A DNA stretch of 64,000 nt from Sporomusaceae bacterium (lineage in GTDB: Bacteria; Bacillota; Negativicutes; UBA1444), in NCBI GenBank assembly GCA_018434355.1, contig JAHDPL010000011.1, positions 62,001-126,000 of the forward strand, in the 5' to 3' direction. How positions within the stretch are numbered: the first letter of the stretch is position 1; the number at the start of each line of letters is the position of its first letter. The translations under genes and the position numbers were made by a program. A model generated the notes under the pieces. The model had not been told where the DNA came from, searched no databases, and worked only from the letters and a program-made list of their open reading frames with translations. This document shows positions 1 to 64,000 of the stretch, piece after piece.

Positions 1-492
1 GTGAAATTGACCGATGTCGGCGGGATGCTGATTTGCCAAAAGGACAGCTTCCTCTGCGCCGCGCGCGGCGTTTCGATAGGGATTTATTTCCAACGCAAAA
101 TCATGACCGGCTTATTTGGCGGTGAAGGCTTCATTATGCAGAAGCTGGAAGGCAACGGCATGGTGTTTGTGCATGCCGGCGGCACGATTGTTGAAAGAGT
201 GCTGCAACCGGGCGAAGTGTTGCACATTGACACGGGTTGCGTTGTCGCATTTGAGTCATCGGTTCAGTTCGATGTTCAACAGGCTGGCAATATAAAAACC
301 GCACTATTTGGTGGCGAAGGGCTATTTTTCGCCGTATTGCAAGGGCCAGGGCGGATCTGGCTTCAATCGCTGCCGTTCTCAAGACTGGCCGGCCGCATGC
401 TGCAAGCGGCGCCGCAGCGGGGCGGTTCGAAGGGCGAGGGCTCGATCATCCCAAGCTTTGGCGGATTTATCGGCGGAGACGACGAGAACTGA
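1..492 (+). CDS. AIM24/TIGR00266-family protein, 3' part
   Basis: This is the C-terminal part of an AIM24-like protein, a beta-sandwich family of unknown biochemical role found across bacteria. The family signature is visible twice: TGLFGGEGF near residue 36 and ALFGGEGLFF near residue 101, followed by the typical GPGRIWLQSLP stretch. The tail is glycine-rich (SFGGFIGG). Family members are usually about 220-260 residues, so the GTG at base 1 is probably internal and the true start lies left of the window. A strong hairpin terminator follows 8 bases after the stop. Family assignment is firm; function is unknown. Confidence 0.85.
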   Translation: MKLTDVGGMLICQKDSFLCAARGVSIGIYFQRKIMTGLFGGEGFIMQKLEGNGMVFVHAGGTIVERVLQPGEVLHIDTGCVVAFESSVQFDVQQAGNIKTALFGGEGLFFAVLQGPGRIWLQSLPFSRLAGRMLQAAPQRGGSKGEGSIIPSFGGFIGGDDEN

Positions 493-500
493 TTTTGCAG

Positions 501-543
501 AAAAAGCGCCTGCCTCAAGGGATATTGAGGCAGGCGCTTTTTA
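501..543. terminator. bidirectional intrinsic terminator
   Basis: An 18-base arm (AAAAAGCGCCTGCCTCAA) is followed by a 6-base loop and its perfect complement, so a T-run follows the stem in either direction. It separates the rightward AIM24 gene from the leftward HD-GYP gene and can serve both. Confidence 0.9.
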
Positions 544-563
544 AGTTGCTTGTAAGAGAAGGG

Positions 564-1715
564 TTATTTTTTGATGCTGATGAATGCTGCTGCTCGTTCG
601 TCGCCTAAAACCTCTTTGACAAAAACAGTTTGATTTTCCAGCTCGACAAGATCAAACAGATAGGATTCTTTGAACAGCGTATCGGCTGAATCGCCGAGTA
701 TTTTAAGTTTTGGCCTGTGCGGCAAGTTGGAATCGGCAGATATCACGACCCCGACCAGGCCGTTAGTCAATTCGACCAGACTGCCGGGGGGGTACATCGG
801 CAGGCGGGACAGCAAGGCCTTGGCCACATGGAGGTCAAACCGCGAACCAGCGCCGGCCATGATCGATTCGTAGGCCAGGTGCGATTTGCAACCATTGCTG
901 CCGGCGAAGCTGACGCACATGTTTTCATAAGCATTTACGGCGGAAATGATGCGGGAGAACGGATGCAACGTGCTGTTGGTCAATTGGTGGGGATAACCGG
1001 AGCCGTCTGCGTGCTCGTGATGCTGTTGCGCAACTTGGGCGACAGAGCGTGGCAGCGATGCCGATTCCTGCAATATGGCAAACCCCCAGTTGGTATGTTC
1101 GCGATAAATTAGGTACTCTTCCGGCTTTAAGCTGTCACGCCGAGCCAAGAGGTCCTGGGGGATCATCAGCAGTCCGATATCGTGCAACAGCGCAGCCAAA
1201 GCAATTTCATGCAGTATTTCAGTTTTGTTGATGCCCATTGCCAGGGCTGTTGCGGTGGACAGCAGCGAGACATTGACGGAATGCGCCATGATATCGCGCG
1301 AGTTGCGGTTGATGTGCGCCATATGCACCACAGCCAGCGGATCTTGGGTGACTTCTTCCACGACCTTATGAACGGTTTGCTGCTCTTCTTCCGACATCGA
1401 GAACTGTTCGGCTTTCCTGATCGCGTTGAAGGCATGCTCGACCATCATCCGGGCCCGGTTGCGAGTCACTTCCTTTAATGCCTCGGACACTTCCGGCAGA
1501 TCGATGCGCGGATTGCGAACAAACACCGACAGGATTTCCCATTTTTGCAAGCGTGCAATCAATCGGTCCGTTAGGACGGTCCCGGCCGACAACATGATTG
1601 TGCCATCTTCGTCATACACATCCCTGGCCAGCACCATATCGGGCCGGACGAACTCCAGAGCGAGACGTTGCAGTGAAGGAGGGTTCTTTTCCTGGTTATC
1701 TGTGCAGTTCGTCAT
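564..1715 (-). CDS. HD-GYP domain cyclic-di-GMP phosphodiesterase
   Basis: A 383-residue cytoplasmic protein that probably hydrolyses cyclic-di-GMP. The N-terminal 70 residues resemble the small domain often preceding HD-GYP modules (RPDMVLARDVYDEDG). The catalytic HD is at 178-179, HHE at 232-234 and DGSGYP at 237-242, so the GYP signature is intact. The usual lysine after the HD (HDxGK) is leucine here (HDIGL), which may affect activity. The start ATG lies 20 bases inside the end of the upstream PocR-GGDEF gene, with a GAGGAAGGG ribosome site, so the two are probably translationally coupled: a synthase and a hydrolase in one operon. Confidence 0.88.
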   Translation of the reverse strand: MTNCTDNQEKNPPSLQRLALEFVRPDMVLARDVYDEDGTIMLSAGTVLTDRLIARLQKWEILSVFVRNPRIDLPEVSEALKEVTRNRARMMVEHAFNAIRKAEQFSMSEEEQQTVHKVVEEVTQDPLAVVHMAHINRNSRDIMAHSVNVSLLSTATALAMGINKTEILHEIALAALLHDIGLLMIPQDLLARRDSLKPEEYLIYREHTNWGFAILQESASLPRSVAQVAQQHHEHADGSGYPHQLTNSTLHPFSRIISAVNAYENMCVSFAGSNGCKSHLAYESIMAGAGSRFDLHVAKALLSRLPMYPPGSLVELTNGLVGVVISADSNLPHRPKLKILGDSADTLFKESYLFDLVELENQTVFVKEVLGDERAAAFISIKK

Positions 1716-2766
1716 TCAGCAACCCTTCCTCAAGATATTTTGTCACGATACGGCTGCGTAGTTTTGGGCCGTTGCGCGATTTGTCACGATACATATCGGC
1801 ATCGGCCTGTTTGAACAAGTCGCGCATAAGAAGTGAAGGCTCAGTGGCAACGGCGCAACCGATCGAAATGCCAAGCGGCAGATTTTCATGCATTTGATTG
1901 TGATGTTCGACTTTGGCCTGGATTCTTTGTTTGAGCTGATGGGCCGCAGCTAGATCAGTCTGTGGCAGCAGGACGGCGAATTCGTCGCCGCCGATTCGCG
2001 ATATGGTTGCTTCGGGCGGGACTGCATCCGCGATGATTTTTGCCGCGGTGCGTAGCAGCATATCGCCGGTCGGATGCCCCATCGTGTCGTTGACCAGTTT
2101 CAAACTGTCCAGATCGCAGATCATAATCACTGTGGGCAAGTCCGGCGCCGTATCGCTGGCGTTGAGACTTTCTTCAAAACAATGGCGGTTCAGCAGGCCG
2201 GTCAAAGGGTCGTGTGAACTGAGGTACTGGAGTCGCTCTTCATTTAAACGCAACAGTTCCATGGTTTCCATCTGCCGCAATCGTTGCAGCCCGATGTCAG
2301 CCAGCATATTGGCCAGATCCTTGAGGTATTTGAGCAATAAGGAGAGGCGCATCGGCGGGATCGTCGAGATTTTGCGCAAGGATTTGCGGTACTCTGCAGG
2401 GTCGATGCCACGCAGGACGGCATGTTCCCCGATCGTTTTCTCGTCAGGCGCTTCGGTAAAAAACTGACCGATATAGACCGAGGCCATATGTTCGCCCTCG
2501 ACCACAATCGGGCAGGCATAATGCAACATACCGGTGGGACACTGTTTGAAGGTGTAGGAAACCGGGTCAAGGTTGTTGCAGATGTAATCAAGACACTCAC
2601 AGGATTTATTGGGCCCGGCGGTGCAGGAACCGCGCCAGCCGGCGCAAAACAAAAAAGTCCCATCGACATCGATGATGCCAATGGCGATATCGGTCAACCA
2701 ATACAAACTTCCCATCAACTCTTGCAGTTTTGGGATGTCGGCCAAGTCAGAAAAACGATATTTCAT
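1696..2766 (-). CDS. PocR sensory domain - GGDEF diguanylate cyclase
   Basis: A 356-residue soluble protein. Residues 5-165 match a PocR-type ligand-binding domain, with cysteines at 41, 48, 56, 58, 63, 76 and 85 that could hold a metal or redox centre (inference). A short helical linker leads to a GGDEF domain (about 180-345) with the substrate motif DLDSLKLVND and an intact GGDEF at 259-263, so cyclase activity is expected. The ATG has a GGAGGT ribosome site. The gene overlaps the HD-GYP gene downstream, suggesting that one signal controls both synthesis and breakdown of cyclic-di-GMP. Confidence 0.87.
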   Translation of the reverse strand: MKYRFSDLADIPKLQELMGSLYWLTDIAIGIIDVDGTFLFCAGWRGSCTAGPNKSCECLDYICNNLDPVSYTFKQCPTGMLHYACPIVVEGEHMASVYIGQFFTEAPDEKTIGEHAVLRGIDPAEYRKSLRKISTIPPMRLSLLLKYLKDLANMLADIGLQRLRQMETMELLRLNEERLQYLSSHDPLTGLLNRHCFEESLNASDTAPDLPTVIMICDLDSLKLVNDTMGHPTGDMLLRTAAKIIADAVPPEATISRIGGDEFAVLLPQTDLAAAHQLKQRIQAKVEHHNQMHENLPLGISIGCAVATEPSLLMRDLFKQADADMYRDKSRNGPKLRSRIVTKYLEEGLLNDELHR

Positions 2767-2934
2767 GCTGACCTCCGGGAATCCTTCATTAAATGATAGG
2801 CACTGTTTCGACAGTCACTGCGCTAATTCCTGCACGGAATGATTTGCAGCAAAGGGTTTTTACTGACGATTTACGCAGCGGGTGGTTTCGCTGTAGAATA
2901 GTTCTGAAAACAAATAACGAGAGAGGTTGAATAA

Positions 2935-3513
2935 ATGAAACATTTTTTCGCCTATTTGTCAAGGATGCGCCTGATTCGGCGCTGGGGACTGATGCGCAAC
3001 AGCTATGAAGAAAATATCCAGGAGCACAGTTTGCAGGTGGTGTTGGTGGCTCACGGCTTGGCTACGATTCGCAATACTTATTTCGGCGGCGCGGTCGATG
3101 CAGACAGGGTCGCCGTATTGGCGGCCTACCATGAAGCAGGCGAGGTGTTTACCGGCGACTTGCCGACCCCGATCAAGTATTTCAACCCGGAAATCAAGCA
3201 GGCTTATGTTGCGATCGAAGATTTTGCCAAGGGGCGTTTGCAGCGGATGTTGCCGCAGGAATTGCAGCCGGCGTTTCAGCCGCTGTTGTTTCCGCAATCA
3301 GCTGAGCAGGATTTGTGGCGGATCGTGAAAGCGGCGGATAAAATCTGCGCTTATCTGAAGTGCGTGGAAGAGTTGAAAGCCGGCAATCAGGAATTTGCCA
3401 AGGCAGAGCGTACGATTCGGCAAGAACTGGATCAGGTGGAACTGCCGGAAGTCGGCTATTTTATGGAACACTTCGCGCCCAGTTTCGGATTGGCATTGGA
3501 TGAGTTGAACTGA
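2935..3513 (+). CDS. YfbR-like 5'-deoxynucleotidase, HD motif changed to HE
   Basis: A 192-residue protein aligning along its whole length with E. coli YfbR, an HD-domain enzyme that removes phosphate from deoxyribonucleoside 5'-monophosphates. Conserved stretches seen are RRWGLMRN (15-22), EHSLQVVLVAHGL (30-42), TGDLPTPIKYF (73-83) and CAYLKCVEELKAGN. The catalytic His-Asp doublet is His66-Glu67 in this protein (YHEAGEV where YfbR has YHDASEV). Glutamate could still bind metal, but the change touches a defining residue. The start has an AGAGAGG site. It stands alone between the cyclic-di-GMP operon and a leftward gene. Confidence 0.85.
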   Translation: MKHFFAYLSRMRLIRRWGLMRNSYEENIQEHSLQVVLVAHGLATIRNTYFGGAVDADRVAVLAAYHEAGEVFTGDLPTPIKYFNPEIKQAYVAIEDFAKGRLQRMLPQELQPAFQPLLFPQSAEQDLWRIVKAADKICAYLKCVEELKAGNQEFAKAERTIRQELDQVELPEVGYFMEHFAPSFGLALDELN

Positions 3514-3614
3514 GCGGAAATCACTGCATCGGCCAGAAAAATTCTGCTGCGTCATGACCGTAGGGTAGGGATTGTGCATTGCGACAGCGAATTTAATCTG
3601 TGTGACAGATCGAT

Positions 3615-4178
3615 TCAGGAAAGGTTGATCTGATCGCGCAAGGTTTCCAGTGCTTTTTGAAACACAGCCTTTTTGGCGGCGCTGCGGTGGTACATGCGGA
3701 CGGTCTGGGTTGTTGAAGCATCGCTCAGTTTCAGGCGTCGACGGGAATCGATGACAATCGCTCTGGCCGTGACGGTGACTTCGGCATTTTCCCACTGGAT
3801 GGTAATCTCGTTGCTTTTGACCGAAGGCGCGGTCATCAGTAAGAACAGCACACGGTCAAACGAGTGGGTCCAGGCGAAGTCGATTAGTGCTTCCTCAGAC
3901 GGGATCGCACCGGGCGCCAGCCCCTGTTTGTCGGAATAGCGGTTGAACACGTGTTGGGGATGCTCGCCGACAATCATTTTGTATTTTGGTTCGTCAAAGC
4001 GCATGCGCAGAGTATCGGCCGCAATGGTGAAATAGTCCCGCTGCTGGTATTCCAGCGACCCCAGTAGGACCACGGCGACGGTCGAAGTTTTGGCAGCGCA
4101 GGCCCGCTCCGGCAGGACCGCCTGCCAGCCGATCCAGCACAACAGTAACACCGACAAGATGCATGACAGTTTGCGCAT
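3615..4178 (-). CDS. exported protein of unknown function
   Basis: I do not recognise this 187-residue protein. The ATG at 4178 is chosen because AGAGGAGGAG lies just before it and because it puts a clean signal peptide at the N-terminus (MRKLSC, a hydrophobic core to about residue 20, cleavage near ACA-AKT). A longer frame reaches 4277 but lacks a ribosome site. The mature part begins with a beta-strand-like stretch (TVAVVLLGSLEYQ) and contains FDRVLFLLMTAP, a pattern seen in envelope proteins that combine a nucleotide-like fold with a DUF-type domain. No catalytic motif is evident. It is divergent from the MerR-like gene. Confidence 0.6.
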   Translation of the reverse strand: MRKLSCILSVLLLCWIGWQAVLPERACAAKTSTVAVVLLGSLEYQQRDYFTIAADTLRMRFDEPKYKMIVGEHPQHVFNRYSDKQGLAPGAIPSEEALIDFAWTHSFDRVLFLLMTAPSVKSNEITIQWENAEVTVTARAIVIDSRRRLKLSDASTTQTVRMYHRSAAKKAVFQKALETLRDQINLS

Positions 4179-4294
4179 AGCTCCTCCTCTGATTCTGCTT
4201 AAGTACTTATGAGTCTTACTGATAATCGTTCGACAGACAAGGAAAAAATCCTTGCACTTAGATAGAGAAGCGAACAACGAAGGGGGCTTGTTTG

Positions 4295-4783
4295 GTGAAA
4301 GGCGAAGAGATACTGGCGCGGATGAGAGAACTTGGCACTGCGGTGACGCTCAGGACGCTGCAGCGCTACGAAACAGCGGGCTTGTTGCCGCCGGCCGAGC
4401 GCGGTTGGGGGGAGGGCGGTTTCGGCCGCTACGCCGTATATTGTCCGCTGGCGGCGGCGGAGTTCTACGCGTCGTATTCGTTGGTTCACCGTTACCTTTG
4501 GAAAGTCCGCTTCGAAGATGTTCAGGCGGTGCGTGAAGTGGCGTTAAAACTGGAACGCAGCATTTGGACCAGAGATGAATTGCAGGCGTTTATCAGCAAC
4601 AATGACGACAAGATGGCAGCGGTCTGGTACTGGCTGGTCAATAAAGCCCGGGTCGAAGAGAACCAGACCGCTGATGCACGGATCGGCCTGACCTATGCCT
4701 TGCAAAAGGATGGCTCGATGCGGCGTATGCTGACCGGGCCAAATGCGGTGAGTCTGATCCGGTTTGAAATCGCTGTGTTATAA
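4295..4783 (+). CDS. MerR-like HTH regulator
   Basis: A 162-residue putative DNA-binding protein. Residues 12-50 resemble a MerR-type winged helix (TLRTLQRYETAGLLPPAER, then a glycine-rich wing and FGRYAVY). The remainder is helical and lacks the cysteines of metal-sensing MerR proteins, so the signal is unknown. GTG at 4295 is preferred over TTG at 4292 because AGGGGG lies 8 bases before it. It ends 22 bases before the NamZ-type muramidase gene, so a shared transcript is likely and it may control that gene (inference). Confidence 0.6.
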   Translation: MKGEEILARMRELGTAVTLRTLQRYETAGLLPPAERGWGEGGFGRYAVYCPLAAAEFYASYSLVHRYLWKVRFEDVQAVREVALKLERSIWTRDELQAFISNNDDKMAAVWYWLVNKARVEENQTADARIGLTYALQKDGSMRRMLTGPNAVSLIRFEIAVL

Positions 4784-4805
4784 CTTTGTGGCAGAGGTGA
4801 AAACG

Positions 4806-6110
4806 GTGTCAGGCAATCCACAGGCTTTTCGGCGGACAAGGGGGCCGCGCTGGAAGTTCCCTTCCTTTATAAGGTTGTTGCTGTTGGCGGGCGCTGTCTT
4901 GCTCATCGCCCTGATCGCCATGGTCGCTTTACCTGGGGAGCGCGGCAAGCTTGACGAAAAGACCGCGTCGTCGGTCGTTCGCCTGGGGATAGAGAATATC
5001 GACGGGTCGCTGGCGCTGTTCAAAGGCAAGCGGGTTGGTCTGATCACCAACGCGACAGGGGTGGACCGACAGTTTCGCCGCTCAGTGGACATCCTGAAAG
5101 ACAAAGTTAATTTGGTAGCGCTGTTTGCGCCGGAGCACGGCCTGCGCGGCAATGTGGTGGCCGGCGCGCCGGTGCCGCACGAAACCGATGCCGCGACAGG
5201 ACTGCCGATCTACAGCCTGCATGGCGAAAATCGCAAACCGACCGCAGCGATGCTGAAAGGGATCGAGCTGCTGGCGTTTGACATTCAGGACATCGGCGCC
5301 CGTTCCTACACTTATATCTATACGATGGCCTATGCGATGCAGAGCGCACGCGAACTGAACATCCCGTTCGTTGTGTTTGACCGCCCCAACCCGGTGGGTG
5401 GCGAACAGGTCGAAGGCGGCCTGCTGCGTCCTGCTTACAGCTCGTTCATCGGCCTGTATCCGATTCCGGTGCGGCATGGCCTGACGGTTGGCGAGCTGGC
5501 CCGACTGTTCAACGAAGAATTCGGCATTGGCGCCAAACTGACGGTGGTGCCGATGCAGGGCTGGCAGCGGCGGATGCAACAAGTTGATACCGGACTGCCC
5601 TGGCTGATGACCTCGCCGAACATCCCAACGCCAGACTCAGCGCTTGTTTACGCCGCAACCGCCTTGTTCGGCGGCAGCAACGTGTCCGAGGGCATCGGCA
5701 CGACCCGGCCGTTCGAGTTGGTGGGAACCCCCTGGCTTGACGGACAGAAACTGGCCGACAGACTGAATGCGCAGCGTCTGCCAGGCGTCTTTTTCCGACC
5801 AGTCCATTTCACACCGCAATGGGGCAAGTACCAGGGGCGGGTATGCAGCGGCGTACAAATTCATTTGACGGATCGAAACCGATTTGCTGCCGTGCCGGTC
5901 GGCCTGCGTCTGTTAGAGGCGATCCGCGAGCAGGGGGGCGCCCGGTTTCAGTGGAACGCACCGAAGGGAAAAGAGCGCTGGATGATAGATCTTTATGCCG
6001 GCGGTCCCGAGCTGCGCGAGGGCAAGGTCCCCGTTGCCGAGCTGTTGGTGCGCTGGTCCAAAGAGGCGTTGGAGTTTCAATCGCGGTCGAAAAAATACCA
6101 ACTCTATTAA
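4806..6110 (+). CDS. namZ: NamZ-family (DUF1343) exo-beta-N-acetylmuramidase, membrane-anchored
   Basis: Residues from about 55 onward match the DUF1343 family, whose characterised member NamZ removes terminal N-acetylmuramic acid from peptidoglycan fragments. Typical stretches are GKRVGLITNATGVDR, LFAPEHGLRG, DIQDIGARSYTYI, FDRPNPVGG and SPNIPTPDSALVYAAT. The N-terminus carries one hydrophobic segment (LLLLAGAVLLIALIAMVAL), a signal anchor or uncleaved signal that places the enzyme outside the membrane. GTG at 4806 is chosen because AGAGGTG precedes it at normal distance; an in-frame ATG at 4764 would overlap the regulator gene. Role in wall recycling is inferred from the family. The symbol is by family only. 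Confidence 0.85.
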   Translation: MSGNPQAFRRTRGPRWKFPSFIRLLLLAGAVLLIALIAMVALPGERGKLDEKTASSVVRLGIENIDGSLALFKGKRVGLITNATGVDRQFRRSVDILKDKVNLVALFAPEHGLRGNVVAGAPVPHETDAATGLPIYSLHGENRKPTAAMLKGIELLAFDIQDIGARSYTYIYTMAYAMQSARELNIPFVVFDRPNPVGGEQVEGGLLRPAYSSFIGLYPIPVRHGLTVGELARLFNEEFGIGAKLTVVPMQGWQRRMQQVDTGLPWLMTSPNIPTPDSALVYAATALFGGSNVSEGIGTTRPFELVGTPWLDGQKLADRLNAQRLPGVFFRPVHFTPQWGKYQGRVCSGVQIHLTDRNRFAAVPVGLRLLEAIREQGGARFQWNAPKGKERWMIDLYAGGPELREGKVPVAELLVRWSKEALEFQSRSKKYQLY

Positions 6111-6187
6111 TAAGAGGAGAATACGCGAGTCTGACGAATCAATAATGATTACGAAGATTGATTATTCCTTGCGTGCGAGGTGACGAG

Positions 6188-6760
6188 ATGGCGATTCAGG
6201 ATGAGGGCGAACTATTGTGGGCGGAACAACTGCTGGCAAAAGACGAGTTTTTTGCCCGGATGACAGCGCAGGACCAAAGCCGGATCATCAATGAATCGGT
6301 GGATTTTGGCGTGCATTTGGCGGAAAAGACGCGTGAACGTCTGGGCGTTCCCGATGGTGTGGAATCCATCAGCCGGATGCTTTCGGGCTTGGGCGCCAAT
6401 GTAAGGGTGGATGAAGACAACGGTCCGCCGGGACCGATGTCGGAGTATGAAGAAGATTTGCTACTGGCGAGGTTCTTTACGCAAAGAATCCGCCAACGCG
6501 CCGCCAGTGCCGCCGAGCGGGGCGAATGGGATTCGGGCTGGTATGAATTGTACGAACAATGCCTGGCGCGGGAACTATTTCGGCATGTCGAGAATACGAT
6601 CAGCGGCAAGGCTTCGCATCATATCCGGTTCAAGGAAAAAGTGCTGGGGCTGCTGCCGGTGTCGCGGCCGGTCGAGACGGCCTGCGACATTGCAAGACTG
6701 ATTTTCGTCCGCGATTTTTTGCAACTGAAATCGTTGCCGCTACTGATGCTGGATGCGTAA
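6188..6760 (+). CDS. hypothetical protein, mostly helical
   Basis: I do not recognise this 190-residue protein. It is soluble, rich in charged residues and probably all-alpha, with no signal peptide or membrane segment. ATG at 6188 follows a GAGGTGACGAG ribosome site; the longer frame from 6158 lacks one. It ends inside the start of a small zinc-ribbon gene and the two are followed by a GAF-GGDEF gene, so it may belong to a signalling operon. No motif supports a function. Confidence 0.55.
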   Translation: MAIQDEGELLWAEQLLAKDEFFARMTAQDQSRIINESVDFGVHLAEKTRERLGVPDGVESISRMLSGLGANVRVDEDNGPPGPMSEYEEDLLLARFFTQRIRQRAASAAERGEWDSGWYELYEQCLARELFRHVENTISGKASHHIRFKEKVLGLLPVSRPVETACDIARLIFVRDFLQLKSLPLLMLDA

Positions 6761-6983
6761 GCGAATGCAAAACAGTGTGATAAAAATAAAAAAGAATCAG
6801 ATGGTGCGTTTTGTCTGCAGTCGTTGCCAGCGCCAGCTTGTCTGGGCCGAAGCCACGGTCACGGTGCAATGCCCCTCCTGCGGTCGTTGGGTCAAGGCCA
6901 ACAAGATATGGCAGGGCGAAACGCCGCCCGGCAAGACGAAGAAGTGTCCATCCCCGCCCGAACAAATGGAGTTGTTCAGATAA
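6753..6983 (+). CDS. small zinc-ribbon protein
   Basis: A 76-residue basic protein with two CxxC pairs (VCSRC and QCPSC) spaced 15 residues apart, which should fold as a treble-clef or zinc-ribbon finger. The C-terminus (PPGKTKKCPSPPEQMELFR) is basic and ends in an aromatic tail. Start is uncertain: ATG 6753 overlaps the previous gene by 8 bases, ATG 6765 and ATG 6801 are alternatives, and none has a good ribosome site, so coupling to the upstream gene is likely. No function can be given. Confidence 0.5.
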   Translation: MRKRMQNSVIKIKKNQMVRFVCSRCQRQLVWAEATVTVQCPSCGRWVKANKIWQGETPPGKTKKCPSPPEQMELFR

Positions 6984-7022
6984 CCGACCAATATTCGTAT
7001 GGAAATGAAAGAGGTTGGATAA

Positions 7023-8768
7023 ATGGCGTTAAAGGTAATCAAGCGCTATCGGGTTCAGGACCTGGAGCCGGGGATGGTGTTGGGCCGGACTTTGCTGAAT
7101 GAAAAGGGCCAGGTCATTATGGACCAGGGCAAAGTCATCTTGCAGGAAGGGACCGTGATTAGCCGCGAACTGATTGACCGTTTACGCAACTGGAATATCT
7201 GCGTCGTGGACGTGCAGTTCCTGCTGCCGCCGCCGATACAGGGACAAGCGGCGGAAAAGCAAGAACGCCCGGTCTCGGTGACGGCGCTGGCGGCGGACAT
7301 GCTGGAGCGGATGTCGGGCCAAACCGTTCTGTCGGCGCTGTTGGACCGCCTAACCCGCGGACTCGGGCTGCTGTATCCTGGCGACCATGTGTTCATTTCG
7401 CTGTTGGACGGGTCGCCGCAACGCTGGTGGGTGATCGCTGCCGCCGGATCGTTCAGATTGCCGGATGTGGCGCTGGAACAGAAATTTCGCGGCCAGGATT
7501 ATCTGTCCGGACAGACGGTGATGATCGCAGAGTTGTCGGCGCATAAAGCGCCGCCGGTACTGGCGCGGGCCGATATGCTATCGATGTGCGGCGTACCGAT
7601 CATTGCCGGCGATATGACGGTGGGCTGCATAGAATTGTTCTCACAGCGGCCGGACGCATTTTCCGAAGAAGATACCAAAGCAATCTGCCTGTGTGCCAGC
7701 AAGGCGGCAGTGGCGATCCGTAACGCCAGAATCTGCGATGAACTCAGACAAACCGCTGAAGAACGCGATTTGTTGTACGAAATCATGGGCTTTGTTTCCG
7801 CTTCGATGCCGCCGGTGCAATTGCTGTCGAAAGTCGCCGACAGCCTGGCCAATTATCTGTCGGCCCATGCGGTCGCCGCCTTTACCGTGCAGCGGTTGCC
7901 GCACCTGCACAAGACAACCGAAGTGATGATGCGCAATTTCACGCGCACCGACATGGAAAATCTGAAAGACATCTTTGTGGAACGCTGGCCGCCTGCCATA
8001 ACGAATGGCGAGCCGGAGACGAATGGCCGGCTGTTGGAGCGGCAACGGGCGTTTACCGTCAATGTTTCCGGCGGCAAGTCGATTTATGTTTTGCCGTTGT
8101 TTTCACGCGATTTGTTGCAGGGGATCATCGTGTTGCTGTGGGAATACGACCGAAAAATCGACTTCCACCGCCATATGGAGGATATGATCCGGATCGTTTC
8201 AGATCAGACCGCGATGGGGCTGGAACGGCACCATCTTTATACCGGCGTGGAAAAGATCGGCCTGACCGATGAGTTGACCGGTTTGTCCAACCGGCGGATG
8301 TTCAATTACCTGATAGAGCGGGAGATCAACCGCAGCCGGCGCTATCGGCGGCCGCTCAGCCTGGTGATGATCGATATCGACCACTTTAAGAAGATCAATG
8401 ATACCTGGGGTCATCCGGTCGGCGATCTGGTGCTGCGTCAACTGGGCGCCCTGATGCGGGAAAACTTCCGGCGGCTGGATGTGCCTGTGCGATACGGCGG
8501 TGAGGAGTTTGCCGTAATCTTGCCGGAAACGTCGCTGGAAGAAGCGATTCATTTTGCCGAACGGTTCCGGGTCACGGTCGAGAAAGCCGCGTTCATAAAC
8601 GGACGAGAAAGGATTCCGGTGACGATCAGCCTCGGCGTGGCAACGGTCGGCAACTCGCCGGTCGCCGAAGATATGGATGCCGATGCCTTGCTGCAAATGG
8701 CCGACAAGGCGCTGTATCAGGCGAAGCAGTCGGGTCGCAACCGGATCGCCGCCGGTCGCAACGGTTGA
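7023..8768 (+). CDS. GAF-GGDEF diguanylate cyclase
   Basis: A 581-residue soluble protein. Residues 1-65 resemble the same short N-terminal domain that precedes the HD-GYP module at 564-1715 (LEPGMVLGRTLLNEKGQVI). A GAF domain spans about 95-240, a second GAF-like region about 245-405, and a GGDEF domain about 415-575 with IDIDHFKKINDTWGHP and an active-type GGEEF at 492-496. Synthesis of cyclic-di-GMP under control of a small ligand is expected. The ATG follows AAAGAGGTTG. It is unusual that this gene and the HD-GYP gene share the N-terminal domain. Confidence 0.88.
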   Translation: MALKVIKRYRVQDLEPGMVLGRTLLNEKGQVIMDQGKVILQEGTVISRELIDRLRNWNICVVDVQFLLPPPIQGQAAEKQERPVSVTALAADMLERMSGQTVLSALLDRLTRGLGLLYPGDHVFISLLDGSPQRWWVIAAAGSFRLPDVALEQKFRGQDYLSGQTVMIAELSAHKAPPVLARADMLSMCGVPIIAGDMTVGCIELFSQRPDAFSEEDTKAICLCASKAAVAIRNARICDELRQTAEERDLLYEIMGFVSASMPPVQLLSKVADSLANYLSAHAVAAFTVQRLPHLHKTTEVMMRNFTRTDMENLKDIFVERWPPAITNGEPETNGRLLERQRAFTVNVSGGKSIYVLPLFSRDLLQGIIVLLWEYDRKIDFHRHMEDMIRIVSDQTAMGLERHHLYTGVEKIGLTDELTGLSNRRMFNYLIEREINRSRRYRRPLSLVMIDIDHFKKINDTWGHPVGDLVLRQLGALMRENFRRLDVPVRYGGEEFAVILPETSLEEAIHFAERFRVTVEKAAFINGRERIPVTISLGVATVGNSPVAEDMDADALLQMADKALYQAKQSGRNRIAAGRNG

Positions 8769-8922
8769 CCGAACGTTTTTCCTGAAATCCAAAAAAAAGT
8801 TTTGTTATTCTCGTTGAAGCAGCAGGGAAACACAACAGATATTGCGAATTATAATAAAGCTATGTCGGAGGCCAAAAAAATTCCTTCGAACGAACAAATT
8901 GCAGGAGGATGATGGACAGACC

Positions 8923-10035
8923 ATGAAAAACAGGAAATTTTTGATTCTCATGACGGTGGTCATGGCGTTGGCGCTGGTGCTTACCGGCTGCGGCGGCAAG
9001 AAGGAAGAACCGAAGAAAGAGGCCCCGAAAGCGGCGGAAAAACTGAAAGTGGCGTTTGTCTATGTCGGGCCGGTCGGTGATGCCGGCTGGACCTATGCGC
9101 ATGACCAGGGGCGCAAGTACCTGGAAAGCAAGATGCCTGATGTACAGACCGTGTTTGTCGAATCGGTGCCTGAAGGCGCCGACTCTGAGCGCGTAATCAC
9201 CCAACTGGTCGAGCAGGGCGCGAAAGTCGTGTTTACAACCAGCTTCGGCTACATGGATCCGACGATCAACGTAGCGAAAAAATATCCCGGCGTTACTTTC
9301 ATGCACTGCTCCGGCTTCAAAACCGCGCCGAACGTAGGCACCTATTTCGGCCGGATGTATCAGGCCCGCTACCTGTCGGGCATTGCCGCCGGCAAGCAGA
9401 CCAAGTCAAATACGATCGGCTATGTCGCTGCGTTCCCGATTCCCGAAGTCGTCCGCGGCATCAACGCGTTCACGCTGGGCGTCCGCTCGGTGAACCCGCA
9501 GGCGAAAGTCAAAGTGATCTGGACCAACACCTGGTATGACCCGGCCAAAGAAAAGCAGGCGGCGATGTCGCTGCTTGACGCCGGCGCCGATGTGATCGCC
9601 CAGCACCAGGATACCCCGGGACCAATGCAGGCAGCGCAGGAAAAAGGCAAGTTCGGTATCGGTTACAACACCGACATGAGCAAAATGGCGCCGAAGGCCG
9701 TGCTGACCTCGCCGGTCTGGAACTGGGGCCCCTACTACGTGAAAGTGGTGGAAGGCGTCAAGAACAAGACCTGGAAAAACGAACAATATTGGGGCTCGAT
9801 GAAAGAGAACGTGATCGACCTGGCGCCGTTCGGACCGATGGTAACGGATGACACCAAGAAGCTGATCGCCGACTCCAAGAAAAAGATTGTTGACGGAACC
9901 TGGGATGTGTTCTGGGGTCCGGTCAAAGACCAGACAGGCGCTGTGAAAATCGCCGCCGGCCAAAAGATGTCCGATGCCGATATGCTTGGCTTCAACTGGT
10001 TTGTCGAGGGCGTGGACGGAACCATTCCCAAATAA
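8923..10035 (+). CDS. BMP-family nucleoside-binding lipoprotein of an ABC transporter
   Basis: A 370-residue extracytoplasmic solute-binding protein of the basic membrane protein (BMP/PnrA) family, which binds purine nucleosides in characterised members. The lipoprotein signal ends in LVLTGC with the lipid-bearing cysteine at 23, followed by a Lys/Glu-rich linker. Family features include GPVGDAGWTYAHDQGR, FTTSFGYMDP and QHQDTPGPMQAA. The ATG is 14 bases after an AGGAGG, a longer gap than usual. A TATAAT lies at 8850-8855 upstream, but no clear -35. The ATPase, two permeases and xpt follow, consistent with purine import and salvage. Confidence 0.9.
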   Translation: MKNRKFLILMTVVMALALVLTGCGGKKEEPKKEAPKAAEKLKVAFVYVGPVGDAGWTYAHDQGRKYLESKMPDVQTVFVESVPEGADSERVITQLVEQGAKVVFTTSFGYMDPTINVAKKYPGVTFMHCSGFKTAPNVGTYFGRMYQARYLSGIAAGKQTKSNTIGYVAAFPIPEVVRGINAFTLGVRSVNPQAKVKVIWTNTWYDPAKEKQAAMSLLDAGADVIAQHQDTPGPMQAAQEKGKFGIGYNTDMSKMAPKAVLTSPVWNWGPYYVKVVEGVKNKTWKNEQYWGSMKENVIDLAPFGPMVTDDTKKLIADSKKKIVDGTWDVFWGPVKDQTGAVKIAAGQKMSDADMLGFNWFVEGVDGTIPK

Positions 10036-10088
10036 CTCTGGATTGACGGTTTACGATAGTGATATAATAGAAAAAATTAATGGCAAGA

Positions 10089-10109
10089 GCCGGAAGGATA
10101 ACTTCCGGC
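10089..10109 (+). other. hairpin between binding protein and ATPase genes
   Basis: An 8-base-pair stem GCCGGAAG / CTTCCGGC with a 5-base loop lies in the 102-base gap before the ATPase gene. There is no T-run, so it is not a classical terminator. A stem here commonly protects the upstream message or reduces read-through, giving more binding protein than transporter (inference). Confidence 0.5.
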
Positions 10110-10137
10110 GCTTCGCCTTTCTGGAGAGAGCTGAGTG

Positions 10138-11682
10138 ATGAAACAACCGCTGGTGCAGATGCGGGGCATCGTAAAAAAGTTTCCCGGCGTGGTGGCAAAC
10201 GACCATGTGGATCTCGACCTGTTTGCCGGGGAGATTCATGCCTTGCTGGGAGAGAACGGCTCCGGCAAGAGCACGATCATGTCGATCCTGGCCGGCCTAT
10301 ATAAACCGGATGCGGGAGAAATCCTGGTCGACGGCGCGCCTGCAGACTTCGGTTCGCCGCGTGATGCGATCGACGCGGGAATTGGCATGGTTCATCAGCA
10401 TTTTAAGCTGGTCGAGCCGTTCACGGTGGCGCAAAACATCCAGTTGAGCGAGCGGGACGGCGCCTTTTTGCTGTCTGACGCGGCAATCCGCCAAGAAATC
10501 AAAGCGTTTGAAACGCGCTTTGGTTTGGCGGTGGACCCGGATGCGCCGGTTTGGCAGTTGTCGGTCGGCGAAAAGCAGCGGGTCGAGATCGTCAGGATGT
10601 TGTACCGTGGCTCCCGGGTACTGATTCTCGATGAACCGACGGCGGTGCTGACGCCACAGGAAACGGCGGAGCTGTTTGTAAATATGAAGAAGATGGCAGC
10701 CGCCGGTTGTGCGGTTGTCTTTATCACCCATAAAATGAACGAGGTCCAGGAGGTCGCCGACCGGGTCACGGTGCTGCGTGGCGGCAAGGTCAGCGGAACG
10801 ATGTTGTGCCGCGATGTCCATGCGCAGGAACTGGTCTGGTTGATGGTCGGCCGCGAGATCGTATTAAATGCGGAGCGTTGCGCCAGTGGCCAATGTGGCG
10901 GCGAAATCCTCAGCATGAAAAACGTGTCGGCGCTCAATGACTCGGGACGGCCCGGGTTGTCGGACCTTGCGCTTTCGCTGCGGGCCGGGCAGATTTTCGG
11001 CATCGCCGGCGTGGCCGGCAATGGGCAGAAAGAACTGGCGGAAGTGCTGACCGGACTGCGCCGCACCGAGACCGGTTCAATCCAGTTTCTTGGCGAGAAC
11101 GTGACCGGGATGTCTCCGTCGGAGTTGATTGCGCGTGGCATCAGCTATGTGCCGGAAGACCGCCTGGGCATGGGGTTGGTGCCGAGTCTGGACGCGGTCG
11201 AAAACATGCTGTTGAAAAGCTATACCCATCCCGAATATTCACACGGCTGGCTGATCAACCGCAAGGCGGCGGAAGCCAAAACGGCGGCGGTTGTCCAGCA
11301 ATACAACGTGAAACTGGCCGGGCTGTCACAACCGGTCCGTTCGATGTCCGGCGGCAATCTGCAAAAATTGCTACTGGCCCGCGAGATTTCCGAACACCCG
11401 AAGCTGATCATCGTCGTTTATCCGGCGCGTGGTCTGGATGTCGGCGCGACCGAATCCATCCACAAGTTGTTGATGGAACTGCGGGATCAGGGAGCGGCGA
11501 TCCTGCTCGTTTCCGAAGACCTGGACGAACTGATGAAGTTATCGGACCGGGTGGGGGTTATGTTTGGCGGCCAGATCGTCGGCAATTTCCCGATTGAGGA
11601 AGTCGACCTGGAAGAAGTGGGTTTGTTAATGATGGGACTGTTCAGGCCGAAGGAGGAACGCATTCATGGCGATGGCCGTTAA
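10138..11682 (+). CDS. ABC transporter ATPase with two nucleotide-binding domains (nucleoside/simple-sugar type)
   Basis: A 514-residue tandem ATPase of the type that pairs with BMP lipoproteins. Domain 1 has Walker A GENGSGKST (38-46), signature LSVGEKQRVEI and Walker B LILDEPTAVL. Domain 2 has a degenerate Walker A (GVAGNGQKE), signature SGGNLQKLLLAREI and Walker B IIVVYPARGLDVGA, in which the usual catalytic glutamate is missing, as is normal for the second half of this subfamily. ATG 10138 is preferred to GTG 10135 from the GGAGAGAG spacing. It overlaps the first permease gene by 17 bases. Confidence 0.92.
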   Translation: MKQPLVQMRGIVKKFPGVVANDHVDLDLFAGEIHALLGENGSGKSTIMSILAGLYKPDAGEILVDGAPADFGSPRDAIDAGIGMVHQHFKLVEPFTVAQNIQLSERDGAFLLSDAAIRQEIKAFETRFGLAVDPDAPVWQLSVGEKQRVEIVRMLYRGSRVLILDEPTAVLTPQETAELFVNMKKMAAAGCAVVFITHKMNEVQEVADRVTVLRGGKVSGTMLCRDVHAQELVWLMVGREIVLNAERCASGQCGGEILSMKNVSALNDSGRPGLSDLALSLRAGQIFGIAGVAGNGQKELAEVLTGLRRTETGSIQFLGENVTGMSPSELIARGISYVPEDRLGMGLVPSLDAVENMLLKSYTHPEYSHGWLINRKAAEAKTAAVVQQYNVKLAGLSQPVRSMSGGNLQKLLLAREISEHPKLIIVVYPARGLDVGATESIHKLLMELRDQGAAILLVSEDLDELMKLSDRVGVMFGGQIVGNFPIEEVDLEEVGLLMMGLFRPKEERIHGDGR

Positions 11683-12736
11683 ACTGGAAAAGCGGTTGAA
11701 CCCTTCCGCCGCAATGAATGTCATCGTGCCGTTGGTTTCGGTTCTGGCGGCATTTGTCGTCGGTGCGATATTTTTGACCCTGACCGACCGCGACCCGCTG
11801 GAAGTCTATACCGCGATGTTCAAAGGCGCGCTCGGCTCGCAGTACGGTCTGGCTGAAACAGTTGTCAAAGCGATTCCGCTGATGCTTTGCGCGCTGGGAA
11901 TCTCGGCGGCGTTTCGCATGCAGCTCTGGAATATCGGCGCCGAGGGGCAATTCTATATGGGGGCGTTTGCCGCAAGTTATCTGCCGCTGACCTATCCGCA
12001 GCTGCCGATATGGTTGATGTTGCCGGGAATGGCGCTACTTGGCTGCTTCGGCGGCGGGCTATGGGGGCTGGCGCCGGCGATGCTGCGGGCCCGCTGGAAA
12101 GTCAATGAGATCATCACGACGTTGATGTTTAATTATGTGGCGATTCTGTGGGTGGACTTCCTGGTTTACGGACCGTGGAAAGACCCCAAAGGGTTCAATT
12201 TCCCCTTGACCGCCAAGTTCCCGGCGTCGGCCGCCTTGCCGACGTTCGGCGATTCGCGGATTCACGTTGGTTTGATTATCGCGGTGGTTTTGGCGGCGGT
12301 ATTCTGGGTCGTGTTTGAAAAGTCTCGCTGGGGCTTTGAAATCAAGGTCATCGGCGCAAGTGAACAGGCGGCCCGCTATGCAGGCATGAACATACGCCGC
12401 AACATCTATTGGGTGATGCTGCTTTCCGGTGCGGTCTGCGGACTGGCCGGCATGGCTGAGGTCAGCGGCATCGTCGGCCGGCTGCAACCGAACCTGAGTC
12501 CTGGTTACGGTTACACGGCGATCATCGTTGCTTGGCTCAGCAAGCTGCATCCGGCGGCGATTTTGCTGGTTTCGATATTGTTCGGCGCACTCCAGGTCGG
12601 CGGCTTCTTTGTCCAGACGATGGGGGTGCCGGCTTCGGTGGCGGCGATGCTGCAGGGTGCGGTGCTGTTCTTTGTGGTCGGCGGCGAGTTTCTGACCCAG
12701 TACCGGTTTGTAAGTAGCCGGAAAGAGGTGGCGTGA
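11666..12736 (+). CDS. ABC transporter permease 1 (nucleoside type)
   Basis: A 356-residue integral membrane protein with about eight to ten hydrophobic segments, of the family of branched-chain/sugar permeases used by BMP systems. Diagnostic stretches are FRMQLWNIGAEGQFYMGA, the conserved loop ENEIITTLMFNY-like segment (KVNEIITTLMFNY) and IGASEQAARYAGMN. The ATG follows AAGGAGG inside the end of the ATPase gene. It forms the larger half of the membrane channel with the next gene product. Confidence 0.9.
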   Translation: MAMAVKLEKRLNPSAAMNVIVPLVSVLAAFVVGAIFLTLTDRDPLEVYTAMFKGALGSQYGLAETVVKAIPLMLCALGISAAFRMQLWNIGAEGQFYMGAFAASYLPLTYPQLPIWLMLPGMALLGCFGGGLWGLAPAMLRARWKVNEIITTLMFNYVAILWVDFLVYGPWKDPKGFNFPLTAKFPASAALPTFGDSRIHVGLIIAVVLAAVFWVVFEKSRWGFEIKVIGASEQAARYAGMNIRRNIYWVMLLSGAVCGLAGMAEVSGIVGRLQPNLSPGYGYTAIIVAWLSKLHPAAILLVSILFGALQVGGFFVQTMGVPASVAAMLQGAVLFFVVGGEFLTQYRFVSSRKEVA

Positions 12737-13668
12737 TGGGCGAGCAGGCATTTTACATTGCGATACTCTCTTCGGCGGTGATTGCCGGTACACCGATCTT
12801 GTATGCCGCGCTGGGCGAGCTGGTCACCGAGCGGGCCGGCGTGACCAACCTCGGTGTGGAAGGCATGATGCTGATCGGCGCGGTATCCGGTTTCATGGCG
12901 GCGATCGTGACAGGCAACAGCTGGATCGGTTTTGCCGCGGCAATGCTGGCCGGCGGCGCGATGGGACTGATTCATGCCGTGTTGACTGTATCACTGCGGG
13001 CCAATCAGGTGGTCAGCGGACTTGCGTTGACGCTGTTTGGCACCGGCCTGAGCGGATACCTTGGCAAAAGCTATATCGGCATTCCGGTGGCGGAACCGTT
13101 CCGCGGCGTTTCATTGCCGCTGCTCGGCGACATTCCTTTGCTCGGCCCGGTTCTGTTCCGGCATGACGTGCTGATTTATCTCAGCTGGGCGATTGTGTTG
13201 GCCTTATGGTTCTTCTTGAGCCGGACCCGCGCCGGCCTGAATCTGCAGGCGATCGGTGAAAATCCCGGCGCCGCCGATTCACTAGGGATTCCCGTGTTTT
13301 CGCTGCGTTATTTCTACGTGATTGTCGGCGGCATGTTGTGCGGTGCCGGCGGCGCGTATTTGTCGCTGGCGTCTGCGCCCAGCTGGCTGGAGAATATGAC
13401 AGCGGGCCGCGGCTGGATTGCGGTGGCGCTGGTCATATTTGCCCTCTGGAAACCGGGCCGGGCACTGGTCGGTTCCTACCTGTTCGGCGGCATCGATGCG
13501 CTTGGTTTTCATTTGCAGGCCGCCGGCGTGCATGTTTCGCATTTCTTTTTGCAGATGCTGCCCTACCTGTTCACGATTGCGGTGCTGACGATCGTCATGG
13601 CCCGTCGCGGTGGACGTCTGGCAGCGCCCGGCTCGCTGGGAATTCCCTATGACAGGGAACAACGATAA
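12736..13668 (+). CDS. ABC transporter permease 2 (nucleoside type)
   Basis: A 310-residue integral membrane partner of the preceding permease, with AALGELVTERAGVTNLGVEG near the N-terminus, the hallmark of this subfamily, and AIGENPGAADSLGI before the last helices. The ATG overlaps the preceding stop in a TGATG arrangement, implying translational coupling; GTG at 12733 is the alternative. Together with the binding protein and ATPase it completes a purine-nucleoside-type importer. Confidence 0.9.
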   Translation: MGEQAFYIAILSSAVIAGTPILYAALGELVTERAGVTNLGVEGMMLIGAVSGFMAAIVTGNSWIGFAAAMLAGGAMGLIHAVLTVSLRANQVVSGLALTLFGTGLSGYLGKSYIGIPVAEPFRGVSLPLLGDIPLLGPVLFRHDVLIYLSWAIVLALWFFLSRTRAGLNLQAIGENPGAADSLGIPVFSLRYFYVIVGGMLCGAGGAYLSLASAPSWLENMTAGRGWIAVALVIFALWKPGRALVGSYLFGGIDALGFHLQAAGVHVSHFFLQMLPYLFTIAVLTIVMARRGGRLAAPGSLGIPYDREQR

Positions 13669-13690
13669 AAGACAGAGTAAGGAGAATCCG

Positions 13691-14284
13691 GTGAAAGAGT
13701 TAGAAGACAGAATTTTAGCGGATGGACAGGTCATCGGCAATAATATCCTGAAAGTGGATGCTTTTCTCAACCATCAGATCGACCCCGAATTCATCCTGCG
13801 GATCGGCGCTGAACTGGCCCGCCGTTTCAAAGATGAAGGCGTCAACAAGGTACTGACGGTCGAGGCTTCGGGGATCGCGGTTGCGATGGCGGCGGCGTTG
13901 GCGCTGAAGTCGCCGGTGGTGTTCGCCAAGAAGAAGCAGGCGTTGACCCAGGAGGGCGATGTCTATGCCGCGCCGGTGTTTTCCTTCACCCGCAAGGAAC
14001 ATTTGGAGATCACGGTGGCGCGTGATTATTTGTCTGCCGGCGATGTGGTGCTGATCATCGATGATTTTCTCGCCCACGGCGAGGCGCTGAACGGACTGAT
14101 TTCGCTGGTCGAACAGGCCGGCGCCAAACTGGCCGGCGCGGGGATCGTGATTGAAAAACGCTTCCAGCATGGCGGCGATGCCATCCGCAAGCGCGGCGTG
14201 CGGGTGGAGGCGCTGGCGGCGATCGAACAGATGAAACCCGGCGAAGTGCTGTTTGCCGTGGACGAGGCGGAAGTCGCGAAATAA
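13691..14284 (+). CDS. xpt: xanthine phosphoribosyltransferase
   Basis: A 197-residue enzyme that converts xanthine and PRPP to XMP in purine salvage. The family N-terminus (MKELEDRILADGQVIGNNIL), the VLTVEASGIAVA segment and the PRPP loop VVLIIDDFLAHGE (119-131) are all present, and length fits Xpt (about 190). GTG at 13691 is chosen because TAAGGAG lies 6 bases upstream; longer in-frame starts run back into the permease gene. Its place directly behind the nucleoside transporter supports an import-and-salvage operon. I looked for a purine riboswitch upstream of the operon and saw none. Confidence 0.9.
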   Translation: MKELEDRILADGQVIGNNILKVDAFLNHQIDPEFILRIGAELARRFKDEGVNKVLTVEASGIAVAMAAALALKSPVVFAKKKQALTQEGDVYAAPVFSFTRKEHLEITVARDYLSAGDVVLIIDDFLAHGEALNGLISLVEQAGAKLAGAGIVIEKRFQHGGDAIRKRGVRVEALAAIEQMKPGEVLFAVDEAEVAK

Positions 14285-14313
14285 AACCGCAGCAATGTAG
14301 GGGGAACTTGAAA

Positions 14314-14910
14314 ATGAAATTCGGCAAAAAATATAGCCTGCTCATGTTACTATTGATTCTGCTTGCGATGGCGACGACCGCCTGTGCATCGGCCAAGCCG
14401 GAAGGGCGCATCGTGCGTGGCAATCCAGCTGCGCCGGTGACGATCGTAGAGTTTACCGATTTTCAGTGTCCTTATTGCTCGGTCGGCGCCCGGACCGTCA
14501 GTGCGATGATGGCGAAATATGAAGGCAAAGTCAATCTAGTGGTGAAGCATTATCCGTTGCCGTCCCATCCGGCGGCCCTGCCGGCGGCGCTGTATTTCGA
14601 GGCGATCGCCCTGCAAAGTCCGGACAAAGCATGGCAGTTCTATGACGCCGTGTTCGCCAATGCCCGCAGGCTGGTTGAAGGGGAAGAATTTCTGAAAACC
14701 GTGGCGGCTGGAGTCGGCGCGGATATGGCCCGTCTGGAAAAAGATGCGCGTAGCCCGGAGATTTACAAAAAAATCGCCGCTGACAAACAAGAATTCGAAC
14801 AGGCAAAATACGACGGGGTACCGGTATTTATCATCAATGGCAAGGTGTTGATCGGCGCCCAGCCGCCGGCGAAATTCATCGAGGCGATTGACGCGGCCTT
14901 AAAGAAATAG
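14314..14910 (+). CDS. DsbA-like thioredoxin-fold lipoprotein
   Basis: A 198-residue exported thiol-disulfide protein of the DsbA/thioredoxin_4 family. The signal ends around MATTAC with a probable lipidated cysteine at 24. The redox motif CPYC is at 52-55 in FTDFQCPYC, and the cis-proline region is GVPVFIINGKVLIGAQP near the C-terminus. ATG 14314 is 9 bases after AGGGGG; the TTG at 14308 is too close. It probably acts on cell-surface proteins as oxidase or isomerase. The gene is packed between xpt and a permease gene. Confidence 0.88.
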   Translation: MKFGKKYSLLMLLLILLAMATTACASAKPEGRIVRGNPAAPVTIVEFTDFQCPYCSVGARTVSAMMAKYEGKVNLVVKHYPLPSHPAALPAALYFEAIALQSPDKAWQFYDAVFANARRLVEGEEFLKTVAAGVGADMARLEKDARSPEIYKKIAADKQEFEQAKYDGVPVFIINGKVLIGAQPPAKFIEAIDAALKK

Positions 14911-14922
14911 GGGTCTGATATT

Positions 14923-15789
14923 TTGACAGGAACCGGACTGGCCCTATTGCTCGTTGCCGCGACCGCGTTTTCCACATTGGCGATTTTCATGAAATTCGCT
15001 TTTATGGCCGGCGTCAATTTGACGACGCTGCTGGCATTTCGTTTCCTGTTTTCGGCGCTGTTCTGTTTTGTCGCTCTGCTTTTAACGAAAAAAAGCCTGG
15101 CCTTGCCGAAGGCGCAGCGATGGTCTGTCTTTTTGCTGGGTGGGGTGGTGCATGTCGCCGTATCGATTTTTTATGCGATTTCGGTGCAGCGGTTGCCGGC
15201 ATCACTCACAGGCCTGGTATTTTATCTGTATCCGGCGATGGTGACAGTACTGGCGGTGATGACAGGCCGCGAATCGCTCAACCGTTTCAAACTGGTCGCG
15301 TTGGCGATTTGCTTTGCCGGATTGCTGCAAGTCATGGGGGTTTCATTTGGCGTGGCTTCGTTGTCCGGCTTGTTGTTCGGCGTCGCGGCGGCGTTCATGC
15401 AGGCCTGCCACGTTCTGCTGAGCCATACGATCGTAAGCGAACTGTCGCCGCTGTTGGCGGTCGGCTGGTCGGCGCTGGCGACTTCGACGGCATTCTTTCT
15501 GTATGGCATTGTGGAGGGAAGCCTGCTCTGGAATATGACGCCGCTGGCCTGGGGAGCGATCCTGGGAACCGGCTTCTTCGCCAACTTTATCGGCATCGTC
15601 TGTTTTTTTGCCGGGATGAAACGGGTCGGCCCTTCGACCGCCTCGATCGTGATGAACTTGGAACCGGTGCTGACGGTGGTGTTGTCGGTGCTGCTGCTGG
15701 CGGAAAATTTTAGTTGGGGTCAGGCGCTGGGTGGCGGCGGAATTCTGCTGGGCCTGTATCTTTTGCAGCGGAAGGAGTCTTCGATATGA
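14923..15789 (+). CDS. EamA/DMT-family transporter
   Basis: A 288-residue membrane protein with about ten hydrophobic segments and two EamA repeats. Typical patterns are LLAFRFLFSALFCF in the first half and GPSTASIVMNLEPVLTVVLSVLLL in the second. The start is TTG at 14923, supported by TAGGGG 8 bases upstream. The stop overlaps the ATG of the threonine dehydratase gene (ATGA), so the two are co-translated. Export of an amino acid or related metabolite would fit the partner enzyme, but the substrate cannot be read from sequence. Confidence 0.85.
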   Translation: MTGTGLALLLVAATAFSTLAIFMKFAFMAGVNLTTLLAFRFLFSALFCFVALLLTKKSLALPKAQRWSVFLLGGVVHVAVSIFYAISVQRLPASLTGLVFYLYPAMVTVLAVMTGRESLNRFKLVALAICFAGLLQVMGVSFGVASLSGLLFGVAAAFMQACHVLLSHTIVSELSPLLAVGWSALATSTAFFLYGIVEGSLLWNMTPLAWGAILGTGFFANFIGIVCFFAGMKRVGPSTASIVMNLEPVLTVVLSVLLLAENFSWGQALGGGGILLGLYLLQRKESSI

Positions 15790-16997
15790 ACAACGACCTG
15801 ACGATTCAAGCGATCCGTAAGGCGGCCGATGCGCTTGCGGGAGTCGCCCATGCCACGCCGCTTGACCGCAGCTCGACGTTTTCCCAGATGGTCGGCGCGC
15901 CGGTTTATCTGAAACTGGAGAATCTGCAGAAGACCGGTTCATTCAAATTGCGCGGCGCATATAACAAGATTCATTCACTAAGCGAGGCGGAGAAAAAATG
16001 CGGCGTTATCGCCGCTTCGGCAGGCAATCACGCGCAGGGAGTGGCTTATGCGGCTAGTCATACCGGTATTCGCTCGGTGATTGTGATGCCGGAAACCGCG
16101 CCGCTGTCAAAAGTGAGCGCGACCCGCGGTTACGGGGCCGAAGTGGTTCTGGCAGGGACTTCCTATGACGAAGCGTTTGCCAGGGCCAAACAACTGGAAC
16201 AGCAGCAGGGGCTGACCTTTGTCCATGCCTTTAATGACCCGCAGGTGATGGCCGGACAAGGCACGATCGGGCTGGAGATATTGCGTGAGTTGCCGGAGCT
16301 GGCGACAGTTGTCGTACCGATCGGCGGCGGCGGGCTGATCGCAGGGGTCGCGACTGCGATCAAGGCGCTGGCGCCAAAGGTTCAGGTGGTCGGCGTTCAG
16401 GCGGCAGGCGCCGATGCGATGGCCCGGTCCAAACAGGCCGGGGTGTTGACGCCGACGGCAGTCGCTTCGACCATCGCGGACGGCATCGCGGTCAAATCGC
16501 CGGGCGACGCTACTTTTGCCGTGATTCAGCAGGTTGTGGACGAGATCGTGACAATTGACGACGAAGCGATCGCTGCTGCGATTTTGATGCTGCTGGAGCG
16601 GGCCAAGTTGATGGTCGAGGGCGCCGGAGCGATCGGACTGGCGGCGCTATTGCACGGCAAGATTCCCGTGCGGGGCCCGGTGGCCTGCCTGATATCCGGC
16701 GGCAATATCGACGTGAACTTTATCGCCCGGATCATCGAGCGCGGTCTGGTCAAGGCCGGTCGGCGGGTGATCATCACCACGACGGTGGTCGACCGTCCGG
16801 GCGCGTTGCAGCGGATGCTGGCCAGTATCGCGGCCTGCCGGGGCAATGTGTTGTACGTGCACCATGACCGCATCCAGCATGAAGTGCCGCTGGGGCAGGC
16901 CAAAGTCCAGGTCAGCCTGGAGACCCGCGATGAAGAACACACCGCCGAGATTTTGTCTGCGTTGCAGCTGGAGGGCTATTGTGTGGCAAAAGACTGA
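15786..16997 (+). CDS. ilvA: threonine ammonia-lyase (threonine dehydratase)
   Basis: A 403-residue PLP enzyme converting threonine to 2-oxobutanoate and ammonia. The PLP lysine is K54 in KTGSFKLRGAYNK; the phosphate-binding glycine loop VVPIGGGGLIAG and the serine-side motif are present. A single C-terminal ACT-like domain (about 325-403, TTTVVDRPGALQRMLASIAA) marks the shorter allosteric form rather than the long E. coli IlvA. It could serve isoleucine synthesis or threonine breakdown; no isoleucine genes are nearby. The ATG overlaps the transporter stop and follows GGAAGGAG. Gene symbol is by family. Confidence 0.9.
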   Translation: MNNDLTIQAIRKAADALAGVAHATPLDRSSTFSQMVGAPVYLKLENLQKTGSFKLRGAYNKIHSLSEAEKKCGVIAASAGNHAQGVAYAASHTGIRSVIVMPETAPLSKVSATRGYGAEVVLAGTSYDEAFARAKQLEQQQGLTFVHAFNDPQVMAGQGTIGLEILRELPELATVVVPIGGGGLIAGVATAIKALAPKVQVVGVQAAGADAMARSKQAGVLTPTAVASTIADGIAVKSPGDATFAVIQQVVDEIVTIDDEAIAAAILMLLERAKLMVEGAGAIGLAALLHGKIPVRGPVACLISGGNIDVNFIARIIERGLVKAGRRVIITTTVVDRPGALQRMLASIAACRGNVLYVHHDRIQHEVPLGQAKVQVSLETRDEEHTAEILSALQLEGYCVAKD

Positions 16998-17020
16998 TCG
17001 CGAACTGACGGAGGGCTGTC

Positions 17021-17656
17021 GTGCTCTGGACCGGACTTGAAGTAATCGGTACGGTTGCCTTTGCCGCTGCCGGGGCCCTGGTCGGCGTGAAAAAACGACT
17101 GGATATCTTCGGCGTGGCGATGCTGGCGGTCACGACAGCGGTTGGCGGCGGTATCATGCGCGACACACTGATCGGCAATATTCCCCCGCTGGCGTTTCGC
17201 AACCCGATGTTCATCTTTATCAGCCTGGCGGTTGCCGGACTGGTGTCGATTTATGTCAAGCAGGTTGCCAGGCAACAGCGGTTACTCAATTTTTGCGATG
17301 CACTGGGTCTCGGCGCATTTACCGCCACCGGCGCCAGTCTTGCCTTGTCGCATGACAGCGCGCTGCTGGTGATCACGGTCGGGGTTGTAACCGGCACCGG
17401 CGGCGGCGTGCTAAGGGATATTTTTGTCCGCGAGATTCCGTTGGTTTTTCATACGGAAATATATGCGGTGGCTGCGGCGATCGGCGCTGCGTGTTTTTAT
17501 GGTTTGCAGCGGATGCTGCCGGTCGATATGGCACTGTATCTGGCTTGCCTGATTACAGTGGCGATCCGGCTGCTGAGTCTGTATTACGGGATCAATCTGC
17601 CCCGGGTCCGCGCCGATAAACTGCCGGATGACAAGCACCGGGGACGACCGGAATAA
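17021..17656 (+). CDS. TRIC/UPF0126-family membrane protein
   Basis: A 211-residue membrane protein with seven predicted hydrophobic segments made of two similar halves, as in the UPF0126 family whose members include prokaryotic trimeric cation channels. Both repeats carry the conserved glycine-rich turn (TTAVGGGIMRDTLIG and GVVTGTGGGVLRDIFVREIP). The start is GTG at 17021 after CGGAGGG. It closes the long rightward gene run and is followed by a terminator. Some relatives have been proposed to carry glycine; the true substrate here is not known. Confidence 0.87.
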   Translation: MLWTGLEVIGTVAFAAAGALVGVKKRLDIFGVAMLAVTTAVGGGIMRDTLIGNIPPLAFRNPMFIFISLAVAGLVSIYVKQVARQQRLLNFCDALGLGAFTATGASLALSHDSALLVITVGVVTGTGGGVLRDIFVREIPLVFHTEIYAVAAAIGAACFYGLQRMLPVDMALYLACLITVAIRLLSLYYGINLPRVRADKLPDDKHRGRPE

Positions 17657-17688
17657 TAGTGGCCGAAAGCTGGCTGCAACTGCAATAT

Positions 17689-17734
17689 AAAAGGAAGATG
17701 AACGGGATAGCCCCGCAGCATCTTCCTTTTGCGT
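17689..17734. terminator. intrinsic terminator between convergent genes
   Basis: Arms AAAAGGAAGATG (17689-17700) and CATCTTCCTTTT (17719-17730) pair perfectly, with an inner CGGG/CCCG stem. Both flanks end in A/T runs, so it can stop transcription from the TRIC gene and from the leftward M20 gene. Confidence 0.85.
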
Positions 17735-17801
17735 TTTATATGGAAGCGCAGAATAATTGCGAATTTCAGCGCTTCCTTTACAACCGCTAATTCAATCGAT
17801 C

Positions 17802-19109
17802 TTAGCTGAAATATTTGTCCAGCAGGGCCAGATATTCGGCTTTGGTGTAGACCGGGCGGAAGTTTTGCTTGATTTGCTTGGCGCTGGCCGCGTTGTCCGC
17901 CAGCAGGTCGATGACGGTCATCGCCATCAATTTGGCTGGCTGCACGCAGGCGTAGCCGTAGTCGACGGCGTTGAACTCCTTGGTATGCAACGCGCCGCAG
18001 ACGCCACCGGTAAACGGGTGGATTGACGGAATCAGGTGGGAAATGTCGCCCATATCGGTCGAGCCGCCGAAATGGCCGCTGTCGACCACGCACTCGCCAG
18101 GCAGCATGGCCAGGGCGTTGGCGCGGAAAATATCGTTCAGTTCCGGCATGCAGTTCAGCGGCAGATAGCCGGGAATCGTACGGATATGGGTCTCGGCGCC
18201 GACCGAATCGCCGCCGGCTTTGAAGGCACGGGTGACTTTGCCGTAGGTGCCTTCGATCGCTTTCATCGTACTGGCTCTTACGTAGGTTTCCAGCCGCACG
18301 TCGGCCGGCACGGTGTTGACAAGGTCGCCGCCCTTGGTGATGATCGGATGCACCCGCACGATATCCTGGTCGCGGAAGGTCTCGCGTAGCGCGTGGACCC
18401 CCATCAGGCCGATCATCGCCGCGCTCAGGGCATTGATCCCTTCGTGGGGCGCGCCGGCGGCATGGGCTTCTTTGCCGATATACTGGATGGTCATGCCGAC
18501 GAACCCGTTGCAGGTTTCGCACAGGCTAACCTTTCCGGCAGGTGCGTCTTTGTCTGCGTGGATCATCATCGCGATATCGATGTCATCAAACTCGCCGCGA
18601 TAGACCAGTTCCTGTTTGCCGCCAAGATAGCGGATCTTTCCCTGTTCGCGCAACTGCTGGCGGAAAGCGATTTCCACGTACTCTTCGGCCGGAGTGGCCA
18701 TGAAGGTGACGTTGCCTGCCAGTGAATCGGCAATGCCGGACAATTTGAGTCCGAGCGCCGCGCCCAGCATCGCACCGAGCTGCAGATTGTGACCGCAGGC
18801 ATGCGCCGCGCCGGTTTCGGGGTTGGCTGCAGGGCTGTCCGGGCAGATCACGGCGTCCAGTTCGCCGATCACGGCGATGTTGGGACCGGTAGCGCCGGGT
18901 TTCAGCTGGGCTTTGACGCCGGTCAGCGCCAGGCCTTGTTGGCAGGAATAATTCAGGTCGCCGAGGAATTTGCTGACGGCGGCGGCAGTTTTTGTCTCCT
19001 TGAAGCCAAGTTCCGGCGTTTTGCCGATTTCCTGCGCTACCTGGACGATTTGTTGGGCATGTTCGTCGATCGCCTGGCAGACCAGGTCTTTGAGTTGCTG
19101 TTTGTTCAT
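17802..19109 (-). CDS. M20-family amidohydrolase/aminoacylase
   Basis: A 435-residue metal-dependent amidase of the M20D group (aminoacylase, aminobenzoyl-glutamate hydrolase relatives). The metal-binding signature HACGHN is at 103-108, preceded by GELDAVICPDSP, and the catalytic glutamate region reads TPAEEYVEI. The domain order catalytic - dimerisation (NGFVGMTIQYIGKEAHAAGAPHEG) - catalytic is intact. The ATG is preceded by GGAGGCAC. It is transcribed leftward, away from the galactonate genes, across a 436-base gap. Substrate is unknown; N-acyl amino acids or dipeptides are plausible. Confidence 0.85.
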   Translation of the reverse strand: MNKQQLKDLVCQAIDEHAQQIVQVAQEIGKTPELGFKETKTAAAVSKFLGDLNYSCQQGLALTGVKAQLKPGATGPNIAVIGELDAVICPDSPAANPETGAAHACGHNLQLGAMLGAALGLKLSGIADSLAGNVTFMATPAEEYVEIAFRQQLREQGKIRYLGGKQELVYRGEFDDIDIAMMIHADKDAPAGKVSLCETCNGFVGMTIQYIGKEAHAAGAPHEGINALSAAMIGLMGVHALRETFRDQDIVRVHPIITKGGDLVNTVPADVRLETYVRASTMKAIEGTYGKVTRAFKAGGDSVGAETHIRTIPGYLPLNCMPELNDIFRANALAMLPGECVVDSGHFGGSTDMGDISHLIPSIHPFTGGVCGALHTKEFNAVDYGYACVQPAKLMAMTVIDLLADNAASAKQIKQNFRPVYTKAEYLALLDKYFS

Positions 19110-19277
19110 TTGGCATGTGCCTCCTTACCGTATCCGTGGCAATATTTCTTGCGCTTTATCAGTTTCGCTTTGAAAATGCGAAAACCCTTTCAACCGGCAG
19201 AAAAAAGTTCGGTTCCAAGGAAAAAAAGTCAATTGACAACAGGCATTTGCAGGAAAATGGCGAATTATCTTTGAAGA
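19110..19277. other. upstream part of the M20/dgoD divergent gap
   Basis: This is the left part of a 436-base gap without genes. It holds the M20 ribosome site, a TTGACA at about 19234-19239, and a TGCAGG...TGGCGAA stretch near 19249-19264 that resembles a loose Spo0A-box (TGNCGAA). No convincing complete promoter could be read. The remainder of the gap is the structured repeat described next and the dgoD ribosome site. Confidence 0.35.
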
Positions 19278-19456
19278 AGAGTTTTAACGAAACGCAGAAT
19301 AATTTCGATTGCTGAAGATTGAGGTCTTGATTCGCAGCGACTTACTGTTGCCATTTGACGGACACGCAGAATGCTCCGTCCTGTCGCTCTGCGTTAAAAT
19401 CAACTTCCTGTTGATTTTCTCGACAAATGTTGCAGCTTCGTCGGCGAATACTACAA
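19278..19456 (+). repeat. structured intergenic repeat, copy A
   Basis: This stretch shares an ordered set of blocks with copy B at 32305-32476. Both start with AGAGTTTT then CGAAA, and both contain a stem closed by different sequences around a shared loop GCTCCGTCC. Here the stem is ACGCAGA (19364-19370) with TCTGCGT (19388-19394). After one T follows a 9-base-pair hairpin AAAATCAAC / GTTGATTTT (19396-19418), then CTTCGTCGGCGAAT. The stems differ between copies but keep pairing, which argues for a folded RNA or selected DNA structure. It lies 90 bases before dgoD. I do not recognise the family. Confidence 0.65.
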
Positions 19457-19545
19457 CCTCAATCCAAGGCAATCTCCATTATTTCCGCGTTTCTCCTAAT
19501 CCGACAATCCCTGATATTCACAAAATTCTCGAAAGAGGTGAAGCT

Positions 19546-20694
19546 ATGAAAATCGTATCGTTTACCTGCTACCAAGTGCCGCCGCGCTGGCTGTTTCTCA
19601 AGATTACCACCGACGAAGGGATCGAAGGCTGGGGCGAACCGGTGATCGAAGGACGGGCCGCCACCGTCAAGACGGCGGTGGAAGAACTCGGCGCGATGCT
19701 GATCGGCAAAGACCCAATGCGGATCGAAGACCACTGGCAAATGATGTACCGCGGCGGCTTTTACCGCGGCGGGCCGATCTTGATGAGCGCCATCGCCGGT
19801 ATCGACCAGGCGCTGTGGGATATCAAGGGAAAAGCGCTGAATACGCCGGTTTATCAGCTGTTGGGCGGCGCCTGCCGCGATTCGATCCGGGTCTATTCCT
19901 GGATCGGCGGCGACCATCCCAGCGAAGTGGGCAAGGCGGCGAAGGAGGTCGTGGCGCTGGGCTTCACTGCGGTCAAAATGAACGGCACCAACGAACTGCA
20001 GATTGTCGACTCGTATCGCGAGATCGATGCGGCCGTGGCCCGGATCGCCGAGGTGCGGGCTGCCGTGGGACCGGATATCGGCATCGGTATCGATTTTCAC
20101 GGCAGGGTGCACAAGCCGATGGCCAAGGTGCTGGCCAAGGAACTGGAGCCGTACCGACCGATGTTCATCGAGGAGCCGGTGTTGCCGGAAAACAACGAGG
20201 CGCTGCGCGAAATCGCCAACCATACCCACATCCCGATCGCAGTCGGCGAGCGGATGTTCTCCCGCTGGGATTTCAAGCGCGTGCTGGCCGACGGTTACGT
20301 CGATATCATCCAGCCGGACTTGTCGCATGCCGGCGGCATCACCGAGTGCAAGAAGATCTTTGCCATGGCCGAGGCTTATGACGTCGCAGTGGCGCCGCAT
20401 TGTCCGCTGGGGCCGATTGCGCTGGCGGCCTGCCTGCAGGTCGATGCGACGGCTTACAACGCGTTCATTCAGGAACAAAGCCTGGGCATACATTACAACC
20501 AGGGTACCGACCTGCTCGATTATCTGCAGGACCGCAGCGTGTTCGCCTATGAGAACGGCGTGGTGAAGATTCCGCAGGGACCAGGACTGGGGATTGAGAT
20601 TGACGAAGCGCATGTAAAGAAAATGGCGGCGATCGGCCATGACTGGCACAACCCGATCTGGCGGCACAAGGATGGGACGATCGCCGAGTGGTGA
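19546..20694 (+). CDS. dgoD: D-galactonate dehydratase
   Basis: A 382-residue enolase-superfamily enzyme, the same length as E. coli DgoD, that dehydrates D-galactonate to 2-keto-3-deoxygalactonate. Seen are the N-terminal capping domain ([17 protein letters not shown]), metal-ligand segments [24 protein letters not shown] and [10 protein letters not shown], and the catalytic histidine region [14 protein letters not shown] with [17 protein letters not shown] 19546 follows GAAAGAGGTGAA; upstream in-frame codons belong to the intergenic repeat. The aldolase and kinase genes for the next steps follow within 60 bases. Close relatives act on other sugar acids, but motif agreement with DgoD is strong. 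Confidence 0.9.
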
Positions 20695-20749
20695 ACCGGC
20701 GCTGTACACGATAGTATTTCCCGGGAAATAAACGCAAGGAGGGAACCCG

Positions 20750-21394
20750 ATGAAGAAACTGGAGATTTTGCACAAGGTATTGCAGAGCGGCATCGTCGCG
20801 ATCGTGCGGACCGATGGCGCGGAAAAGGCAAAAAAACTGGTCAGCGCGATCAACGAAGGCGGCATCAAGGTGATCGAAGTCACGATGTCGGTGCCGAACG
20901 CGCTGGATGTCATCAAGGAGCTGTCGGTGCTGTGCGCCAAAGAACAGATCACACTCGGCGTCGGCTCGGTGCTGGACCCTGAAACCGCCAGGGCGGCGAT
21001 TCTGGCCGGGGCGGAATATGTGGTCACGCCCTGCCTGAACCCTGAGGTCATCAAGCTCTGCAACCGTTATCAGGTGCCGTCGATGCCTGGCGCGATGAGT
21101 GTCAAGGAAGTGGTGGAAGCGATGGAGGCCGGCGCGGATATCGTGAAAGTGTTCCCTGGCGAACTGCTGGGACCGCAGTTCATCAAGGCGGTGCACGGGC
21201 CGATTCCGCAGGCGCCGCTGATGCCGACCGGCGGCGTGCAGGCCGACAACGTGGCGGAGTGGTTTGCGGCCGGCGCAGTGGCTCTCGGTGTGGGCGGCTC
21301 GTTGACGGCAGGCGCAAAAACTGGCGATTATGCGGCCGTCACGGCTATGGCCCGCGTGTTTGTCGACAAAATCAAGGCCGCCAGAAACGGCTGA
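20750..21394 (+). CDS. KDPG/KDPGal-type aldolase
   Basis: A 214-residue class I aldolase of the Eda/DgoA family that splits 2-keto-3-deoxy-6-phospho-sugar acids into pyruvate and glyceraldehyde 3-phosphate. The Schiff-base lysine is K133 in IVKVFPGE; E43 in VIEVTMS, the substrate arginine in VAIVR, and TPCLNPEV are conserved. The ATG is preceded by AAGGAGGG. Placed between galactonate dehydratase and a PfkB kinase, it likely acts on 2-keto-3-deoxy-6-phosphogalactonate, though KDPG cannot be excluded. Confidence 0.88.
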   Translation: MKKLEILHKVLQSGIVAIVRTDGAEKAKKLVSAINEGGIKVIEVTMSVPNALDVIKELSVLCAKEQITLGVGSVLDPETARAAILAGAEYVVTPCLNPEVIKLCNRYQVPSMPGAMSVKEVVEAMEAGADIVKVFPGELLGPQFIKAVHGPIPQAPLMPTGGVQADNVAEWFAAGAVALGVGGSLTAGAKTGDYAAVTAMARVFVDKIKAARNG

Positions 21395-21408
21395 GGGAGG
21401 AATTGACG

Positions 21409-22440
21409 ATGAGTAAAAAAGTTGTGACCTTTGGCGAAGTGATGATGCGGCTGGCGCCGCCCGGCTATCAGCGGTTCGTGCAGGCCAACTCGTTCGATGC
21501 GACCTATGCCGGCGGCGAGGCCAATGTTGCCGCTTCGCTGGCCCAATACGGCTATGACGCCTACTTTGTCACCAAGTTGCCGCCGACCGAACTCGGTCTG
21601 GCCTGCAAGTTCTTCTTGCAGAAGTACGGCATCAAGACCGACTACATAAAGATGGAAGGCGGCCGCCTCGGTATTTATTTTCTTGAAGCTGGCGCGTCGC
21701 AGCGCGCATCTAAAGTGATTTACGACCGCAAGGATTCGGCGATCGCCCAGGTGCAACCGGGCGAGTTTGACTGGCCGACGATTTTTGCCGATGCGGCCGT
21801 GTTTCATATTACAGGCATTACGCCAGCCCTCAGCGACAATGCCGCAGCGGTAAGCCTGGAAGCGGTGCAGGCGGCGAAAAAAGCCGGGCTGACTGTCAGC
21901 TGCGACCTGAACTTCCGCAAGAACCTGTGGAGTTCGGCTAAAGCCGGAGCGGTGATGAGCACTTTGATGCCGTATGTCGACATCGCGATCGCCAACGAAG
22001 AGGACGCGGAGAAAGTGTTCGGCATCAAGGCGGAAAACACCCACCTGGAGGCAGGCAAGATCGACGACGGCGGTTACCAGGAGGTTTGCCGCAAGCTGGT
22101 GGAACGGTTCGGCTTCAAGAAGGTGGCGATCACGCTGCGAGAGAGCTATTCGGCCTCTGACAACGGTTGGTCGGCGATTCTCTATGACTCGGCATTGAAC
22201 GAGTTTTATAAATCGAAGAAATACGACATCCACATCGTCGACCGGGTCGGCGGCGGTGACTCGTTCGGCGGCGGACTGCTGTACGGTCTGCTGCAGGGAA
22301 TGGATAACCAGCAGTGCATCGAGTTCGCGGTGGCGGCATCCTGCCTGAAGCACAGCATCCCCGGCGACTTCAACCTAGTCAGCGTGGCCGAGGTCGAAGC
22401 GCTGATGAAGGGGGACGGGTCAGGGAGAGTGCAAAGGTAG
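21409..22440 (+). CDS. PfkB-family sugar kinase (2-keto-3-deoxy-sugar-acid kinase)
   Basis: A 343-residue ribokinase-fold kinase. The N-terminal signature TFGEVMMRLAPPGYQRF and YAGGEANVAASLAQYG match 2-keto-3-deoxygluconate kinases, and the catalytic anion hole is GGGDSFGGG with the base at D284. An insertion of about 20 residues near 205-225 (NTHLEAGKIDDGGY) is typical of the clostridial form. ATG 21409 follows GGGAGGAATTG, 14 bases after the aldolase stop. It should phosphorylate the dehydratase product, completing a DeLey-Doudoroff-type route. No sugar-acid transporter is encoded next to it. Confidence 0.87.
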   Translation: MSKKVVTFGEVMMRLAPPGYQRFVQANSFDATYAGGEANVAASLAQYGYDAYFVTKLPPTELGLACKFFLQKYGIKTDYIKMEGGRLGIYFLEAGASQRASKVIYDRKDSAIAQVQPGEFDWPTIFADAAVFHITGITPALSDNAAAVSLEAVQAAKKAGLTVSCDLNFRKNLWSSAKAGAVMSTLMPYVDIAIANEEDAEKVFGIKAENTHLEAGKIDDGGYQEVCRKLVERFGFKKVAITLRESYSASDNGWSAILYDSALNEFYKSKKYDIHIVDRVGGGDSFGGGLLYGLLQGMDNQQCIEFAVAASCLKHSIPGDFNLVSVAEVEALMKGDGSGRVQR

Positions 22441-22486
22441 AAATTTAAGCAGGAATTGCGGTTTGCGACGTAGAACGAATTAGTCT

Positions 22487-24274
22487 ATGAAAAAGTCACG
22501 CCTGCTCCGCAATGTCATGGGTTGGCTGGCGGCGGTTGTCATTTTGGCAACCGTTGTTCAGCCATTGCTGTTTGACCGGATAGTATTGGCTGAACAGCAG
22601 ACGCTACGGGTCGTGATGGACGATAATTATCCGCCTTACATCTTTCGTGACGCCGAAGGCCAGTTAGGCGGGATTTTGGTCGACCAGTGGGTGCTTTGGC
22701 AAAAGAAGACAGGCGTAAGAGTGGAGCTGACGGCGAAGAACTGGGCCGACGCCCAGCGGGAAATGGCAGAAGGCAAACATGATGTGATCGACACCATCTT
22801 CCGCAACCCAGAGCGAGATAAACTGTATGACTTCACCAAACCTTATGCCAAGCTGGATGCGGTGATCTTTTTCAACAAGAATTTGCCGGGAATCAGCGAT
22901 CTCGCATCGCTGCGAGGCTTCAATGTCGGCGTGAAGCAGGGCGGCCATTCAACAACCGTGTTGAAACAGGCAGGCATCAGTGGAATTGTCGAATATCCCA
23001 GTTATGAATCAATGGTGCTGGCGGCGCGGGATCGCAACCTGTTGATTTTCATCATGGAGAAGCCGCCGGGACTCTATTTTCTTTACAAGCATGGACTAAC
23101 CGACCAACTGCGGATTTCTGAACCTTTGTATTCGGGCGAATTCCGCCGGGCGGTGACCAAGGGAGACCTGGCAACGCTGAAACTTGTCGAGGACGGGTTT
23201 GCCAAGATCAGCAGTTCCGAAAAAGATGCGATCAACCGCAAATGGTTTGGCGATGCACCCGGCAAGACCACAGTCGATTATAAGGTCTTTATCGGCGGAT
23301 TGGGGCTGGCGGTGGTGGTTGCCTTTTTGCTGGTCGGTTGGAATTGGACTTTGCGCAGTCGTGTGCGGCGCAAAACGGCCGCTCTGGCGGCAAGTGAGCA
23401 GAAATTCCGCGAATTGCTGCTGAACCTGGCCATCGGCGTAATTGTCCACGATGCGGCAGGCAAACCGGTGCTGTGGAATACGGCGGCGCTACGCGAGCTG
23501 GGTTTAACGGAACAACAGCTCACCGGGTCGGCTCCGCTGCCGCCAGGCCGCGAGTATATCACGGCGTCAGGCGGGTTTCTCACCGAATCGCTGCACCCGG
23601 TTCAACTGGTCTTGACTACTGGGGAGGCGTTGCGCGAATACAGCATGGGCTTGCGGCAACCCGGCATGACTGATAAATGGTTCCAGGTCGACGCATTTCC
23701 TGACTTTGACGACCGGGGCCAAATTGAGCAAGTGGTGATGACTTTTTTTGATGTCACTGCCCGCTGGGAAACCGAACAACGCTTGACCTATATCAGTTTT
23801 CACGACGCACTGACCGGCGTATATAACCGGGCCTATTTCGAGGAAGAACTGCATCGTCTGGAACACCGGCGCAGCGGTTCAGTCGCGATCGCCATCGTCG
23901 ATGTCGATGGGCTGAAACGGGTCAACGATACCTGGGGACATAGCAAAGGCGATGAGCTGCTGGTGAAAGCGGCGGAGATATTGCGTCATGCCGTTCGTAC
24001 CGAGGATGTAGTGGCGCGGATCGGCGGCGATGAGTTTGCGATCATCCTGAAAAACACCGCAGAATCGGTGGTGGAATTGATATTCCAACGTCTGCGGCAG
24101 GCACTGGAGCAGGAGAAGCTGAAAGCCGAAGAACTGGCGCCGCTTAGCTTGTCGTTTGGCTATGCATTTGCGTCCAAGCCGGATATTTCTGCGGTGGAGT
24201 TGTTCAAAACCGCCGATAACCGGATGTATCAGGCCAAAGCGCAGCGCTATGCCGAAAGGAAAAAAGAATCCTAG
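22487..24274 (+). CDS. membrane receptor: SBP_bac_3 - PAS - GGDEF diguanylate cyclase
   Basis: A 595-residue receptor. After a signal anchor, residues 38-255 form a family 3 solute-binding domain (LRVVMDDNYPPYIFRDAEGQ), which usually binds amino acids or similar small ligands outside the cell. A transmembrane helix spans about 267-287 and is followed by a PAS domain (about 305-425). A GGDEF domain follows, with DVDGLKRVNDTWGHS and intact GGDEF at 513-517. It should make cyclic-di-GMP in response to an external nutrient. It lies 46 bases after the kinase gene with only a weak ribosome site. A strong terminator follows. Confidence 0.88.
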   Translation: MKKSRLLRNVMGWLAAVVILATVVQPLLFDRIVLAEQQTLRVVMDDNYPPYIFRDAEGQLGGILVDQWVLWQKKTGVRVELTAKNWADAQREMAEGKHDVIDTIFRNPERDKLYDFTKPYAKLDAVIFFNKNLPGISDLASLRGFNVGVKQGGHSTTVLKQAGISGIVEYPSYESMVLAARDRNLLIFIMEKPPGLYFLYKHGLTDQLRISEPLYSGEFRRAVTKGDLATLKLVEDGFAKISSSEKDAINRKWFGDAPGKTTVDYKVFIGGLGLAVVVAFLLVGWNWTLRSRVRRKTAALAASEQKFRELLLNLAIGVIVHDAAGKPVLWNTAALRELGLTEQQLTGSAPLPPGREYITASGGFLTESLHPVQLVLTTGEALREYSMGLRQPGMTDKWFQVDAFPDFDDRGQIEQVVMTFFDVTARWETEQRLTYISFHDALTGVYNRAYFEEELHRLEHRRSGSVAIAIVDVDGLKRVNDTWGHSKGDELLVKAAEILRHAVRTEDVVARIGGDEFAIILKNTAESVVELIFQRLRQALEQEKLKAEELAPLSLSFGYAFASKPDISAVELFKTADNRMYQAKAQRYAERKKES

Positions 24275-24324
24275 TGCAAGCCAAGTCATTTGGTAAAAGC
24301 AACTATACTGTCTGAATAAAAATT

Positions 24325-24363
24325 GAGAGACGGGTTCGATTGAATCGAACCCGTCTCTCTTTG
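24325..24363. terminator. bidirectional intrinsic terminator
   Basis: A 16-base arm GAGAGACGGGTTCGAT pairs perfectly across a TGA loop with its complement, followed by TTTG. It separates the rightward receptor gene from the leftward hcp gene and can serve both. Confidence 0.9.
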
Positions 24364-24391
24364 TTAGTTGCATGGGGTATGGTGTATTCGG

Positions 24392-26035
24392 TTAGCCGAG
24401 GATGGCCTTGAGGTCTTGCTCCGGCGTGGTGATTGGCATCAGGTTCAGTTTGTCGTGCAATACCTGGAATACGGCCGGAGTGAGGAACGCCGGCGCGGAG
24501 GGGCCGATCCGGATGTTGCGCACGCCGAGGAACAGCAGGCTGAGCAGGATGCAGACGGCCTTCTGCTCGTACCAGGACAGCACCAGCGACAGCGGCAGGC
24601 CGTTGACGTCGGTTTTGAACGCATCCGCCAGTGCCAGGGCGATTTTGACCGCCGAGTAGGCGTCATTGCACTGGCCGATATCGAGTAGACGCGGGATGCC
24701 TTCGATATCGCCGAACTCCAGTTTGTTGAAGCGGTATTTGCCGCAGGCCAGCGTCAGGATGACGCAGTCTTTTGGCACCTGGGTCGCCAGGTCGGTATAG
24801 TAGTTGCGACCGCTCTTGGCGCCGTCGCAGCCGCCGATCAGGAAGAAGTGGCGGATCTTGCCGGACTGGACCAGTTCGATGACTTTCGGTGCAGCGCCGA
24901 GCACGGCGTTGCGGCCGAAGCCGACCAGAATGGTTTTTTCCGGTTCGGTTTCCGCGAAGCCGGGCGCTGCCAGAGCGGCGTCGATCACCGGTTTGAAGTT
25001 GCGGTCGGCAATATGGACGACACCGGGCCAGGCGACCAGGCCGCAGGTAAAGATGCGCGATTTATATGTTTCGGCCGGTTTCTGGATGCAGTTGGTGGTC
25101 ATCAGGATCGCGCCGGGGAAGGCGGCGAACTCTTTTTGCTGGTCTTGCCAGGCGCCGCCATAGTTGCCGACGAAGTGGCCGTATTTTTTCAGGCCGGGAT
25201 AGCCGTGGGTCGGCAGCATCTCGCCATGGGTATAGATGTTGATGCCGGTGCCTTCGGTTTGCTTCAGCAATTCCTCGAGGTCTTTCAGGTCGTGGCCGGA
25301 GACCAGGATCGCTTTGCCCTTTACGGCGCTGACGCGGACCGGCGTCGGCACAGGATGTCCATAAGTGCCGGTGTTGGCTTCGTCGAGGATTTCCATGACC
25401 CGGATGTTGACTTCGCCGCTACGCAGCGCCATGCCAAGCAACGCATCCACGCCGAGGTCCGGCTGGGTGAGGAAGTCGAGCGCCTCGTGGAAGAAGGCAT
25501 TGACTTTCGGATCGACAATACCGAGGACGCGGGCATGGTCGGCATAGGCGGCCATCCCTTTCAGTCCGAACAGGATCAGGTTTTCCAGACCGACCAGGTC
25601 GGCGCCGCGGGCAGCCAGGTCTTTGCTGAGCACCAGCTCTTCGCCTTGCGCGACCAAACCGTCCAGATCGGCAGCTGGTTGCCAGACTGCGGGACCGCTC
25701 AGTTTTTCCGGGGTTGCGCCGGCTTTGAGTGCTGCCCCGTCATACAAGGCTTTTGCGGTGTTGCGGACAGCGACTCCCTCGCGGATGATGCCTTCCAGGC
25801 GGGCGGGATCAAAGTTTACATTGGTGATGGTGGTAAACAGGGATTCGATGACGAATTTGTCGACGGCTGCGTCCTGGGCGCCGAGAGCGATGGCGCGGTG
25901 GGCATACATCGATACCCCTTTGGTCAGATACAGTAGCAAGTCCTGCAGGGCGGCGGTTTTCGGGTCCTTGCCGCAGACGCCGTACGCGTCGCAACCGGTT
26001 CCTTTGGCGGTCTGTTCACATTGATAACAAAACAC
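24392..26035 (-). CDS. hcp: hybrid cluster protein (hydroxylamine reductase), class I
   Basis: A 547-residue cytoplasmic redox enzyme that reduces hydroxylamine and, in better-studied relatives, nitric oxide. The N-terminal cluster motif is C3-x2-C6-x8-C15-x5-C21, the class I pattern found in anaerobes. Hybrid-cluster ligand regions are visible as SGHDLKDLEELL, HGEMLPTHGYP, NCIQKP and LACGKYRFNKLEFG. The start is GTG at 26035 behind GAGAGGGG. It is the last gene of an operon with an Rrf2 regulator, a ferredoxin-like protein and a cupin, pointing to induction by nitrosative or oxidative stress. Confidence 0.95.
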   Translation of the reverse strand: MFCYQCEQTAKGTGCDAYGVCGKDPKTAALQDLLLYLTKGVSMYAHRAIALGAQDAAVDKFVIESLFTTITNVNFDPARLEGIIREGVAVRNTAKALYDGAALKAGATPEKLSGPAVWQPAADLDGLVAQGEELVLSKDLAARGADLVGLENLILFGLKGMAAYADHARVLGIVDPKVNAFFHEALDFLTQPDLGVDALLGMALRSGEVNIRVMEILDEANTGTYGHPVPTPVRVSAVKGKAILVSGHDLKDLEELLKQTEGTGINIYTHGEMLPTHGYPGLKKYGHFVGNYGGAWQDQQKEFAAFPGAILMTTNCIQKPAETYKSRIFTCGLVAWPGVVHIADRNFKPVIDAALAAPGFAETEPEKTILVGFGRNAVLGAAPKVIELVQSGKIRHFFLIGGCDGAKSGRNYYTDLATQVPKDCVILTLACGKYRFNKLEFGDIEGIPRLLDIGQCNDAYSAVKIALALADAFKTDVNGLPLSLVLSWYEQKAVCILLSLLFLGVRNIRIGPSAPAFLTPAVFQVLHDKLNLMPITTPEQDLKAILG

Positions 26036-26076
26036 TGTTTCATACCCCTCTCGTTTATCTTTTATTTACTTGATGA

Positions 26077-26409
26077 TTAATTGACGACAGTGAGCAGCAT
26101 CTTGAAGTCCTGCTCGGCATCGACGCCGTGCGGGATATTGGCTGGCATCACCACGACTTCGCCAGCTTTGACATTCATCGGCTTGCCACCAATCGTGACT
26201 TTCGCTTCGCCTTCCAAAACGTACAGCATTGCATCGCCAGGCGCGGAATGGGTGCTGACGCCTTCGCCTGCGGCAAACGAAAATAGGGTGATCGTCATTT
26301 CGGGACGCTGGACGAAGGTTCGGCTGACGATCTTGCCGGGGGCGACCTCGACCAGACCGGCCAGCGATACCGCTTCAGACATCGGGATGTTTTTAATCAG
26401 TTCTTTCAT
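26077..26409 (-). CDS. small single-domain cupin protein
   Basis: A 110-residue protein with both cupin motifs: THSAPGDAMLYVLEGEAKVTIGG gives motif 1 and NIPHGVDA motif 2. It should be a beta-barrel that may hold a metal, although motif 1 has only one clear histidine. Similar cupins are commonly found beside hcp in anaerobes, but no reaction is established as far as I know. The ATG follows AAGGAGGAA. It sits 13 bases downstream of the ferredoxin-like gene and 41 bases before hcp, in one operon. Confidence 0.85.
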   Translation of the reverse strand: MKELIKNIPMSEAVSLAGLVEVAPGKIVSRTFVQRPEMTITLFSFAAGEGVSTHSAPGDAMLYVLEGEAKVTIGGKPMNVKAGEVVVMPANIPHGVDAEQDFKMLLTVVN

Positions 26410-26422
26410 TGTAAATTCCTCC

Positions 26423-27106
26423 TTATAATACGGATTCGTCTTTGATTTCGCCGCCGATGCCGATCTTGGTCAGCTTGACCGGGACCTTGCAGCCGGAGTC
26501 GGACACCGCTTGCTGCACCAGCCGGACCAGTCCGCCGCAGCAGGGTACTTCCATATAAACGACATGGATGTATTCGATATGGTTCGCCTGGATGATCTTG
26601 GCCAGCTTTTCCCGATAAGCTGCGGCATCATCGAGTTTGGGACAGCCGATGATGGCGATTTTGCCTTTGACAAAATGGCGATGGAAATCGGGATAGGCGA
26701 ACGCGGTGCAATCGGCAGCCAGCAATAATGAGGCCCGTTCCAGATAGGGAGCGTTGATAGGCATCAGGGTAAGTTGGAGCGGCCAGTTGCCTAGCTGAGA
26801 CTGGGTAGGGGCTGCACTGGGCGCGGTGCTGGGACAGGCTGAGGGAGCAGCGTGCGGTGCGCGACCGATCGTCGCCAAATGCTTGTCGACCGCCGCCTGG
26901 TCATATTCCGGCGCTTCCTTTTCCACCAGTGTCAGTGCGCCGACCGGGCATTCGCCGATACAGGCTCCCAGGCCGTCGCAATATACTTCACTGACCAGCT
27001 TTGCTTTGCCGTCAATCAGCGCGATGGCGCCTTCGGCGCAGCCGGTCACGCATTGTCCGCAGCCATTGCATTTTTCTTCGTCGATAACGATGATTTTTCT
27101 GTTCAT
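26423..27106 (-). CDS. 4Fe-4S ferredoxin-like protein with C-terminal CCGG domain
   Basis: A 227-residue iron-sulfur protein. Residues 8-60 hold two cluster motifs: C13-x2-C16-x2-C19-x3-C23 and a looser second set C43, C49, C53 (CDGLGACIGECP). A low-complexity Ala/Pro/Ser linker (about 80-105) leads to a C-terminal domain with a GCPKLDD segment and a CCGGL motif that may bind a further cofactor. ATG 27106 follows CAGGAGG and overlaps the stop of the Rrf2 gene by 4 bases. It is probably the electron donor or an accessory factor for the hybrid cluster protein downstream (inference). Confidence 0.85.
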   Translation of the reverse strand: MNRKIIVIDEEKCNGCGQCVTGCAEGAIALIDGKAKLVSEVYCDGLGACIGECPVGALTLVEKEAPEYDQAAVDKHLATIGRAPHAAPSACPSTAPSAAPTQSQLGNWPLQLTLMPINAPYLERASLLLAADCTAFAYPDFHRHFVKGKIAIIGCPKLDDAAAYREKLAKIIQANHIEYIHVVYMEVPCCGGLVRLVQQAVSDSGCKVPVKLTKIGIGGEIKDESVL

Positions 27107-27531
27107 CCGGTTTGTGCCTCCTGTTTGCAGGGGACCAGGTCCCCCAGTGTTTTCGTCTTCATATATTCTTTGAACTCCGCTGTCATCCGTCCGAGCAATC
27201 CGCCGAACAGGCAGTCGCGAAACGGGCATTCGGTCGCTGGCAACAAGCAGCCTGCATCGGCGACTGGACCTTCGATCGCTTCAAAAATCGCCAACAGGGA
27301 AATCGATAGTCCTGCATCACCGAGGACAAAGCCGCCTTTGGGACCGCGAGTCGATTTGACCAGGCCGGCTTTGGCCAGGCGTTGCATGACTTTGGACAGA
27401 TGCGCCTCCGAAACCAAGGTGCGTGCGGTGATTTCTTTCACTGTCAGCGAACGTCCCGGCGAGGCTGCGAGCAGTACCATACTGTGTAGTGCCAGCGACG
27501 CTGCCTCGGAAATTTGAATAATCGATGCCAT
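27103..27531 (-). CDS. Rrf2-family regulator
   Basis: A 142-residue winged-helix repressor. The HTH lies at about 27-65 (VKEITARTLVSEAHLSKVMQ), the wing contains RGPKGGFVL, and three cysteines at 95, 102 and 107 can hold an iron-sulfur cluster as in NsrR and IscR. The ATG follows GAGGTGAGGAC. It heads the operon that ends with hcp, so sensing of nitric oxide, redox state or iron-sulfur status and control of its own operon are likely. Whether it is NsrR-like or IscR-like cannot be settled from sequence alone; no isc or suf genes are nearby. Confidence 0.9.
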   Translation of the reverse strand: MASIIQISEAASLALHSMVLLAASPGRSLTVKEITARTLVSEAHLSKVMQRLAKAGLVKSTRGPKGGFVLGDAGLSISLLAIFEAIEGPVADAGCLLPATECPFRDCLFGGLLGRMTAEFKEYMKTKTLGDLVPCKQEAQTG

Positions 27532-27548
27532 GTCCTCACCTCATTTCA

Positions 27549-27583
27549 ATATTAAGGTACTACAATACCGAAATAATGTCAAG
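27549..27583 (-). promoter_or_regulatory. promoter and candidate Rrf2 operator
   Basis: Reading leftward, a consensus -35 TTGACA (complement of 27577-27582) is followed by an imperfect dyad centred on GGTA-n6-TACC (27556-27569) with A/T-rich outer arms. The -10 is not clear (TACCTT at 17-base spacing is the best). A dyad in the spacer/-10 region is where an autoregulating Rrf2 repressor would bind. Confidence 0.55.
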
Positions 27584-27672
27584 CGTGATTTTGAAAAAAA
27601 TGCAGGGAATTTACTGCGCGCCGGGAATAGACAAAGCAGAGAAAATTTTTCAGTACAAGGGAGGCGGCAGAG

Positions 27673-28509
27673 GTGAGCAAGCAAAAGGTGTCGATACCCC
27701 AGTTGAAAGAGTGGAAAGAACAGGGCCGGAAAATCCGCATGGTAACGGCATATGATTATCCCACCGCATTGCTGGTGGACAAATCGGAGATCGAAGTGAT
27801 CCTGGTGGGAGATTCGCTCGGCATGGTGGTGCTGGGCTATGACGGCACGGTGCCTGTGACGATGGACGAGATGGTACACCACATCAAGCCGGTTGTGCGG
27901 GGCGCCCGCAACACGTTGATTGTCGGCGACATGCCGTTCATGTCTTACAATGTCAGCCTGGAAAAGGCGATCGAGAACGCCGGCCGACTGATGAAGGAAG
28001 GCGGCGCCGACTGCGTAAAACTGGAAGGCGGCCTGGCAATGGTGCCGGTGGTTAAGGCGCTGGTTGACGGCGGGATTCCGGTGATGGCCCATATCGGGCT
28101 GACGCCGCAGACGGCTTCGCAGCTGGGCGGGTTCAAGGTGCAGGGCAAAGATGAGGCCGCAGCCCAGCGGATGCTGACCGAAGCGATTAAACTGGAGGAG
28201 GCGGGTGCCTTCTCGATCGTGCTGGAAGCGATTCCGGCGCCGCTGGCAAAACTGATTACCGAGAAAGTGGGCATTCCCACCATCGGCATCGGAGCCGGCG
28301 TCGACTGCGACGGGCAGGTGCTAGTGCTGCACGACATGATCGGTCTATTCGACCGGTTCGTGCCGAAGTTCGTCAAGAAGTACGCCAATGTCAGCGAAGA
28401 CATTCTGACGGCGCTCAATGCGTATGCCGAAGAGGTGGCGTCCGGCAGTTTTCCGGCTGCCGAGCACAGTTTCACGATGAAGGACGAAGTGCTGAAGAAA
28501 CTTTATTGA
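27673..28509 (+). CDS. panB: 3-methyl-2-oxobutanoate hydroxymethyltransferase
   Basis: A 278-residue enzyme making ketopantoate from 2-oxoisovalerate and methylene-tetrahydrofolate, the first committed step to pantothenate. Seen are VTAYDYPTALLVDKSEIEVI, the metal/substrate segment GDSLGMVVLGYDGTVPVTMD, LEGG, and the C-terminal GIGAGVDCDGQVLVLHDM. Start is GTG 27673 with GGGAGGCGGCAGAG upstream. It pairs with panE 22 bases downstream; panC and panD are not in the window. Confidence 0.95.
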   Translation: MSKQKVSIPQLKEWKEQGRKIRMVTAYDYPTALLVDKSEIEVILVGDSLGMVVLGYDGTVPVTMDEMVHHIKPVVRGARNTLIVGDMPFMSYNVSLEKAIENAGRLMKEGGADCVKLEGGLAMVPVVKALVDGGIPVMAHIGLTPQTASQLGGFKVQGKDEAAAQRMLTEAIKLEEAGAFSIVLEAIPAPLAKLITEKVGIPTIGIGAGVDCDGQVLVLHDMIGLFDRFVPKFVKKYANVSEDILTALNAYAEEVASGSFPAAEHSFTMKDEVLKKLY

Positions 28510-28531
28510 TAAGTGACGGGGGGCTGTGGTC

Positions 28532-29455
28532 ATGAAGATTGCCGTGATTGGCGCAGGCGCGATGGGCAGCCTGTTCGGCGCCTATCTGGCGAAAGCCGGC
28601 GAAGCGGTGACGCTGGTGGATATCTGGCAGGAACATGTCGCGGCGATTCGCGACCAGGGCCTCCAGCTAAGTGAAGCGGCAGGCGACGAAGTCGTGCGGC
28701 TGGACGCGACGCTGGGGACCGGCGGACTGGAACCGGTCGACCTGGTGATTTTGTTTGTCAAGTCGGCCGCGACACAGGCTGCGGCGACTGATGCGGCGGC
28801 GCTGCTGCGACCGGGCGGCCGGGTGCTGACGCTGCAGAACGGATTGGGCAATGCTGAAGTGATTGCAGAAATCGTCGGCGCGGAGCGCGTGTTGGCGGGG
28901 ACTACAGCGCAAGGGGCGACGTTGCTGGGACCGGGCCGCGTTCGTCACGGCGGTCGGGGGGATACTCATATCGGCAGACTGTCCGGCGAGGCGGATGCGT
29001 TTTGTCATGAAGTGGCGACGCTGCTGACGAACGCAGACTTGCCGAGCGTTGTCGAGCCGGATGTGCGCTCGCTCGTTTGGGGCAAGCTGATCATCAATAC
29101 CGGCATCAATGCGCTGACCGCGCTGCTGCGGCTGCGTAACGGCCAGCTGGCCGACCTGACCGAGACCCGGCAACTTTTGACGCTGGCGGTGGAAGAAGCG
29201 GTGCTGGTCGCGCGGGCGGCGGGCGTTCATCTGCCGTATGAAAACCCGGTGGAGAAAGTGTTGGCTGTGGCGATCGCGACAGGGCAGAACCAGTCGTCGA
29301 TGCTGCAGGATGTCTTGCGCGGCTCGCTGACGGAAATCGCCGTGATCAACGGGGCGATTGTGCAGGAAGGCGAACGGCTGGGGGTGGCGACGCCGGTGAA
29401 CCGGACGCTGACCCTGTTGGTGCAGGCGTTGGAGAAAAACTTGCTGCCTAGCTGA
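28532..29455 (+). CDS. panE: 2-dehydropantoate 2-reductase
   Basis: A 307-residue NADPH-dependent ketopantoate reductase. The Rossmann glycine motif GAGAMGSLFGAYLA is at the N-terminus, and the C-terminal helical domain contains WGKLIINTGINALTALL with the conserved lysine and asparagine, then SSMLQDVLRGSLTEIAVINGAIV. ATG 28532 is chosen over GTG 28526 from the distance to GGGGGG. With panB it supplies pantoate for coenzyme A. Confidence 0.92.
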   Translation: MKIAVIGAGAMGSLFGAYLAKAGEAVTLVDIWQEHVAAIRDQGLQLSEAAGDEVVRLDATLGTGGLEPVDLVILFVKSAATQAAATDAAALLRPGGRVLTLQNGLGNAEVIAEIVGAERVLAGTTAQGATLLGPGRVRHGGRGDTHIGRLSGEADAFCHEVATLLTNADLPSVVEPDVRSLVWGKLIINTGINALTALLRLRNGQLADLTETRQLLTLAVEEAVLVARAAGVHLPYENPVEKVLAVAIATGQNQSSMLQDVLRGSLTEIAVINGAIVQEGERLGVATPVNRTLTLLVQALEKNLLPS

Positions 29456-29517
29456 CGGTTTGGCGGAAAAATAGTACAATAAGCAGGGGACAACGTCGGA
29501 AAAGGGGGAAGTCTGTC

Positions 29518-30528
29518 ATGAAACGGACGAGTGTTATCGGCTTGATGCTAATGGCAAGTTTGCTGATCGGCGGTTGCGGCGGCGACAAAAAGGCTACTGA
29601 ACCGGGAAAAACAGAATTTAAAGCGCAACTGAAGCTGGCAACGCTGACGCCGGCCAGCCACACCTACAACCAGGCCGCCAACAAGTTTGCCGAACTGGTC
29701 AAACAACGCTCGCAGGGGCGGATCGAGGTCAAGGTCTACCCGGACGGACAGCTGGGCAAAGGCGAAAGAGAGTTGCTGGAAGCGATCCAGCAGGGCACGC
29801 TGGACATCTATGTCGGTTCGACCGCGCCGCTCAGCGGCTTCAGCCCGTCGATGGGAATTTTGGATATTCCGTTCCTGTTTCGCGATTACGCTCATGCCGA
29901 CAAAGTGCTGGACGGCCCGATCGGCCTGTCGCTGCTGAAAGAACTGGACAAGGCGAACCTGAAAGGCTTGGCGTTCTGGGAAAACGGCTTCCGCAACCTG
30001 ACCAATTCCAAACTGGCGGTGAAAACGCCGGACGAAGTCAAGGGCCTGAAAATCAGAACCCAGGAGAACAAAATCCACCTGACAGCCTGGAAAGCGGCCG
30101 GCGTCAACCCGGTGCCGATGGCCTGGGGCGAAGTCTATGGCGCGTTGCAGCAAAAGACGATCGATGGTCAGGAAAACCCGGTGGCGGTGATTCATTCCGC
30201 CAAACTGAACGAAGTGCAAAAGTTTCTGTCGATGACGCAGCATGTCTATTCGCCGGCGGTGTTGATCGTCAGCGCGAAAAAATGGCAGGCAATCCCGCCG
30301 GCAGACCAGGAGATGCTGCTGAAGACCGCGCTGGAAGTCGCGCAGTTCGAGCGCAAGCTTGGGCGTGATGCGGAAGAGAAGCAGGTGGCCGAATTGACCG
30401 CCCGCGGCATGACCGTAACGAAAGATGTGGACAAGGCTGCATGGCAAAAGGCGATGCAACCGGCGTTCGATGAGTTCTCGAAGCAGTTTGGCAAAGAGAA
30501 GATCGACGCCATCCTCAACACAAAATAA
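29518..30528 (+). CDS. TRAP transporter solute-binding lipoprotein (DctP family)
   Basis: A 336-residue extracytoplasmic binding protein with lipobox LIGGC, cysteine at 20. The DctP pattern is clear: LATLTPASHTYNQAANKFAELV, YPDGQLGKGERELLEAIQQGTLDI, GLKIRTQENKIHLTAWKAAG and the QEN segment GQENPVAVI. The arginine that grips the substrate carboxylate is in GLKIRTQ, so an organic acid is the expected cargo. The ATG follows GGGGGAAG. Two permease genes follow without gaps. Confidence 0.92.
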   Translation: MKRTSVIGLMLMASLLIGGCGGDKKATEPGKTEFKAQLKLATLTPASHTYNQAANKFAELVKQRSQGRIEVKVYPDGQLGKGERELLEAIQQGTLDIYVGSTAPLSGFSPSMGILDIPFLFRDYAHADKVLDGPIGLSLLKELDKANLKGLAFWENGFRNLTNSKLAVKTPDEVKGLKIRTQENKIHLTAWKAAGVNPVPMAWGEVYGALQQKTIDGQENPVAVIHSAKLNEVQKFLSMTQHVYSPAVLIVSAKKWQAIPPADQEMLLKTALEVAQFERKLGRDAEEKQVAELTARGMTVTKDVDKAAWQKAMQPAFDEFSKQFGKEKIDAILNTK

Positions 30529-31017
30529 GTGGACGGACTGAACCGATTCAACGCACTGCTGTTTCAGACCGCGGAACAGGCAGTCATCCTGTTTATGGGG
30601 ATCATCGCACTGGTGATCCCTTATGAAGTTTTTGGCCGCTATGTGCTGGGCGACATGCCGATGTGGTCCGGTGAAGTGGCCACGTATTCGCTGGTCTGGG
30701 TGTCGATGCTGGGCGGCGCGGTGGGACTGCGCAAAGGAGTCCAGGTCGGCGTCGACATAGCCTATGCGAAGCTGCCGGCGCACTGGGCGGCGCAAATTCG
30801 CTTGGTCGGCGCGCTGTTCATGCTGCTGTTTTTGTCGGTGATGATCACGGTCGGGCTGCAACAGACGGTGGACAACTGGCGTCAGATTTCGCCGGCGCTG
30901 GGCCTGCCGATGGCGCTGCCTTATCTGGCGCTGCCAGTCGGATTTTGCCTGATGTGGCTGTTTACGCTGGAACAGACGCTGGCGGGGCTTGCCGGTCTCA
31001 AGCGGGGGCGGCGCTGA
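30529..31017 (+). CDS. TRAP transporter small permease (DctQ family)
   Basis: A 162-residue membrane protein with four hydrophobic segments and the DctQ hallmark EVFGRYVLGDMPMWSGEVATYSLVW-type stretch (only the core is typical: RYVLG, WSGE). Its GTG start immediately follows the DctP stop and has no own ribosome site, so translation must be coupled. It joins the binding protein to the large permease. Confidence 0.9.
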   Translation: MDGLNRFNALLFQTAEQAVILFMGIIALVIPYEVFGRYVLGDMPMWSGEVATYSLVWVSMLGGAVGLRKGVQVGVDIAYAKLPAHWAAQIRLVGALFMLLFLSVMITVGLQQTVDNWRQISPALGLPMALPYLALPVGFCLMWLFTLEQTLAGLAGLKRGRR

Positions 31018-32300
31018 TGTTGACGATGTTTTTGCTGGTGTTCGCGGGCCTGATGGCGCTCGGCATCCCGGTCGCCATTGCTCTGGGCGGTTCGGCGATG
31101 GCCTATATCCTGGCGGACGGCGGCTTGTCACTGACGCTGTTGGTCCAGACCACATTCGCCGGCATGGCCTCGTTTCCACTGCTGGCGGTGCCGCTGTTCA
31201 TGCTGGCAGGCAACCTGATGAACGAGGGCGGTATCACCGGCGACCTGGTCAGGTTCGCCAGGCTGTCGATGGGGCATATCAGCGGCGGACTGGGACTGGC
31301 GACAATCCTGGCCACGGCGATTTTTGCGGCGATCTCCGGTTCGGCGGTTGCCACGGCGGTGGCGCTCGGCGCGGTGATGATCCCGGCGATGCGCGGCGCA
31401 GGCTATGACGAGGATGTGGCGGCGTCGGTCACGGCGACGGCGTCCTGCATGGGTCCGATCATTCCGCCCAGCATCCCGTTCATCATTTACGGCGTAATCG
31501 CCAATGTCTCGATCAGCGCCCTGTTTTTGGCCGGCGTGGTTCCCGGGCTGATGCTCGGCGCGGTGCTGATGGGCTATATGGTGCTGGTGGCGCGTCGGCG
31601 CAATTATCCGCGCGAAGCCAAGGCCGGCGGCCGTGAAGTGCTGTCCGGCGCCGTCCGGGCCTTGCCGGCGCTGTTGATGCCGGTGGTCATCATGGGAGGC
31701 ATCCTTGGCGGCATTTTCACGCCGACCGAGGCGGCCGGCATCGCCGTGGTCTATGCGTTTTTGGTAGGGACGTTCTTTTACCGCCGCCTGAAACTGGCCC
31801 GGTTGCCCTCGCTGCTCTTGGCGTCGGGGGTGGAGACGGCGGTGGTCATGCTGCTGCTCGGTCTGTCGGAGCCGTTCGCCTGGGTGGTGGCGGTCGAGCA
31901 GATTCCGCTGCGGATCATGGAAGCGATGGCGCAGGTTTCGACATCTCCCTGGATTTTCTTGCTACTGGTCAACCTAGCGCTGCTACTGATCGGGATTCCG
32001 CTGGAAACGGCGCCGGCCCTGACCATCGTCACGCCGGTACTGGCGCCGATGGCGCTGAAAATGGGCATCGACCCGATCCATCTCGGCGTTGTGGTCTGTT
32101 TCAATCTGGTGCTGGGGCTGATCACGCCGCCGGTGGGCGCGGTTTTGTTCTCGATCTGCGGCATTGCCGGGATTTCGCTGGAACGGTTGAGCCGCGGCAT
32201 CTGGGTGCCGTTTCTGCTGGCGGTCGGCGTATTGCTGGTCGTGACCTTCGTGCCGCAGCTCAGCACCTGGCTGCCGTCGCTGTTGCTCGGCGGAAAATAG
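31017..32300 (+). CDS. TRAP transporter large permease (DctM family)
   Basis: A 427-residue integral membrane protein with about twelve hydrophobic segments. It has the DctM features GIPVAIALGGSAM near the N-terminus, ISGSAVATAVALGAVMIPAM, ASCMGPIIPPSIPFIIYG and GIFTPTEAAGIAVVYA. The ATG overlaps the DctQ stop by one base (TGATG). It drives sodium-coupled uptake of the bound acid. Copy B of the structured repeat begins 5 bases after its stop and supplies a terminator-like hairpin. Confidence 0.93.
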   Translation: MLTMFLLVFAGLMALGIPVAIALGGSAMAYILADGGLSLTLLVQTTFAGMASFPLLAVPLFMLAGNLMNEGGITGDLVRFARLSMGHISGGLGLATILATAIFAAISGSAVATAVALGAVMIPAMRGAGYDEDVAASVTATASCMGPIIPPSIPFIIYGVIANVSISALFLAGVVPGLMLGAVLMGYMVLVARRRNYPREAKAGGREVLSGAVRALPALLMPVVIMGGILGGIFTPTEAAGIAVVYAFLVGTFFYRRLKLARLPSLLLASGVETAVVMLLLGLSEPFAWVVAVEQIPLRIMEAMAQVSTSPWIFLLLVNLALLLIGIPLETAPALTIVTPVLAPMALKMGIDPIHLGVVVCFNLVLGLITPPVGAVLFSICGIAGISLERLSRGIWVPFLLAVGVLLVVTFVPQLSTWLPSLLLGGK

Positions 32301-32304
32301 GCAA

Positions 32305-32476
32305 AAGAGTTTTGAAGCGAAAAGTCTCTTTCTGCGATTTTCGCCGGAATTCGCTAAACGGCTTGATGTCCTGGTTTTCCGAACGGCTTCAAACGCTCCG
32401 TCCGTCGCTATGAAGCCTAAAATCAGCGTCCTTGCTGATTTTTTCGAAAAAGCCAATCCATCTTCGCCGGCGAATT
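32305..32476 (+). repeat. structured intergenic repeat, copy B
   Basis: Counterpart of the element at 19278-19456. The closing stem is GGCTTCA (32385-32391) with TGAAGCC (32411-32417) around AACGCTCCGTCCGTCGCTA. After one T comes AAAATCAGC / GCTGATTTT (32419-32442) followed by TTCG, and then the perfect palindrome TTCGCCGGCGAA. Compared with copy A nearly all stem-1 pairs are replaced by other pairs, while loop and linkers are kept. Here the second hairpin, with its A and T flanks, can end the TRAP transcript. Confidence 0.65.
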
Positions 32477-32550
32477 ACACGGTGAAAATCTAATGAAATC
32501 GACTATTTTCGCAGTCAAAACCCTGCGAACGGATTCTTCGCGGTGAGATA

Positions 32551-32595
32551 AAAAAAGGACCGTCTCTGGCCGAAGCCAAGGACGGTCCTTTTCCA
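32551..32595. terminator. intrinsic terminator
   Basis: Arms AAAAGGACCGTC (32553-32564) and GACGGTCCTTTT (32581-32592) enclose a second short stem (GGC/GCC). It lies between the TRAP operon and the leftward zinc-ribbon gene and can work both ways. Confidence 0.88.
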
Positions 32596-32632
32596 TTATT
32601 TCAGCGGGTCCATTCTTTTTCCCAATCTCAGA

Positions 32633-33184
32633 TCAGGGTTGTTGCGATTTCTGCAGGGCGATGTCGCCGATGACCGGGACTTTGTACCATTCGTTCTGAT
32701 ATGCCTTGACCATCAGCAGGACCCACAGGACCAGCGAGGCCAGCGAAATCAGGCCGGAGATGGCGAACAGCAGCGACCAGAGTCGCAGCGCCGGGAACAA
32801 GACCCAGGTCAGCACCAGATGCATCACATGGATCCCGCCGAACAGCAAGATCGACTGCATCGCATGGAACCGGACGTAAGGCCGTTTGTCGATGAACAGG
32901 AAGACCAGGCCGCTCAGCCAACCGAGCACATAGCACAGCAAGCCGGCGATGTTCTGCTGCATTCCCGAATCGGCCTGCTGGCCATAGCCGGGCGGCGGCG
33001 GGTAGTAACCGGGAGGCGGGGGCTGCTGGTAGCCGGGGGGCGGCGGGGGTGGCGGAGCGTAACCTTGTCCTGGCGGTGGCGGTGGCGGCGGGGCATAGCC
33101 CTGCGCGTTCATCGGGGAACCGCAGCTGCGGCAAAAGTTGGCACTGGCGTCATTGTCGACGCCGCAGCGAGCACAATTCGGCAT
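32633..33184 (-). CDS. zinc-ribbon membrane protein, DUF4870/Tic20-like
   Basis: A 183-residue protein with three parts. Residues 1-25 form a zinc ribbon (C4, C7, C18, C21). Residues 28-70 are a Pro/Gly/Tyr-rich linker of repeated GYAPPPPPPPG units. The rest is a DUF4870-like membrane domain with about three hydrophobic segments and the typical GLLCYVLGWLSGLVFLFIDK and RFHAMQSILL. The ATG follows AGGAGGTTATCG. Function of the family is unknown. It is transcribed alone between two terminators or gaps. Confidence 0.82.
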   Translation of the reverse strand: MPNCARCGVDNDASANFCRSCGSPMNAQGYAPPPPPPPGQGYAPPPPPPPGYQQPPPPGYYPPPPGYGQQADSGMQQNIAGLLCYVLGWLSGLVFLFIDKRPYVRFHAMQSILLFGGIHVMHLVLTWVLFPALRLWSLLFAISGLISLASLVLWVLLMVKAYQNEWYKVPVIGDIALQKSQQP

Positions 33185-33309
33185 AGCGATAACCTCCTGT
33201 CAAAAAATCAAATGACTTCCACTGCTATGAATACGCTGTCCGCAGGCGATATCCTTTTTTTACAAAATGACTTGGCGAAAATATTTTTGCAAACGCTCGG
33301 CAGGGTGTG

Positions 33310-34965
33310 TCAGTTTTCACTTCGTTCGAAGACCAGCTGACCACCGGCGATGGTCTGCAACACCTGAATATCTTTGAGAGAGGCCGGGTCGACTTGGTAC
33401 GGGTCGGCGGACAGCACGACCAGGTCGGCGAATTTGCCCGGCGTGAGAGAACCCTTCTCCGTTTCAGCGAATTCGGCGTAGGCGGCGCCGGTGGTAAACG
33501 CGGCGATCGCCTGATCGACGCTGATTTTCTGCTGCGGATTCCAGCCACCAGGGAACTGACCATCGGCTGTAGTGCGGTTGACGGCGGCATGAATCGCCAG
33601 TAGTGGTGAAAGTTCCGCAACCGGCCAGTCCGAACCGCCGGCCAGACGAACGCCGGCCGCGAGCAGCGATCGGAAAGCGTAGGTCAGCTGGCAGCGCTCA
33701 GTTCCGATGCAGCGTTCGGCCCACCCCCCGTCATCGATCAGGTGGGCCGGCTGAACCGAGGCGATGACGCCGAGGCGTCCCATCCGTTCGATATCTTGCC
33801 GCCGCAGGTGCTGGGCGTGCTCGATCCTCAGCCGCCGGTCGCGCGGGCCGTTGGCATCGGCCACCGCTTCGAAGATATCGAGCAAAATCGAATTTGCCCT
33901 GTCGCCAATCGCATGGATCGACAGCGGGATGCCGGCCAGGTCCGCCTCGTTTACCCGTTTTTCCATCGCTCCGGCAGGGAACATGTCCGGCAGCAGCAGG
34001 CCGCAATTGTCCGGTGCGTCGTCATACGGTTCGAAAAAGTAAGCGGTGTGGCCGCCGAGCGAACCGTCGGTGAAACCTTTCAGTCCGCCGAAGCGCAGCC
34101 AGGGGTCGGCGGCGTCGCCGGTCAGAAAAGCCGGTATGTCGGCGCGGCGAAGGTCCCAGTCGATCAGCGGCAGCCGGGCGAAGATGCGGCAAGTCAGCTC
34201 GTTGCGTCGGCGAAACTGCTGGAACAGCGACCACTCGCTCCAGTCGGGATTGCCCCAGTCGGTCACGTCATGTACCGAAGTGACGCCCTCGGCCGCCGCT
34301 TTTGCCAGAGCCCGCCGCAGGGCCGCTGCGCGGTCGGCCTCGCTGGGCTTGGGCATGACCGCCTCCACCAGACGGATCGCCGCGTCTTTCAAGATGCCGG
34401 TGGGCTCGCCGCTGGCCGGGTCGCGGAAGATCTCGCCGCCACAGGGTTCGGGCGTGGCAGCGTCGATACCGGCGGCGCGTAGGGCGGTGCTGTTGGCCAG
34501 GCCGATATGCAGGTCGCTGCGACTGACAAACACCGGGTTGTTGTCGCTAATGCCGTCGAGCCATTGTTTGCAGGGGAGCGGCGCACCTGGCCAGGTTTCC
34601 TGGTCCCAGCCGCCGCCGGTCACCCACTCGTTCGGTTTGGCTTGACGCACCCGTTCGGCGATCCGGCCGACAAACTCATCCGGCCCGGCCGCGCCGCGCA
34701 GATTGACGGCCTGCAGCGAAAAACCACCGGCGACAAAATGAGTGTGAGCGTCGATAAACCCCGGCAGCACCGTTTTTCCGCCGAGGTCTCTCACTGCTGC
34801 CTGTGGCAATTCACGACCGGCATAAGCGAGGATTTCTTCATTGGAGCCGACCGCGGCGATCCGCCCGTCTCTGGCCGCGATGGCCCGGGCCCGCGGCCGC
34901 AGCGGGTCGAGTGTATGTATGTTGGCGTTGATGAGGACAAAGTCGCGCGCAGAATCAGTAGTCAA
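33310..34965 (-). CDS. YtcJ-type amidohydrolase (amidohydrolase family 3)
   Basis: A 551-residue metal-dependent hydrolase. The metal motif DAHTHF is at 72-77 after GKTVLPGFI, later ligands appear as IHAIGDRAN and IEHAQHL, and the terminal GGSDWPV segment contains the catalytic aspartate. Relatives are usually imidazolonepropionase-like or YtcJ amidases with unknown substrates. The start is TTG at 34965, supported by AGGAGGTTATTTGA. No signal peptide is seen. Specificity cannot be inferred from the neighbours. Confidence 0.85.
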   Translation of the reverse strand: MTTDSARDFVLINANIHTLDPLRPRARAIAARDGRIAAVGSNEEILAYAGRELPQAAVRDLGGKTVLPGFIDAHTHFVAGGFSLQAVNLRGAAGPDEFVGRIAERVRQAKPNEWVTGGGWDQETWPGAPLPCKQWLDGISDNNPVFVSRSDLHIGLANSTALRAAGIDAATPEPCGGEIFRDPASGEPTGILKDAAIRLVEAVMPKPSEADRAAALRRALAKAAAEGVTSVHDVTDWGNPDWSEWSLFQQFRRRNELTCRIFARLPLIDWDLRRADIPAFLTGDAADPWLRFGGLKGFTDGSLGGHTAYFFEPYDDAPDNCGLLLPDMFPAGAMEKRVNEADLAGIPLSIHAIGDRANSILLDIFEAVADANGPRDRRLRIEHAQHLRRQDIERMGRLGVIASVQPAHLIDDGGWAERCIGTERCQLTYAFRSLLAAGVRLAGGSDWPVAELSPLLAIHAAVNRTTADGQFPGGWNPQQKISVDQAIAAFTTGAAYAEFAETEKGSLTPGKFADLVVLSADPYQVDPASLKDIQVLQTIAGGQLVFERSEN

Positions 34966-35122
34966 ATCAAATAACCTCCTGCAATAATTGCTGATGTGAT
35001 TCTATAGAATATCTGTGTTGCCGCCGGAAACAGGCAGGAAAACTTCGAACCACCGTGGAAAGGAATATCTCAATCAATGCATCAACGTCATTATAACGCG
35101 GAACAATTGGGGAGGGAACGCT

Positions 35123-36676
35123 TTGCGAACAAAACATAAACTTTTCGGGCTGCTGCTGACGCTGCTGATCTGTCTGGCACCTTGGAGCGGCGTGGCGCTG
35201 GCGGAGAAAGCGCCGGAGATCGTTGCGATCGACATTTTGACCACCAATGATTTTCATGGCGCGCTGGTCGAAGCGGGAAAAAACCCGGGTGCAGCCAAAT
35301 TCGCCGCTTTTTTGCTGCAACAGCGGGCCAAGAATCCTTATGGCTCGATTTTTGTCAGTGCCGGCGACATGTTCCAGGGCAGTCCGGACTCCAATCTGCT
35401 GTATGGAAAAACGGTCGTGGAAGTCTTGAATGCCCTGCGCATGGACGCGATGACGCTGGGCAACCATGAATTTGATTGGGGACTCGACAAGTTGGCGGCC
35501 CGGGTGACGGAGTCGCGCTTCCCGTATGTGTCGGCCAATGTGCGCGAAAGGGACGGGCAGGGAAGGCTCAGCTTCGTCAAGCCGTTTGTGATGCTGGAGC
35601 GGATGGGTGTGAAAATCGCCGTCATCGGCATCGTGACGCCGGAAACCGCCTATACGACCGGGCCGAAAATCGTCGCGCCGTTCGAATTCCGCGACCCGGC
35701 CACGGTAGTTCGCGAACTGTTGCCGCAGGTCCGGCGACTGGGGGCGGATATCGTGGTGGTGTTGTCGCATCTGGCGTCAGAACAGGACGCGACCGGGCAG
35801 GTGACCGGGGACGCAGCGGTGCTGGCGGCGACGGTGCCGGGGATTGATGCGGTGGTGAGCGGGCATTCGCACAAGCTGGTTGCCGGCAAAGTGAACGGCG
35901 TGCCGGTGGTGCAGGCCTACTATTTCGGACGGGCGCTCGGCAAAATCAGCCTGGTCTACTCTAAGCGCGAGCAAAAGGTGCTGCTCAGCTCGGTCCAGTC
36001 GCTTGAGGTGCCGATCAAAGCGGTGAGGGCTGACGCTGAAGTGCAGGCGATCGTTGACCGGTCGCAAGCGGCGATCATTCCGGTGAAAAACGTGGTGCTG
36101 GGACGGACGGTAAAAGACCTTTCGCATGACCGCAATGAATTGTCGATCCTCGGCCAGTGGTCGAGCGATATGCTGCGTCAGGCTACCAAGGCCGATATCG
36201 CGCTGCAAAACGGCGGCGGCCTGCGGACAAGCATTCCGGCCGGCGCGGTCACGATGGGCAATCTGTATGAAGTGATGCCCTTCGACAATACCCTGGTGAC
36301 GATGGACCTGACCGGCGAGCAGGTGCTGCAGGCGCTGAACCACGGCATCAACGGCAAAGCGGGCATGGTACAGTTTTCCGGCTTGCAGCTGACGATCGAT
36401 TCGAGCCGGCCTTATGGCAATCAACTGCTGGAGGTCCGTTTGTCCGACGGACGCCTGCTTGACCCATCGGCGACCTACAAGATCGTGACCAACGACTTCA
36501 TGGCTTCCGGCGGCGACGAGTTCACGATGTTGAAACAAGGCCGGAACATCACGGATACCTTTATCCCGCTGCGCGATGCGCTGGCCGAGGCGGTTAAAAA
36601 AGCCGGCGTGCTCAATCTGCAACTGGATGGGCGGCTGAAGGACCTCGGCAAAGCGGCGCTGAAGCCGGCGGCCTAA
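35123..36676 (+). CDS. exported UshA-like 5'-nucleotidase/2',3'-cyclic phosphodiesterase
   Basis: A 517-residue exported metallophosphatase. The TTG start at 35123, 6 bases after GGGGAGGG, gives a clean signal peptide (cleavage near VALA-EKA, residue 27). Metal-binding motifs are TTNDFHG (40-46), AGDMFQGSP (80-88), GNHEFDWG (113-120) and GHSHKLV. The C-terminal nucleotidase domain shows NGGGLRTSIPAG and MASGGDEFTML. It should release nucleosides and phosphate outside the cell, feeding the nucleoside transporter found elsewhere in the window (inference). Downstream genes follow closely. Confidence 0.9.
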   Translation: MRTKHKLFGLLLTLLICLAPWSGVALAEKAPEIVAIDILTTNDFHGALVEAGKNPGAAKFAAFLLQQRAKNPYGSIFVSAGDMFQGSPDSNLLYGKTVVEVLNALRMDAMTLGNHEFDWGLDKLAARVTESRFPYVSANVRERDGQGRLSFVKPFVMLERMGVKIAVIGIVTPETAYTTGPKIVAPFEFRDPATVVRELLPQVRRLGADIVVVLSHLASEQDATGQVTGDAAVLAATVPGIDAVVSGHSHKLVAGKVNGVPVVQAYYFGRALGKISLVYSKREQKVLLSSVQSLEVPIKAVRADAEVQAIVDRSQAAIIPVKNVVLGRTVKDLSHDRNELSILGQWSSDMLRQATKADIALQNGGGLRTSIPAGAVTMGNLYEVMPFDNTLVTMDLTGEQVLQALNHGINGKAGMVQFSGLQLTIDSSRPYGNQLLEVRLSDGRLLDPSATYKIVTNDFMASGGDEFTMLKQGRNITDTFIPLRDALAEAVKKAGVLNLQLDGRLKDLGKAALKPAA

Positions 36677-36693
36677 ACAAGGGAGGGAGTGCG

Positions 36694-37146
36694 GTGCCCC
36701 GATTCGAGTATCGTTTGAGCGATGCTGGCCAGGACTATCCAGTGCTCTATTTCTACGAGGCGATGGATGAAGTGGAAGCGGCGATGCGGTTTGCCTGCGA
36801 CTATTTTGTCAAGGAAGGCAAGACCTGGCTGAAAACCGCGTCTGCGATCGATGCGGCCGCTTACGTGATGTATGTGGAAGAGGTGCCGACCGACTCGGCG
36901 GAGGCCGGCAACCAGACCCAACCGGTGATGCCTGGCTGGATCGCAGTGGAAGTGCGCGAATACCGGGAGTATGTCAATGAATACCCGCTGATCCACCAGT
37001 TCGGCTTTCCCAGCCAAGTGCAGGCGCTTTGCCATCTGATGGCAGACACGATGATCCTGTTTGGCCAGGAGTGGGAAAAGACTTCCTGCGAAATTGATGA
37101 GGACCGGCAGGCGTATATCTACTATTGCCGGAAAACCGGGGGGTGA
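36694..37146 (+). CDS. hypothetical protein
   Basis: I do not recognise this 150-residue acidic soluble protein. It has no signal peptide and is rich in aromatic residues (VLYFYEAMDE, REYREYVNEYP). The start is GTG after GGGAGGGAG, 17 bases behind the UshA-like gene, and the stop is 5 bases before the next start. Position puts it in the glutathionylspermidine-synthase-like cluster, but nothing shows its role. Confidence 0.6.
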   Translation: MPRFEYRLSDAGQDYPVLYFYEAMDEVEAAMRFACDYFVKEGKTWLKTASAIDAAAYVMYVEEVPTDSAEAGNQTQPVMPGWIAVEVREYREYVNEYPLIHQFGFPSQVQALCHLMADTMILFGQEWEKTSCEIDEDRQAYIYYCRKTGG

Positions 37147-37151
37147 CGTCG

Positions 37152-37505
37152 ATGGATCCCGGCAACAAGGGTCGCAGTAAAAAGGTCGTGGGTCTGTTTT
37201 TGGCGGCGGCGCTCACCATGACGCCGGGCTGTTCGCTGAACCCGTTTGACTGGGGCCGTAACGAAGCTCCCTGCACCGATGTGAACCGTGACGGATACTG
37301 TGATGAAGATGGACGTCCGGTATCGTCGGTTACCAACCGCAGCCACCGGACCGGGTTCTGGCCGGTTTACCGCTCTTATGGCGGTGGCAGTTCCAGCACC
37401 GTTTCCAAACCTTCTTCCTCTTCTTCCTCCCGCGGTGTGTCCAGCGGTTCGAAGGGCGGGCTGGGCAGTTCATCGCGTTCCGGCGGAGGATCGAGCGGTG
37501 GCTGA
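37152..37505 (+). CDS. small exported Ser/Gly-rich protein with calcium-loop-like motif
   Basis: A 117-residue protein with an N-terminal hydrophobic segment (VVGLFLAAALTM) ending in TPGC, a weak lipobox. A short DVNRDGYCDEDG segment looks like an EF-hand or dockerin-type calcium loop. The last 45 residues are almost only serine and glycine with a few basic residues. The ATG follows GGGGGTG. It overlaps the start of the ATP-grasp gene. E. coli has a small DUF1190 protein next to each of its comparable ATP-grasp genes (ygiB-ygiC, yjfM-yjfC), so this may be a functional equivalent, although I see no sequence match. Confidence 0.6.
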   Translation: MDPGNKGRSKKVVGLFLAAALTMTPGCSLNPFDWGRNEAPCTDVNRDGYCDEDGRPVSSVTNRSHRTGFWPVYRSYGGGSSSTVSKPSSSSSSRGVSSGSKGGLGSSSRSGGGSSGG

Positions 37506-38772
37506 CGATCTGGCTGCCAGGGATTATGCAAAAAAACGTGAGGCCCTCTACGGGCCGCTACGGCGAGATGGCCGCTTTGTCTGGGATTCGATGTACGGCG
37601 ACGAATATGCGCTGGCTTCGTTGCAACCGGTAACGGCGGAGTTTTGCCGGAGTCTGCGCAACGCGGCGGAAAAACTGGGCAGCATCTATGCCCGCACGGC
37701 CGAAGTGTTGCAGCATTCTGACGAAGAGCTGTTGGCCGAACTGGGGTTGCCGCAGGCGACCTGGGCGGCGGTGCGCAGTTCGCTGCCGAGCTTGTTGCCG
37801 ACGATTCTCGGCCGGTTTGATTTTGCTGCGACGGAGCAAGGGGTCAAGATGCTGGAGTTCAACGCGGAAACGCCGACCGATGTGGTGGAAGCGTTTTATG
37901 TCAATGGCAAGGTCTGTGAGTTTTTTGGCGCCGCCGATCCCAACCAGGGACTGGCAGACGATCTAACCAGAGCGTTTGAACGCAGTGTCGCAGCCTACCG
38001 CAATAACGGCTTTGCGGTGGAGCGGGCCGTGTTCAGCTCGGTCGACTGGCATGACGAAGATGCGGGGACGACGCGCTTCTTGCTGCAGCAGTCGCGCCTG
38101 GCGGCGAAGTTTGTGCCGCTGTCGCAGCTGCGGGTGTTCGAGGATCGGTTGCAGGTCTGGGACGGCCAGGCGCACGAGCCGGTGGACCTGCTGTACCGGC
38201 TGCATCCGCTGGAAAAAATGGCGGAGGAGCAGGACGGCGACGGCTACCCTACCGGCCGGCATGTACTGGAGATCGCGGCGGAAGGCAGACTGGCCCTCGT
38301 GAATCCGCCGGCGGCGATGCTCGCCCAGTCCAAGGCGACCCAGGCGCTCATCTGGAGTCTGCATGAGGACGGCTCGTTTTTTACGCCGGAGGAACACGCG
38401 ACGATTGCCGACCATATGCTGCCGACCTACTTTGAAAACCGGTTTCTTGGCCGTAGCCCCTACGTGACCAAGCCTATTTACGGAAGGGAAGGCGGTGCGG
38501 TGACGATCTATGGCAGCGACGGAGTGGCCTGGACGCGGGATGAGGAATGCAACTACTGGGAGCAGCCGCTTGTTTACCAACAGTATGTCGAACTGCCGAA
38601 GCAGACGGTCAGGACCCTGAACGGCCTGTATTGTGGTAGAATAATCTATGGAACCTTCCTGGTGGATGGTCGCGGCTCGGCCCTGGTGGCGCGGGTCGGC
38701 AGCCGGATCACCGGCAATATGGCATATTATCAACCGTTGTGCTTATCAACGGACGCGTCGAAAGGAGAATGA
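37498..38772 (+). CDS. glutathionylspermidine-synthase-like ATP-grasp enzyme
   Basis: A 424-residue ATP-grasp ligase matching the synthetase domain of glutathionylspermidine synthase and the single-domain E. coli YgiC/YjfC. Diagnostic stretches are MLEFNAETPTDVVEA (118-132), SKATQALIWSLHEDG, and YVTKPIYGREGGAV, the ATP and peptide sites. The amidase half is absent, so only ligation is expected, and the true substrates of this short form are not established. GTG 37498 follows GGCGGAGGA and overlaps the previous gene by 8 bases; longer in-frame sequence upstream belongs to that gene's other frame. DUF350 follows, as in the E. coli yjf operon. Confidence 0.88.
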   Translation: MADDLAARDYAKKREALYGPLRRDGRFVWDSMYGDEYALASLQPVTAEFCRSLRNAAEKLGSIYARTAEVLQHSDEELLAELGLPQATWAAVRSSLPSLLPTILGRFDFAATEQGVKMLEFNAETPTDVVEAFYVNGKVCEFFGAADPNQGLADDLTRAFERSVAAYRNNGFAVERAVFSSVDWHDEDAGTTRFLLQQSRLAAKFVPLSQLRVFEDRLQVWDGQAHEPVDLLYRLHPLEKMAEEQDGDGYPTGRHVLEIAAEGRLALVNPPAAMLAQSKATQALIWSLHEDGSFFTPEEHATIADHMLPTYFENRFLGRSPYVTKPIYGREGGAVTIYGSDGVAWTRDEECNYWEQPLVYQQYVELPKQTVRTLNGLYCGRIIYGTFLVDGRGSALVARVGSRITGNMAYYQPLCLSTDASKGE

Positions 38773-38775
38773 GTG

Positions 38776-39213
38776 ATGGTTTTGCAACAATGGTCCAGCT
38801 TCGTCAATTTCCTTACCTATCTGGTGGTCTCGATCCCGCTGCTGCTCATCGGCATCAAGATTTTCATGATGCAGACGCCGTACAACGAAATGAAGATAAT
38901 CCAAGAGGCGGCCTGCTGCGACAAGACGGCAAAAGATGAGGCCGGCATCGCCGTCGCGCACAATTTGGGCGGAAAAATCGTCGGCCAGGCGCTGGTGATG
39001 GCCTCGGCGGTGTTCCACGCGGTCAGTATCGGCGACCTGATCATCTGGGGCGTCATCGGCATTATTTTTCAGGTATTGGTCTACTATGCGTTTGAAAAGT
39101 TGACCCCGTTCAAGGTGGCGGACGAGCTGATGAAAGGCAATATCGCCGTCGGCGTGTTTTCGGCCCGGCTCAGCTTTGCGACCGGCCTGATTTTGGCTGC
39201 GCTGATCAGCTGA
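38776..39213 (+). CDS. DUF350 membrane protein
   Basis: A 145-residue protein with four hydrophobic segments of the DUF350 (YjfL) family, recognised from the QTPYNEMKIIQE and EAGIAVAHNLGGKIVGQAL stretches and the matching halves. ATG 38776 is 4 bases after the ATP-grasp stop and follows AAAGGAGAA. The family is regularly linked with glutathionylspermidine-synthase-like enzymes. Its own role is unknown; a channel-like or membrane-sensing function is only a guess. Confidence 0.85.
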   Translation: MVLQQWSSFVNFLTYLVVSIPLLLIGIKIFMMQTPYNEMKIIQEAACCDKTAKDEAGIAVAHNLGGKIVGQALVMASAVFHAVSIGDLIIWGVIGIIFQVLVYYAFEKLTPFKVADELMKGNIAVGVFSARLSFATGLILAALIS

Positions 39214-39299
39214 AAAGTTTGCGCGAGGGTTTGACAGGAACAAAATAGTTTAGTATGATAAAAAACGCAGGTGAAAAGTCACTTGGCTTACTGATTCGT

Positions 39300-39375
39300 G
39301 GGGGCGTAGCTCAGCTGGGAGAGCGCTAGATTCGCATTTTAGAGGTCAGGGGTTCGATCCCCCTCGTCTCCACCA
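39300..39375 (+). tRNA. tRNA-Ala (anticodon CGC)
   Basis: A full cloverleaf can be drawn. The acceptor arms GGGGGCG and CGTCTCC include the G3-U70 wobble pair that defines alanine tRNAs. The D-arm is GCTCAGCTGGGAGAGC, the anticodon loop TTCGCAT gives CGC, and the T-loop is GGTTCGATCC. CCA is encoded. It reads alanine codon GCG. A terminator follows directly. Confidence 0.95.
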
Positions 39376-39385
39376 CAAGAAAGAT

Positions 39386-39420
39386 AAGGGTTCCGACGAT
39401 TTCGTCGGAACCCTTTTTTT
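39386..39420 (+). terminator. intrinsic terminator of tRNA-Ala
   Basis: AAGGGTTCCGACGA pairs with TCGTCGGAACCCTT across a TT loop, giving a 14-base-pair stem followed by a run of seven T. The intron remnant begins 7 bases after the stem. Confidence 0.93.
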
Positions 39421-39422
39421 GC

Positions 39423-39630
39423 GTGCGCCCAGCATGGGCAGTAACTGGGCGGTGAAAGTCCGCTATGGGCTTGGTAGTGGGAACCATTAGCCAAGGGATG
39501 AAGTGGTTCTGCCAAACCGTGAAAAGATACTACAGCTAGCCGATCAATATGGAGCTAGGCAACCGGAGTCTTACCGCCATTGCAGACCGCGACCGGAGAA
39601 GCGTAAAATAGCGAAGCCGCATAAATGCAG
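39423..39630 (+). mobile_element. group II intron remnant (5' part only)
   Basis: The stretch opens with GTGCGCCCAGCATGGG and continues with GGCGGTGAAAGTCCGC, TATGGGC, GGTAGTGGGAACC and TAGCCAAGG, the ordered conserved blocks of bacterial group II intron domain I. There is no reverse-transcriptase gene and I find no domain V, so only about 200 bases remain. The 5' end lies just behind the T-run of the tRNA-Ala terminator, a position favoured by class C introns. The 3' limit is approximate; another terminator follows. Confidence 0.65.
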
Positions 39631-39631
39631 C

Positions 39632-39659
39632 GGGCCGCCTTACGGCGGCCTCTTTTTTA
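39632..39659 (+). terminator. intrinsic terminator
   Basis: GGCCGCC and GGCGGCC pair across TTAC and are followed by CTTTTTTAT. It ends any transcript through the intron remnant, and may be an original element displaced by the insertion. Confidence 0.85.
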
Positions 39660-39694
39660 TAAGCGTATAAGCGATCTTAGAGCGTCGTCAAATA

Positions 39695-39970
39695 TTAATT
39701 TCGTTTCAAAGTAATGTTATGCTCGCCAACATTTCGCAAATAGATCGTGTCTGGTTTAACGTACTGAAATGTTACGCGAATGCCCATAGTAATCGACGCT
39801 TCAAATATTTCATCCGTGCCTTGGATTTTTTTTGTTCGCAAGGATGGGTGCTGCGGATTAGATTCGATAAGTAATAAAAATTTCTCTAATTGCGTTGCGG
39901 TTAGAATCCCTTTTTTTAGCAGCTTTTTTAATTCTTTGACAAAGCGGTCGCTGCGATATAGGTTAGGCAT
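39695..39970 (-). CDS. RelE/ParE-type toxin (YafQ-like)
   Basis: A 91-residue basic protein with the RelE-fold layout: N-terminal helices (RSDRFVKELKKLLKKG), then strands IFEASITMGIRVTFQYV and a C-terminal IYLRNVGEHNITLKRN. The pattern resembles mRNA interferases of the YafQ/RelE group that cut messages at the ribosome. The ATG at 39970 lies 8 bases inside the antitoxin gene, the usual coupled arrangement; a longer frame from 40030 would lie within the antitoxin. Catalytic residues are not certain. Confidence 0.75.
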   Translation of the reverse strand: MPNLYRSDRFVKELKKLLKKGILTATQLEKFLLLIESNPQHPSLRTKKIQGTDEIFEASITMGIRVTFQYVKPDTIYLRNVGEHNITLKRN

Positions 39971-40244
39971 TGGTAATGTCCGCCAGAAGCTCTTTGGCGG
40001 TAACCGCCTTGCCGGGCCCCTTTTGGTCAAGTTCTTTCTGAACTTCCTTTTCCCCTTGCTGCCAGGCTTTGGACCAGAACCAAGTTTGTTCTTTTGGAAT
40101 CAGCGCTTTTGGGGTAATGATGATTTTCCCGTCTTCGATGTTGTACTCCAACAAATCCCCTTCGCGAATTTGTAGTTTAGTCGCCAATGCTTTCGGCAAC
40201 GTGACCTGATTTCTGGTTCGCACTTCGATATATCCAACTGACAC
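39963..40244 (-). CDS. AbrB-type antitoxin
   Basis: A 93-residue protein with a SpoVT/AbrB DNA-binding domain at the N-terminus (YIEVRTRNQVTLPKALATKL, then IREGDLLEYNIEDGKIIITP). The C-terminal half is helical and likely wraps the toxin. GTG 40244 is preferred to GTG 40253 because GAGGTG then sits 5 bases before it. It should repress its own operon and neutralise the downstream toxin. Confidence 0.8.
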   Translation of the reverse strand: MSVGYIEVRTRNQVTLPKALATKLQIREGDLLEYNIEDGKIIITPKALIPKEQTWFWSKAWQQGEKEVQKELDQKGPGKAVTAKELLADITNA

Positions 40245-40480
40245 TCCAATCACCTCATTTTAACAAAATGCGAATTTCTGATTTTCTTATATTCTACCAT
40301 TTCTTATTTTTGGGGTCAACCGCCGAACAAGCGGGCGAAAAAGTTGTTTATCGGCCTACTCGAACTAGAAGTCGGGATTGGTCCTGAGATAAACAGTAAA
40401 AATCCTATTGCCAGATATTGACTTGCGTTCATACCCCACGATAGATATAATTTGATCAACTTGTGGGGTATGAAGAGGTG
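40245..40480. other. gap between toxin-antitoxin and Fic-linked genes
   Basis: A/T-rich at its left end, with the antitoxin promoter presumably near 40260-40310. A stretch at about 40316-40400 reads in the leftward frame as a serine-rich tail but has no start or support, so I make no gene call. The right end holds the promoter and inverted repeat listed next. Confidence 0.4.
40418..40471 (+). promoter_or_regulatory. promoter with 9-bp inverted repeat
   Basis: ATACCCCAC (40431-40439) is repeated in inverted form as GTGGGGTAT (40463-40471), flanking a TATAAT at 40446-40451. Candidate -35 elements are TTGCGT (16-base spacing) or TTGACT with TAGATA at 40442-40447 (18-base spacing). The left arm falls in the spacer and the right arm near the transcript start, as expected of an operator. 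Confidence 0.5.
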
Positions 40481-40792
40481 ATGGATGTGGTAATTCACGG
40501 AGTGCTGCGCGATGAATATGAACGAATAGGTCGTATGGTGGAAATACACCAGGCAGAAATAGCGAAAATGCCGAAAGGCGTCGTTCGGGAAAAACAGGTT
40601 CAGGGAAGGGTTTATCCTTACTTGCACTTTCGCGATTCGGACGGAAAAGTTAAAGATGTTTATATCAAGGGAGGCGATTCCGCAATCGCTGAAATGAAGG
40701 ATCAAATTGCTCAGCGAAAGCAGCGGGAAAATGCTTTAAAGCAGTTTCGTCGGGAACAAAAAGAGATTGAAAGGATATTGAAGAAAAGATGA
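40481..40792 (+). CDS. small charged protein linked to a Fic fragment
   Basis: A 103-residue lysine/glutamate-rich protein, probably mainly alpha-helical, with a central beta segment (RVYPYLHFRDSDGKVKDVYIKG) and a C-terminal coiled-coil-like tail (QFRREQKEIERILKKR). Similar small proteins occur upstream of Fic or nucleotidyltransferase genes in Firmicutes. ATG 40481 or GTG 40487 may start it; AAGAGG favours the latter. It overlaps the Fic fragment by 4 bases. Antitoxin-like function is a guess from context. Confidence 0.6.
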   Translation: MDVVIHGVLRDEYERIGRMVEIHQAEIAKMPKGVVREKQVQGRVYPYLHFRDSDGKVKDVYIKGGDSAIAEMKDQIAQRKQRENALKQFRREQKEIERILKKR

Positions 40793-40929
40793 GCAATGAA
40801 ATGCTAACCATTACCTACTCATCCAACGCGATCGAAGGGAATACCCTCACCGAATCAGAAACAAAAGTAGTCCTCGAAAACGGAATCACCGTAAGCGGCA
40901 AGAGGAATGAGTTTGTGAAAATAAGGTAA
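40789..40929 (+). pseudogene. truncated Fic-family protein
   Basis: A 46-codon frame starting in an ATGA overlap with the preceding gene. It reads MSNEMLTITYSSNAIEGNTL and continues with TESETKVVLENGITVSGK, the N-terminal inhibitory-helix region of class II/III Fic proteins (the S/TxxxEGN motif that blocks the ATP site). It then meets a stop, and no HPFxxGNGR core follows. A full Fic protein is about 250-380 residues, so this is a broken gene, cut soon after its inhibitory motif. Confidence 0.8.
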
Positions 40930-41054
40930 CCGAACTGCCCGGACCGACGGACGTAACCCGGCAGCGCAATTCGCCGGTGCGATGCAGCTTTTTTATAGCC
41001 TTGGGGTCAACAACCAGTGATCTTATCTCACGATTAAAAATTGGAGTGGAAACG

Positions 41055-41978
41055 ATGAACGGGCTTGAATTGTGTGAAGCCTACTACCATGAAATCTGCC
41101 AACCCATGCTGAGGACGAAGTTTCCCGGCCAGTTCAACCGGATAGCAGCAGGCTTGGTAGGCGAAGGGTCGGAATGTTTCGGCTTCGACGATGAACTATC
41201 GCAGGATCATGACTTTGGTCCGTCAGTTATGCTGTGGTTAACAGACGAGGACAAAACAGCCTTTGGTCAGGAACTGCAGCAGGAACTGGATAAGTTGCCA
41301 ATAAACTTCCGTGGTTTTCAAGGAAAAAACACCAGCGCCTGGGGTAAAGGACGAACCGGTGTCCTTTCAATACGCCAGTTTTACTGCAAGTTTATCGGTC
41401 GGAACTGCCCACCGGCAACTCTTGATGATTGGCGGCGGATTCCTGAAACCCATCTTGCTGTTGCAACCAACGGCAAATTGTTTTTTGATCCGCTAGGAGA
41501 ATTCACTGCTTTTCGCAGCGCCTTGCTCAGCTATTATCCTGAAGATGTTCGGCTAAAAAAAATGGCTGCGCGGTGCATGACGATGGCGCAAGCCGGTCAG
41601 TACAACTATCCGCGCTGCATCAACCGCAATGAAACGGTAGCTGCCTGGATGGCGTGCGCAGGATTTATCGACAATGCAATTTCGCTGATATTTTTGCTCA
41701 ATCGTCGTTATAAACCATTTTACAAATGGATGCATAGGTCGCTAGGCGACTTGCCTATACTCGGAAAGCAGGCGCAGCAAAACTTGCGACAGTTGGTCGA
41801 GCAAAAACCGGAAATTAAAACGGAGTTCATCGAAGCTCTTTGTTCGGAGATCATTGCCGCATTGCAGCAAGAGAAACTAACTTGTTCGTGCAGCGACTTT
41901 TTGTTGGATCATGGACCAGAGATCCAGCTTCGCATAAAGGATCCCGCCTTGCGGGAAATGAACCCTTGGCTAGAATAG
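41055..41978 (+). CDS. DUF4037 nucleotidyltransferase-like protein
   Basis: A 307-residue protein. The N-terminal part has a nucleotidyltransferase-type pattern, GEGSECFGFDDELSQDHDFG (37-55), with acidic residues D45, D46, D51 and D53 in place of the usual GSxxxGxxxxxSDxD. The C-terminal helical half (about 190-307) is typical of the DUF4037 family. Function is not established; substrate transfer of a nucleotide is plausible. ATG 41055 follows GGAGTGGAAACG. A DUF4125 gene follows 12 bases later; this pairing recurs in Firmicutes. Confidence 0.82.
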   Translation: MNGLELCEAYYHEICQPMLRTKFPGQFNRIAAGLVGEGSECFGFDDELSQDHDFGPSVMLWLTDEDKTAFGQELQQELDKLPINFRGFQGKNTSAWGKGRTGVLSIRQFYCKFIGRNCPPATLDDWRRIPETHLAVATNGKLFFDPLGEFTAFRSALLSYYPEDVRLKKMAARCMTMAQAGQYNYPRCINRNETVAAWMACAGFIDNAISLIFLLNRRYKPFYKWMHRSLGDLPILGKQAQQNLRQLVEQKPEIKTEFIEALCSEIIAALQQEKLTCSCSDFLLDHGPEIQLRIKDPALREMNPWLE

Positions 41979-41990
41979 GAGGAATGCACT

Positions 41991-42593
41991 TTGAGTCGGT
42001 CGGCATTAGTGAACCGGATTATCGAATTGGAATGGGAGATGTTTTCCTCTGTTGCCAATGTGGGCGGTCCGGCATCCTGCCAGAATGATCCGCGCACCTT
42101 TCAGATCATGCGGCAAAGTCAGGCCCAAACCTGGTCAACTGAACTGATGCAAAGCTATCTGAACGACCTGGAAACCGCAAATCGTGACGAGATCAACTTG
42201 ATGACGCTCAAATACGCGCGAATGATGGAGTTCACCTATCCCGAGGAATACGAGAACATCAAAGACCTGCTGCCGCCAGTAGATGAGCAGACGCTTCGCC
42301 GAATCGATGATATCCTGGCGATCCATCTTCAATGGGAAGAGGAATTGAGTCGACGCTACCCTCGCCTGCGAGTCCGAGGAAGACCGTCAACCCGTGAAGG
42401 AGACAATCGTTTTGCAACTTCTGTGGAAACATACCTGCGAGGCGAACTGTCGACGTTTTCGCCCCGCAGTATAGAAATTTATCATCATGACACGATGCAG
42501 GCGAGAGATGAGGGCGTGAATCTGGCTGAAAAAATATTACTGAACACTGTACAGGCTTATGGCTATTCATCGCTCGCGGATGCAGAAAAATGA
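41991..42593 (+). CDS. DUF4125 family protein
   Basis: A 200-residue soluble helical protein with the family core NRIIELEWEMFSSVANVGGP, ASCQNDPRTFQIMRQSQ and TLKYARMMEFTYPEEYE. The start is TTG at 41991, supported by AGGAGG 8 bases upstream. It follows the DUF4037 gene as a two-gene operon. No function is known to me; the pair may form a complex. Confidence 0.82.
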   Translation: MSRSALVNRIIELEWEMFSSVANVGGPASCQNDPRTFQIMRQSQAQTWSTELMQSYLNDLETANRDEINLMTLKYARMMEFTYPEEYENIKDLLPPVDEQTLRRIDDILAIHLQWEEELSRRYPRLRVRGRPSTREGDNRFATSVETYLRGELSTFSPRSIEIYHHDTMQARDEGVNLAEKILLNTVQAYGYSSLADAEK

Positions 42594-42614
42594 TATTCAT
42601 CATGCCGAAAGATA

Positions 42615-43556
42615 TTAGGTGAGCAAAAAGACCAGCGCCGGAAAAACAGCCAGTAAAAAAACAGTCGTGGTTACGACAAAGGCGGCCATGGCAACATTCA
42701 CGTTCAGGCTATGGAGTTTTGCAGTGATGACCGCGTTAATTGCCGTCGGTGTGGCAGACAAAATCAGAATTGTATCAATGACGGTTTGATCATGGATGAG
42801 CATTTTTGCCAATAAAAATGCAATAGCTGGATTCACGATAAATTTGATCGGTAGCAGATCCAATATTTTTCGATAATATTGTCGCATCTCGTTTAAATCC
42901 ATAGAAAAGCCGATGGGCATAAGAGCGGTCCAGGCAGCAAGGTGAACCAGCGGGTCGAGCAGCTCGCCCATCCATAGCGGGCGTGGAATGCCGGAATAAT
43001 ATAAAGCGGCGCCGGTAAAAACTCCCACTACCGGTAATTGGTTACGGTTCCAAAACAGGTTTTTTATTTCAATTGCTTTGCTTTTTCCATGCAGGCTTTT
43101 CTGATAGTAGTATTGCGCCAGTGGAAAACAGACGAGAAAAAGCCCCGCATCCTGCAGCAGCACGGCTAGTCGGGTATAAGCGTAGCCGATTTCGCCGAGA
43201 ATAATAAAGGCGCATAGCCCGCCGATCGTACCGAGGTTCGAAAGAGAAGCCGAAACTAGGTAACTGCCTTTTTCCAGATAGTCGTCATATTTTCCGGCGG
43301 ACCAATAATAGGCAGTTGCTCCGGGAACAATCCCGATCAGCAGTCCGAATATCGGCAACCAAAGCAATTCCAGGTTCAATTTCAGCACCCAACCGCTGAG
43401 GGTTGACAAAACCGGGACAAAAACCAGAATGTTCAGGCTCATCATCTTCTTGAAATAAACCTCGCCAAAGCGAGTTTGATAACGCAAAAAGTATCCGAAA
43501 ATCAACGGAAGAATCAAATCAACAAAGATGTAGCCAAGTTTAACTTTAATATCCAT
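42615..43556 (-). CDS. AEC-family (auxin efflux carrier-like) transporter
   Basis: A 313-residue membrane protein with about ten hydrophobic segments. It has the two-half AEC layout, with the NLGTIGG and TPTAINAVITA turns that disrupt helices 4 and 9 in this fold. Bacterial relatives carry malate, malonate or other organic acids. The ATG follows AAAGGGAAG. It is 61 bases downstream of the sigma-54 activator gene in the same direction, so it is probably expressed with it; the substrate may match the hydro-lyase operon across the divergent gap (inference). Confidence 0.8.
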   Translation of the reverse strand: MDIKVKLGYIFVDLILPLIFGYFLRYQTRFGEVYFKKMMSLNILVFVPVLSTLSGWVLKLNLELLWLPIFGLLIGIVPGATAYYWSAGKYDDYLEKGSYLVSASLSNLGTIGGLCAFIILGEIGYAYTRLAVLLQDAGLFLVCFPLAQYYYQKSLHGKSKAIEIKNLFWNRNQLPVVGVFTGAALYYSGIPRPLWMGELLDPLVHLAAWTALMPIGFSMDLNEMRQYYRKILDLLPIKFIVNPAIAFLLAKMLIHDQTVIDTILILSATPTAINAVITAKLHSLNVNVAMAAFVVTTTVFLLAVFPALVFLLT

Positions 43557-43617
43557 TGCTGCTTCCCTTTCTATTGCTGTGCGAGATTTCGTTGGAAGAA
43601 ATGCAATTTCGCAGTGC

Positions 43618-45573
43618 TTATTTCAGCAGTCTGTCCAGCGTATAGCGGGTGATGCCAAGTTGTTTTGCCGCCCGGCTTTTGTTGCCGCCGCATTTTGCCA
43701 ATGTCGAGATGGCAAGCTGCTTTTTCATGCCCTTCATGTTCTGCAGCGAGTCTGTCTGCGGAACATCAACTGCTGATGAACCGGGCGGGAAGGTACCGTC
43801 TGTTTCGGTGATGTCTGTCGCCAAAGCGATTTTTCCATCGACTGTACCCTCATTCAAAAAGTCGCCGATTGTTGTCGCAAAGTCTGCCGCATTGTCGCAA
43901 ATTAATGCGAGGCGTTCCATGGTGTTTCTCAATTCACGGATGTTTCCCGGCCAGGAATACTGCTGCAACAATTCAATTGCGGCAGGGGTCAGGGGAATGT
44001 TGGGGCGGCGGGCTTTTTCCAAAGCTGCTTGTAAAAAGAATTCGGCCAGGGGAAGAATGTCCTTTTTGCGCTGGCGTAACGGCGGAAGGTTAAGGCTGAG
44101 GACATTCAGCCGATAATAAAGATCCAACCGGAAATCCCCTTGTAAAGCCCTCGCTTTCAGAGGGACATTGGTTGCGGCAATAACCCGGATATCGACAGGA
44201 ATCCAGTTTCCGGCGCCGAGCCGCATCACCTGCCGTTCTTCCAGGACGCGCAGCAGCCTTGCCTGCAAACTGAGTTCCATATCACCAATTTCATCAAGGA
44301 ACAGAGTTCCACCATGGGCAAGCTCGATCAGACCGGGCTTGCCTTCTTTGCGTGCGCCGGTAAAGGCGCCTTCGACATAACCGAACAGTTCGCTCTCCAG
44401 CAGCTGGGTGGGCAGTGCGGAGCAATTCAGCGCGACAAACGCCTTGTCGCGTCGCGCGCTGGCCTGATGGATGCTTTGGGCGAACAGTTCTTTGCCGCAA
44501 CCGCTTTCCGCCTGGATCAGCACGGTGCCGTCGGATGCCGCATAGCGCTTCGCCCGTGCGATCGCCAGTTGTGTCTCGGGATCGGTTGCGATGATATCGT
44601 CGAAAGCGTATTTGGCGAACAGACCTTTGCTGTACAACTGGCTTCTGAGCTTTTGCTCGGTTTTTTGAATGCGACCGGCTTCCTGAAAAGTGGCGACAAC
44701 GCCCTGGACCACGCCGTTTACTTCAATCGGAACCCGGTTGGTGACGACGATGCCGGAAGGGGTGTTTTGCAGTTGTTCCAATTCGGCGCGACCCTGCTCC
44801 AGCACTTCGTTCATCCGCGTATTGGCGATGACTTGCTTGATGTTTTTGCCAATCGATTGCTCGGCCCGGGTCTGGAATATTTTTTCTGCGCCGCGGTTCA
44901 TCACGGTGATATTGCCGCTGCGGTCGACCGCCAGCACGCCATCATGGATAAAAGTCAAAATGGCACGGAGCTGCTCCGTCGCTTTTTTTTCTTCGGCCTG
45001 CACGGCAAAAATCCGTCGCGCCTCTTCGATCGCTTCCGAGACGGCCTCGGCGCCGGAGCGGATCAGCCGGACCTCCGATACTTTAAGCTTTAGCTTGCTT
45101 ACGACCAAGGTGTCGCCGACCAGCACGTCGATCGGTTCGCGTTCCAAGCGAGCCGACAAATCATTTTGCGTATCCTGCCAGTTTGGATTCTCGTCACTGC
45201 GAAGCGTCATGATCTCGCTAAGCGAGATGGACAGACATTGGCTGATCGAGCGGCAGCCCTCCACCACGTTGCGATAGCCGACTACGCCGATGGTTCGATT
45301 TTGGCCGGATAAATCGACCAGAGTACGCAAAATGTCGTAGCCGCTCACGCGCACCTCGACGACCGGGATTTCCAGGTGCTTGCGGATCAGATTGGCGGTT
45401 CCGCCGCGACTGATAATGACCTGCGTACCGTTGGCCAGCAGTTCTTGTGCACGGCTGAGTCCCTCGTCCAGCAAGCCGTCAACCACTTCGATGTCGGGAT
45501 ATTTTTCCGTGCAGATTTCGCGGGCGAGAACGGCAAGTTCCGGATAGGGCGAGATGAATGCGATCTCGGCCAA
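43618..45573 (-). CDS. PrpR-type sigma-54-dependent activator
   Basis: A 651-residue enhancer-binding protein. Domains in order: PrpR_N sensor (about 1-190), PAS (about 215-310), AAA+ core (about 335-560) and a Fis-type HTH at the C-terminus (GNKSRAAKQLGITRYTLDRLL). Walker A is ESGCGKE (356-362), the sigma-54 contact loop GAFTGA is at 402-407 and Walker B is GGTLFLDEIGD. TTG 45573 is chosen because GGGAGGAGATTCTT precedes it; upstream in-frame codons lack a site. It probably activates the divergent sigma-54 promoter at 45709 through the palindrome at 45631. Confidence 0.92.
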   Translation of the reverse strand: MAEIAFISPYPELAVLAREICTEKYPDIEVVDGLLDEGLSRAQELLANGTQVIISRGGTANLIRKHLEIPVVEVRVSGYDILRTLVDLSGQNRTIGVVGYRNVVEGCRSISQCLSISLSEIMTLRSDENPNWQDTQNDLSARLEREPIDVLVGDTLVVSKLKLKVSEVRLIRSGAEAVSEAIEEARRIFAVQAEEKKATEQLRAILTFIHDGVLAVDRSGNITVMNRGAEKIFQTRAEQSIGKNIKQVIANTRMNEVLEQGRAELEQLQNTPSGIVVTNRVPIEVNGVVQGVVATFQEAGRIQKTEQKLRSQLYSKGLFAKYAFDDIIATDPETQLAIARAKRYAASDGTVLIQAESGCGKELFAQSIHQASARRDKAFVALNCSALPTQLLESELFGYVEGAFTGARKEGKPGLIELAHGGTLFLDEIGDMELSLQARLLRVLEERQVMRLGAGNWIPVDIRVIAATNVPLKARALQGDFRLDLYYRLNVLSLNLPPLRQRKKDILPLAEFFLQAALEKARRPNIPLTPAAIELLQQYSWPGNIRELRNTMERLALICDNAADFATTIGDFLNEGTVDGKIALATDITETDGTFPPGSSAVDVPQTDSLQNMKGMKKQLAISTLAKCGGNKSRAAKQLGITRYTLDRLLK

Positions 45574-45630
45574 AAGAATCTCCTCCCTGTAATGGATTGC
45601 CTGGCAATGTTGTTTTAAAAATGAACAATT

Positions 45631-45649
45631 ATGTGATATTTTATCACAT
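45631..45649. promoter_or_regulatory. perfect palindrome, probable upstream activator site
   Basis: ATGTGATA-TTT-TATCACAT is a perfect 8-base inverted repeat. It ends 60 bases before the -24/-12 promoter, a normal distance for an enhancer-binding protein. It also resembles a CRP site but with a 7-base instead of 6-base spacer. Confidence 0.7.
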
Positions 45650-45708
45650 ATTGATAAAAAAAGAGACGTATCGTTGATTGATTCCTGCAAAAATAGGTCG
45701 ATTTTGCT

Positions 45709-45725
45709 TTGGCATGCTTATTGCA
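45709..45725 (+). promoter_or_regulatory. sigma-54 (-24/-12) promoter
   Basis: TTGGCATGCTTATTGCA matches the consensus TGGCAYR-N4-TTGCW at every defined position, with GG (45711-45712) and GC (45723-45724) separated by 10 bases. It drives the hydro-lyase operon whose first gene starts 60 bases on. Confidence 0.85.
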
Positions 45726-45784
45726 TTGTTGTCTGGTTGCATGCATGAATCGGGCCCAAGATAAAACGAAAAGGAGTTTTCATC

Positions 45785-46948
45785 ATGAAGTTTAAAGGTT
45801 TCAGACGGCCGGATGGAACGGTAGGGATCCGCAACCATGTGCTGGTGATTCCGTCAGTGGTTTGCGCCAATCGGGTGGCGCGCGGAATTTCCCAGCAAAT
45901 TGCCGGGACCACCTGGGTTGAGCACCAGCATGGATGCACCCAGCTCGGTGCAGACGCAGAATTGACTACTCATGTGTTGGTAAGCCACGGAACGCATCCC
46001 AATGTTTACGGCGTCGTTGTGGTCGGACTCGGTTGCGAAACGATTCGGGCCCAGGACATCGCCGCCGCGATTAAAAAGCAGTGTCCGTATAAACCGGTAC
46101 ATTTGGTAATCATTCAGGATGAAGGCGGTTCGGTGAAGGCGACGGCTGCCGGGACGAGCGCCGCCAGAAAAATGGTTGGCGAAGCTTCGCAGCTGATGCG
46201 CGAAGACATCGAGGCCGCCGAGCTGATTCTGGGCACCGAGTGCGGCGGTTCCGACGCCTATTCCGGCATTTCCGGCAATCCGGCGCTGGGGATCGCCAGC
46301 GACCTGCTGATTGCAGACGGCGGTACGGTCATCCTGGCCGAAACGACGGAGATCATCGGCGCGGAACACATTGTGGCGGCAAGAGCGATCAATGAAACCG
46401 TCGCCCAAAAATGCTTCGACGTGATCAAGCGCTGTGAAAAACAGGCGACGGACATGGGCGTAGATATGCGCGGCGGCCAGCCGACTCCGGGCAACATCGA
46501 AGGCGGTCTTTCCTCAATTGAAGAAAAATCGCTGGGCTGCATTTACAAGGCCGGATCGAAACCGCTGCAGGATGTGATCGAATACGCTGCGCCAATCACG
46601 CAAAAAGGGCTGGTCTGGATGGATACGCCGGGTCAGGATGTCGAACAGATTACCGGAATGGTTGCCGGCGGCTGTCACCTGGTCGTTTTCACCACCGGGC
46701 GCGGAACCTGTTGCGGATCGCCAATCGCACCGACGATCAAAGTTTCCACCACGACGCAACTGTTTGAACGAATGAACGACAATATCGACCTGGACGCCGG
46801 CCCGATCGTTTCCGGCACGGCAACGGTCCAGCAGGTGGGCGAAATGATCATGAACGAGATGCTCGAAGTCGCCTCAGGAAAGCAGTCCAAGTCGGAAATC
46901 CTCGGGTTCAACGATTTTGCAATCAAACGCATCGGCCCCAGCATGTAG
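45785..46948 (+). CDS. UxaA-family hydro-lyase, large subunit
   Basis: A 387-residue protein matching the large domain of altronate/galactarate dehydratases and (2R)-sulfolactate sulfo-lyase beta subunit. Recognisable stretches are GFRRPDGTVGIRNHVLVIPSV, GCTQLGAD, GLGCETI, LGTECGGSDAYSGISGNPA, and the iron-binding-type GRGTCCGSPIAPTIKVST. It is split from its small SAF subunit, which is the next gene. The ATG follows AAAGGAG. Substrate is a sugar acid or 2-hydroxy acid; a KDG-type permease in the operon favours a hexonate route. Confidence 0.87.
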   Translation: MKFKGFRRPDGTVGIRNHVLVIPSVVCANRVARGISQQIAGTTWVEHQHGCTQLGADAELTTHVLVSHGTHPNVYGVVVVGLGCETIRAQDIAAAIKKQCPYKPVHLVIIQDEGGSVKATAAGTSAARKMVGEASQLMREDIEAAELILGTECGGSDAYSGISGNPALGIASDLLIADGGTVILAETTEIIGAEHIVAARAINETVAQKCFDVIKRCEKQATDMGVDMRGGQPTPGNIEGGLSSIEEKSLGCIYKAGSKPLQDVIEYAAPITQKGLVWMDTPGQDVEQITGMVAGGCHLVVFTTGRGTCCGSPIAPTIKVSTTTQLFERMNDNIDLDAGPIVSGTATVQQVGEMIMNEMLEVASGKQSKSEILGFNDFAIKRIGPSM

Positions 46949-46964
46949 AGGAGGAAAAATCGCA

Positions 46965-47255
46965 ATGCAACAGGCGCATGGAATAGTCATGAAATCGGTC
47001 GATAATGTCTGTACGGTGGTAGGCACCGTCGATGCCGCCACCCCGGTTCAGTTTGATCTGGCGGGGCAAAACGAAACCATCACGGTAACGGAACCCATAT
47101 CGTTTGGTCATAAGTTCGCCCTGCGGACGATAAAAAAAGGCGAGCCGGTGGTCAAGTACGGCGAAGTGATCGGTCTGGCGACCAAAGACATTGAACCAGG
47201 GCAACACGTTCACGTTCACAACCTGGAAAGCTGCCGGGGACGCGGCGACAAGTAG
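46965..47255 (+). CDS. UxaA-family hydro-lyase, small SAF-domain subunit
   Basis: A 96-residue SAF-domain protein, the partner of the preceding subunit. The features are VGTVDAATPVQFDL, IKKGEPVVKYGEVIGLATKDIEPG and HVHNLESCRG, the last being the conserved tail of the N-terminal UxaA domain. The ATG follows GAGGAGG, 16 bases after the large subunit stop. Note that this gene order (large then small) is the reverse of the fused enzyme. Confidence 0.87.
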   Translation: MQQAHGIVMKSVDNVCTVVGTVDAATPVQFDLAGQNETITVTEPISFGHKFALRTIKKGEPVVKYGEVIGLATKDIEPGQHVHVHNLESCRGRGDK

Positions 47256-47302
47256 CGTACGGAATTTGTACAGTGATTAAAAAATGAGTGGAGGAAACAA
47301 AG

Positions 47303-48292
47303 ATGCAACTACCAATCAAAAGAACCCTCGAAAGAATCCCCGGCGGGATGATGGTGGTTCCGTTGCTGCTTGGGGCGCTGATCAACACATTTGCGCCGGA
47401 GTTCTTTAAAATCGGCGGGTTTACTACGGCTTTGTTCAAAAACGGTGCTCTGCCGCTGATCGGTATGTTCCTGTTCTGTATGGGCGCCCAGATGAATTTC
47501 AACGTAGCCCCGCGCGCACTAAAAAAGGGCGCGATTCTGACTGTTGTCAAGTATGCGATCGGTGTAGGCGTGGGTCTGTCTGTGGCAAAGTTGCTGCCGA
47601 GCGGTGTGTTGCTGGGTTTGACGCCTCTTGCCATCATAGCGGCGATGACCAATTCCAACGGGGGCCTGTTTGTTTCGTTGACAGCCGAATACGGCGACGA
47701 ATCGGATGTTGGTGCGGTCTCGGTCTTGTCGCTGAATGACGGTCCTTTTTTTACCATGATGGCGCTTGGGCTATCCGGATTGGCATCGATTCCGTTCATG
47801 GCGTTTGTTGCAGTGCTGGTACCGATCGTGATCGGCATGATCATCGGCAATCTGGATGAAGAGATGCGAAAATTCCTGGGACTCGGCGAACGGGTTCTGA
47901 TTCCGTTCTTTGCTTTCTCCCTTGGCGCCGGAATGGATTTCTTCACGATTTTTAAAGCAGGAGCGCCGGGGATCGTCCTGGGCCTGATGACGGCAGTTTT
48001 GACCGGTTTTGGCGGGTATTTCGCGCTGAAAATATTCGGCGAAAAAAATGGATTGGCCGGAGTGGCCGAAGGATCGACCGCTGGAAATGCAGTAGCGACG
48101 CCGGCAGCGATTGCTGCGATCGATGCCGCTTACAAGCCGATCATGTCCGAGGCGACTGCGCAGGTGGCTGCGGCCTGCATCATTACTGCACTGGTGTGCC
48201 CTCTGCTGGTTGTAATGATGAACAAGTACCAGGAAGGCAAAGGGATATATGCCAGCAAACGACAGAAACAAGCCGATGCAGCGGTTTCATAG
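47303..48292 (+). CDS. kdgT: 2-keto-3-deoxygluconate permease family transporter
   Basis: A 329-residue membrane protein with about ten hydrophobic segments that aligns over its length with E. coli KdgT: IPGGMMVVPLLLGAL, MTNSNGGLFVSLT, SLNDGPFFTMMALG, GNLDEEMRKFL, ERVLIPFFAFSLG and GSTAGNAVATPAAIAA. It should carry 2-keto-3-deoxygluconate or a similar acid, by proton symport in the known case. ATG 47303 follows GTGGAGGAAAC. nifJ starts 10 bases after its stop. Confidence 0.88.
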   Translation: MQLPIKRTLERIPGGMMVVPLLLGALINTFAPEFFKIGGFTTALFKNGALPLIGMFLFCMGAQMNFNVAPRALKKGAILTVVKYAIGVGVGLSVAKLLPSGVLLGLTPLAIIAAMTNSNGGLFVSLTAEYGDESDVGAVSVLSLNDGPFFTMMALGLSGLASIPFMAFVAVLVPIVIGMIIGNLDEEMRKFLGLGERVLIPFFAFSLGAGMDFFTIFKAGAPGIVLGLMTAVLTGFGGYFALKIFGEKNGLAGVAEGSTAGNAVATPAAIAAIDAAYKPIMSEATAQVAAACIITALVCPLLVVMMNKYQEGKGIYASKRQKQADAAVS

Positions 48293-48302
48293 AGGTGCCG
48301 GA

Positions 48303-51300
48303 ATGACAAACGCAAGAAGAAAAATGAAGACCATGGATGGGAATACGGCGGCAGCCCATGTTTCATACGCTTTCACCGATGTCGCCGCCATATTCCCCAT
48401 CACGCCTTCGTCCAACATGGCGGAAAGTACCGACGAATGGGCAGCCGAAGGCCGCAAGAACATTTTCGGCCAGACGGTGCACGTGGTGGAAATGCAGTCG
48501 GAAGGCGGCGCGGCCGGCGCCGTGCACGGCTCGCTGCAGGCCGGGGCCCTGACGACGACCTACACCGCTTCGCAGGGGCTGCTGTTGATGATCCCCAACA
48601 TGTACAAGATCGCCGGCGAGCTGCTGCCAGGCGTGTTTCATGTAAGCGCCCGGGTGGTCGGCGCCAATGCCATCAGTATTTTTGGCGACCATTCCGATGT
48701 CATGGCGACGCGCCAGACCGGGTTCGCCATGCTGGCCGAAAGCAGCGTGCAGCAGGTCATGGACCTGGCGGCGGTGGCCCATCTATCGGCGATCAAGGGG
48801 CGCGTTCCCTTCCTCAACTTCTTCGACGGCTTCCGTACTTCCCACGAGGTGCAGAAGATCGAAGTGCTGGAGTATGAAGAACTGGCTGGGCTGCTGGACT
48901 GGGAGGCCGTCAACGCGTTCCGCCGTGGCGCGCTCAACCCTGACCACCCGGTGCTACGCGGCACGGTGCAGAATCCAGACATCCATTTTCAACAACGCGA
49001 AGTCGCCAACCGATACTGGCAGGCGCTTCCTGACATCGTGGAGGGCTATATGGCGGAAATCAGCCGCCTGACCGGCAGGGAATACCATTTGTTCAACTAT
49101 TACGGCGCGCCGGATGCCGACCGCCTGATCATCGCGATGGGGTCGATGTGCCAGACCATCGAGGAAGTCGTCGACTACCTCAATGCGCGCGGCGAAAAGG
49201 TCGGTCTGCTGAACGTCCACCTGTACCGGCCGTTTTCGGTCACTCATTTTATCAAGCAAATCCCTGCCAGTGTCAAAGCGATCGCCGTGCTCGACCGGAC
49301 CAAAGAGCTGGGAGCCCAGGCCGAGCCGCTGTATATGGATGTGAAAACCGCCTTTTATGGAAGGTCGTGGCAGCCCCTGATCGTCGGCGGACGCTGCGGC
49401 GTCGGCGGTAAAGACATCATTCCCGGCCATATCCGGGAGGTGTTTGAAAACCTGAAATTGGCCCAGCCCAAAGACCATTTCACCGTGGGCATCATTGACG
49501 ACGTCACCCATACCTCGCTTTCGCTCGGACAGGATATCGACACCACGGCGCCAGGGACCAAGGCCTGTAAATTCTGGGGCCTCGGCGCCGACGGGACGGT
49601 GGGCGCCAATAAAGCGGCGATCAAAATCATCGGCGATAACACGGACATGTACGCGCAGGCCTATTTTGCCTACGACTCGAAGAAATCGGGCGGCATCACT
49701 GTCTCGCACCTGCGCTTCGGCGATAAGCCGATCAAAGCGCCGTATCTGATTCACAAAGCCGATTTTATTTCCTGCTCCCAGGAGTCCTATGTCGACAAAT
49801 ACAATTTGCTGGAAGGCCTGAAGCCGGGCGGAACCTTCCTGCTCAATACCACCTGGTCCGCCGACGAGCTGGACAGCAAACTACCGGGCGGGATGAAACG
49901 GTTCATCGCCGAGAACGACATCCGGTTCTACACCATCAACGCGGTGAAACTGGCGCAGGACCTGGGGCTGGGCGGCCGGTTCAACATCCTGATGCAGTCT
50001 GCGTTCTTCAAACTGGCTGACATCATTCCGCAGCAGCAAGCCGTGCAATACCTGAAGGATGCCGTCGTCAGTTCCTATGGCAACAAAGGAAGCAAGATCA
50101 TCGAGATGAACAATGCGGCCATCAGCCAGGGCATGGAGGCGCTGGTCCGGATTCAGCCGCCGGAAGCCTGGAAAGCGGCTGTCGACACGGCGACCGACCA
50201 GGCGAAATTCGCCTGCGCCTGCAGCAGTGAGGCGCAAAAACCGGCGCCGGAATTTGTCGAGAAAATCCTGGTGCCGATGAACCGTCAGGAAGGCGACAAG
50301 TTGCCGGTCAGCGCGTTCGTCGGTCAGGAAGACGGCACCTTTCCGCTTGGCACCTCCGCCTATGAAAAACGCGGTATAGCGATTGACGTGCCAGAGTGGC
50401 AGTCCGACAAATGCATCCAGTGCAACCAGTGTTCCTTCGTCTGTCCGCATGCCAGCATCAGGCCGATCTTGGTCAATGACCAGGAAATGGCGTCAGCCCC
50501 CAGTGGATTTATTGCAAAACCGGCTACGGGCGCAAAAGAACTGCAGTTTCGGCTGGCCGTTTCGGTGAACGATTGTACCGGCTGCGGCAACTGTGTGGAA
50601 GTTTGTCCCGCCAAGGAAAAAGCTTTGGTCATGAAGCCGTTTGCATCACAACTGGAACAGGATGCGCTCTGGCAATATGCCCTCGATCTGTCCCCGAAGC
50701 AAAACCCGCTGAGTCCGCTTACCGTGAAAGGCAGTCAGTTCGAGCAACCGCTGCTCGAATTCTCGGGAGCCTGCGCCGGTTGTCTGGAGACCGGCTACGC
50801 CAAACTGGTGACGCAGCTCTATGGCGACCGGCTGATGATCGCCAACGCCACCGGCTGCTCCTCGGTCTGGACCGGCAGTGCGCCGGCCGTGCCCTACACT
50901 ACGAACCGTCGGGGACATGGCCCGGCCTGGGGCAATTCGCTGTTTGAAGACAACGCCGAATACGGCCTCGGCATGATGCTGGGCGTGAAGCAGCTGCGAA
51001 AACAATTGGCGCAAAAGATCGAACAGGCCGCCGCGCTCGGATTGAACGAGGAATTGACAGCCGCCTGCCAGGACTGGCTGCAGGGCCAGGATGAAAGTGC
51101 CGGAACCCGCGAGCGGGCCGACCGCCTGATCGCGGCACTGGAACAGAGCGCAGACGATCACGCCTTGCTGAAGGACATCTACGAAAACCGCGATTTCCTG
51201 GTCAAACGCTCGCACTGGATCTTCGGCGGCGACGGCTGGGCCTACGACATCGGGTTCGGCGGCCTGGACCATGTGCTGGCATCCGGCGAAGATGTCAACG

Positions 51301-51857
51301 TACTGGTGTTCGACACCGAAGTGTACTCCAATACCGGCGGCCAGTCCTCCAAGGCGACGCCGACCGCGGCCATCGCCAAATTCGCCGCCAGCGGCAAGCG
51401 GACCAAGAAGAAAGATCTCGGCATGATCGCGATGAGCTATGGCTATGTCTATGTGGCCCAGATCGCCATGGGCGCGGACAAGGCCCAGACGCTGAAGGCG
51501 ATTGCCGAAGCCGAGGCCTATCCGGGACCATCGCTGATCATCGCCTATTCACCATGCATCAACCACGGGATCAAGGCGGGCATGGGCTGCAGCCAGGCCG
51601 AAGCGAAGAAAGCGGTCGACTGCGGCTACTGGGCGCTATACCGCTACCAGCCTGAACTGAAAGAAAGCGGAAAGAACCCGTTTGTTCTGGATTCGAAACA
51701 GCCGAAGGCGAGCTTCCGCGAGTTCCTGACGGGGGAAGTGCGTTATTCCTCGCTGCTGAAACAATATCCCGAGCAGGCGCAAGCCTTGTTCGCCAAGACC
51801 GAGCAGGACGCGATGGAGCGGCTGCAGGGCTATCAGCGGCTGGCAGGGCTGGCGTAG
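48303..51857 (+). CDS. nifJ: pyruvate:ferredoxin (flavodoxin) oxidoreductase
   Basis: A 1184-residue single-chain enzyme that oxidises pyruvate to acetyl-CoA and CO2, passing electrons to ferredoxin. The N-terminal domain reads KMKTMDGNTAAAHVSYAF with FPITPSS. Two ferredoxin-type clusters are at C704/707/710/714 and C758/761/764/768. C824 and C827, with a later cysteine, hold the third cluster. The TPP motif is GDGWAYDIGFGG with NTGGQSSKATP. ATG 48303 follows GAGGTGCC. The 10-base gap behind kdgT suggests it shares the sigma-54-driven transcript, which is unusual for this central enzyme. Confidence 0.96.
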   Translation: MTNARRKMKTMDGNTAAAHVSYAFTDVAAIFPITPSSNMAESTDEWAAEGRKNIFGQTVHVVEMQSEGGAAGAVHGSLQAGALTTTYTASQGLLLMIPNMYKIAGELLPGVFHVSARVVGANAISIFGDHSDVMATRQTGFAMLAESSVQQVMDLAAVAHLSAIKGRVPFLNFFDGFRTSHEVQKIEVLEYEELAGLLDWEAVNAFRRGALNPDHPVLRGTVQNPDIHFQQREVANRYWQALPDIVEGYMAEISRLTGREYHLFNYYGAPDADRLIIAMGSMCQTIEEVVDYLNARGEKVGLLNVHLYRPFSVTHFIKQIPASVKAIAVLDRTKELGAQAEPLYMDVKTAFYGRSWQPLIVGGRCGVGGKDIIPGHIREVFENLKLAQPKDHFTVGIIDDVTHTSLSLGQDIDTTAPGTKACKFWGLGADGTVGANKAAIKIIGDNTDMYAQAYFAYDSKKSGGITVSHLRFGDKPIKAPYLIHKADFISCSQESYVDKYNLLEGLKPGGTFLLNTTWSADELDSKLPGGMKRFIAENDIRFYTINAVKLAQDLGLGGRFNILMQSAFFKLADIIPQQQAVQYLKDAVVSSYGNKGSKIIEMNNAAISQGMEALVRIQPPEAWKAAVDTATDQAKFACACSSEAQKPAPEFVEKILVPMNRQEGDKLPVSAFVGQEDGTFPLGTSAYEKRGIAIDVPEWQSDKCIQCNQCSFVCPHASIRPILVNDQEMASAPSGFIAKPATGAKELQFRLAVSVNDCTGCGNCVEVCPAKEKALVMKPFASQLEQDALWQYALDLSPKQNPLSPLTVKGSQFEQPLLEFSGACAGCLETGYAKLVTQLYGDRLMIANATGCSSVWTGSAPAVPYTTNRRGHGPAWGNSLFEDNAEYGLGMMLGVKQLRKQLAQKIEQAAALGLNEELTAACQDWLQGQDESAGTRERADRLIAALEQSADDHALLKDIYENRDFLVKRSHWIFGGDGWAYDIGFGGLDHVLASGEDVNVLVFDTEVYSNTGGQSSKATPTAAIAKFAASGKRTKKKDLGMIAMSYGYVYVAQIAMGADKAQTLKAIAEAEAYPGPSLIIAYSPCINHGIKAGMGCSQAEAKKAVDCGYWALYRYQPELKESGKNPFVLDSKQPKASFREFLTGEVRYSSLLKQYPEQAQALFAKTEQDAMERLQGYQRLAGLA

Positions 51858-51874
51858 AGTCCCAAAGAGCATGC

Positions 51875-51926
51875 AAGAACAAGGCTGCACAGCGCAAGTT
51901 TTGCGCCATGCAGCCTTGTTCTTTTC
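51875..51926. terminator. intrinsic terminator between convergent genes
   Basis: AAGAACAAGGCTGCA pairs with TGCAGCCTTGTTCTT, with an inner GCGCAA/TTGCGC stem and a short T-run. It ends nifJ and the leftward GGDEF gene. Confidence 0.88.
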
Positions 51927-51939
51927 AACCAGATTGCGC

Positions 51940-54372
51940 TCAGGCTTCGTATACCTCGACCCGGTTGCGGCCGTCGGCTTTTGCCTTGTAGAGCGCCTCG
52001 TCGGCACGACGGAGCCACTCGGAAAGCGAATCCCCCGTCGGTTTCACTGCGGCGACTCCCAGGCTGACAGTGACCGAAAACATTACGCCGTCATCGGTGT
52101 GAAACTCAACCTCGGCAATTTCCTGCCGCAACCGTTCGGCCACCTGCAGCGCCTGTGCCGGCTCAGTCTGCGGCAACAGCAGGCAGAACTCCTCGCCGCC
52201 GAACCGCCCGATCAAGTCGGTATCCCGCAACGCCCCTTGGCCGGTTCGCGAAACGGCGCGCAGCACCTCGTCGCCCATCGCGTGGCCATAGCGGTCGTTG
52301 ACCTGCTTAAAATGGTCGATATCCATCATCAACAGTGCGGCCGGCGCGGGGTAGCGTTGAATCCGGCGCAGATCCTCCTCGGCGCGCTGCATAAAATGCC
52401 GGCGATTGGCGATACCGGTCAGTTCATCGGTCATCGCCAGCCGCTTCAGCTCGTTTTCAAGCTGTTTTCTGCCGATGGCCAGCGAAATCTGGGCCGCGAT
52501 GATCGCCAGGATTCCGGCGTCTTCAGGCCGGAACCGCTTTTCTGATTGATGCAGGTTGAGCGCCACGATGCCGAACGCTTTGCCGTGCAGGTCGGACAGC
52601 GGAGCGCCCAGCCACTGATGATCGATGTTGTCGTAGGTCGCGTCAATTTCGCCGCGTTCACGCAGCTGTCGAAAATCTTCCGCCTCCAGCAGCACAGGAC
52701 CGCCCAGCCGAATCAGATACTCCGTCAGTCCTCTGCCGGCCTTGCGTCTGGGCGGCAGGTTGTTTTTTTCGCCGGCGATATAAGGAATCGTCACATCGCC
52801 GGTCAGTTCATCCACCAGCACGATCGAAAAAGAGTCGGCCGGCAGGATCTTTTCCACCCAAAGGTGAACCCGGGCGTAAAAATCGGTCAGGGCATCATCG
52901 CGTAACGCTTCTTCGGCGATTTTTCCCAGCACCATCTGCGTCCGGCTGTTTCGCTGCATCAGCGCCTCAATCTGCTTGCGTTCGCGAATGTCCCGGACAA
53001 AGAAGACGATTTTCTGCGGCTGCCCCTGTTCGTCGCGGACAAATTCCGCGTTCGATTCAACCTCGATTATTCGGCCTGTCGCATCCTCGATCCGGTATTC
53101 CCCCGGCCCGGTAAAAATTCCCTGAAACATCAACTCAACGTTCTCTATCGCCCGTCCGCGGTCTTCCGGCACGACAAACTGCAGATGGTTGCGGCCGATC
53201 AGGGCCGTTTCGTCGGCAATCCCAACCAACCCGACGATTTTGGGCGAAACCATCAGCACGGTCCCTGCCAGGTCGGTGATCACCACGCCGTCGGGCGAAG
53301 CCGACAGAATCGATCGGTGCAGCGCTTCGCTCTGGCGGATCTTTTCCTCTTCCCGTTTGCGCAGGGTGACGTCGCGGATCAGGCTGATCAGATGCGGTAC
53401 CTCGTCCAGATAGAGGATCTTGCCAGAGTAGCTGCCGAACCATTCCTGGCCCGACTTGTTCAGAAAGGCGATTTCCAGGTTGTAGCAGGCCTTGTCGCGC
53501 AGCAACTTCTCGACCACGGTCCGGCGATCCTCGCGCCGTTTCCAGAGGTTGAGCTCCAAACTGGTCTTGCCCAATACCTCCGACGGCTGCAAGCCGAACA
53601 GGCTGCTGAAGCCGTCGTTGACCTCCACGATCAGCCCGTCGGGCAGGCGGGTCAGCAGGGCGGCATCCGGGTTGGTGTGAAACAAGGTTTCGAATCGCCG
53701 GCGCAGTTCATCGGTCTGCCGCAGCAGGCGCTGGTTCACCATCAGGAGGAAGCCGACGGTCCACAGCGTGCTGGCTGCCAGTGAGCTAAGCAACAATACG
53801 AGCTGAAGCGTCGACTGCGAAAGGAAACCGGCATAGCTGTCCGGGTGCAAAAGCAGATAAATCAGCCGGCCGACAAATACCAAAGCCATCACGGCAAACG
53901 CGCCGGCGGCCAGCAATTGGGGGTCGTCCCAACTGCGGCGTTGCAGGCGAAACATGATGCGGACATTGGCCGACGCCAACAGGGCGATCGTCGACGAAAT
54001 GAGGACCGCCCGCACAATCAGCCGGTCGTCGATAAAGAAAAAATAAATCAGAGCCAGCAAATACAGGGCCGCCACCGCAAACAGCGGCCGCGACCGGTCC
54101 GGCAAGCCGCCGAACTGTTGCGTGCCCCGGTAATAAAAGAGATAGGCAAATACAAACAGCGCGTTGCCCAGCATCACCACCACCGGTAGCCAGGTCGGAC
54201 TGGCGCGGAAAATGTTCAGGCCGAAGCCGACGGCGGTGCAAATGTTGCCCAGCGCCCACCAACCGATGCCGGGGCAGTCGGGATTGTTGCGGTACTGGAA
54301 GATCAGAATCCCGGCCTGGGTGACGCCGGCCAGCGCCAGCACGAAAGATAGTGTCGTAATGTCCAGCTTCAT
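51940..54372 (-). CDS. membrane PAS-PAS-GAF-GGDEF diguanylate cyclase
   Basis: An 810-residue sensor. The first 215 residues form about seven hydrophobic segments of a membrane sensor. Two PAS domains (about 225-345 and 350-470) and a GAF domain (about 485-635) follow. The GGDEF domain has DIDHFKQVNDRYGHA and active GGEEF at 725-729. Start ATG 54372 has a weak AAAGGA site. It is expected to make cyclic-di-GMP in response to membrane and cytoplasmic cues. No EAL or HD-GYP part is present. It is convergent with nifJ and divergent from the YeiH gene. Confidence 0.88.
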   Translation of the reverse strand: MKLDITTLSFVLALAGVTQAGILIFQYRNNPDCPGIGWWALGNICTAVGFGLNIFRASPTWLPVVVMLGNALFVFAYLFYYRGTQQFGGLPDRSRPLFAVAALYLLALIYFFFIDDRLIVRAVLISSTIALLASANVRIMFRLQRRSWDDPQLLAAGAFAVMALVFVGRLIYLLLHPDSYAGFLSQSTLQLVLLLSSLAASTLWTVGFLLMVNQRLLRQTDELRRRFETLFHTNPDAALLTRLPDGLIVEVNDGFSSLFGLQPSEVLGKTSLELNLWKRREDRRTVVEKLLRDKACYNLEIAFLNKSGQEWFGSYSGKILYLDEVPHLISLIRDVTLRKREEEKIRQSEALHRSILSASPDGVVITDLAGTVLMVSPKIVGLVGIADETALIGRNHLQFVVPEDRGRAIENVELMFQGIFTGPGEYRIEDATGRIIEVESNAEFVRDEQGQPQKIVFFVRDIRERKQIEALMQRNSRTQMVLGKIAEEALRDDALTDFYARVHLWVEKILPADSFSIVLVDELTGDVTIPYIAGEKNNLPPRRKAGRGLTEYLIRLGGPVLLEAEDFRQLRERGEIDATYDNIDHQWLGAPLSDLHGKAFGIVALNLHQSEKRFRPEDAGILAIIAAQISLAIGRKQLENELKRLAMTDELTGIANRRHFMQRAEEDLRRIQRYPAPAALLMMDIDHFKQVNDRYGHAMGDEVLRAVSRTGQGALRDTDLIGRFGGEEFCLLLPQTEPAQALQVAERLRQEIAEVEFHTDDGVMFSVTVSLGVAAVKPTGDSLSEWLRRADEALYKAKADGRNRVEVYEA

Positions 54373-54540
54373 CTGCGTTGGTCCTTTCCCATCCCTTTAT
54401 GAAGATACGTTCGTGACAGGCGTCTGAAATCCTGTTGAGATTATTATTTCTCATACCTTGCTGCAAAGCTTATGATTTGACGTTTTCCCGGTTGCCGTGC
54501 TACCTTGAAAAGGGTCAACAAGGGCAAAGGAGAACGTGTG

Positions 54541-55647
54541 ATGATAAAACAGTACCAAGGAATCGTGTTAGCCATTGCTGTCGCTGTTATAGCTAAAATG
54601 CTAATCAGCCTGCTCGGGACTTTTTCGCCATATCTGGGCCAAATCGTCAGTCCTACGATTATTGCCATCCTTCTGGGCATTATGATTAAAAATGTAGTCG
54701 GCGTATCGCAAAAGCACGCTGCAGGGGTGCAATTCGCGTCCAAATATGTGCTGATCCTGGCCATTGTCATTTTGGGGGCCACGTTGAACATAAACGAGGC
54801 GGCGCGGCTTTTCCTGAAGCAACCTGGCATCATCTACGCAATGGCATTTAATATTTGTCTGGCATTTTCGATCGCCTACGGGCTGGGAAAAATCCTGCGT
54901 ATCGATTTTTCGTTGCGCACGTTTATCGGCGGCGGCTGCTCGATATGCGGCGGAACCACGATATCGGCCCTGGGTCCGATTATCCGCGCGACCGACACCC
55001 AGATCGCTTTCGGCCTGTCCGTCGTGTTCTTCCTTGACATGTTCACCATCGTGCTCTATCCGATGCTGGGCAAAGCGCTTCAGCTGAGTCCGCAGGCGTT
55101 CGGGGTATTGGCCGGAACGGCAATCAATGATACCTCTTCCGTACTTGCCGCAGCCGATATTTATAGTAAAATGATGGGGAACGACATCGCGTACGAAACG
55201 GCCTCGATTGTTAAACTTACGCGAACTTCTTTCTTAATCCTGGTTGCGTTGCTATTCTCGCTGATTGCTACATATAAGCACATGTGCCCGCAAGCCGCCG
55301 GCGAGCCGGGGGTGTGGAAGACGCTGGCAAAATCCTTCCCCTGGTTCATCGTGTTGTTTGTGATCATGTCCAGTCTGAATAGTTTCGGCATGTTTCAGCA
55401 TGGCGTCTTTGCTCAGCTCGCCGGAGTATTTCACTACAGCGCCAAAGAGCAGACCCCTGCCATCGTCCTGCTGTTCAAGGACCTATCCAAGTTTCTGATC
55501 ATCGTGGCGCTGGCGGGAGTCGGGCTGAAGTGCAACATAGAATCCCTGCTGAAGCCGGGGATCCGGCCGATATTCCTCGGTGTCGCCACTTCTGCCGCGG
55601 TACTGATCTCGTCGATCACTACCATCGGCTTGATCCTGCATTTGTAA
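54541..55647 (+). CDS. YeiH-family putative sulfate exporter
   Basis: A 368-residue membrane protein with about ten hydrophobic segments of the UPF0324/YeiH family. Typical stretches are ISPTIIAILLGIMIKN-like (VSPTIIAILLGIMIKN), ILGATLNINEA, GGGCSICGGTTISALGPII and GVLAGTAINDTSSVLAA. ATG 54541 follows AAAGGAGAACG. The cargo of the family is not firmly known; sulfate or sulfonate export has been proposed. A LysR regulator follows 22 bases downstream, as often seen. Confidence 0.87.
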   Translation: MIKQYQGIVLAIAVAVIAKMLISLLGTFSPYLGQIVSPTIIAILLGIMIKNVVGVSQKHAAGVQFASKYVLILAIVILGATLNINEAARLFLKQPGIIYAMAFNICLAFSIAYGLGKILRIDFSLRTFIGGGCSICGGTTISALGPIIRATDTQIAFGLSVVFFLDMFTIVLYPMLGKALQLSPQAFGVLAGTAINDTSSVLAAADIYSKMMGNDIAYETASIVKLTRTSFLILVALLFSLIATYKHMCPQAAGEPGVWKTLAKSFPWFIVLFVIMSSLNSFGMFQHGVFAQLAGVFHYSAKEQTPAIVLLFKDLSKFLIIVALAGVGLKCNIESLLKPGIRPIFLGVATSAAVLISSITTIGLILHL

Positions 55648-55669
55648 TCGGTTGGAAAGGGGATGCACG

Positions 55670-56566
55670 ATGCTAGACACGCGCCTATATGTCTTTAAGG
55701 CGGTCGCGGATCAAAAGAGCTTTACACTGGCGGCTCAGCATCTGTACATGACCCAGTCGGCGGTGAGTCATTATATCGCTGGGCTGGAAAGTCACTACGG
55801 CCTTAAGCTGTTTGACCGGATGCACCGGAAAATCGCTCTGACGATGGCAGGCGAAAAACTGTACGGCTACGCCGCAGAAATCGAAAAGCTTTGCCAGGAA
55901 GCGGAGAAGGAAATGCGCGGCTTGTCGAGCAGCGTGTCCGGGCGTCTGCACATCGGAGCGAGCCTTACTATCGGCGAGTACGTGTTGCCGGAATTGTTGG
56001 CCAGGTTCAACCAGCTTTATCCATCGGTGGATATCACCATGGATATCTTCAATTCCGACCAAATCACACACAAGGTGATCGAGGGGAAGGTGGACGCCGG
56101 ATTCATCGAAGGCAAGCTGGACCTGGCAGGTACGATCGAGCATCATGAATGCGGCGGGGACGAACTGGTCATTATCGCTCCGGTTAAGGGGGCGGCGCCG
56201 GCGGGGGTCGTCGGCATCGAAACGCTGATGGATCAGCGCTGGATTATGCGGGAAGGGACGTCCGGTACGCGAACGAGTTTTGAGCATTTTTTACGCACGC
56301 ATGGCGTTGAACCATCGGCGCTGAATGTTGGCATGGAACTGGGCAGCACCCAGGCAATCAAGGAAGCCGTGAAAGTGGGACTGGGAATCGCCCCGATCTC
56401 CAGTCTGGCGGTTGCCGAGGAAGTGGCGCGCGGAGAGTTTCAGCTGCTTGCGCTGGCCGAGGGGCCGATGAAAAGAAGCTTCAGCTTGATTACCAATCCG
56501 GACAAATTCCAGACCTACACCACGGAAAAGTTTCTCCAGTTTGTTTTCGAGCAACTAAGGGATTAA
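55670..56566 (+). CDS. LysR-family regulator
   Basis: A 298-residue transcription factor. Residues 1-60 form the winged helix (YVFKAVADQKSFTLAAQHLYMTQ is the helix-turn-helix region), and 90-295 the periplasmic-binding-like effector domain (GRLHIGASLTIGEYVLPELL, then REGTSGTRTSFEHFL and GLGIAPISSLAV). This resembles CysB/YeiE-type LysR proteins. ATG 55670 is 7 bases after AAAGGGG. It likely regulates the YeiH-type gene upstream. A terminator closes the pair. Confidence 0.9.
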   Translation: MLDTRLYVFKAVADQKSFTLAAQHLYMTQSAVSHYIAGLESHYGLKLFDRMHRKIALTMAGEKLYGYAAEIEKLCQEAEKEMRGLSSSVSGRLHIGASLTIGEYVLPELLARFNQLYPSVDITMDIFNSDQITHKVIEGKVDAGFIEGKLDLAGTIEHHECGGDELVIIAPVKGAAPAGVVGIETLMDQRWIMREGTSGTRTSFEHFLRTHGVEPSALNVGMELGSTQAIKEAVKVGLGIAPISSLAVAEEVARGEFQLLALAEGPMKRSFSLITNPDKFQTYTTEKFLQFVFEQLRD

Positions 56567-56597
56567 GCTAATTTCACCTGGTTGCTATGGTCATAAG

Positions 56598-56640
56598 GAA
56601 ACCGCCGGGAGGGCTTGCGCTTCTCCGGCGGTTTTGTTTT
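56598..56640. terminator. intrinsic terminator
   Basis: AAACCGCCGG (56599-56608) pairs with CCGGCGGTTT (56625-56634) and is followed by TGTTTT. It ends the YeiH-LysR transcript, and may also serve the leftward carbonic anhydrase gene. Confidence 0.85.
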
Positions 56641-56689
56641 GCAATGCATTCGCGGCAGGCGAAGGAAATCCTGCAACCCAGCCCGGTGT

Positions 56690-57376
56690 TTATCGCGGCG
56701 ATTGTTGAAGCGGCTGGGGCAAACGCCAGTCCACCGAACCCTCCTTAAGGCGGTAAACACCACCGACAATCTTTAGATCGCCTGTTTGCAGCGCCTGTGC
56801 CAGAACCGGCTGTGCCGACTGCAGACGGCGCACCACCAGTTCTACATTTTGTACAATCGCGTTGTCCAATAAGTTGCCTGGCTGTTGCCTTGCAACCGCC
56901 ACCGCCGGCCTGATTGCCTGCAAAATCGCATCGATGTGGCCTTCGGCCTTTCCGCCGGCCACGGTAGCTTTGACGGCGCCGCAGTCGTCATGCCCCAGGA
57001 CCAGCACCAACCGGACCCCCAGGTGATTTACCGCGTATTCCACGCTGCCGATGGCGATATCGTCGACGATGTTGCCGGCAGTCCGGATGACAAACAAGTC
57101 GCCCAGCCCCTGGTCAAAGATGAACTCCGGCACCACACGCGAATCGGAACAATCCACGATGACTGCAAACGGGCGCTGCCCTTTGCTGATTTCGGCCCTT
57201 CTGCCGGGACCGATATCGCCACGGTCGTAGGATTCCGAAACAAAACGCCGGTTGCCGTCCATCAGTTTTTTCATAGCTTCCTCCGCATCCAGCCCTGCAG
57301 CGCCGCTGGCCAATACCGTCGATGCAAACAAGAGTAACAGCGCGAGCGTGAGGATTCTTTGAACAGCCTTTTTCAT
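56690..57376 (-). CDS. exported beta-carbonic anhydrase
   Basis: A 228-residue enzyme interconverting CO2 and bicarbonate. Zinc ligands are C76 (in CSDSR, with D78 and R80 forming the dyad), H129 and C132 (in LGHDDCGAV). The first 25 residues form a signal peptide ending at VLASG, so it acts outside the cytoplasm, which is less common for this family. ATG 57376 follows AAGGAGGCGTC; longer upstream codons belong to a gene relic on the other strand. The active-site set is complete. Confidence 0.92.
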   Translation of the reverse strand: MKKAVQRILTLALLLLFASTVLASGAAGLDAEEAMKKLMDGNRRFVSESYDRGDIGPGRRAEISKGQRPFAVIVDCSDSRVVPEFIFDQGLGDLFVIRTAGNIVDDIAIGSVEYAVNHLGVRLVLVLGHDDCGAVKATVAGGKAEGHIDAILQAIRPAVAVARQQPGNLLDNAIVQNVELVVRRLQSAQPVLAQALQTGDLKIVGGVYRLKEGSVDWRLPQPLQQSPR

Positions 57377-57382
57377 GAATGA

Positions 57383-57603
57383 CGCCTCCTTCACTATTTT
57401 GGGCCTGCCCTGGCGCGGCAGTTTTTGGCGGCGTTTCAGGCGGCTGGCGGAAATGCGGAATTTGTTTCTCTGACGGCGAACGGCGACGATTGCCACTCCG
57501 TTTTTTCGCGGGCCAAAGACAATTGGATCCCGCGGTACTGGAGTTTCTAAGAAAAATCGGCATCGTCCAGGCGATGGGAAGTCCATCGGCCAAAGCGGCA
57601 TAA
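57383..57603 (+). pseudogene. frameshifted C-terminal relic of a dienelactone-hydrolase-like protein
   Basis: One frame reads YFGPALARQFLAAFQAAGG, then NAEFVSLTANGDDCHSVFSR and AKDNW. After a one-base slip at about 57526 the text continues DPAVLEFLRKIGIV to a TAA. Joined, this matches the last 70 or so residues of alpha/beta hydrolases of the dienelactone hydrolase group, whose catalytic histidine is the H in GxDGHxxF (here DDCH). A stop lies just upstream at 57380, and the left end is fused to the carbonic anhydrase start region. It cannot make an enzyme. Confidence 0.6.
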
Positions 57604-59061
<1,458 letters not shown>

Positions 59062-59072
59062 AAGAACGGCTC

Positions 59073-59363
59073 TTACGCTTTGTCGATACCGGCGACATAT
59101 TTCTCCACGTCGCGGCGTGAAGGCTTGTCTGGTCGGTGGATCGCATGGCTGTTCATGTCGTTGAGGATCCGGATCTGCATTTTTTCGCCGCGGCTGCAGC
59201 GGTTGCGCGACAGAAAGCCGGCCCGGCAGCCGGAGAAGGTCTGCCCATACGACATGCAGATCGGCAGGTTGTGGCAGTCGTGTTTGTAGACCTCGCGCCC
59301 TTCGCTGTTGGTTTCCAGTTCGTCGTTCAGTGAAGGAGCAAGTAGCGGATTCAAATATTCCAT
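59073..59363 (-). CDS. small cysteine-containing hypothetical protein
   Basis: I do not recognise this 96-residue basic protein. It has four cysteines (30, 36, 46 and 56) within 27 residues (HDCHNLPIC, then SGCRAGF and NRCSRG), which could bind a metal or form disulfides. ATG 59363 follows AGAGGAGGGATCGGG, a strong site that argues it is real. It is convergent with gdhA (11-base gap) and separate from the large EAL gene by a terminator. Confidence 0.55.
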   Translation of the reverse strand: MEYLNPLLAPSLNDELETNSEGREVYKHDCHNLPICMSYGQTFSGCRAGFLSRNRCSRGEKMQIRILNDMNSHAIHRPDKPSRRDVEKYVAGIDKA

Positions 59364-59390
59364 CCCGATCCCTCCTCTGGCTCTATAGTA

Positions 59391-59436
59391 AAAAGGTTGC
59401 GGTGGAACCGACGGTTCGCCGCAACCTCTATTTTTT
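59391..59436 (-). terminator. intrinsic terminator
   Basis: AGGTTGCGG (59394-59402) pairs with CCGCAACCT (59419-59427), with an inner GAACC/GGTTC stem. Read leftward it ends in TTTTTA, ending the EAL-GGDEF gene. Confidence 0.85.
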
Positions 59437-59441
59437 GTCCG

Positions 59442-62075
59442 CTATCTTGCGCGGGCGATGTCTAGTGCTTCTTCACGGGGCAGCGGTTTGCTGAACAAGT
59501 AACCCTGGTAATAATCGCAGTCGTCTGCGGATAGCGCATCACGCTGTTCTGGCGTCTCTACGCCTTCGGCCACGACATGGTAGCCAAAATGGTGGGCGAT
59601 CTGGATCAGATTGTGGATCATGAACTGCGGATTTTTTTCCGCGGCGGCGCCGAGGCTTTCGACGAACCCTTTGTCGAGTTTCAGCACACTGATCGGCAGC
59701 TGTTGCAGATAGGTCAGCGAGGAAAAGCCGGTGCCAAAGTCGTCGAGCGAGATGCCGACGCCCATCTTGCGCAGTTCGTGCAGCCTCGCAACACCGGTTT
59801 TCACGTCGTGCATCAATAAACTCTCGGTGATTTCCAGTTGCAGCTTGGCGGCGGGCAGGCCGGTTGCCTGCAGGGTGCCCCGCACCATAGCGATGAATTC
59901 TTCGTGCAGCAGTTGCCGCACCGATACGTTGACCGAAATCGTCGGGAGCCCTTGTTCGGGATGTTCGGCGGCGACGCAGAACAGGCAGGCTTCGCGCAGC
60001 ACCCAGGCGCCGATGCTGACGATCAGGTCGCTTTCTTCGGCTACAGGAATGAACTCGGCCGGCGAGACAAAGCCCAGTTTGGGGCTGTTCCAGCGCAGCA
60101 ACGCTTCAAATCCGTGCACCGTCGGTCCACTGGCCGATAGTTGGTAGATTGGCTGGAAGACCAGGCTCAGGTGCTGGTCGGCCAGGGCTCGTTTGAGGCC
60201 GTCCACCAGAGCGTGACGGCGTTGCACCGGTTCCTGCATGCTGTCGTCATAAGAGAGGTTGCCGGCGCGTTTGGCCTGATTGAGCGCTAAATCGGCTTTT
60301 CGCAGCAACATATCGAGCATTTCGCCGTGCTCGGGGTAACTGGCCATGCCGCCGCTGACCTGGAGCATGAAAGAACCGCTGTCGGTGTCGATGGCCTGGT
60401 CGGCAAGACATAGCGCAGTCAGGAGTCCAGCCGAATTCGATGCGCTGTCTGGTAAACAGATTAAAAATTCATCGCCGCCCTGCCGGGCGATGATCGCCGC
60501 AGCATCCAGCGAATCGCGCAAATGCCGGCCGAATTTACGCAGGATCTCATCGCCGATGGTTTGGCCGTGCACGTCGTTGATCAACTTGAAGTCGTCAAAA
60601 TCGAGCAGCGCAATCAGGTGACTCTTATCCGCTGAATGATAAAGCAAATTGGCGGCTTCCTTTTGGAACCCGCGCCGGTTCAGCAGGCCGGTCAGGTGAT
60701 CGTGGTAAGCGAGGTGCTCGATTTCCATCTCGCGTTTTTTGATGTCGGAGATGTTGGTCAACGCGCCGATCAGGCGAAGCGGTTTGCCGTCATCGTCGCG
60801 CACCACCCTGCCGCGGGCCAGCACCCAGATATATTCGCCGGACAGCGACCGGATCCGGTATTCTTTGGCATAGGCATCCTGCTGCGGCGTGATGCTGGTA
60901 CCGACCGGGCCGGCCTGGTTGGCGAGATCGTCGGGATGGACCAGGGCGACATAGTCAGCCAGCTTGGTGACTTCCGGGATTTTCAAGTTTTTGCCCCAGT
61001 TCGGCGGCACGATATAACGCAGTGTCTGCAAATCGAGATCAAATATGGCGTTTTCTGCTGCCTCGATCGCGAATTCAAAGCGGTCTTCACTGCGCTGCAG
61101 CGCCTGTTCTTTTTGCTTAAGCTCGGCAACCTGCTGTTCAAGGTCCTGCTCTGTGGCGGCGATTTGCGAATACAGCGCCTTGATTTCTTCGTTGTTAGCC
61201 TGCAATTCCTCGTTGGACTGGGTCAGCGCCTCGATCGAATCGGCTAGTTTCAGCCGCATCCGGTTGATGTTGTCGGCCAGGTTGGCCAGCTCATCGCGGC
61301 CTTTCACCTGGACCGGGTTGTTGAAATTGCCTGCGGCGATTTCCTGGACACGGGCGACGATCTCCTGAATAGGAGCTGCGGTTTTACGCCCGAGCGCCAG
61401 CGCGGTCAGGCTGGACAGCAACAGGCAAAGCAGGCCGATCGCCAGACCGGCGATGATGTTTTGCCGTAACTGCTCGCTTTTTTCCCTGGCTTTCGCCGCC
61501 AGCAGTTTTTCGATATCGTCGGTCCAGTTGCCGGTGCCGATGACCCAGCCATAAGGTTCGAACAGCAGCGAGTAGCTGCGTTTGCCGACCGCTTCGGTTT
61601 GGTTGGGTTTTGGGAAATGATATTCACTAAAGCCGCCGCCTGGTTTCAGGCCATTCTGAATGATTTCCCGGATCAGTTTTTTGCCGGTCGGGTCGACGTC
61701 CTCGAGGCGGCTTTTGCCTTCGCTGTCGCGGCCGAGCAGGACGACATTCACGCCGTCCACAGTATCGATCCAGAAGTAATTGTCTTCGTCAAACCGCAGA
61801 TTGCGGACAAGGTCCGCCGCCTGCTTTTTGGCGGCAGCCTCGCTGAGCAGACCGGCCTGCTGCCGGCGGTAGATGTCGCCGACCAGGCTGTGCGCGGTTT
61901 GCACCTGTGATTTGATCCGGATATCAAACAGTTCATAAAGGGCGCTGCGATATTCCTGCAGGTCGCGTTCGTTTTCCTGCAGGGTCGCATAAACATGAAA
62001 GGCCGACAACAATGCCAGCGAGCCGAAACTGATCGCGACCAGCAGCAAAACCAGCTTGTACTTGAAACTGACCAT
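59442..62075 (-). CDS. Cache-HAMP-PAS-GGDEF-EAL membrane sensor
   Basis: An 877-residue receptor. A transmembrane helix (about 5-28), an extracytoplasmic single Cache domain (DEDNYFWIDTVDGVNVVL, GWVIGTGNWTDDI) and a second helix (about 205-228) lead to a HAMP, a coiled coil, a PAS (about 340-455), GGDEF and EAL domains. GGDEF at 533-537 is intact, as are EALLRW (657 on) and DDFGTGFSSL, so both synthesis and breakdown of cyclic-di-GMP are possible. ATG 62075 is the best fit to GGAG; ATG 62078 and TTG 62090 are alternatives. The ligand is probably a small organic acid or amino acid. Confidence 0.88.
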   Translation of the reverse strand: MVSFKYKLVLLLVAISFGSLALLSAFHVYATLQENERDLQEYRSALYELFDIRIKSQVQTAHSLVGDIYRRQQAGLLSEAAAKKQAADLVRNLRFDEDNYFWIDTVDGVNVVLLGRDSEGKSRLEDVDPTGKKLIREIIQNGLKPGGGFSEYHFPKPNQTEAVGKRSYSLLFEPYGWVIGTGNWTDDIEKLLAAKAREKSEQLRQNIIAGLAIGLLCLLLSSLTALALGRKTAAPIQEIVARVQEIAAGNFNNPVQVKGRDELANLADNINRMRLKLADSIEALTQSNEELQANNEEIKALYSQIAATEQDLEQQVAELKQKEQALQRSEDRFEFAIEAAENAIFDLDLQTLRYIVPPNWGKNLKIPEVTKLADYVALVHPDDLANQAGPVGTSITPQQDAYAKEYRIRSLSGEYIWVLARGRVVRDDDGKPLRLIGALTNISDIKKREMEIEHLAYHDHLTGLLNRRGFQKEAANLLYHSADKSHLIALLDFDDFKLINDVHGQTIGDEILRKFGRHLRDSLDAAAIIARQGGDEFLICLPDSASNSAGLLTALCLADQAIDTDSGSFMLQVSGGMASYPEHGEMLDMLLRKADLALNQAKRAGNLSYDDSMQEPVQRRHALVDGLKRALADQHLSLVFQPIYQLSASGPTVHGFEALLRWNSPKLGFVSPAEFIPVAEESDLIVSIGAWVLREACLFCVAAEHPEQGLPTISVNVSVRQLLHEEFIAMVRGTLQATGLPAAKLQLEITESLLMHDVKTGVARLHELRKMGVGISLDDFGTGFSSLTYLQQLPISVLKLDKGFVESLGAAAEKNPQFMIHNLIQIAHHFGYHVVAEGVETPEQRDALSADDCDYYQGYLFSKPLPREEALDIARAR

Positions 62076-62149
62076 CATCTCTCCAAACAATGATTCTTAA
62101 CTAATTGGATAGTTGGTTATTTCCGCCTCCCTCGGCAAAAATCCTGCAA

Positions 62150-64000
62150 TTATCTGGCGACAACTTGCAAAGTTTGGCCAGCTTGGGCGGAAAAGGCGAG
62201 AAAACTGCCGGCAGGGGCAACGATTTCCCCCTGATCGACCGCGCTGTCGAATAGCACCGCTTCCGCCGGCGAAAAGACGATGATCCGTCCGCTGGGCGGC
62301 GTAGTAAACGACAAAATGGCATCACGGTCCAGTTTGCGCCATTCGTTGATGCCGGACCGGCTGATGGTGACCGCGTGGCTGCCGCCCGGCAGCAGCGGAG
62401 TCTGCTCGATCGGTGAGTACAGCAGGCCGGACAGCCAGGCCCAGGTTTGTCCGTTTTCGCTAAACAGGATTAATTCACTGGAATCGCGGACACTGGCCAG
62501 CGCCAAGCCGGCGGTCGTGGACGAGCTGATCCACTTGATGCCGCCGAAGTCGATGTAACCGGGCAGCTCCGGCAGCAACCGGGCGTTGCCGATATAGCCG
62601 GACAGCGACATCCTCGCTTCGTAAGGGCTGGCGTTGCGCCGCAGCCAGCGGCTGCCGTCGATGTTTTGGCCCAACGACTGCGGATTTGCCAGCGGCTCGA
62701 TTTTTTGGAACTGGACGATGTCGGCCAGCTTGGTGCTGTTGACGAAGAAGCGGTTGCCGTCCACGCTGGTCAGGTAATATTTTTTGCCGTCCCTGTCATG
62801 GAACAAGCCGCCGCTATAGGTGGCGACCATCAGCGGCGACGGTTGGTCGGGCTCGCTGCTGGCAACCATCAAGCTGCCTCCCGCCGCATCAAGCGTTAGT
62901 TTAAAGATCGAACCGCCATCGCCGGCATAGTAGCCCTGATAGGCAAGCAGACTTTCCGGGATCGGCTCGGCGGCAGGCGGCAGGCTGAGCGGTTGTTGCA
63001 GGGCCGAGCTGGCGAGGATGCCTTTCTGCAGCAGGTAGGCGTCCAGCACTTTTAATGAGATTTCCATCGCCCGGCCCGATTTGCCGGCGCCGATCACCGC
63101 TACAGAGATCTGTTTGTCCGGTACGGTGAACACCATCGAGGTATAGTTGCCGGTGCCGCCGCTCTTGCCCAGCACGTTGACGCCGGCTGCGGCGAAGTTG
63201 GGCAGCGAGGTGAAGTCCCAGCCGAGGCCCAGGCTGATCGTCGGTCCAGGCAGTTTACCCCAGAACGCCGAAGGCTGGTTTTTCTGCATTTCCGCCAGAC
63301 TGCGCGGCGACAGGATTTGCCGGCCGTGTCCGGAGAAACTGTCGGCGAACCGGCACAGATCCTCGGCCGTGGCCGACAGGCCGCCGGAGGCAAGGAAAGA
63401 AACGACCTCGGGCGGGTCGATCCGGCCGGCGGCGTCATAGTAACGGGCGATCGTCACACCGGACTGTGGCGGCAACTGACCAACGCCGAGACCGGTGCGG
63501 CTGAGCGAGAGTGGGGTAAAGATTCGTTCTTGCAGAAAAGCGGCGAATTTTTTGCCGGAGACTTTTTCGACGATCATTTCGGCCACGCTGAAACCGTCGT
63601 TACAATAGACCGCCATCGCGCCGGGGTCATGTTTCAGGTGCGATTTGGCCAGCGAGTTCAGGGTTTCCGGCAGGAAGCCGTCGTAATATTGAAATCCGAA
63701 GCTGTTGGCATAGCTGCCGCCAGGCAGACCGGAGCTGTGGTTGAGCAGCATCCGCACGGTGATCTGCCGGTACCGCTCGTCCGCCATGCGAAACTCCGGC
63801 AGGTAGCTGGTGACCGGTTTATCGAGATCGACCTTTCCTTCGTCGACCAGCAGCATGATCGATGTTGTGACATAGACTTTGCTGATCGAGCCGATATTGA
63901 AGCGGGTGTCCTTGTCGACAGGAATGCTTTGCAGACGGTTTGCCACGCCAAATCCTTCGGCGTAAACCAGCCGGCCGTGGTCGGTGATCGCGATGGTCGC
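62150..64000 (-). CDS. serine hydrolase (class C beta-lactamase/PBP family), 5' end outside window
   Basis: 616 residues of a beta-lactamase-related hydrolase; the reading frame stays open to the last base, so the N-terminus lies beyond the right edge. The catalytic serine-lysine motif is SISK in FNIGSISKVYVT, the tyrosine motif is YCN in AVYCNDGF, and the third motif is KSGGTGN. HSSGLPGG is a typical family segment. After about residue 350 there is a C-terminal extension, probably beta-rich, of unknown role. It could act as a D-aminopeptidase, esterase or wall carboxypeptidase. Export cannot be judged without the start. Confidence 0.85.
   Translation of the reverse strand, partial: ATIAITDHGRLVYAEGFGVANRLQSIPVDKDTRFNIGSISKVYVTTSIMLLVDEGKVDLDKPVTSYLPEFRMADERYRQITVRMLLNHSSGLPGGSYANSFGFQYYDGFLPETLNSLAKSHLKHDPGAMAVYCNDGFSVAEMIVEKVSGKKFAAFLQERIFTPLSLSRTGLGVGQLPPQSGVTIARYYDAAGRIDPPEVVSFLASGGLSATAEDLCRFADSFSGHGRQILSPRSLAEMQKNQPSAFWGKLPGPTISLGLGWDFTSLPNFAAAGVNVLGKSGGTGNYTSMVFTVPDKQISVAVIGAGKSGRAMEISLKVLDAYLLQKGILASSALQQPLSLPPAAEPIPESLLAYQGYYAGDGGSIFKLTLDAAGGSLMVASSEPDQPSPLMVATYSGGLFHDRDGKKYYLTSVDGNRFFVNSTKLADIVQFQKIEPLANPQSLGQNIDGSRWLRRNASPYEARMSLSGYIGNARLLPELPGYIDFGGIKWISSSTTAGLALASVRDSSELILFSENGQTWAWLSGLLYSPIEQTPLLPGGSHAVTISRSGINEWRKLDRDAILSFTTPPSGRIIVFSPAEAVLFDSAVDQGEIVAPAGSFLAFSAQAGQTLQVVAR

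Follow-up and report, generated by a model that had tools for sequence, protein, structure and literature searches.

A Bacillota cassette pairing a YgiC/YjfC-type ATP-grasp ligase with an exported protein that carries a conserved C-terminal motif

Four of five closely spaced genes in the 64,000-nucleotide stretch of Sporomusaceae DNA analysed here (the window) form a conserved cassette, encoding a protein of 150 residues (ORF150), an exported protein with a Ser/Gly-rich tail (the tail protein), a YgiC/YjfC-type ATP-grasp ligase and a DUF350 membrane protein. The tail protein carries close to its C-terminus a short motif common to otherwise unrelated partners of such ligases, and this leads to the prediction that the substrate of YgiC and YjfC is the C-terminal end of the exported protein encoded beside each of them. 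We favour, by somewhat better than an even chance, a reading in which the cassette is a unit for modifying the C-terminus of an envelope protein, the tail being ligated to a polyamine before export. If so, an enzyme family found widely among bacteria and in large phages would serve to attach polyamines to proteins of the envelope, with ORF150 representing a new Bacillota accessory family tied to these enzymes. The operon type itself has already been described (PMC11237479), and the Bacillota cassette is a variant of it.

Gene layout and conservation

The five genes lie on the + strand at positions 35123-39213, where the preliminary description had placed them, with successive gaps of 17 bp and 5 bp, an overlap of 8 bp and a gap of 0 bp. 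The first (35123..36676, TTG start) encodes a UshA-like exported 5'-nucleotidase, matching Pfam 5_nucleotid_C (PF02872, 1.2e-39) and Metallophos (PF00149, 1e-10). It had been counted as a member of the cluster, a view that is not borne out beyond the genus: the nucleotidase adjoins the cassette only in L022, a genome of the same genus, and for this reason it is placed outside the conserved unit and rejected as part of the system.

The order of the remaining genes (ORF150, tail protein, ligase, DUF350) is kept in 14 more genomes of the class, far beyond chance. ORF150 was found in exactly 15 of 80 class genomes, those with the ligase cassette, and at 79 of 80 named Bacillota loci that had been retrieved by the ligase alone, while DUF350 is encoded in 18 of the 21 class genomes that have the ligase, and once in a genome that lacks it. 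The neighbourhood survey, the check by which the preliminary description had proposed to stand or fall, thus found both of its orphan genes (ORF150 and the tail protein) to be conserved with the ligase.

ORF150 (36694..37146, + strand) is an acidic cytosolic protein (pI 4.4) that belongs to no Pfam family and lacks a confident fold match in the PDB. A 14-member alignment resolves it into two copies, duplicated in tandem, of a beta-beta-alpha-beta-beta-beta unit of ~65 aa; the two halves align to each other (hhalign probability 96.7, E 3.8e-10), and the AF2 model has a pLDDT of 90. The best PDB match, to a pair of USP7 ubiquitin-like domains (E 4.8e-3, TM 0.24), was rejected, as was kinship with YjfI (DUF2170, CesT/Tir-like) and with YjfK, for which profile comparison gave probabilities of 0.2 % and 0.4 % respectively and the predicted topology differs. 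The remaining analogy to YjfI and YjfK lies in acidity and size alone. Judged by its distribution among genomes, ORF150 is a dedicated partner of this ligase clade.

The ligase, its exported partner and the C-terminal motif

The ligase (37498..38772, + strand, GTG start, 424 aa) is a single-domain GSP_synth protein whose match to PF03738 (191 bits against a curated cut-off of 29.3, E 4.8e-56) spans profile positions 10-369 of 371 and is the sole match to this family in the genome. PF03738 alone was matched in the 424 residues, the fused amidase domain being absent, and the nearest solved structures are YjfC and YgiC (PDB sequence match to YjfC, 5e-17; AF2 model against YjfC 7uk6, E 3.6e-26, TM 0.74/0.81). 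In the sense of GspSA, these results uphold the earlier view that the locus does not carry out true glutathionylspermidine synthesis. The ATP-grasp residues R106, D108, E120, N122, K279, K325 and E331 are conserved in a 17-member ligase alignment; a mixed-phylum alignment was too divergent to serve in the genome scan. The accompanying statement that the function of the E. coli pairs is not established is out of date, since YgiC and YjfC have reported in vitro peptide-spermidine ligase activity (Pederick 2023, as cited in PMC12568646), and RefSeq annotates YjfC as a peptide--spermidine ligase. A natural substrate of YgiC/YjfC was not found named in the accessible literature. Directly downstream, the YjfL-like DUF350 membrane protein (38773..39213, + strand) matches PF03994 at 99.4 bits against a curated cut-off of 26.

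The tail protein (37152..37505, + strand) has 117 aa, is Ser/Gly-rich with a pI of 9.7, has no Pfam match and occupies the orthologous position in all relatives. Its hydrophobic N-terminus ends in ...LTMTPGC, the Cys of which could be lipidated, within a non-canonical lipobox; an EF-hand-like loop (DVNRDGYCDEDG) is followed by the Ser/Gly-rich basic tail. The conserved motif KGGLG (37452..37466, + strand) stands 12 residues from the C-terminus (...VSSGSKGGLGSSSRSGGGSSGG) and belongs to the class [KRH][GSA]1-2 G[FILVY]G. The window protein thus combines the features of the proposed group, being exported or anchored, ligase-adjacent and equipped with (K/R/H)(G/S)G(I/L/F/Y)G near its C-terminus.

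Among such partners the motif, basic-(G/S)-G-(I/L/F/Y)-G, usually lies 7-12 residues from the end. The class pattern is present in 96 of 103 distinct tails, against a mean of 3.8 and a maximum of 11 in shuffled tails and 3 of 1376 background ORFs, and in 87 of the 96 it is followed by 7-9 residues. With a slightly wider motif, 40 of 42 clusters of protein bodies contain at least one motif-bearing member; the clustering used mature bodies only, as inclusion of the signal peptides lumped nearly everything together. The motif also occurs in E. coli YgiB and YjfM, in other proteobacterial DUF1190 proteins, in Arthrobacter and in phages, and more weakly in Leptolyngbya. A separate motif-bearing tail protein was identified at 25 of the 33 viral loci that the ligase alone had brought up, after discarding matches inside the ligase itself (L187, L189, L198, L203 and L204); a viral scan with the Bacillus phage FADO ligase as query returned no matches. 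Examples of the tail peptides are SRGGYGRSSSARGHWGG and SKGGLGSSSRSGGGSSGG. The final residue varies (S in 50 tails, G in 49 and E in 4), and a C-terminal Gly was accordingly rejected as an invariant feature. No tail protein was found beside the distant ligase copies L064, L067 and L071-L073 or beside an Azospirillum copy. Since ligase and tail occur as a pair without any accessory gene in ygiBC and in Bacillus phage FADO, the two are taken as the minimal unit, and across the sequences compared they form the constant core, around which protein bodies differ and accessory genes vary.

Proposed mechanism and alternative readings

The conserved linkage, the ligase fold with its ATP-grasp residues and the position-specific motif found across phyla and phages are direct observations, and they suggest that the ligase recognises the tail and modifies it ahead of the protein's arrival at the envelope. 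The earlier idea of the tail as acceptor gains strength from the shared motif. We infer from these observations the tail as substrate, a polyamine as the amine and the functions given below to ORF150 and DUF350. In the proposed sequence of events, the tail protein would be synthesised bearing a signal for export or anchoring at its N-terminus and, at the other end, a basic tail rich in Gly and Ser; before export, the cytosolic ligase would recognise the motif near the end of that tail. The ligase would then use ATP to phosphorylate a tail carboxylate, most likely the C-terminal one, and the activated carboxylate would be joined to an amine, for which spermidine or a polyamine akin to it is the likeliest candidate. 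ORF150, with its acidity and two repeats, may keep hold of the basic tail protein on behalf of the ligase, and DUF350 may act on the product in the membrane. In glutathionylspermidine and glutathione synthetases, the C-terminus of a peptide is acted on by way of an acyl phosphate (PMC10979984). Genes for AdoMet decarboxylase and for spermidine synthase are present in the genome, unlinked to the cassette; because AdoMet decarboxylase is present in 79 of 80 class genomes, ligase-bearing or not, this co-occurrence is uninformative and lends spermidine no support. The variable last residue seems loose for an enzyme acting on the C-terminal carboxylate and counts against the model, and the motif might alternatively act in docking, or have a role that does not involve the ligase. 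We hold more tentatively, at somewhat below even chances, the broader proposal that bacteria and phages share a form of C-terminal tagging, in which the ligase would cap motif-tailed, unrelated exported proteins with a polyamine to give a positively charged envelope protein, the tandem-repeat ORF150 being a new adaptor in Bacillota.

It is unlikely that the product of the ligase is a small soluble metabolite, a peptide-amine resembling glutathionylspermidine, which the tail protein and DUF350 would sense or export without the tail being a substrate. The family's descent from glutathionylspermidine synthetase (PF03738; the structure matches that of GspSA 2io8) and the production of small pseudodipeptides by a structural relative, fungal Cp1B (PMC12568646), are in keeping with such a product; however, the ligase has no amidase domain, YgiC reportedly lacks glutathionylspermidine synthase activity (Sui 2012, as cited in PMC12506659), and a position-specific C-terminal motif in unrelated ligase-adjacent proteins is left unexplained. 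A structural envelope-stress module, in which the tail docks the ligase at the membrane with DUF350 as in phage-shock-protein-linked operons, any catalysis on the tail being incidental, is quite improbable. Related operons do contain PspA and CesT/Tir-like proteins (PMC11237479; Rhizobium L173, Vibrio L174), and BacA/YjfI is similar to type III secretion chaperones (PMC10948618), but this genome has no match to PF04012 (PspA/IM30), unlike the PSP envelope stress operon, the ATP-grasp residues of the ligase are conserved, and lipoprotein tails finish beyond the cytosol, while no export signal is present in the ligase. That the modified tail is later cleaved and released as a small peptide, comparable to PEARL scaffold peptides or graspetides, is very doubtful, for although a small partner gene lies immediately upstream of the ATP-grasp enzyme and PEARLs are similar to glutathionylspermidine synthase and work on the C-termini of scaffolds (PMC10979984), the cassette contains no peptidase, the partner is either a lipoprotein or anchored in the membrane and the neighbourhood is unlike natural-product clusters.

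Relation to known systems

The likeness to PEARLs is one of working principle, in that an ATP-grasp-related enzyme activates the C-terminus of a scaffold protein to which an amine is added, as the window ligase may do; PEARLs are a different family, use aminoacyl-tRNA and have a partner that is not exported. GspSA (gss) shares the synthetase-domain fold (2io8, E 1.2e-22) and the conserved ATP-grasp residues, but the window ligase has no amidase domain, is 20% identical and is nearer to YjfC. Ravi et al. (2024; PMC11237479) describe PSP-associated polyamine operons of ATP-grasp ligase, DUF350, DUF1190, CesT/Tir-PspA, DUF2491 and a K+ channel. The cassette shares with these the ligase, DUF350 and an exported protein and differs in lacking any PspA or CesT/Tir element; the accessible passages of that paper mention neither ORF150 nor the common tail motif. 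From E. coli yjfIJKLMC the cassette differs in that ORF150 replaces YjfI/YjfJ/YjfK, with undetectable homology to YjfI or YjfK, and in that the body of its tail protein is unrelated and without a match to PF06693 (DUF1190), the family of YgiB, YjfM and phiAS4 ORF0185. With both ygiBC and the yjf operon it shares the ligase fold and family (YgiC/YjfC), with the latter DUF350 (YjfL), and with both an exported partner encoded immediately upstream that ends in a matching tail, RGGFG...SRSMGG in YgiB and RGGYGRSSSARGHWGG in YjfM.

Gene content and conservation of the cassette

In the 3.9-Mb genome of this member of the Negativicutes, positions 35123-39213 of the window hold five + strand genes, with successive spacings of 17 bp, 5 bp, an 8-bp overlap and 0 bp; downstream lie a promoter-like site (39231-39259) and a tRNA-Ala gene. 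Pfam assigns a 5'-nucleotidase, a single-domain GSP_synth ligase (37498-38772; 191 bits), which is the sole PF03738 match in its genome, and the membrane protein DUF350 (38773-39213), with no match for the acidic 150-aa protein ORF150 (36694-37146) or the Ser/Gly-rich exported protein, here termed the tail protein (37152-37505). Past the tRNA terminator, 39420-39600 resembles by eye the start of a group II intron RNA, and Rfam gave nothing above threshold there; 39695-40253 on the - strand holds a MazE-type antitoxin gene (PF04014) with a small RelE-like toxin ORF directly after it.

The PF03738 ligase is present in 21 of 80 genomes of the class, and in 15 of these 21, the window's own included, the gene order is ORF150, small exported protein, ligase and DUF350. 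An independent ORF150 profile search recovered exactly those 15 genomes and none of the remaining 65, and a 398-genome sample of the phylum added four more with ORF150, all with the ligase adjoining. Scanning named genomes with the ligase only yielded 80 loci (mostly Paenibacillus, Brevibacillus, Thermoactinomycetaceae, Desulfosporosinus and Sporomusa), of which 79 carry ORF150 and 75 DUF350 as well (within 4 kb, contig ends interrupting some). On a Rossellomorea plasmid, a divergent ORF150 adjoins the other three genes, and a further Bacillota locus (L083, 4680-7251) has the same four rearranged as tail protein, DUF350, ORF150 and ligase. The two orphan genes of the preliminary description are conserved with the ligase, both standing beside it in the 15 class genomes; the nucleotidase, which that description had counted in the cluster, adjoins the cassette in the same genus only and is set aside. 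A second, distant group of PF03738 ligases in the same class (L036-L041, L018-L020) lacks ORF150; the gene immediately upstream of these ligases encodes a membrane-anchored partner, in most cases with the C-terminal sequence KSGFGSAGxRSSS.

A C-terminal tail shared by ligase partners

The N-terminus of the window's tail protein is hydrophobic, and its C-terminal sequence is ...VSSGSKGGLGSSSRSGGGSSGG; among its orthologues the middle aligns poorly and the end is kept. The motif [KRH][GSA]1-2 G[FILVY]G occurs within the last 40 residues of 96 of 103 distinct tails encoded upstream of ligases, followed by exactly 7-9 residues in 87 of the 96. Shuffling each tail gave a mean of 3.8 and a maximum of 11 matches, and 3 of 1376 other ORFs of the same loci bear the motif, none of the three with a Gly/Ser-rich tail. 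Because the 103 tails are not independent, the protein bodies were clustered without signal and tail, and a slightly wider form of the motif occurs in one or more members of 40 of the 42 clusters. The window's protein also contains an EF-hand-like loop (DVNRDGYCDEDG, 37266-37304), and the pattern D-x-(D/N/S/T)-x-DG-x-C-(D/E) is found in 59 of 105 partner proteins, which suggests metal binding outside the cell.

The tails of E. coli YgiB (RGGFG...SRSMGG) and YjfM (RGGYGRSSSARGHWGG) fit the motif, as do those of DUF1190 proteins of Rhizobium, Vibrio, Asticcacaulis and Loktanella, an Arthrobacter protein without a Pfam family (RGGFGGGAKGGGGHGG) and phage proteins (Aeromonas, Achromobacter, Sinorhizobium, Bacillus); a Leptolyngbya protein fits only loosely (RVSGMGSSRSGGASS). 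The Pfam DUF1190 model reaches into the tail, so the motif is partly implicit in that family, but partner proteins with other bodies fall outside the model. Many phages carry the ligase (138 records with a ligase match in the phage collection), and 25 of 33 viral contigs, retrieved by ligase queries only, encode a small exported protein ending in such a tail at most 3 kb away. In large phages, the ligase gene is often accompanied by one for a small lipoprotein with an RGGFG-type tail at its end, as in Aeromonas phage phiAS4 (L169, 1826-4179), in Bacillus phage FADO (L170, 2581-4248) and among viral contigs L185-L210. It is possible that the two alter the host envelope during infection. In some Aeromonas phages, a K+ channel gene is annotated at the lipoprotein match.

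The ligase, ORF150 and proposed capping of the tail

The solved structures nearest to the ligase by sequence are YjfC (5e-17) and YgiC (7e-13), with trypanothione synthetase and GspSA ranking behind, and its predicted structure best matches YjfC (7uk6, E 3.6e-26, TM 0.74/0.81). The amidase domain is absent, in agreement with the earlier remark that this half was missing. An alignment of 17 members, from Bacillota to E. coli, shows conservation of 90 % or more for an R-x-D ... E-x-N quartet (R106, D108, E120, N122) and for residues K279, K325 and E331. Activity of the structural relative Cp1B requires the corresponding quartet (PMC12568646), to which the window's would be equivalent by spacing.

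Enzymes of this fold convert a peptide C-terminus to an acyl phosphate, which an amine then attacks (PMC10979984). YgiC and YjfC, both named peptide-spermidine ligase in RefSeq, are reported as such in work cited in PMC12568646, and work cited in PMC12506659 reports YgiC to be without glutathionylspermidine synthase activity. Given this chemistry and these reports, the simplest joint reading, and the most likely, is that the natural peptide substrate would be the neighbouring protein's tail, which would receive a polyamine cap in the cytosol, ahead of export. At a guess, DUF350 may then work on the capped tail protein at the membrane. ORF150 may, again as a guess, bind the tail protein, which is basic (pI 9.7), and keep it ready for the ligase. 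ORF150 is acidic in all members (pI 4.4-4.9), hhalign identifies its two halves as homologues (96.7 % probability, E 3.8e-10) and its AlphaFold model comprises two beta-beta-alpha-beta-beta-beta units (pLDDT 90); no member matched a Pfam family, and the PDB gave no confident relative by sequence or by fold.

The organism has the genes to make spermidine, which are unlinked to the cassette and near-universal in the class. Two AdoMet decarboxylase genes are present (G000:C22:27177-27497 and G000:C41:22828-23244 in the window's own genome; ORFs of 164 and 302 aa), as are two of different length in most of the class, and one may serve something besides spermidine.

Comparison with known systems

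The combination of an ATP-grasp ligase with DUF350 and an exported protein has already been published (PMC11237479), and so has the enzymatic activity of YgiC and YjfC, the relatives in E. coli. Neither the ORF150 family nor the cross-family tail motif was found in the searchable literature, which left out Iyer 2009, Sui 2012 and Pederick 2023. The E. coli yjf operon encodes the small cytosolic proteins YjfI and YjfK, whereas the window's cassette has ORF150, which was considered as a relative of either and rejected, homology being undetectable. DUF350, ORF150, PspA/YjfI, YjfK and ion channels vary among loci, and E. coli ygiBC and the phage pairs consist of ligase and tail protein only. Since the accessory genes vary and these pairs do without them, the constant core is the ligase together with a protein bearing such a tail.
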